Virus record (IMG/VR): IMGVR_UViG_3300042691_037166
Location: 1-23,037 of that record
Reading direction: 5' to 3' (one strand)
DNA: 23,037 nucleotides
Source: a virus
Position numbers and translations under genes: made by a program. The notes below the pieces were generated by a model. The model was not told the origin of the DNA. It did not search any database and saw only the letters and a list, made by a program, of their open reading frames with translations. Positions 1 to 23,037 of the stretch are shown in pieces. The number at the start of each line of letters is the position of its first letter. Position 1 is the first letter of the stretch.

Positions 1-341
1 TGTATTTGCTTGATGTTTGTTGGGTTATCGTTAGTATCATATATAAAAAAACTATTTGCTAAAATGTTAAAGGTTGTTCTAGCTGAGCATGTAGTAATAG
101 GTGCCCTCACTACTCTATCGCCTAAATTTTTAAAAAATAAAAAATTACTATTCTGCGAATTATTTATTACTTCACCTACTCCTAGTATCCCTCCTTCTAT
201 AGCGTTCATTAGGATACTAGCACTAAAATTTATATTTTTAGATAATTGGTAAAATTCGTTGTCAATATCTCGTGGATTAATAACTTTTCCTTTATCTCTA
301 AGAACTTGAAAAGCTATTTTATTTCTAAAGTATTTCTGCAT
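1..341 (-). CDS. Hypothetical late protein, C-terminus cut by window edge
   Basis: An open frame begins with ATG at 341 and runs without a stop to the left edge, giving 113 visible residues (MQKYFRNKIAFQVLRD...). It starts 17 bases inside the 3' end of the upstream 415-residue gene in another frame, the tight overlap typical of this operon. Seen: a basic N-terminus, then a stretch rich in Ile, Asn, Phe and Ala with a glycine-rich segment (EGGILGVGEV, about residues 48-57). I do not recognise the family. Its place after the tail hub suggests a tail or DNA-ejection component, but that is inference from gene order only. The plus-strand frame over the same bases is a shadow. Confidence 0.65.
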   Translation of the reverse strand, partial: MQKYFRNKIAFQVLRDKGKVINPRDIDNEFYQLSKNINFSASILMNAIEGGILGVGEVINNSQNSNFLFFKNLGDRVVRAPITTCSARTTFNILANSFFIYDTNDNPTNIKQI

Positions 342-1572
342 TATCTATCTTATCCTGTATTTTTTTACTAAAAAACGTTTTATCTATTATCCCATTTTCT
401 ATATGGTCGACTGTTATTGTACACCTATTATTTACATAGCTAACACCTCTTGAGGCAGTTGAAAATAGCATATACGGATGGTAATATTTGTCTTGTTTTT
501 CGTTTTCAGGAGTAGCTAACTTCTCATTTTGATAAGGAATACAATTTATTCTTTCTTGCCCTCTGCTGTCCATATCTTGTCCAGATATTCCAATGCACTT
601 ATCGGCAAAACATCTAGCTGGTAAGTGCATAGAGGTGCCATATATCTCATTTGGAGTTAGCGTTAAGAAAAGAGTTGACAATGTATCGTCCGCTAACATA
701 AATTCAGTTGCATAATCATCGCTTGAGGATACGTCTTGTTTTATCATGATTGCCCTATTCCATCTAAAATATTGATAATTATTTCCATTTTTGTATAATT
801 GTCTAAAACCGCTTTGCCAATTCAAGGATATTTTGTCTGTAGGTAAAGGAAATTTGTAAACAGGTGAATTGCCAAACGTCAGACTGGGTATAGTAAAAAT
901 CATATTATAGTTTTCCATTTTTACTGGACGGTTTGCATTAGAAAATTCATTTGTTATTGAGCCTTGTTTTATACACCTAGATGGTATAGTTTTTGATAGT
1001 GTAAAATATGCCGATATGCCGTCATCCACATCTAGAATTAGCTCAGTTAAATCATTATATTCTTTAAGTTTTTTTTCAAAAATATTGTCTTGAATATTTG
1101 CCCAACTTGTTAAATTGACTCTAGTAATAGTATTGTCTTCAAAATAATCATTACTTATTTCATCAACTATAAGAGCAACATTATTATTGTCAAAAGAAAT
1201 GTTATTTTTTGATTGAACGAGTCCCTCTTTTATAAAATCTAAAGGCAAAAATTTTAAATTGCTTTCATTTGCCTCTTGTCCAACAATTGCCAAATTGCAA
1301 TTAGGAGCATTTATCGTATTTAAAGCAATAGGTCTCTCTTCTATTGCTCTCCAGCTAAGATTACCAACCTCATTTTCATACAAATATTTTCCTATATTAG
1401 CTTGGGTAGCATCAGGCTTGATAAAGTTATTTGCCAAGGTTGCAATGCTTGGTATTATTTTTGTATTTAGATAAATAGCTAATGCATTAAAATCAAAATC
1501 CAATTGCTCTGCGTCAATAAAATTTTTGCTTGTAAGTCTATTTGGGATTCTTACTAAAGGTTCTATTGCCAT
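325..1572 (-). CDS. Putative tail-associated structural protein (415 aa)
   Basis: This 415-residue frame opens with ATG at 1572, six bases after the tail-hub gene ends, and its last codons overlap the next gene. The N-terminus (IPNRLTSKNFIDAEQLDFDF, then NALAIYLNTKIIPSI) looks like the short attachment region that begins many tail-fibre or tail-appendage proteins. The rest is mixed alpha/beta, rich in Asn and aromatic residues, without membrane segments, signal peptide or a catalytic motif I can name. A C-terminal stretch with CFADKCIGISGQDMDSRGQ contains two cysteines close together. Its position directly behind the gp10-like hub fits a minor tail or fibre-like part of the virion. It is not long or repetitive enough to be the main fibre, which lies elsewhere in this block. 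Exact role unknown. Confidence 0.7.
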   Translation of the reverse strand: MAIEPLVRIPNRLTSKNFIDAEQLDFDFNALAIYLNTKIIPSIATLANNFIKPDATQANIGKYLYENEVGNLSWRAIEERPIALNTINAPNCNLAIVGQEANESNLKFLPLDFIKEGLVQSKNNISFDNNNVALIVDEISNDYFEDNTITRVNLTSWANIQDNIFEKKLKEYNDLTELILDVDDGISAYFTLSKTIPSRCIKQGSITNEFSNANRPVKMENYNMIFTIPSLTFGNSPVYKFPLPTDKISLNWQSGFRQLYKNGNNYQYFRWNRAIMIKQDVSSSDDYATEFMLADDTLSTLFLTLTPNEIYGTSMHLPARCFADKCIGISGQDMDSRGQERINCIPYQNEKLATPENEKQDKYYHPYMLFSTASRGVSYVNNRCTITVDHIENGIIDKTFFSKKIQDKIDNAEIL

Positions 1573-1577
1573 ACTTC

Positions 1578-3746
1578 CTAATTTACTAAATTAACGCTAT
1601 AAAATTGAAGCCCTTTGTTTGTAACGCCTTCCAGTGTTAATTTGACAGACTTAAAAGTAAAAACACTGTTTTTTAACAACTCTAAGGAATTTTTTATAGC
1701 AGCACAATAGTAGTTAGAGTGATTGCCTTGAAGAAATGCTATCCCTTCTCCGTCATCTGCTACATCAGGTAAATTATACAAAGATGCTCTCTGATTGATA
1801 TTTATTGTTGATAACATATTAGCCGTATTATTCATATTAAAATTTATTGTAGCATTTATTCTAGCCTCCCCTAAACTAAATGCGTTTACAAACAATCTTG
1901 AGGCTCTAACGGGACTTTGCAGCTCTAGCCAATTCCAACCAACTTGCCAAGGTACGCTGTCTATCTTATACTCGAGATATGATCTTGTTTTTCTTTTGTC
2001 TGCGTATACTAACAGTTCGCCTTCATTACCGCCTAAATACAGATTTAAGTCTACTAAATTTTGCTCTATTGCAATGCAGTCATTGAAGCTACCAGTAAAT
2101 GTCCCCCACGAATGTATACCATTTGCTTGATAGATATAGCAAATATAATTTAACCTAAAGCCAAAAAATCCGCCATAATTGTATTTAAACGCTCTAATAT
2201 CTCTATACTCGCTTTCTGATTGAATAGAGTTTATTTGTTCTTTTGTTTTATCCCAAATTTCTCGTGAAATTTCGCTGTTAAAAATTAAATTATTAAATCC
2301 ATCTATTGAAATTGTTCCAATTCCTGTATCTGATAAAAATAATAAAATGCCTGGCAACTCTATTATAGCACGTTTATGAAAAAGTCCTATATTCTCAATC
2401 TTTTGTAAAGCGAACTCGGATATATTAATGTTTCTAGCGTCATCATTCTCGGTAGGGTCTGCGTTGTTCCATACTTGTATCTTTTTCCTTCCCATAAATA
2501 AAGTTCTCCCTTCCCACGATTTGATAGTTTCTATATTATCGTTTGAATCAGAATTAGAAGCGGTTTGAATAAAAGGTAATAATCCGCTAGCTGTAAACCA
2601 TTCATCTAGAGTTTTTGATTTATTGGAGTAATAAACTAGCATTTGCCTACCCTCTTTCCTAAAAGTATCCTTGCTAGACCTCCCCTCAGGCAATCCCCAT
2701 AATCTATCATTTACAACGCACACTTCGCTAAAATGAGGTAAAGATTTTCTATACAAAACCTCACCTTTTGTTATTTCAAGAGGTAGAGGTTGAGTCGTTA
2801 CATCTAAAGTTAATGTACACGATGTCCCTGCAAAATTTACTGCTAAAATTTTAAACTCGGCTCTAACCAAGCCTGCGGAAGCGGATAAAATCACCCATTC
2901 GTTTACTTTTAAACATTCTCTCAACTCTGCTTCAAAAGCTTGGTTAAAATAAACGAGTATAGAATTATTAGAAGTTTTTGCAATGTCTTGAGTCCTTGGA
3001 ACTGGTACATACGATTTAAGCTCCTTAAAAGTACCATCGTAACTAAAAACAGGATCAATCCCATTAAAAATAATTAACGTATTTTTATAATTAATAGACC
3101 CCGGTATTACCCCAGAGTCTAAATCATTTTTTAATACTTCAGGCTCTATCTCTATATCGTCTTGGTTGGGTAACAGAGCAAGTAACGCTCTTTCATAAAG
3201 CAATTCATAATTATTATTATCCAAACAGTCAAAGTTATCATTTATATCAAAATTTATCTCGTTCTCACCTATCGTTAATCTTGATATTTTTGTAAAAAAT
3301 GGCGGCTTGTAATCAGGATTTAAATTTTTGATATAAATTTTTAAATCAATATAAAATTTATTTTTAATATCAATCTTTTGTTGGGCTGAAAGTCTTGAAA
3401 TATCTATTAAAAAATTTATTCCATTTTGTATTTGGTTTACCGTTATTTCATTTGCTTGTATCAGTGGCACTTTAACGTAGTAACATTGATATAGTATAGT
3501 TCGTGCCGTGCCTTGGGTGGTAACATAATTTGAAATCATTTTAACGTCTCCAAAAAATATATTACTCCCTTGAGGAGGAATTAGCTTATGTTTTAATACT
3601 ACGCCGTACCTTACGCTTAATTGATTAGGGCTATTGATAATAATATTTTGCAAATACGATGCATAGCTAGGGTCATTTTGCACAAGACTCATCCCTTTTG
3701 ATGGTATCGGAATCTGTGTATTTGTGTTGTATCCATTGAAACTCAT
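1578..3746 (-). CDS. Tail hub / packaged-DNA stabilisation protein, P22 gp10-like (722 aa)
   Basis: A 722-residue protein placed after the adaptor, where podoviruses encode the tail hub (P22 gp10 type) that plugs the portal-adaptor channel and carries spikes or fibres. Two segments fit that family by eye. The N-terminal part (PIPSKGMSLVQNDPSYASYL, then IINSPNQLSVRYGVVLKHKL, residues 13-54) resembles the usual opening in which the gene product lists the virion's fixed starting values. Residues 343-384 (CVVNDRLWGLPEGRSSKDTF onward, then LVYYSNKSKTLDEWF) and 402-426 (NDNIETIKSWEGRTLFMGRK, then KIQVW) look like the beta-propeller blades of such hubs. The start is supported by AAGAGGT about nine bases before ATG. 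No membrane segments. I infer the function from gene order and these motifs; an alignment would settle it. Confidence 0.75.
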   Translation of the reverse strand: MSFNGYNTNTQIPIPSKGMSLVQNDPSYASYLQNIIINSPNQLSVRYGVVLKHKLIPPQGSNIFFGDVKMISNYVTTQGTARTILYQCYYVKVPLIQANEITVNQIQNGINFLIDISRLSAQQKIDIKNKFYIDLKIYIKNLNPDYKPPFFTKISRLTIGENEINFDINDNFDCLDNNNYELLYERALLALLPNQDDIEIEPEVLKNDLDSGVIPGSINYKNTLIIFNGIDPVFSYDGTFKELKSYVPVPRTQDIAKTSNNSILVYFNQAFEAELRECLKVNEWVILSASAGLVRAEFKILAVNFAGTSCTLTLDVTTQPLPLEITKGEVLYRKSLPHFSEVCVVNDRLWGLPEGRSSKDTFRKEGRQMLVYYSNKSKTLDEWFTASGLLPFIQTASNSDSNDNIETIKSWEGRTLFMGRKKIQVWNNADPTENDDARNINISEFALQKIENIGLFHKRAIIELPGILLFLSDTGIGTISIDGFNNLIFNSEISREIWDKTKEQINSIQSESEYRDIRAFKYNYGGFFGFRLNYICYIYQANGIHSWGTFTGSFNDCIAIEQNLVDLNLYLGGNEGELLVYADKRKTRSYLEYKIDSVPWQVGWNWLELQSPVRASRLFVNAFSLGEARINATINFNMNNTANMLSTININQRASLYNLPDVADDGEGIAFLQGNHSNYYCAAIKNSLELLKNSVFTFKSVKLTLEGVTNKGLQFYSVNLVN

Positions 3747-3759
3747 TAAAAAATACCTC

Positions 3760-4395
3760 TTATTTTTTACTTGAGGTGTAGTAACCGTCTAAATATCTGA
3801 TTTTTTCGTTGTAAGCTTGTTGCCACTCCCTAAATTTTGGATTAGTGCCGTCAAGCGTGCTATGATGATACAATAAAGCCTTGGCTAAGAGTGCATCAAA
3901 GAATACATTTTGGTAAGGTATTATAGACGTTTCAATGTCGTTTTCATCTTCTAATACAAGTTTTTTTGGCTCAGGAATAATAACTATGGTACATACATAT
4001 CTTTGAGTCTCTATTCCTTCTTCATTAGTATAAGTCTGTAAAAATGGTTTGCTTGACAAATACGTTTTACCTGCGTGCATGATAAAATCATTTTTTTTAT
4101 CATGCAAATAACGTGAATTAAACAAGTTTTGCTCTATATTCAGTAATGTATCACTGTACACACTTTTTAATTTTAAAATACCATCTCTATTAATCGAGAA
4201 AGTCTGTGTATTAATGTCATCCCAAAATATTTGAGCCATAGTCTCAAAATCTGGAATGTGCCAATACCTTTTGTATATTTCATAGTGAGCTAGATTCAGA
4301 GATTTTAACAATGCATCTATTCTCTCATCGTCATTCAAACTAGACGATGTAAAGGTAAATGTGTTTAAGTATTGTATAGCCTCTGATACTAACAT
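3760..4395 (-). CDS. Head-tail adaptor protein (P22 gp4-like position, 211 aa)
   Basis: A 211-residue, mostly helical protein sitting between the head genes and the tail hub. N-terminal residues 1-45 (MLVSEAIQYLNTFTFTSSSL and on to SLNLAHYEIYKRYWHIPDFE) have the pattern of a DNA-packaging adaptor: a helix, a short acidic segment, then a Trp/Tyr-rich stretch. The C-terminal helix pair (YQNVFFDALLAKALLYHHST, then NPKFREWQQAYNEKIRYLDG) matches the usual end of podoviral adaptors, where a loading-competent region is followed by a helix with a spaced tail. Such adaptors form a dodecameric ring under the portal. The gene ends 13 bases before the tail-hub gene and begins 8 bases after the preceding gene, consistent with co-transcription. 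The family call rests on position and pattern, not on a search. Confidence 0.7.
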   Translation of the reverse strand: MLVSEAIQYLNTFTFTSSSLNDDERIDALLKSLNLAHYEIYKRYWHIPDFETMAQIFWDDINTQTFSINRDGILKLKSVYSDTLLNIEQNLFNSRYLHDKKNDFIMHAGKTYLSSKPFLQTYTNEEGIETQRYVCTIVIIPEPKKLVLEDENDIETSIIPYQNVFFDALLAKALLYHHSTLDGTNPKFREWQQAYNEKIRYLDGYYTSSKK

Positions 4396-4403
4396 ATATA
4401 AAA

Positions 4404-5015
4404 CTATTCTGAGGTCAAAAGTTGTAAAACTATATAATTATCTACCAGAAGTGAACGCATCATTGCTCTAGACATAAAGCCAGCCGCTTGACCTGCATCT
4501 GCAGGAACAGATATTTTTATAGTAATTTTTTCTCTATCTGATTGTATGGCGTCAATAATTCTTACAGGAACTTTATCGGCTGAAGTATTTCCCGTTGGTG
4601 CAACGGCATAGTGAGGTGATGCTGATATAAAATCAAAATCTCCTGCGGCTGGATTGGCTTTTTTATAACCCAAAACAGACACGCCATATAGCTCTTGAGT
4701 ACCGCCAATATCAATAGCTGAAAAAGGAATTTTTATATATGTTATTCCTGCAGCGTTAGCGTCTACTATATCTTGGTCTTTAATCGGGACTTTTATTATG
4801 CTAGTCATAACTGAGATTCTTTTTATCGAATCTACTGCTACCACTCTGTTTAATAAATTACCAGCCGCAACATTAGTCTTTGCATAGCTACCCGCTGCAA
4901 TATCTCTTGTTGAACCAACCCATAAAGGGGATTGATTACCTGTCGCTGGTGCTGCGTCGTTTGTTGCGACAACTGGTAATGTTGTTGTTGTATCTTTTAC
5001 AAAAAAAACTGTCAT
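4404..5015 (-). CDS. Beta-rich head protein, possible capsid decoration (203 aa)
   Basis: A 203-residue protein immediately downstream of the major capsid gene (24-base gap), with an AGGATAA ribosome binding site before ATG at 5015. It is rich in Ala, Thr, Val, Ile and Gly with few aromatics, and is predicted by eye to be nearly all beta strand, with no signal peptide, membrane helix or catalytic motif. Composition and place suit a decoration (cement) protein or another head-surface or head-completion protein. Its alanine-rich composition (for example ATNDAAPATG, residues 17-26, and PADAGQAAGF, about 171-180) differs from the Asn/Ile/Lys-rich proteins around it, as expected of an abundant virion protein. 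I do not recognise a specific family. Confidence 0.65.
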   Translation of the reverse strand: MTVFFVKDTTTTLPVVATNDAAPATGNQSPLWVGSTRDIAAGSYAKTNVAAGNLLNRVVAVDSIKRISVMTSIIKVPIKDQDIVDANAAGITYIKIPFSAIDIGGTQELYGVSVLGYKKANPAAGDFDFISASPHYAVAPTGNTSADKVPVRIIDAIQSDREKITIKISVPADAGQAAGFMSRAMMRSLLVDNYIVLQLLTSE

Positions 5016-5039
5016 TTGTTTTATCCTATATTAAATTAA

Positions 5040-6389
5040 TTATGCTAAATTTTGTGGCGATAGTGTGAATGAGTGAACTAATCCTCTATCTACCAATGAG
5101 TTTGGTTTATTGATATTCTTTGCTTTAAATCTAATCGGTTTATAACCAGTCATCTCATCGTAAAAAATTTCAAAAGTATCTTGGTTATAATTAGTTTCGG
5201 TTTTCCAATCGGCAATTTCCATGGTTGGCGAATCAATCTGAACGATTGCTTGTTTGCCCATCAGTACAGAGTAATTGATTTTAGCTCCTGCTCCTGTTGT
5301 TGTTGTAGGAGTAGTAAATTGCATTTGACTTAATAAGTCTGATACATAAACATCAGTATTACCAATTTGCATAACAAAATTTGAACCATTGTATAAAGAA
5401 GGTTGTCCCACTACTTCTCTAAATGCTCTATTTATTTGTTGTTGATACTCACTTGTTCTACGTAAACCTTCAAAGGCATCTCGTGAAATAAATATTACAT
5501 AACCCATTGCTGGAGTATTATTGAAACTAGTTGTTATAAGAGGATATACAGAATCTTCAGTTCCAGTTATTCTTGAGCCAATACGTGCTAGTTCAATCAT
5601 TCTTTGTAAGTGAGATACTGTTAAAATAGCTGAATCTCTATCGTTTATATTGGCCGCTGTTTCATTTCCAAACAAGCCAGCATTAGCTATTTGAGTTGCT
5701 ATAGTGGCTCCTCCTCCTCCTATAGGAGCAGTAATAAGCAACTGGTCGCCACCAAACACGCACCTATCAAAAGAAACAACGTCTCCTGCAGCATTAGGAG
5801 TATCTACGCCACACACAGGAATATAAGCTGGTACATTTTGTTGAAATGGTATTGTTCCTTCTATTATGTAATTTGTATAATAGAATTCATCTGTTTTTAA
5901 TTCGTTTACATTTGGTTTATTTGCATAATAAAGGGCGTTTTGTGCAAAGCATTTAGCAAATTGATTATAAACTTGGCTAATATGCATTTGAGCTATTCCA
6001 TTTTTTAGATTAGCGTACATTTGAGATATAAAATCCATCCCAAGTTGTGGTTTTACATATCTGTGGTCGTAAGTCATCATTTTTAACTTTACGAATGATT
6101 GTTTTACATTCATAGAGTCAACTGAAGGAGCTACACCCTTATTTGTAGTATCTGTGCCTCTAAAATAAGGTTGTAAGTTCTCATAATTCAATTTTGGAAT
6201 TACTAACTCTGTGCTGTCTATTGACTGTTTTACTGTTATAGCGCTTTCCGCTTTTGTACCTCTCAAGAAATAGAAAGGGTCGTTCATTTTGAGATGGTCT
6301 ATTATCTCGTTTTTGTATACTTCGCCATGAGTACGTAAAAATAATTCTTTTATTTGCTCTAGCTGTAAATTGGGTATGTGTTTTGACAT
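5040..6389 (-). CDS. Major capsid protein (449 aa)
   Basis: A 449-residue protein directly after the scaffold gene, the usual place of the major head protein. It has no membrane segment and a mixed alpha/beta pattern. The stretch from GYVIFISRDAFEGLRRTSEY to the following LYNGSNFVMQIGNTDVYVSD (about residues 290-350) resembles the N4 gp56-type major capsid family (HK97 fold), in which a conserved aromatic-rich segment is followed by an Arg-rich helix and a beta hairpin bearing GNxDVYVS. A glycine-rich loop (APIGGGGATIA, about residue 221 onward) may be the surface-exposed or flexible arm. No obvious Shine-Dalgarno lies before ATG 6389, but a promoter is seen in the gap upstream, which would allow high separate expression. 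The family assignment is by eye; the structural role is more certain than the family. Confidence 0.82.
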   Translation of the reverse strand: MSKHIPNLQLEQIKELFLRTHGEVYKNEIIDHLKMNDPFYFLRGTKAESAITVKQSIDSTELVIPKLNYENLQPYFRGTDTTNKGVAPSVDSMNVKQSFVKLKMMTYDHRYVKPQLGMDFISQMYANLKNGIAQMHISQVYNQFAKCFAQNALYYANKPNVNELKTDEFYYTNYIIEGTIPFQQNVPAYIPVCGVDTPNAAGDVVSFDRCVFGGDQLLITAPIGGGGATIATQIANAGLFGNETAANINDRDSAILTVSHLQRMIELARIGSRITGTEDSVYPLITTSFNNTPAMGYVIFISRDAFEGLRRTSEYQQQINRAFREVVGQPSLYNGSNFVMQIGNTDVYVSDLLSQMQFTTPTTTTGAGAKINYSVLMGKQAIVQIDSPTMEIADWKTETNYNQDTFEIFYDEMTGYKPIRFKAKNINKPNSLVDRGLVHSFTLSPQNLA

Positions 6390-6578
6390 GTTAATTTATT
6401 AATTGATTAAAAATAAAACGTTTTTTAACTAACTAACAAGGAAACTAAATCAAAAATGTTAGGAGTTGCGAGGCAAGGCTAACAAGATTAATAAAAAGTG
6501 CTTATTCTGCTAATTTTTGAGATTGTTATGTCTCTATACTAACAGAATAATAAATATATATTATATTGTCAATATTTG
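6390..6578 (-). other. Long leader between scaffold and capsid genes
   Basis: This 189-base gap is the largest inside the late block and has no convincing frame on either strand. Reading leftward it holds a promoter-like pair (listed separately) and then a leader of about 145 bases, AT-rich except for a short GC-richer patch (6470-6482). No classical terminator or tRNA is visible. The leader may carry mRNA stability or translation signals for the capsid gene. Confidence 0.5.
6544..6572 (-). promoter_or_regulatory. Sigma70-type promoter for the capsid gene
   Basis: On the minus strand TTGACA (6572-6567), a 17-base spacer and TATTCT (6549-6544) match the bacterial housekeeping consensus in six and four-to-five positions. 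It lies in the only long gap of the late operon, just behind the scaffold stop codon and about 155 bases before the capsid ATG. I infer it boosts capsid synthesis above that of the portal and scaffold. AT-richness raises the chance of a random match, but the perfect -35 and ideal spacing favour it. Confidence 0.5.
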
Positions 6579-7499
6579 TTATCTACCAAACCAACCTAAA
6601 CTAGCACCAGTTGTATTTTGTTTTAAATTGTTATTTGAGGTTGATTTTAAAGATGCTATAGACGATGTCCCCCTTTTCTCTAAATCTTGTTTTAAGCTTT
6701 TATTTTCTTGTTCGAGTTTTTCTATAGTTTTAGTTAATGAATTAATATATTGAGTTGCATTGCCGTGCTTTTTGATTGGTGATACTACATTTTGTATATA
6801 ATCTCCGCCTTCCTCAGCCATGAAATCAATAATATCTGCAATGTTATTTGTTTTTAACATTACTAAATACTCTTTTTGTTTTTCTTCTGAGCTTTTATTA
6901 AATAATTGATAAAACGCATCTATTTTATCTTTTAGCTCATTGTCTTTTCTGAATTCTGAGTAATCATCTATTTTTGCTTTTATTTTAGCGTCTATTTCTT
7001 TTAACAGCTTTTCTTCTTCTGTTGTTTCTAGTTCTTCAGTTATTTTTTTTGCAATATCTTCAACGTCTGATAAATCTATATCGTCAGTAGTTAAAATGCG
7101 TTTACCATCATTAATTTTTGATGTTAATGCGTCAAATTTTGCTTTTAACTCTATGTCATCGTCTATATCTGCACCGCCTAAATATTCCCTCAGTGTCAAA
7201 ATGTCAGCTTCTATATCATTGAGTTGACCGTTTGCGTACAAAGTTTTATTTTTTGTTTTTTGAAACGCTTTACGTGTATCTAAATAACGTTTTTCAAAAT
7301 TGTTAGTCTCTACTTTTTTTTCCTCTTGTGCGGTCTCTTGTTTTTGTTCTGTTGCTACATCAAGTTTTTGTTCGCTAGGTTTACTAGGCTCTTTTTTTTC
7401 TTGTGGTGGAGTAGTATGTCCAAACCAGCTAGATGGTTGAGATGGCTGAGTATTTACATTAGTTGCGTTTTCTACATTTTCTATATTCTCTACTGTCAT
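6579..7499 (-). CDS. Head scaffolding protein (306 aa)
   Basis: A 306-residue, highly charged protein between portal and capsid genes, the normal site of the internal scaffold that guides capsid assembly and then leaves or is degraded. Residues 28-75 are a disordered Pro/Gln/Glu/Lys-rich segment. From about residue 68 (FEKRYLDTRKAFQKTKNK) onward the chain is almost wholly helical and acidic, with coiled-coil heptads near residues 155-185 and 253-275. The motif WFG occurs near both ends: W25-F26-G27 and, at the C-terminus, W303-F304-G305-R306. C-terminal basic or aromatic segments are where known scaffolds contact the coat, so this tail is a plausible capsid-binding site. An AAGGTAA ribosome binding site precedes ATG 7499. 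Confidence 0.8.
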   Translation of the reverse strand: MTVENIENVENATNVNTQPSQPSSWFGHTTPPQEKKEPSKPSEQKLDVATEQKQETAQEEKKVETNNFEKRYLDTRKAFQKTKNKTLYANGQLNDIEADILTLREYLGGADIDDDIELKAKFDALTSKINDGKRILTTDDIDLSDVEDIAKKITEELETTEEEKLLKEIDAKIKAKIDDYSEFRKDNELKDKIDAFYQLFNKSSEEKQKEYLVMLKTNNIADIIDFMAEEGGDYIQNVVSPIKKHGNATQYINSLTKTIEKLEQENKSLKQDLEKRGTSSIASLKSTSNNNLKQNTTGASLGWFGR

Positions 7500-7512
7500 A
7501 TTCTTACCTTTT

Positions 7513-9309
7513 TTAATTAGCTTGTTGTTGGGTTTGTTGTTGTGTCATTTGTTGTAACTGAGCGTTTTGGTCTTGCCATGGATTTACTCCTTGGCTTCTC
7601 ATGAGTTGCTTTGATAAATATACTTTATATTCTTCTGATATATCGTAAGCCGTCTGCTCTGAAAGTCCTAACCTTTCCATTGCTGAGGGTGTAGTTAATA
7701 TATAGTCTTTGTTTGGGTCTTGTAAAATTGATAAATATATTGATTTTTCCTCTTCTACTGTAGTGCTAAAATTAGTTGTAGGCTCAGGTATAACTTGAAA
7801 ATCTAATAATGATATTTCCTCAGTTAAGACGGATACTTTCGCTTGACCTTTTTTGTAAAACTGTATAATCTCTTCAAATTCTTTAATTCCCTTGAGTGTA
7901 TCAAGCATCAATTGACCCTCTGAAATAACTGATTGTCTTAATTCACGCATAATTGAACTAGACGCATTTATAGTCAATTGGGCTCTATTCATGATAGCTA
8001 CACCAGACGTTGCATTGGTTTGCATTCCCTCGTAATCATCAAAGATACCAGTTACTCTTTGCAATTCATCTTGCAAATACTTTATGTAATTTAAATAACC
8101 ATCAACCACATTTTGAGAAGACGATACTATTTTTATTTTCTCGGGGTCAGTTAAAAGTAGCAACCCATTTTTTTTGTTTCTCTCTACTGCATATGCTTCA
8201 GATAATACGTCAGGGTCTTGACCTACCGCAGTTGTCGCCATCATTAATTGAGCGTCCCTAAACTGTACATACTCAGTAATAGTTTGATTCAACATATCTT
8301 GAATAGGTAAAGCTTCTCTCATTAAGCCTACTGGTTCTCCTTCGTTATTGTCATAAAACATAAAAGTGTAAGGGAAATACTTTTGATTAGGGACTTGTTC
8401 GGCGATTGGGTCATTTTCAAACAAGATATTATTAGTGAAAACTGAACGCCAAATAATAGTGCCTTCGTTTTCTTCTATTGGTCTAAATCTACCTTCCTCA
8501 TCTTTACTATACTTTTCTGCAATATCTTTATGAAAAGTTTTAAACGTATGTATAACATTATCGTCTTCATCTTGTAATAATGCTGTGCCTGTATAATACT
8601 TTTGTCTCTTTTTTTGGTATATCTCAGCAACCCTAATTGAATTGCCGTTTACAGTCCAGTTTTGAGATGGTATGTTGTACCATTCTGAGATATTGGGCGG
8701 TGCATTTTTTTGTTCTTCTTGGATTAGCTCGTTAATTTCTTTTTCCTTGTCAGGATAAAGCAACAACAAATCGTCTCTATGTACAAATCTTACTCTCATC
8801 AAGATTTTTTGATTCTCAAATCTTGACGTTAGGTCGTCTGGATCCCAAAACATCTCTCTAGGGTCAATGTATTCATAAACAAATTTATCTTTTTCTCTTC
8901 TGAACGTGCTACACCCTATACCTCCCAACAATGCATCTTTTGCTTTTAGCTGAGAGTATAATTGATGATTGCTTTGAGTCTGTTGGTTTAATGCCCATTG
9001 TTTAATATCTTCTGCAATTTTTTTATGTACTTTCATAGAAGAAAGCGGAATAAAACCACTTCTAAAAGAGTTTTTATTCAATATGCTTAAAATCTTTTTT
9101 GTTTTATAGTTAATAGCATTTATTGTTTTGCAGCTCCAGCCATATTGACCTTCGAGTCTATCTAGAGTTTCTTTATCCCATTGAATCCCAAAATAGTAAT
9201 TCAATATTCTTGTATAATTGCTTAGCCATTTTTGGCGGCTTTGAGAATTTACTAAATAATTATACTTATCTAATAGCTGAGTTATTATAGCTTGTTCTGT
9301 ATTCTTCAT
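7513..9309 (-). CDS. Portal protein, P22-type (598 aa)
   Basis: The portal is a dodecameric ring at one head vertex through which terminase drives DNA and to which the tail binds. This 598-residue protein shows the P22-type pattern: an N-terminal helical region, then YIDPREMFWDPDDLTSRFEN (147-166), followed by a wing with IRVAEIYQKKRQKYY (225-239). A stem region comes next (GEPVGLMREALPIQDMLNQT, then ITEYVQFRDAQLMM, residues 324-357) and TNATSGVAIMNRAQL (431-445). The C-terminus is Gln-rich (residues 579-597), possibly a barrel-like extension reaching into the head as in P22. Its start overlaps the previous gene by four bases (ATGA-type coupling), so translation is likely coupled. Length is shorter than the 725-residue P22 portal but normal for relatives. 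Confidence 0.85.
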   Translation of the reverse strand: MKNTEQAIITQLLDKYNYLVNSQSRQKWLSNYTRILNYYFGIQWDKETLDRLEGQYGWSCKTINAINYKTKKILSILNKNSFRSGFIPLSSMKVHKKIAEDIKQWALNQQTQSNHQLYSQLKAKDALLGGIGCSTFRREKDKFVYEYIDPREMFWDPDDLTSRFENQKILMRVRFVHRDDLLLLYPDKEKEINELIQEEQKNAPPNISEWYNIPSQNWTVNGNSIRVAEIYQKKRQKYYTGTALLQDEDDNVIHTFKTFHKDIAEKYSKDEEGRFRPIEENEGTIIWRSVFTNNILFENDPIAEQVPNQKYFPYTFMFYDNNEGEPVGLMREALPIQDMLNQTITEYVQFRDAQLMMATTAVGQDPDVLSEAYAVERNKKNGLLLLTDPEKIKIVSSSQNVVDGYLNYIKYLQDELQRVTGIFDDYEGMQTNATSGVAIMNRAQLTINASSSIMRELRQSVISEGQLMLDTLKGIKEFEEIIQFYKKGQAKVSVLTEEISLLDFQVIPEPTTNFSTTVEEEKSIYLSILQDPNKDYILTTPSAMERLGLSEQTAYDISEEYKVYLSKQLMRSQGVNPWQDQNAQLQQMTQQQTQQQAN

Positions 9310-9710
9310 GATTCTAAATAACGTTCACCTTGGATTATATAACTAAATCTTTCATCATAATTTGACGTCCAAATATACAATGAAAAATCTTTTTTTACTT
9401 TTAATGAAGATAAAATATAGTCTTCATTAGGTAATATGAGCTTATTATAACATAAATAGCCATGATTTAACTGAGTATCAACTAACCTTTTTAAATAGAT
9501 AAAAAGCCTTATATTTTTACCATTTACATTATCAAAAGTGGCGGTAATATTTGTTATAGTTAAAAATGTTAATGTAGTATCTGTGTTTGCAGTAAAAATT
9601 AATGAATCTGAATTGTCTACGCTTCCACCTGATAACACATTGCATAACAAGAAGTCGTCAATGAATGGATTATTAGGGGTAGTCATCGTAGAAAATGAAT
9701 CATTAAACAT
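9306..9710 (-). CDS. Hypothetical beta-rich late protein (134 aa)
   Basis: A 134-residue frame whose end overlaps the portal start by four bases and whose start overlaps the previous small gene by eight. It is mainly beta (SLIFTANTDTTLTFLTITNI, about residues 36-55, then alternating hydrophobic strands), ending in SYIIQGERYL. No catalytic or membrane motif is visible. The fold pattern would suit a small virion or head-fibre-like protein or an inhibitor, but nothing decides between these. The overlaps support it as a genuine gene of the operon. Confidence 0.6.
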   Translation of the reverse strand: MFNDSFSTMTTPNNPFIDDFLLCNVLSGGSVDNSDSLIFTANTDTTLTFLTITNITATFDNVNGKNIRLFIYLKRLVDTQLNHGYLCYNKLILPNEDYILSSLKVKKDFSLYIWTSNYDERFSYIIQGERYLES

Positions 9711-9948
9711 TTTCTACTTTTGCTTGTTCTTGATTAGCTGTATTGTCAATCAAGCTAATTAATTGCCAAAAGTCTACTATTTCTTTTGCCATTTTTTTTA
9801 AACTATTGACTTGCTTTTCGTCTAATTTTTTCGCTAAAAAATCGCCCATCAAATTATTAATTGAACTTGAATTAATTTGACATAATGCTAAGCTCATCAT
9901 TATGTTTTTGTTTTGTTCGATATTTTGGTCTAAGTTAGTGTTTTCCAT
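9703..9948 (-). CDS. Hypothetical small helical protein (81 aa)
   Basis: An 81-residue, all-helical protein with the strongest ribosome binding site of the late block: AAGGAG seven bases before ATG 9948. It has a polar N-terminus (NTNLDQNIEQNKN) then two amphipathic helices (SLALCQINSSSINNLMGDFL; KQVNSLKKMAKEIVDFWQLI). No known domain is recognised. It is sandwiched between another small helical gene and a beta-rich gene, all co-directional with the portal. Strong initiation suggests a product needed in quantity. Confidence 0.65.
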   Translation of the reverse strand: MENTNLDQNIEQNKNIMMSLALCQINSSSINNLMGDFLAKKLDEKQVNSLKKMAKEIVDFWQLISLIDNTANQEQAKVENV

Positions 9949-9952
9949 AATA

Positions 9953-10189
9953 TTACTCCTTGTTATTCTTCGTATACTCTGCTATCAATTCTTTTAGTTT
10001 GCTTGTGTGAGTTGCTATGTTCTCAATTGAGCTAACTAAATCTTTCAACTTCTCGTTTAATTCTTCTTTGCTAGCCCATTCTCTATTTTGTGCAAACAAT
10101 TCATATGCAGTATTTATACATTTTCTATTAACTTCTATTTCTATTGATGAAATATTTTTTAATATTTCTAAGTCTTGTTTTGTTTTCAT
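9953..10189 (-). CDS. Hypothetical coiled-coil protein (78 aa)
   Basis: A 78-residue, charged, helical protein ending four bases before the next start. Residues 40-72 (SKEELNEKLKDLVSSIENIA and the following Lys/Glu-rich helix) have a heptad pattern typical of a short coiled coil. No catalytic, metal-binding or membrane element is seen. Location between fibre-related and portal genes is compatible with a fibre-assembly helper or a small virion protein; I cannot choose. The 54-base gap upstream (10190-10243) is nearly pure A/T and holds no gene. Confidence 0.6.
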   Translation of the reverse strand: MKTKQDLEILKNISSIEIEVNRKCINTAYELFAQNREWASKEELNEKLKDLVSSIENIATHTSKLKELIAEYTKNNKE

Positions 10190-10243
10190 TTAGATAATAA
10201 TATATGTATTAATTATTATAATAATATAACAAATATTTATTAT

Positions 10244-10624
10244 TTATTCAAGTTCAACTGTAGACGTTGTAAAAACTGGTGAATAAAAATCTTCTTTTAT
10301 TGTCTCTATTTCTACATTTGATTGAATAAAAGTTATTGTTGCTGTACCACTGCATTTACCTCCAAATGGATTAACTAAATATATCTCGGAGGTTGTCTCT
10401 GAAATTACTTTAGGTAAAATTTGGGGAGTGATGCCTTCTTTTATATACCAACTTATACTACTTATAAAAGGAGTATACCCTAGGTCTTCATATGTATATA
10501 CTATTGTTGAAGTGTTACGAAAATTTGATTTTGTTGCTGTTAATATATCGTCTGTAGTTTTTACTTCTCCTGCGGGCAATCCTCCTATCTCTTCTATATA
10601 TATTGTGCCTGTTCTTTTTTTCAT
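10244..10624 (-). CDS. Stand-alone paralogue of the fibre C-terminal tip domain (126 aa)
   Basis: This 126-residue protein is a clear relative of the C-terminus of the preceding 538-residue fibre. Both contain GTI[YF], then IGG, a ProGly or ProThrGly step, a Thr-rich patch, ILTATK, and a [YF]TY-x-[DN]-LGY-x-P-x-I turn (here GTIYIEEIGGLPAGEV and LTATKSNFRN; there GTIFVNDIGGSPTGAL and LTATKTNPTG). Beyond about residue 60 the two diverge: this copy carries its own Ile/Thr-rich strands ending in FTTSTVELE. It begins 20 bases after the fibre stop. It may be a separately made tip or tip-cap subunit, or a spare domain for swapping by recombination. Evidence of relationship is strong; role is inference. 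Confidence 0.75.
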   Translation of the reverse strand: MKKRTGTIYIEEIGGLPAGEVKTTDDILTATKSNFRNTSTIVYTYEDLGYTPFISSISWYIKEGITPQILPKVISETTSEIYLVNPFGGKCSGTATITFIQSNVEIETIKEDFYSPVFTTSTVELE

Positions 10625-10644
10625 ATTTTTATTATTATTATAGC

Positions 10645-12261
10645 TTAAGTTGTAGGTTTTTGAAATGTTATTATTAATGTTCCAGCCGTAGAAACTGTAG
10701 TATTAAATTTTTCTAAACGTATTGTACATGTAGTACTTGTAGCAACTACACTTTGAATCGGTGTCCATATATCGTTTATAAATCCTGTTCCTGTCCTTGT
10801 GTCTCTCCAGACTATACCTGTAATCAATGGAATATATCCCAAATTTGCATAAGTAAAAGTTATGTCGGACTCTTGGCCTGTAGGATTAGTTTTGGTTGCT
10901 GTTAAAATCGACCCTGTGCATGTTAATGCACCAGTTGGCGAGCCACCAATATCATTTACAAATATTGTACCATTTCTTGGTATATTTGCTATAGCGTTTT
11001 TAAATGTTAAATTATCTACAGCGTCAGAATCGTTTGCGGGAGCTACTAGTCCAGTAATCGTTCGTGTCCCCACGTTAAAAGTGCTACCAGTTACTAAAAT
11101 TGTACTATTTAATATGCTAGTACCTACACTATTACCCCATAGCGCTAATGCGTTTATTGTAGTAGATGATGCTCCCGTTACGTTACCTCCACCTGTTGGC
11201 GTTACCCACGTTGCATTGCCTCCGCTTGCCGTCAAAACTTGTCCATCTGTAGAAGAGATAGGGACTGATGAAACTGTAGAATTTGTCTTTATCAATAATC
11301 CATTTGTGCCTAATAATACTAACGATTGTAGCAAATTAGATAGTATAATGCTAATTGTACCTGTAGTGGTTACTGGTGAGCCACTAACAGATAGTCCCAC
11401 TGAACCACTAACCCCCACAGATGAAAGCCTATCAATAAAAGCAAAATTATTACTTTGAACAGCTAACACTTGACCCTCTGTCCCTATTGGTACAGTTGCA
11501 CTGCCAGTTGTAGTTTTTGCTATTAACCCATTGCTAGCTAATGCATGTAGACTCTGTAAAAAACTGCTCAAGTTTACTGATATTGTGCCGTTTTGTGTTA
11601 CTGGTGAGCCTGATATTGATAGCCCATCTGTTGTAGTTGATAAGCCCACGCTTGTAACAGTTTGAGGGTCTTTAAACTTAGGATTACCTGTCGCTGAATC
11701 AATTGTTAAAATTTGATTAGGCGTCCCAGCTGTAGCAACTGAGTACCCATCGCTTACATTTTTTAAGACTACGCCAGCAATCGTCTCATTCGTATTGTAT
11801 GGTGATGCTAATGTTGCTAGGCTTTTAAGATTATTATTTAAATCAGTTGTTAAACTATTTGTTCCACCACTAGTTGAATTGTTTACTACTAAACCATCAC
11901 TTGAAGTTGAATAGTTGATTGCTGTAACAACTCCGCCATTATTCAAATAACCTTTCGTAACGAAATCACTATTAATAGCGGGGTCTGCTCCACTGACTCT
12001 ATTTGTTTTAAAATCAAACCTTGAACTACTATTGTTATAATCAAAAAGTGTAGTTGTTACACCACTAATAAGTTTTTGAAACTTAAAAGTAGGTATTTGC
12101 CCATAATCGTTCTCTGAAGAAAAAATATAACCTTGGCCTTGAACATTATAAAGCCCAAAACTCATAGCCGTAGTCTCTCCTACTACAGGCTGAAAATTGT
12201 TTTGTAGCCAAAAGGTTTTTTTTAGCTCGTTGTAAAATGGAAATCCTGCAAAATTTATCAT
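10645..12261 (-). CDS. Tail fibre protein with tandem repeats (538 aa)
   Basis: A 538-residue, Ser/Thr/Gly/Asn-rich protein, without cysteine, of the kind that forms trimeric beta-structured fibres. The N-terminal 110 residues (WLQNNFQPVVGETTAMSFGL, then the YDYGQIPTFK-like region and SDFVTKGYL) look like a baseplate or hub-binding head. Then comes a repeated unit of about 66 residues: residues 202-267 and 279-345, each with SVG[LV]S, SGSPVT-x-x-GTIS, LxSL, NGL[LI][AI]KT and TDGQVL. A more diverged copy lies at about 111-153. The C-terminal 109 residues (from GTIFVNDIGG, 431-440) form a tip domain duplicated in the next gene. AGGAT precedes ATG 12261. By established analogy, such tips bind host receptors; the specific target is unknown. 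Confidence 0.8.
   Translation of the reverse strand: MINFAGFPFYNELKKTFWLQNNFQPVVGETTAMSFGLYNVQGQGYIFSSENDYGQIPTFKFQKLISGVTTTLFDYNNSSSRFDFKTNRVSGADPAINSDFVTKGYLNNGGVVTAINYSTSSDGLVVNNSTSGGTNSLTTDLNNNLKSLATLASPYNTNETIAGVVLKNVSDGYSVATAGTPNQILTIDSATGNPKFKDPQTVTSVGLSTTTDGLSISGSPVTQNGTISVNLSSFLQSLHALASNGLIAKTTTGSATVPIGTEGQVLAVQSNNFAFIDRLSSVGVSGSVGLSVSGSPVTTTGTISIILSNLLQSLVLLGTNGLLIKTNSTVSSVPISSTDGQVLTASGGNATWVTPTGGGNVTGASSTTINALALWGNSVGTSILNSTILVTGSTFNVGTRTITGLVAPANDSDAVDNLTFKNAIANIPRNGTIFVNDIGGSPTGALTCTGSILTATKTNPTGQESDITFTYANLGYIPLITGIVWRDTRTGTGFINDIWTPIQSVVATSTTCTIRLEKFNTTVSTAGTLIITFQKPTT
11227..11658 (-). repeat. Tandem 66-residue repeat in the fibre gene
   Basis: The two best copies of the fibre repeat (residues 202-267 and 279-345) lie here, with repeated words SGSPVT, GTIS and GQVL. 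Diverged DNA with conserved protein words indicates selection on fibre structure. Repeats like this can shorten or lengthen a fibre by recombination. Confidence 0.65.
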
Positions 12262-12265
12262 ATTT

Positions 12266-14992
12266 TTATCCTGCTATTATGTAATCATTTGTACTAGTTG
12301 AATATACTAGTTTTTTAGCACTATTTACCCATAGTACCCCTGTATTTGATGGTATTGTCAGTGGTGTAGCTCCTGCAGTAAAATACATAGGAGCCTTTAA
12401 TACCAAGTTCTTATCAATATTTATCCATGAGCCATTAGTGCCAATTGTCATATCTCCGTTACTAGATATAGTATTACCTGAAAAACTAAAATTGCCTACT
12501 GATGGCGGCGTTGTTCCGCTGGATGCAACGGTTATTCTACCATATGCATCAATAGTAATATTAGCGTTGGTATATGTACCTGTTGAGCCTAAAGTTGGCA
12601 AGCTAATTGTTCCTGTATTTGTTATTGTACCTCCACTTAATCCGTTGCCAGCAGTTATTGAACGTACAACATTGCCCCAACTCAATATCCCTGTTCCATC
12701 TGTCAATAAGCCTTGGTTATTAGTACCCATATTTGAAGGTACTGTATAATTAGTTATTGTTGCAAGACTTGCTGAAACTTTAAGGCCAAAATAATACAAA
12801 TTATTTGATGAATATACACGAAAAGTTGACTCATTCATTATATACAAATCTGTATTAACTTTAACGGTCGATACTGGATTTAGTATTAAATCGTTAGAGG
12901 TAGTACTAAGTGTAGTGCCTGCAACTTGTAAATTACTTTCCGTAACTGCTGTAATTCTACCTTTTTGGTCTACTTGTAAACTAGCAAGTAATTTATTTGA
13001 ATTGATTGCATTTGCTAAAATAGTGCTTAGGCCTACAACTGGATTTTGTCCACCAGTTGACGTTATCTCTCCGCTCGTGCCAGTTACAGATTGTACCCCC
13101 CCGCTAGCAACTGATTGCCATTTTAATATATTTGTACCATCGTTGTACAAGTACCCAATAGCTCCTGTAGGGAATGTTAAACTTTGATTCTCTGTTAAGT
13201 TTGCTACATTTAACCCCATTGTAAACTCGTTATTTTTAAGTTTAAAGCAGTTATTTTTCACAATGAAATCTGTTGTAGTAAAGCTCGCTATATTTGTTAC
13301 ATTGTTATTTAGCAATGAATTAATGTTAAGCTGAGGGTTTTTATTATTTTCTGTTATGTTCTCAATGTAAAATCCGTTATCATTTCTATTGAGAAAATTT
13401 AAGGATGCTATCGATGAATAATCTGCGTTCTCTTTAAATGAAGTTTTGATTTTTACTGCATTAACTCTACTAGAAGATACAAAACCATCAAAAATTGCAG
13501 GGCTATTTGTAAAAACTTTATAAACTAGTTCTATCTCCTCAGGCTCAGTTAAGCCTACAGACCCTTCAACTTCTAGACGTATTGTTTTATTTTTTGTTAT
13601 AGGGTCAACAATAACAGTTTTTTTGAGTGGTGTAACGGCTTCAATGGTCGACCAGCTCAATTTTGCTCTAGGTAAAATCGGGTCAGCGTTTAAACTTCTG
13701 CCCATTCTAGCTAATGGCGGTTGTACGCCTACGGATACAGCCACAATGTCAGCGTCCCCAAAAGGCTCAGCATCAGGAAGTTCTATTGAATAGTTGTGGT
13801 CGATGTCAAAAGGGGCTTCCATTTCTATAAAGTTGTCAGAAATAGACGATAAATCATCAAACCTAAAACTTCTACCACTAATATCCCCGTCAGCTGATAT
13901 GTCGCCAAATGATGATATGTCGCCGTCAGCTGATATGTCTCCTTGAGATGAAATGTTGCCCTCAGAGTTTATGCTTCCTTGGGTTGATAAATCGCCTTGA
14001 GATGATACGTCTCCTCCAAAATCAGCGTTTCCGTCTAAATCAAAATTGCCAGGAGCTTTGATGTCTCCTGTTACTGGATTAACTGATACTGGTGTATTGA
14101 CAACTCCCCCAAGAGGCACTCCGGGTACAGGAGCAAAGACAGGCAAGGGAAATGGAATCCCTATTGGTATAGGTATTGGTGAAGGCGTAAATACAGGTGA
14201 GGGCTTATCAGGGTCAGTTGGCGGAGTACTTGGCGTATACCAATACAATTGGTTACTATCGAGATAACTTTTAGTTGCTAAAACTTGTGTAGGCATCCCT
14301 GCGTTGACAGGCATTTTGTACATTATGCTAGGAGTTTCAAGGTAAGACGGCATCTTGAAACCAGTTTGCATTCCTGTTGCAAACTCTTTCACGCAAATAG
14401 AGAATGAGCTTATATTCCCTAGAAAATCCGCTGTCGCTTTCGATTGTTTAATTTTTCTTTCTGTAACTTTTTGGGTGTCGGGGTCTACCGTGTAATCAAA
14501 AACAGCTATTGAGTTTATTTCGGTTGTGTCAGGTGAAGTTGGGCGTTTTGATATCTTCTCTGCAAAATGATTATAGCTTACATAATCCGCCCCTTCACTA
14601 TCTTTGCTTGCAATAGATAGCTCTCCGCTTGTTGTCCCAGAAATAGAGGTTTTTAAAACACCATTACCCAAAGGGAAAAGAGATTGAGAGTTTGGTAAAA
14701 ATATATCAGGGCTTTTAATAATGTAAGGTTTTAGCGTTAAGGCAAGCGTTGTGCCTTTTAAAAGTTCAATTTCTGTTTGAGCTTCTAATAAACTCAAATT
14801 CATTAAATTTACAAATGCTTGTAAATCACCAAAATCAATCTCTAAGTTTGTTAAATCATCTGTAGCAGCTGGTTCATTGTTAGAATTTCCACGGATTATA
14901 TCTCTTTCATTCAAATTGGGTAACTGTGTAAATCGTGCAAGTTTACCAGTTTTTGGGCTTATGAATTTGAAAAGTCTATTGTAATAATCCAT
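12266..14992 (-). CDS. Large tail fibre / appendage protein (908 aa)
   Basis: A 908-residue modular protein, first of the two fibres. Residues 1-80 (FTQLPNLNERDIIRGN and on) are a helical attachment region with a coiled-coil segment (EIDFGDLQAFVNLMNLSLLE). A proline-rich hinge follows (residues 255-300, many Pro-x-Pro steps), then a Gly/Asp/Ser repeat region (316-372, words such as SSQGDIS and SADGDIS). A globular section (about 376-560) is next. Two copies of a roughly 105-residue module (583-689 and 724-826) each have [YL]xxDGT, then a W, and end in VDQKGRITAV or IDAYGRITVA. The C-terminus (831-908) reads SVGNFSFSGNTISSNGDMT onward. This modular order is typical of long fibres or side appendages. 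Its gene lies directly after the terminase group, which is an unusual place for a main fibre. Confidence 0.75.
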   Translation of the reverse strand: MDYYNRLFKFISPKTGKLARFTQLPNLNERDIIRGNSNNEPAATDDLTNLEIDFGDLQAFVNLMNLSLLEAQTEIELLKGTTLALTLKPYIIKSPDIFLPNSQSLFPLGNGVLKTSISGTTSGELSIASKDSEGADYVSYNHFAEKISKRPTSPDTTEINSIAVFDYTVDPDTQKVTERKIKQSKATADFLGNISSFSICVKEFATGMQTGFKMPSYLETPSIMYKMPVNAGMPTQVLATKSYLDSNQLYWYTPSTPPTDPDKPSPVFTPSPIPIPIGIPFPLPVFAPVPGVPLGGVVNTPVSVNPVTGDIKAPGNFDLDGNADFGGDVSSQGDLSTQGSINSEGNISSQGDISADGDISSFGDISADGDISGRSFRFDDLSSISDNFIEMEAPFDIDHNYSIELPDAEPFGDADIVAVSVGVQPPLARMGRSLNADPILPRAKLSWSTIEAVTPLKKTVIVDPITKNKTIRLEVEGSVGLTEPEEIELVYKVFTNSPAIFDGFVSSSRVNAVKIKTSFKENADYSSIASLNFLNRNDNGFYIENITENNKNPQLNINSLLNNNVTNIASFTTTDFIVKNNCFKLKNNEFTMGLNVANLTENQSLTFPTGAIGYLYNDGTNILKWQSVASGGVQSVTGTSGEITSTGGQNPVVGLSTILANAINSNKLLASLQVDQKGRITAVTESNLQVAGTTLSTTSNDLILNPVSTVKVNTDLYIMNESTFRVYSSNNLYYFGLKVSASLATITNYTVPSNMGTNNQGLLTDGTGILSWGNVVRSITAGNGLSGGTITNTGTISLPTLGSTGTYTNANITIDAYGRITVASSGTTPPSVGNFSFSGNTISSNGDMTIGTNGSWINIDKNLVLKAPMYFTAGATPLTIPSNTGVLWVNSAKKLVYSTSTNDYIIAG
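13877..14047 (-). repeat. Gly-Asp-Ile-Ser repeat tract in the large fibre
   Basis: This stretch encodes residues 316-372, with repeated six-residue words of the form S-x-x-G-[DN]-[IL] (QGDIS, ADGDIS, FGDIS, SEGNIS). At DNA level the motif GATATGTC recurs on the plus strand near 13890-13945. Six-residue periodicity suggests a regular beta-helix-like or triple-stranded shaft. The tract follows a proline-rich hinge. Confidence 0.65.
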
Positions 14993-15021
14993 TTCTTGCT
15001 AAGAATCATTGTTTTTTATTC

Positions 15022-15285
15022 TTATTTCGTGCTAACATAATGTAGTTTTGTTGTAAGTTCGCTTAATTCTTGAATCTTTAAATTGCGTGTTTTATTAACA
15101 TAATTTAAACATTCGTTTAACTCATAGTAAATTTCGCCAGTTGTTTTTAGTCCTTCCAAATCTTCTTCGCTTTCAGATATCAAACGAGAAGAGCGAAAAG
15201 TTGAAAGCAAAGATATTAAAATCATTGTTTGATTTTTTATCAATGCTAATTCGTCTATTATTTCTCTTAATTCTTTTTCATTCAT
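15022..15285 (-). CDS. Hypothetical helical protein after TerL (87 aa)
   Basis: An 87-residue, acidic, helical protein starting 10 bases after the terminase large-subunit stop, with an AGAAAG-type site before ATG. Leucine and isoleucine recur at coiled-coil spacing (LREIIDELALIKNQTMILIS), with a second helix near residues 50-80. No membrane or catalytic motif is present. Its position between packaging and fibre genes gives no clear role. Its size, start signal and lack of overlap with a better frame support it as a true gene. Confidence 0.6.
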   Translation of the reverse strand: MNEKELREIIDELALIKNQTMILISLLSTFRSSRLISESEEDLEGLKTTGEIYYELNECLNYVNKTRNLKIQELSELTTKLHYVSTK

Positions 15286-15295
15286 ATTATTCTTT

Positions 15296-16603
15296 CTAAT
15301 ATCTTTTTACAACTACATTATTGCTAAATGTTACTTTACTTACTAATATAGCATCTTCTAGAGCATACCGCAACGCATCAATGCAATGATTCCATTTGTC
15401 CTCAGGTTTAATCGTTATTTGCTCGCTTCTATCGTCTACTTCATAGCTATATCTTGAAAACTCTTGAGCTACATGTGTACAACGACTATGAATATATATT
15501 TTTTTGAACGCTTTTATATACTCAATCCCTGCTTCAACTGAGCCTTTCGGTTTTCTTGCTCCAATTGCAGGGTAACCATGTCTATTCAAGTAATCAATTC
15601 TTACGGGGTCTGCTGAATCACACTTCATTACATACCTGCCATGTTTCTTGTAATCAGGCAAATAGCACTCAAGAAAACTGCCCGTATGGTCTAGTGCAAG
15701 TTCGTGCTTTACAAATTCATGAGTAATATATAAGCAATCGTCATCAACGTAGCATCTTATAGCCGCCAAAGGGTCAACGGAAAAGCCCCAATCTAAGCCA
15801 AAAAACAAGTGCATGTTTGGTTTTTCTTCAAAGTCCCTCACCACAAATTTGCCTTTGAATATTTGCGACTCTGAAACTGTACGCAAGCCCCCTAGATAAA
15901 TATGCTCGTATTTTTCATAGTCGTATTCCTTCAGGTAATTAATTGAGTCTAACACGAACTCATCTATGTAAGGGTTATCAAGATAATTAGCTTTTAAAAC
16001 AAGCGAGCTGTTAGGTTGATTAAGTATAAAATGCTTATAAATAAAATCCGTTTCATATTTTGGATTGAACGTAAATATCATTTGAGCCTGCGACTCTGCG
16101 TCAACTGCTCTAGCTCGAACTGTCGGCTCTATCAACATAAACTCGCTTTCTGTCATGCTATCAGATTCTTCAATCCAAACTCTGAATAAATCCGTCATCG
16201 ACTTCAGGTTTTCAATGTTGAATTTGAACCCTTTGAAATAAAATATTGTATTAGTAAATTTATTAACTATTGTATCACGATTAATAATAAAGCAATTGAT
16301 TAGACCTAGCTTGTTAATTGTTTTAACGACTTGTGCGTGTTGTGATGCGTCTGTTGCATCTTTAAATTTTCTTGCGCATAAGATAATATTCGTGGGGTCT
16401 CCTTTTATGAAACTGTCCAGTACAAGTTTTTCTGAAATTACCGTACTTCTCCCTGTGTTCCTACCCCCACAACATACTAGAAATCTGTAGTTTTTTTTAA
16501 ATATGTCCCTAGCCCAAGGAATAGGTTTATAGTTACTTATTGCATTTTCTATTTCACTTTCGCTAAATCTAATCGACTGAATCTTTCTTCTCTTCTTCGT
16601 CAT
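15296..16603 (-). CDS. terL: Terminase large subunit (435 aa)
   Basis: The packaging motor and nuclease that cuts concatemeric DNA and pumps it through the portal. The N-terminal ATPase has a Walker A-like loop CCGGRNTGRSTVI (residues 44-56), a Walker B RVWIEESDSM (141-150, Glu145-Glu146) and an FTFNP coupling motif (177-181). The C-terminal RNase H-type nuclease has GLDWG (Asp271), CDSADP (Asp329) and HCIDALRYAL (Asp409), three acidic residues at family spacing. In Walker A the usual Lys is replaced by Arg (GRNTGRS). The length and order fit the PBSX/HK97-like terminase families. The start overlaps the small subunit by 35 bases in another frame. Confidence in the family is high. Confidence 0.95.
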   Translation of the reverse strand: MTKKRRKIQSIRFSESEIENAISNYKPIPWARDIFKKNYRFLVCCGGRNTGRSTVISEKLVLDSFIKGDPTNIILCARKFKDATDASQHAQVVKTINKLGLINCFIINRDTIVNKFTNTIFYFKGFKFNIENLKSMTDLFRVWIEESDSMTESEFMLIEPTVRARAVDAESQAQMIFTFNPKYETDFIYKHFILNQPNSSLVLKANYLDNPYIDEFVLDSINYLKEYDYEKYEHIYLGGLRTVSESQIFKGKFVVRDFEEKPNMHLFFGLDWGFSVDPLAAIRCYVDDDCLYITHEFVKHELALDHTGSFLECYLPDYKKHGRYVMKCDSADPVRIDYLNRHGYPAIGARKPKGSVEAGIEYIKAFKKIYIHSRCTHVAQEFSRYSYEVDDRSEQITIKPEDKWNHCIDALRYALEDAILVSKVTFSNNVVVKRY

Positions 16604-16970
16604 CTTTCAATCTTTGCATTGCTCGTTTGTAAATCTCATTTATAGCTTGATTATTTCTTGGTCTATAGTTTTCCAAGTCTTCTTCTTCTATGAAGTTGTA
16701 TAAATTCGTATGCTTCTTTAATGCGTCTATCGCTTTTACGTCCCCAGCTTTTGCTCTTTCGTACAATGTATCGTTTATTTCTTCAATGCTCAATGCTTGT
16801 GCTTTTCTATAAATCTTGAACAAATGATAGTTGTCTGTCAAGAATTCGTTTATATCTTCAATTCCTATTTTATCAGCTACGAGATTTAATGAAATTCCCA
16901 ACTTCCCAGCTTTCTCAAATTCTTCTTTTAGCTGCTGTCCCGTCAGTCCAAAAGCTAGCATTGTTGTCAT
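16569..16970 (-). CDS. terS: Terminase small subunit (133 aa)
   Basis: A 133-residue helical protein directly upstream of TerL, overlapping it by 35 bases. It has an N-terminal helix-turn-helix-like region (residues 8-50: LTGQQLKEEFEKAGKLGISL and following helices). A core with AGDVKAIDALKKHTNLYN follows, the usual TerS oligomerisation pattern, and then a charged tail ending KDSVD. TerS rings recognise the packaging (pac or cos) site and load TerL. The ATG at 16970 is preferred because its first base pairs with an ATGA overlap: the stop TGA of the upstream 52-residue frame lies inside it. A second ATG three codons later is an alternative. Confidence 0.88.
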   Translation of the reverse strand: MTTMLAFGLTGQQLKEEFEKAGKLGISLNLVADKIGIEDINEFLTDNYHLFKIYRKAQALSIEEINDTLYERAKAGDVKAIDALKKHTNLYNFIEEEDLENYRPRNNQAINEIYKRAMQRLKDDEEEKKDSVD

Positions 16971-17125
16971 TTTCCGTTGAAATCCACATCTACGTTAAAA
17001 TTTTTTTCTATCACGTTTTCTATAGCTTCTTCAATCTCATTGTTCTTGCCTAGAAATTTCACGCTTATTAACAATGCAATAATCAATATTGCTAATATTA
17101 TATATTTTATCATGTTCTTGCCCAT
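16967..17125 (-). CDS. Small single-span membrane protein (52 aa)
   Basis: A 52-codon frame starting at ATG 17125 (or ATG 17113) and ending in a TGA that overlaps the terminase small-subunit ATG (ATGA), so their translation is coupled. It encodes a short basic N-terminus (MGKNMIKYI), one hydrophobic helix (about residues 8-25, ILAILIIALLISV) and a charged tail rich in Asp, Glu and Lys (GKNNEIEEAIENVIEKNFNV). The shape matches small phage membrane proteins such as holin or pinholin candidates, or regulatory peptides, but no catalytic site is visible and the role is unknown. The start lies four bases downstream of the 11-bp inverted repeat described separately. Confidence 0.7.
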   Translation of the reverse strand: MGKNMIKYIILAILIIALLISVKFLGKNNEIEEAIENVIEKNFNVDVDFNGK

Positions 17126-17128
17126 TTT

Positions 17129-17180
17129 GTAACAATAGCAAAAATGGAGGAGGAGTCATGAATAAAAGTGCTATTGTTAC
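17129..17180. repeat. 11-bp perfect inverted repeat (hairpin) with 30-base loop
   Basis: GTAACAATAGC (17129-17139) and its exact complement GCTATTGTTAC (17170-17180) flank a 30-base loop. On the plus strand the loop holds the ribosome binding site and start codon of the 33-codon frame. On the minus strand the loop contains CTCCTCCTCC, complementary to a ribosome binding site. Because the arms are inverted, both RNA strands fold alike and their loops would be complementary to each other. No T-run follows, so it is not a simple terminator. Confidence 0.7.
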
Positions 17181-17259
17181 ATGTACAATTAATAACAATA
17201 CAGCAAAAGTGATTACGTTGCAAGAGAAATACGACAAAAACTTACTTACAACTTCGTAG
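17158..17259 (+). CDS. Small peptide ORF with a very strong ribosome binding site (33 aa)
   Basis: This rightward frame starts at ATG 17158, preceded by the near-ideal ribosome site GGAGGAGGAG (two bases away at its closest; overlapping GGAGG words give spacings of 2 to 8). It encodes a 33-residue, Asn/Thr/Lys-rich peptide (MNKSAIVTCTINNNTAKVI...). In DNA this poor in G, such a purine-rich tract by chance is unlikely. It sits inside the loop of an inverted repeat and antisense to the leader of the leftward operon. No rightward promoter is clear immediately upstream. It could be a leader peptide, a small regulator, or a chance frame in an antisense RNA. Confidence 0.4.
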   Translation: MNKSAIVTCTINNNTAKVITLQEKYDKNLLTTS

Positions 17260-17399
17260 CATTGTAACGTTTATCATAATTATTAAACAACTAGTAGTAA
17301 TTATTTTTTTATTAACAATATAATAAATTATGTTAATTTTACAATGTTACATCAGAACACTTATAGCAATAATTTTTGTATATCAACTGTACATCTATT

Positions 17400-17429
17400 A
17401 TTATAACATTATTATTTTTAGTATGTCAA
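17400..17429 (-). promoter_or_regulatory. Leftward sigma70 promoter for the late block
   Basis: On the minus strand TTGACA (17429-17424), 18 bases, then TATAAT (17405-17400): both hexamers are perfect. Transcription would start near 17393, leaving a leader of about 270 bases before the 52-residue gene. The spacer carries CTAAAAATAATAATGT, found again in the rightward promoter at 17861-17890. This is the best promoter candidate for the packaging and structural genes. Confidence 0.7.
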
Positions 17430-17442
17430 GTAGTGTTTTTGC

Positions 17443-17487
17443 AATTGTATATAGTTTGTATGTGAAAAATGTTATAATTGTATATAG
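17443..17487. repeat. Direct repeat AATTGTATATAG x2
   Basis: AATTGTATATAG occurs at 17443-17454 and 17476-17487, exactly 33 bases apart (about three helical turns). The pair is upstream of the leftward promoter. In this position it could be a binding site for a repressor or activator. AT-rich repeats can also arise by chance, so confidence is moderate. Confidence 0.45.
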
Positions 17488-17488
17488 A

Positions 17489-17506
17489 TTGCTAAAATTT
17501 TGCTAA
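17489..17506. repeat. TTGCTAA pair with 11-base phasing
   Basis: TTGCTAA is present at 17489-17495 and 17500-17506, starting 11 bases apart. Together with the triplet at 17735-17763 it forms five copies with one-helical-turn phasing. It lies about 60 bases upstream of the leftward promoter. A protein binding side by side on one face of the helix could occupy these sites. Confidence 0.5.
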
Positions 17507-17547
17507 TAAACATAGAAAACATTACCATCTACATTACCATCTTTTTT

Positions 17548-17582
17548 GCGTCTTCCGTGGCTCTGTCTTGCGGGTTTCGGGC
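17548..17582. other. GC-rich island within AT-rich control DNA
   Basis: About two-thirds of these 35 bases are G or C, against roughly a quarter in the surrounding gap. It follows the tandem ACATTACCATCT pair. Read leftward it could encode the end of a short frame (PETRKTEPRKTQKRW), the only basic peptide-like stretch there. It may be an imported scrap, a protein-binding core or part of a small RNA. Nothing decides. Confidence 0.35.
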
Positions 17583-17606
17583 ATGAAAATTACCACATTA
17601 CCATCT

Positions 17607-17716
17607 ATAGCTAGAAAATATATATAAAATATATATATAGGGGGTATATTATATTCTCTTATAATAGTAAATATATAGTAATGATAGTAATGTATATTAT
17701 ATATATCTTCTATTCT
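17607..17716. other. AT-rich stretch, possible unwinding element
   Basis: This 110-base segment is nearly all A and T (long TATA runs) except a GGGGG at about 17639-17644. It lies between the third and fourth 12-mers. Iterated sites beside an AT-rich stretch are the usual build of an origin with a DNA unwinding element, so I flag it as a candidate origin. In an AT-rich genome such a stretch is common, so this is weak evidence alone. Confidence 0.3.
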
Positions 17717-17734
17717 TAGCCAAAAACTTATCAT

Positions 17735-17764
17735 TGCTAACTACTTGCTAACTACTTGCTAACA
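17735..17764. repeat. Triple TTGCTAAC tandem repeat, 11-base phasing
   Basis: TTGCTAACTAC at 17735-17745 and 17746-17756, then TTGCTAAC at 17757-17764, gives three head-to-tail copies with an 11-base period. The set ends nine bases before the -35 hexamer of the 17773 promoter. Together with the pair at 17489-17506 it makes two groups, each lying upstream of a promoter for its own direction. An activator or repressor binding array is a natural reading. Confidence 0.6.
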
Positions 17765-17772
17765 TTACCATC

Positions 17773-17802
17773 TTGACATTCACTAAAAATAATATATACA
17801 CT
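17773..17802 (+). promoter_or_regulatory. Rightward promoter with the shared spacer
   Basis: TTGACA (17773-17778) is followed by an 18-base spacer containing CTAAAAATAATA and by TACACT (17797-17802), matching TATAAT at four of six positions. TATACA at 17795-17800 is a 16-base alternative. The fourth ACATTACCATCT copy abuts the -35 and the phased TTGCTAA triplet lies just upstream. Transcripts would read into the early operon. Confidence 0.5.
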
Positions 17803-17860
17803 ATCATTGTTAGCTAAATTAATAACAAAACATATATAAACAATAAATAAAAATTAATAG

Positions 17861-17890
17861 TTGACATGCTAAAAATAATAATGTAATAAT
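17861..17890 (+). promoter_or_regulatory. Rightward early-operon promoter, twin of the leftward promoter
   Basis: TTGACA (17861-17866), an 18-base spacer with CTAAAAATAATAATGT and AATAAT (17885-17890); TAATAA one base earlier gives the 17-base spacing. Over 30 bases it differs from the leftward promoter at only two positions (position 8, A versus G; position 25, T versus A). Transcription would start about 30 bases before the first early ATG at 17928, which has a GGAG ribosome site. This is the best promoter for the early block. Confidence 0.65.
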
Positions 17891-17927
17891 ATTAATATAA
17901 CTAAAAATAAAAAATGGAGATTTAACT

Positions 17928-18317
17928 ATGACTAATACAACTAACACACAAATAACGAGAAAAAATTTGCTAGCATTATTTTTCTTTGTACTGCCTTTTT
18001 TTGCTTTTTTAGCAATTACTCACTTCAAATACACAACAGAAGCAAATAATGAAGACTACATTATCAAAACTAGTCAATCAAGAATTGTTAGACTAATAGA
18101 AAAAAATTGTATTACTCTAATTACTTATTCTTCTGAACTTAATTTAGACGAATCATTAGACGAATTAGTAAATAATCAATATTTAAAGCTTAAACATAAA
18201 TTAGATAACGAACAACAACAAGAAGTAAAAAAACTTATACTAACTTCTCTTAAACACTTGGTAAATGAAGATAAAGAACTTTTTGGTAAATATATAAATA
18301 TAGTAACTAATAATTAA
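17928..18317 (+). CDS. First early-operon gene: single-span membrane protein (129 aa)
   Basis: A 129-residue protein opening the rightward operon, with GGAG nine bases before ATG. The N-terminus is Thr/Asn-rich with an Arg-Lys pair (residues 11-12), then one strongly hydrophobic helix (about 14-31: LLALFFFVLPFFAFLAI). A soluble helical C-terminal part (residues 40-129) with Lys/Glu-rich coiled-coil tendency follows. The basic flank before the helix suggests the N-terminus stays in the cytoplasm and the tail faces the periplasm. No known domain is recognised. As the first early product, a host-envelope or superinfection-exclusion role is possible but unproven. Confidence 0.65.
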   Translation: MTNTTNTQITRKNLLALFFFVLPFFAFLAITHFKYTTEANNEDYIIKTSQSRIVRLIEKNCITLITYSSELNLDESLDELVNNQYLKLKHKLDNEQQQEVKKLILTSLKHLVNEDKELFGKYINIVTNN

Positions 18318-18319
18318 TT

Positions 18320-18532
18320 ATGAAAAAAACTTTAATCAATGAACTACAAGAGTATATAGATTTATCAGAGTTCGGTTGTATGAATACTGTATACGCAGAT
18401 ATATTGCAACAAGAAGCAACAACAGTAGATATATGCTTACAACAAGCAATTATTTATGAAAAATGTGGCAATATTGAGAAATCAGAACAACTATTTAGTA
18501 AATATAAAAAATTGACAATTAAAAAAAGGTAA
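18320..18532 (+). CDS. Hypothetical small early protein (70 aa)
   Basis: A 70-residue protein starting two bases after the previous stop, with no clear ribosome site (translation may be coupled). Two helical segments stand out: ELQEYIDLSEFGCMNTVYAD and, near residues 34-62, a pattern like a single helix-turn-helix repeat (AIIYEKCGNIEKSEQLFSKY) that resembles one tetratricopeptide unit. One unit alone is weak evidence. It ends in basic KKR. No other family is recognised. Confidence 0.55.
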   Translation: MKKTLINELQEYIDLSEFGCMNTVYADILQQEATTVDICLQQAIIYEKCGNIEKSEQLFSKYKKLTIKKR

Positions 18533-18538
18533 AACAAA

Positions 18539-18652
18539 ATGAAAAATAAATATGAACACTTAGAAACTGACTATGACACAGAACTATCATCACTAGAAAT
18601 ACAAGAAATGTTAAATGAACTTTTTGCAAGAGAGGAGCTAGACAATGACTAA
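18539..18652 (+). CDS. Very small acidic early protein (37 aa)
   Basis: A 37-codon frame with AAGGTAA ten bases before ATG 18539. It ends in TAA at 18650-18652, overlapping the next start by eight bases. The peptide is strongly acidic (many Glu/Asp; SSLEIQEMLNELFAREELDN) and probably one amphipathic helix. The same AAGGTA ribosome motif precedes two other genes in this operon. Small acidic early peptides of phages are often inhibitors of host enzymes or DNA mimics; here that is only a possibility. Confidence 0.6.
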   Translation: MKNKYEHLETDYDTELSSLEIQEMLNELFAREELDND

Positions 18653-19070
18653 CAACACCATAGAGATAGAAACAACAATAATGTTGAACTTTTTATTGAG
18701 ACAAATAAAAACTTTTAGAAAAGCAGTATTAAAATATAACAAAAATACAAATGAACGTATACTTGCTGATATAAACACTTTAGAGCAAGAGTTCTTGACT
18801 ATGCGAAACTCAAACAAAAGCGTTGACAGTATCGCACATAAAGTTTACGCAGGTTTGAGCGTTATAGCTTGCGATATTTGCCCCGATGGTATCATCCTAG
18901 ACGTATTAGATTTTTCGTCTAAAGACTTAACTTTTTTTGCATCAATAAAGAAAATACTAGAAAACACAAAAGACAGCATAGAAAATTTTGAAATGCTAAC
19001 AACAAAAAATAGCGATATTAAAAAAGCTGGAACAGTAGCTCATTATAGAATAACATCATCAAACGAATAA
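18645..19070 (+). CDS. Hypothetical early protein (141 aa)
   Basis: A 141-residue helical protein with AGAGGAGC just before ATG 18645, the best-looking ribosome site in the early block. It starts inside the preceding 37-codon gene. N-terminal half: long helix with basic residues (RQIKTFRKAVLKYNKNTNER). Middle: VYAGLSVIACDICPDGIIL with a small CxxC (DIC and C before). No catalytic or membrane motif is seen. Function unknown. Confidence 0.6.
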   Translation: MTNNTIEIETTIMLNFLLRQIKTFRKAVLKYNKNTNERILADINTLEQEFLTMRNSNKSVDSIAHKVYAGLSVIACDICPDGIILDVLDFSSKDLTFFASIKKILENTKDSIENFEMLTTKNSDIKKAGTVAHYRITSSNE

Positions 19071-19076
19071 CAAAAA

Positions 19077-19502
19077 ATGAACAATAAAGAACTAGGATTA
19101 CACTTGCTAGAAAAAATAGAACAAATAACAACTAATGCAAAACAAAAAAAGGTAAAAAAACTTGCGAGTAGAGAAAAGTTGATAGAGAAATTAACGCAAC
19201 TAAATACTAGTAAACTAAAAAGAACATGGGCGACACGTTACGCTAAAGATTTACACGAGAAGGCAATGCAAGGCAAAATTGATTTGTACGCTCTACAAGC
19301 AAAAGAGAACGAATTACTCGAAGAAGCAATAACTCTTGAAGAAGAACGCATACAATCACTGACAGATAAACAATTGATACAAGAAGTAATACATAATTCA
19401 AAAGATTTTTTTTACTGGTCTACAGAATGCGATATAGATAATGATTATGCAAAAGATGAAATCGCTTTAATCATAGAAATTATTAACTATCTTTTAGATT
19501 AA
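19077..19502 (+). CDS. Hypothetical helical early protein (141 aa)
   Basis: A 141-residue, highly charged, all-helical protein. Lys-rich segments (QKKVKKLASREKLIEKLTQL) alternate with Glu-rich ones (ENELLEEAITLEEERIQSLT), suggesting long coiled coil up to about residue 110. An acidic C-terminal part follows (DIDNDYAKDEIALIIEIINY). It starts six bases after the previous stop in an A-rich context without clear Shine-Dalgarno. No domain is recognised. It belongs to the same operon. Confidence 0.55.
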   Translation: MNNKELGLHLLEKIEQITTNAKQKKVKKLASREKLIEKLTQLNTSKLKRTWATRYAKDLHEKAMQGKIDLYALQAKENELLEEAITLEEERIQSLTDKQLIQEVIHNSKDFFYWSTECDIDNDYAKDEIALIIEIINYLLD

Positions 19503-19516
19503 ATAGTAAGCAAAAA

Positions 19517-19957
19517 ATGACAAACAAAGAATTACTTAAAAAACTCATCTTAGCAGCTTTGCCGTTAGCATTATACTTCAATAACCCTTATCGTAGTACA
19601 TCTGAACACAAGTTAGCACTACTAAAACTTTACTTAAAAAAAATGGCAAAAATTGGTAAAAAAATAACAAAAAGGAATTCTGAATTTATGCGAATAAAAC
19701 AAGCTATTAATATTTTTTGTAAATCAAGTACTATTACAAATAAAATGATGCAACCTACAACACCAGCTTTTATCGATAGCTTTATAGTTGAAGCACACCA
19801 AGCATTTTTTTTTAAAAGCGAGTTTGAATTTATTAAAATACAATGGGATAATAACCCTGCGGATTATAGTCGATTTATAAATAGAGGAAAAGAAAGTCTA
19901 GAAGAGTATTTGGCTACGTACGATAAATTTAATAACAAACAAAATAAGGTAAAATAA
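19517..19957 (+). CDS. Hypothetical early protein with hydrophobic N-terminus (146 aa)
   Basis: A 146-residue protein with a hydrophobic stretch at residues 5-20 (LLKKLILAALPLALYF) followed by a basic, helical region (about 35-60). The rest is mixed, with aromatic FFFKSEFEFIKIQWDN near residue 97. The N-terminal stretch could be a short membrane or signal-like helix, or simply a buried one. No domain is recognised. It is followed four bases later by the next gene. Confidence 0.55.
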   Translation: MTNKELLKKLILAALPLALYFNNPYRSTSEHKLALLKLYLKKMAKIGKKITKRNSEFMRIKQAINIFCKSSTITNKMMQPTTPAFIDSFIVEAHQAFFFKSEFEFIKIQWDNNPADYSRFINRGKESLEEYLATYDKFNNKQNKVK

Positions 19958-19960
19958 AAA

Positions 19961-20332
19961 ATGATAGGACTTGGATTAGCGGCAATGGGAAATGCTTTGG
20001 CTTATCAGCATGAAGTCAATAACTTAAAAAAATTAAATAAAAAAATATTAAGCAAAAAATATGAGTTTCACAAACTAAAAGAAGATATTCATTTCTTTGT
20101 TTCTTTTTATAAAGAAAAACGTTTTAAACTTTATATTTTTGGAGAAAAAAAGGAAGAGCGAACAAAAGAAGAAGAAAAGACATGGTTTGAAGATATTACA
20201 GATATGCTAGAGTTAGCAAAATATAGTGAAGAACCAAGCTTTATCAAAAATAAACACATTATAGACTTGTTCATTAAAAGCATGCAAGAAGATAATACAT
20301 ACACACTGAAGACACCGCAGCTAAACTTATAA
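19961..20332 (+). CDS. Hypothetical early protein (123 aa)
   Basis: A 123-residue protein with AAGGTAAAAT before its start, a Gly/Ala-rich N-terminus (MIGLGLAAMGNALAYQH) and then basic and charged helices. The C-terminal six residues read TPQLNL, but from about 20303 a different frame continues into a coding-looking helix (EDTAAKLIKELIEKVQEN); see findings. So the annotated C-terminus may be the product of a frameshift. No family recognised. Confidence 0.5.
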   Translation: MIGLGLAAMGNALAYQHEVNNLKKLNKKILSKKYEFHKLKEDIHFFVSFYKEKRFKLYIFGEKKEERTKEEEKTWFEDITDMLELAKYSEEPSFIKNKHIIDLFIKSMQEDNTYTLKTPQLNL

Positions 20333-20359
20333 AAGAATTAATAGAGAAGGTACAAGAAA

Positions 20360-20863
20360 ATGACAGAAGAAGAGTTAGAACGCAGTGTACAAAACAAATA
20401 TGTAGCAATGGGCTATAAAGATGCCTTAGAAAATATATTAAAGATTCACGCTTTTAATCATGTTGATATCTGTAAATTTGTAAGACTACAGGATAAAGAT
20501 AAATATACTATAACATATGGTCTACTCAGACTAAAAAAAGGGGCGGATGGACAAGAGTCGCTCTTAATGTGTAATGATTATAAGCAGTTGCTATACGATT
20601 ATATAAAAAGAATAGATTTTAACATATTCCCTTTCAAATATTTTCAATTTGGATTCTTTGGCGATGTGGATATAGGCGTAATATTAAAAGATAGTAGAGA
20701 AGACGGTCAAATACAACAATCATATAAAAAAGCAATAGAAGAAACAATATTGCGGTATAAAAGAAAATGTTATATTAGAGAGCTAAAAACTGACGATACA
20801 GTTTTACACAAAAGCGATATAAGCATCTTAAACACACAGTTTTTTTATAGTAACTTTAATTAA
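20360..20863 (+). CDS. Hypothetical early protein (167 aa)
   Basis: A 167-residue soluble protein with AAGGTACA about ten bases before ATG 20360. The first 30 residues are acidic and helical (EEELERSVQNKYVAMGYKDA). A mixed alpha/beta part follows, with YGLLRLKKGADGQESLLMCN and FQFGFFGDVDIGVIL, a strand-rich pattern. No motif of a known enzyme or DNA-binding fold is visible. It is the last of the unknown early genes before the nuclease gene, 14 bases apart. Confidence 0.55.
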   Translation: MTEEELERSVQNKYVAMGYKDALENILKIHAFNHVDICKFVRLQDKDKYTITYGLLRLKKGADGQESLLMCNDYKQLLYDYIKRIDFNIFPFKYFQFGFFGDVDIGVILKDSREDGQIQQSYKKAIEETILRYKRKCYIRELKTDDTVLHKSDISILNTQFFYSNFN

Positions 20864-20877
20864 AGCAAATACAAAAA

Positions 20878-21678
20878 ATGAAAAACAATATCAAAACTAA
20901 ACTAATAATAGCATCATTGCTAATAAGTATAACAGCACTATATATTTACTTCTTTCACTTTGTAAAGACTATAGACACGAATAATAGAAACTGTTATAAC
21001 TCATGCCCAAAAGTTACTCAAGACACAGAAGACTCAACGTTTATTGATAACGACTTATACGTTGTAAGCTTTAATAAGAAAACAAAATTTGCAAATTATG
21101 TAGCTCACAAAGTTAAAAAAAGAAACATTCTAGGTAAATTCAAAGAAAGAGAATATATAAAAGACCCTAAGCTTTTTGCTACAGATACAATCTTTAATGA
21201 AGACTATAAAAATGCAAATTCTGTATGCAAATACGATAAAGGCCACTTAGCAACTCTCTCAGACTTTAGCAACAACAAAGATAGTTATAAACTGAACTAT
21301 AGCAGTAACTTAGTACCGCAAAACTCATTTATTAATCAAGTACCTATCAACAAACTTGAGCGAAAAATACAATCTTTAACTTCAATTTATGATGACATAT
21401 ACGTAGTTTCAGGCGTTTTCTACAAGAAGAATGCTTTTATGTGTGAATGGAATACTAACAAACGTATAGATTATATTATTCCCTCAGGTTACTATAAAAT
21501 AGTACTTGCAGTCAAAGATAAAATAATATATACTTCTACTTTTGTTTTTGATGCAAAAGATAAAAGCGACAAAATATGCAATTATGCATCAAACATAAAA
21601 TACGTTTCAAAAATAGCTAATACTGAGTTTAGTTTTAAAGATAGCGAAGAAATAAAAGAGTTCAAATGTAAAAAATAG
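20878..21678 (+). CDS. Membrane-anchored DNA/RNA non-specific endonuclease (266 aa)
   Basis: An NUC-type (His-Me finger) nuclease, the family that includes NucA and EndA and cuts single- or double-stranded DNA and RNA with a metal ion. The family pattern is present: D120-K121-G122-H123 (normally DRGH; His123 is the general base), NLVPQNSFIN (144-153, metal-binding Asn and neighbours), Glu161, VVSGVFY (177-183) and IPSGYYKIVL (201-210). The N-terminus is basic, then a single hydrophobic helix (residues 8-28), suggesting anchoring with the nuclease facing the periplasm. Six cysteines (39, 43, 117, 189, 234, 264) fit disulfide bonding there. The Arg-to-Lys change in DRGH is conservative. Expression is from the early operon. 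Whether it degrades host DNA, blocks incoming DNA or aids uptake is not known. Confidence 0.85.
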   Translation: MKNNIKTKLIIASLLISITALYIYFFHFVKTIDTNNRNCYNSCPKVTQDTEDSTFIDNDLYVVSFNKKTKFANYVAHKVKKRNILGKFKEREYIKDPKLFATDTIFNEDYKNANSVCKYDKGHLATLSDFSNNKDSYKLNYSSNLVPQNSFINQVPINKLERKIQSLTSIYDDIYVVSGVFYKKNAFMCEWNTNKRIDYIIPSGYYKIVLAVKDKIIYTSTFVFDAKDKSDKICNYASNIKYVSKIANTEFSFKDSEEIKEFKCKK

Positions 21679-21707
21679 TTCTAGCAACATCAACAACTAG
21701 AACTATT
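21674..21707 (+). other. 11-bp perfect stem-loop after the nuclease gene
   Basis: AATAGTTCTAG (21674-21684) pairs exactly with CTAGAACTATT (21697-21707) around a 12-base loop; the nuclease stop codon lies inside the left arm. No T-run follows, so it is not a clean intrinsic terminator. It may stabilise the mRNA end or regulate read-through to the primase gene. Confidence 0.55.
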
Positions 21708-21720
21708 GAGAATGACAAAA

Positions 21721-21753
21721 AACTTACTTTGCTAATTTGAAACAAAGTTAGTT
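21721..21753 (+). other. Second stem-loop (one mismatch) upstream of the primase gene
   Basis: AACTTACTTTG (21721-21731) and CAAAGTTAGTT (21743-21753) can pair with one mismatch around an 11-base loop. It starts 13 bases after the first stem-loop. The right-hand arm ends at the start of an AT-rich stretch where a -10 element could lie. Confidence 0.45.
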
Positions 21754-21764
21754 ATATATATTAT
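21737..21764 (+). promoter_or_regulatory. Weak candidate promoter for the primase gene
   Basis: TTGAAA (21737-21742), a 16-base spacer and TATTAT (21759-21764) give a plausible sigma70-like promoter in the 128-base gap before the primase. Match quality is fair and AT-richness makes false hits likely. Confidence 0.3.
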
Positions 21765-21806
21765 ACTATCTTAATATATAATAATCAAATACAAAAAAAT
21801 ACTAGA

Positions 21807-23037
21807 ATGACAAAACAACTCAACATCTCAATATTTGAAAACTATTTAAACATAAAAGCTATTCAAGAAAAAACGCTTACAATAGAGCAGTTCTATAAAT
21901 CTTTATCAGACTATATAACAAAAACTAAAGCTCAAAACTATAAAAATCTAGATGTTGAGAAAGTTAAAAGCAAAAAAATATTAGGTATTGTACCTGTTTT
22001 ATTCGATAACAAACGCAGACATGCTGACTCAATGTCTATATCGAAACGTTGTATGATAACAATAGATATAGATAGCTTTGCTGGCACTTTAGAAGAGTTG
22101 ATAATAGAGCTAAATAATAAGTTTTCTGAGCTATGCTATGTTACATATACAACAGCAAAAAGCACTATAGAAAAACCACGAATTCGCTTAATCTTTTTTC
22201 TGAGAGAAGACTTTAGCGTTACAACAAAACAAGAACAGGACTTATATAAAAAGAAAATTCAAGGTTTCTGTAAAAAATATTTTGGCGACTCAATAATAAA
22301 TCGTGATAAAAGACCTGACGGAGAAGGACATTATATCACTTTCACGAGAACAATATACGATGATAAGTTTGAAATAGACGACGCAAGCTATCAAGCAAAT
22401 AGATTGATGCTGTTACCCTTTTTCTATGATACAGAGCCATTTTTATACATGAACGAAGGCGAACTGGTAGACTTAGAAACAATTGAAATACAAGAAGCAG
22501 AAGAAAAAGTTAAAGCTTACACTAGCAAACAGCGTAACGTAAGTATTGACAATTCAACAACAGAAGACGATAGAAACGTTGCAGAGCTTGCAAAATTATT
22601 ATCAAACTTGCAACCATCCGAATTATCTTATCAAGAACGATTGAATGTTGGTTACGTTATAAAGTACGAGTTTCAAGGCTCAGAGAAGGGGCGAGAAATG
22701 TTTGCTAATTGGTGCTTGTTAGACAATACAAGAACATCAAGTACAGAAGCAATAATAAGCGAAGCGAACGCATCTTATAAGAGTATGCCTGAAGCAGGGA
22801 CAATCACTATTAGACGATATTATGTCTATTCGCTCATTGTAAAAATAGCTAACACTAAGAGAGTAAAACTTGATATAGAAGTATCATATAAACCTATCCC
22901 AAACCAACTATTCCCTGATATTTCTATCAAGAAAGACGGCAGCATAAAGATTCTAACAACTTATGCTAACATTGAATTTATGCTAGATTACTATAACACT
23001 AATATTTATCTAGATTTAGTAACAAAAGAGGTAAGCT
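21807..23037 (+). CDS. Replicative primase (AEP + PriCT-2-like), C-terminus beyond window
   Basis: A frame from ATG 21807 runs without a stop to the right edge, giving 410 complete codons. The N-terminal domain resembles an archaeo-eukaryotic primase: ITIDIDSF (84-91) holds the metal-binding Asp87-x-Asp89, followed by YTTAKSTIEKPRIRLIFFL (114-132), a motif-II-like region. Then come a likely PriCT-2 domain (about 258-327: AELAKLLSNLQ, SYQERLNVGYVIKYEF, MFANWCLLDN) and, from 363, PNQLFPDISIKKDGSIKI with YANIEFMLDYYNTN. The last part resembles the linker that opens VirE/D5-type SF3 helicase domains, so I expect a helicase outside the window. The usual motif-II His is not obvious (Lys in its place). 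It is the main replication gene of the early block. Confidence 0.8.
   Translation, partial: MTKQLNISIFENYLNIKAIQEKTLTIEQFYKSLSDYITKTKAQNYKNLDVEKVKSKKILGIVPVLFDNKRRHADSMSISKRCMITIDIDSFAGTLEELIIELNNKFSELCYVTYTTAKSTIEKPRIRLIFFLREDFSVTTKQEQDLYKKKIQGFCKKYFGDSIINRDKRPDGEGHYITFTRTIYDDKFEIDDASYQANRLMLLPFFYDTEPFLYMNEGELVDLETIEIQEAEEKVKAYTSKQRNVSIDNSTTEDDRNVAELAKLLSNLQPSELSYQERLNVGYVIKYEFQGSEKGREMFANWCLLDNTRTSSTEAIISEANASYKSMPEAGTITIRRYYVYSLIVKIANTKRVKLDIEVSYKPIPNQLFPDISIKKDGSIKILTTYANIEFMLDYYNTNIYLDLVTKEVS

Follow-up and report, generated by a model that had tools for sequence, protein, structure and literature searches.

In phage lambda, the early promoters P_L and P_R fire outward and carry a near-identical site in the region of the -35/-10 spacer, through which one repressor controls both arms of the genome; these O_L and O_R sites are 17-bp dyads bound by CI and Cro. 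Promoters are also found near iteron-type replication origins, in which tandem direct repeats lie beside AT-rich DNA. With the Cluster O mycobacteriophages (Corndog and its relatives), SigA-like divergent promoters occur in an AT-rich intergenic region together with a short repeat that is particular to these phages and has no known function, a 17-bp perfect dyad present in more than 30 copies genome-wide (PMC4351075).

The locus described here lies within a 23-kb virus record (23,037 nucleotides, hereafter the window), a fragment for which no end repeats are reported. What can be stated most firmly is that two divergent promoters, kept alike, form a hub at what is probably a replication origin. 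This arrangement was not encountered in searches of the literature.

Gene Context of the Divergent Promoters

The two promoters, also designated P_L and P_R, sit in a 0.96-kb gap between the divergent gene blocks of a podovirus fragment (Table 1). Packaging and structural genes make up the left-facing block, and early and replication genes the right-facing block. The nearest named phage is MAnkyphage_25.80 (OP381185), a podovirus of Candidatus Megaira polyxenophila in which the portal, capsid, and tail tube genes are ordered as in the window and the portal is only ~30% identical to the window's; no near-identical promoter pair was found in this phage. Its host is a Rickettsiales endosymbiont (PMC13134042). 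The 52-aa ORF downstream of P_L shares 39% identity over 46 aa with an ORF adjoining the lysozyme gene in the Megaira phage.

The first-pass annotation had suggested, as one possibility, that a common regulator of the promoters coordinates early and late transcription. The two sites do head opposite gene blocks, and the division into an early and a late arm is presumed from gene content only. Family searches recognized no HTH or repressor family among the early ORFs of the fragment, and no DNA-binding regulator was recognized in the window; single-sequence folds of two early ORFs gave an all-helical model (pLDDT 82) that matched no fold and a second model of poor quality, and pointed to no regulator. 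At 17128-17181, a 13-nt perfect inverted repeat surrounds GGAGGAGGAGTCATG, with which a possible plus-strand ORF of 34 aa begins; the repeat could hide the ribosome-binding site of this ORF.

Table 1. Positions of the genes, promoters, repeats, and core copies discussed for the window.
Feature	Position	Strand	Remarks
Major capsid	5040-6389	-	
Portal	7513-9309	-	
Terminase large subunit	15296-16603	-	
133-aa ORF directly before terminase large subunit	16569-16970	-	Small-subunit position; presumptive identity
52-aa membrane-type ORF	16967-17125	-	First plausible gene downstream of P_L
P_L, leftward promoter	17400-17429	-	TTGACA-18-TATAAT, 12/12; TGT extended -10; inferred start ~17393
Core copy ACTAAAAATAATA within P_L spacer	17410-17422	-	
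Iteron field	17518-17773	+	ACATTACCATCT at 17519, 17531, 17595, 17762; TGCTAAC at 17735, 17746, 17757
AT-rich stretch, 82% A+T	17600-17715		Between iterons; candidate unwinding region
Third, weaker promoter-like site	17773-17802	+	TTGACA-18-TACACT, 10/12; abuts an iteron
Core copy ACTAAAAATAATA in third site	17782-17794	+	
P_R, rightward promoter	17861-17890	+	TTGACA-18-AATAAT, 11/12; TGT extended -10; inferred start ~17897
Core copy GCTAAAAATAATA within P_R spacer	17868-17880	+	
Fourth core copy ACTAAAAATAAAA	17900-17912	+	Just past inferred P_R start
First rightward ORF, 129 aa	17928-18317	+	Hydrophobic N-terminal stretch; GGAG ribosome-binding site
Nuclease	20878-21678	+	
Primase/helicase-type protein	21807-23036	+	Runs off window; marks rightward block as replication genes

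A Matched Pair of Promoters

On the minus strand, P_L reads TTGACATACTAAAAATAATAATGTTATAAT (17429 to 17400) and, on the plus strand, P_R reads TTGACATGCTAAAAATAATAATGTAATAAT (17861 to 17890). The two agree at 28 of 30 bases, including 17 of the 18 in the spacer, which confirms the earlier observation of near-identical promoters firing in opposite directions. They form the sole inverted pair of 30-mers with at least 26 matches, at most 1.5 kb apart, in the whole window, and when the 957-bp gap was shuffled 500 times with dinucleotides preserved, the best inverted match was mostly 21 and never above 25/30. Both promoters, together with a third site, have sigma70-type hexamers within the accepted 16-18 nt of each other, at 18 nt in each case; TGT directly precedes the -10 of P_L and P_R, and a TGn is absent from the third site. 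The first-pass view that a sigma factor has no need of the spacer is only partly true, because the spacer ends in this TGT, the extended -10 that sigma contacts. Such a TGT tends to occur with spacers of 18 bp, and initiation can be influenced by the sequence of the spacer (PMC10911233). P_L and P_R are most likely extended -10 promoters of the host sigma70 type, predicted to drive both arms of the genome.

The matching block corresponds to the core promoter alone: identity reaches no further than the -35 hexamer on one side and the -10 hexamer on the other, a limit to be expected if the promoter is under constraint and not if it is a fresh copy, and the flanks are unrelated (17/40 upstream and 17/40 downstream). 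A recent duplication by inversion, offered by the first-pass annotation as a source of the pair, should leave similar flanks and is hence unlikely in the window.

The Third Site and Additional Core Copies

The site at 17773 had been listed as a third promoter. Its TTGACA, 18-nt spacing, and CTAAAAATAATA were borne out; it is nevertheless a weaker match and not a register-true copy, with the core beginning at position 11 from the first -35 base as opposed to position 9, a shift of 2 nt. Another core copy, the fourth, was overlooked earlier; it lies 32 bp, or about three turns of the helix, past the copy in the P_R spacer. The pattern RCTAAAAATAAWA, which was picked after the copies had been seen, occurs four times in the window, all within this 0.5 kb (0.12 expected); in shuffles of the AT-rich gap, some G/C-containing 10-mer reached at least four copies in 6 of 500, and the claim of a four-site core is suggestive only. 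Two of the four copies are out of promoter register, that at 17782 being shifted and that at 17900 lying outside a promoter, as for a free-standing recognition site. No dyad of the kind that many dimer-bound operators show was found in the core at arms of at least 12 nt.

A Putative Replication Origin

P_L and P_R bracket what is, from its repeats and base composition, a putative replication origin. Direct repeats of one short unit, ACATTACCATCT, accompany an AT-rich region, as in iteron origins, and a 12-mer present four times was obtained in none of 500 shuffles of the gap. No canonical DnaA box was found in the window gap. In the 1.92 Mb searched, L104/L109 alone share the exact 12-mer with the window, and have it in the corresponding gap; other iterons occupy the related gaps of L024 (GTGAATAAGGTGAATAAGG) and L110 (ATACCATCC), and DnaA boxes (TTATCCACA) are present in the corresponding gap of L024, L103, L104, L105, and L110.

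A rightward extended -10-like sequence, TGTTATAAT, reads into the iterons at 17465-17476. It possibly represents the middle promoter (TTGACATATCNACAAA...CGTATGAT) that seven relatives have conserved on this side of their iterons and that was located in L056 (2971, +), L104 (8177, -), L110 (8340, -), L111 (1262, -), L026 (1755, -), and L058 (3161, +). The 18-nt spacer of the middle promoter is nearly constant between phages, unlike those of P_L and P_R.

The Arrangement in Related Phages

Relatives were found by alignments, and 158 loci (1.92 Mb) were screened for near-identical inverted promoter pairs; some of these loci overlap and are not independent. L049, L056, L059, L101, and L142 represent the same or nearly the same phage as L024, and L109 the same as L104; L024, L104, and L110 are treated as a trio, and all relatives of the window are distant. 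Searches of viral contigs revealed neither the exact window promoter nor close relatives by portal or primase, and two matches to a shorter promoter pattern, both inside unrelated contigs, were rejected as chance. No relatives were found in the genome contigs searched, no DNA similarity was found to phage or plasmid records, and there was no Rfam match.

Near-identical pairs were identified only in the window, the L024 group, and L104/L109, in the same gap and around iterons, always facing outward and never inward. With L110, the two copies have 26 consecutive bases in common and the left -10 is poor. The spacer letters differ between phages and agree within each phage having the pair. Conservation of the spacer itself, on which the first-pass annotation had staked its reading, is literally lacking, the window spacer occurring in no related phage; the relation between the two promoters is kept instead. 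Among eight phages, matching within a phage's own pair exceeded that after re-pairing (0.00035), a value that partly reflects kinship; for the five most distant phages, with the window included and the close trio left out, the value was a marginal 0.067. The left and right promoters of L099, L102, L103, and L138 are clearly unlike, so matching is not obligatory, and L102 and L103 have the same right promoter and different left promoters.

Within the trio, likeness reaches ~35 nt upstream of the -35, which favors DNA-level copying over an operator in these relatives. The L024 arms extend over 66 nt, this upstream segment included, and are 86% alike; here the likeness does run into the flanks, as it does not in the window, and a recent inverted duplication is plausible for this one subclade. 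Spacer sites 7, 9, and 14 are the same within each phage of the trio and different between them, while sites 23, 27, and 29 are largely arm-specific. The left copy in the trio points toward an ORF of 65-77 aa with no known function (phrog_5643/4264), and where this ORF is missing (L111, L026, L114, and L058) the left promoter copy is missing also.

This small ORF (MKFIKYRQNL...TTSKHINYAAKELNL) adjoins the origin gap at 1458-1691 of L024, 8301-8498 of L104, and 8432-8665 of L110, where its predicted promoter is the inverted early-promoter copy, and it is also found next to the gap in L103, L097, L102, L119, and L099. The window has no such ORF, and assignment of its P_L to this gene, as in relatives, was ruled out. 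Two further elements were noted among the relatives. A large dyad (arms of ~24-27 nt, loop of ~30) immediately precedes the leftward promoter of the terminase operon (GGTAAATTTGACA) in L055 (1618-1705), L056 (2494-2580), L057 (1985-2075), and L058 (2960-3047); its arms vary between phages yet appear to remain complementary, and the window has no obvious equivalent. A leader of the early transcript, ACAAGAAATTTATGTGCAAyCTTTTCTTGTAGAAG, which may form a hairpin, is conserved at 3478-3525 of L056, 235-282 of L061, and about 1335-1375 of L057 (minus strand).

Maintenance of the Matched Pair

A shared operator-like site, homogenization within the genome, or the two together probably account for the continued likeness of the spacer core. 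Chance likeness is scarcely credible: the gap is ~75% A+T and contains many weak promoter-like matches (20 compared with 16.4 expected), but no shuffle exceeded 25/30 and the pair recurs at the same place in relatives. Selection for equal strength, by which both promoters, independently of any phage regulator, would have converged on whichever AT-rich extended -10 sequence serves the host polymerase best, is quite improbable. The near-optimal hexamers, TGT, and 18-nt spacing, along with the influence that a spacer can have on initiation, are as it would predict; convergence at 17 of 18 spacer positions is nonetheless improbable, the spacers of relatives are quite different, and the spacer is shared by none of the remaining promoter-like sites of the window. 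Homogenization, in which an inverted duplication is kept alike by gene conversion around the origin and the spacer likeness is without regulatory meaning, is less likely than not. The longer arms of the trio favor it, as do its concerted and arm-specific changes, a patchwork typical of conversion tracts, and the left copy comes and goes with the small ORF. Against it, the likeness in the window goes exactly as far as the hexamers and no further, additional copies of the core are present beyond the repeat, and the middle promoter has the same orientation in all seven relatives showing it, with no flipping of the segment seen. An invertible switch was likewise rejected, there being no flipped orientation among the relatives.

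A recognized site is favored by the abrupt limits of the match in the window, by the core that lies out of register, and by the fourth copy. Our judgment is evenly balanced on the reading that follows, namely that the region is a podovirus transcription hub in which P_L and P_R are kept near-identical by a common operator-like core at the probable origin. From two sides of the iteron field, P_L would fire into the packaging and structural arm and P_R into the early and replication arm, and a single factor could set both outputs through the core present in both spacers, in the third site, and past the P_R start. According to the twin-domain model, outward transcription may leave negative supercoils in the ~430 bp between the promoters and so help the AT-rich origin to open. 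The activity of the promoters, the identity of the origin, and the binding of a factor to the core are all presumed from the sequence. The proposal of the first-pass annotation that one protein reads all three promoters gains from likeness beyond chance, from the out-of-register cores, and from the recurrence of the layout, but no binding protein was found.

Implications

The same layout with different letters in some distant relatives suggests that both genome directions would be controlled together. A bolder proposition, which we regard as rather unlikely, is that a self-matching pair around an iteron origin constitutes a standard control module, in which a phage factor couples both arms to origin opening and the core and its factor have coevolved in each phage; such a module would span uncharacterized podoviruses, one relative of which infects a Rickettsiales endosymbiont. 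Nearly all that is known of this phage group comes from metagenomes, and the hub, a defined and testable segment of ~1 kb, points to where their transcription and probably their replication begin. Its two spacers, barely read by RNA polymerase, are alike within a genome and different between genomes, such that shared regulation and gene conversion become separable once closer relatives appear.

Comparison with Described Systems

The Cluster O phages offer the looser parallel, with divergent promoters in AT-rich intergenic DNA and a phage-specific short repeat; unlike theirs, the core found here has four copies, all at one hub. Neither an initiator gene nor a DnaA box was identified in this fragment, unlike iteron-type origins, with which the locus shares repeats and AT-rich DNA near promoters and, in relatives, DnaA boxes. 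The differences from lambda are that the core is without a clear dyad, that no repressor gene was recognized, and that the pair brackets iterons; because neither a dyad operator nor a repressor was found, the hub is not classed as a lambda-like member. The feature held in common with lambda P_L and P_R is the presence of the same site inside both divergent promoters, seen here as a 28/30 match with the core in both spacers.
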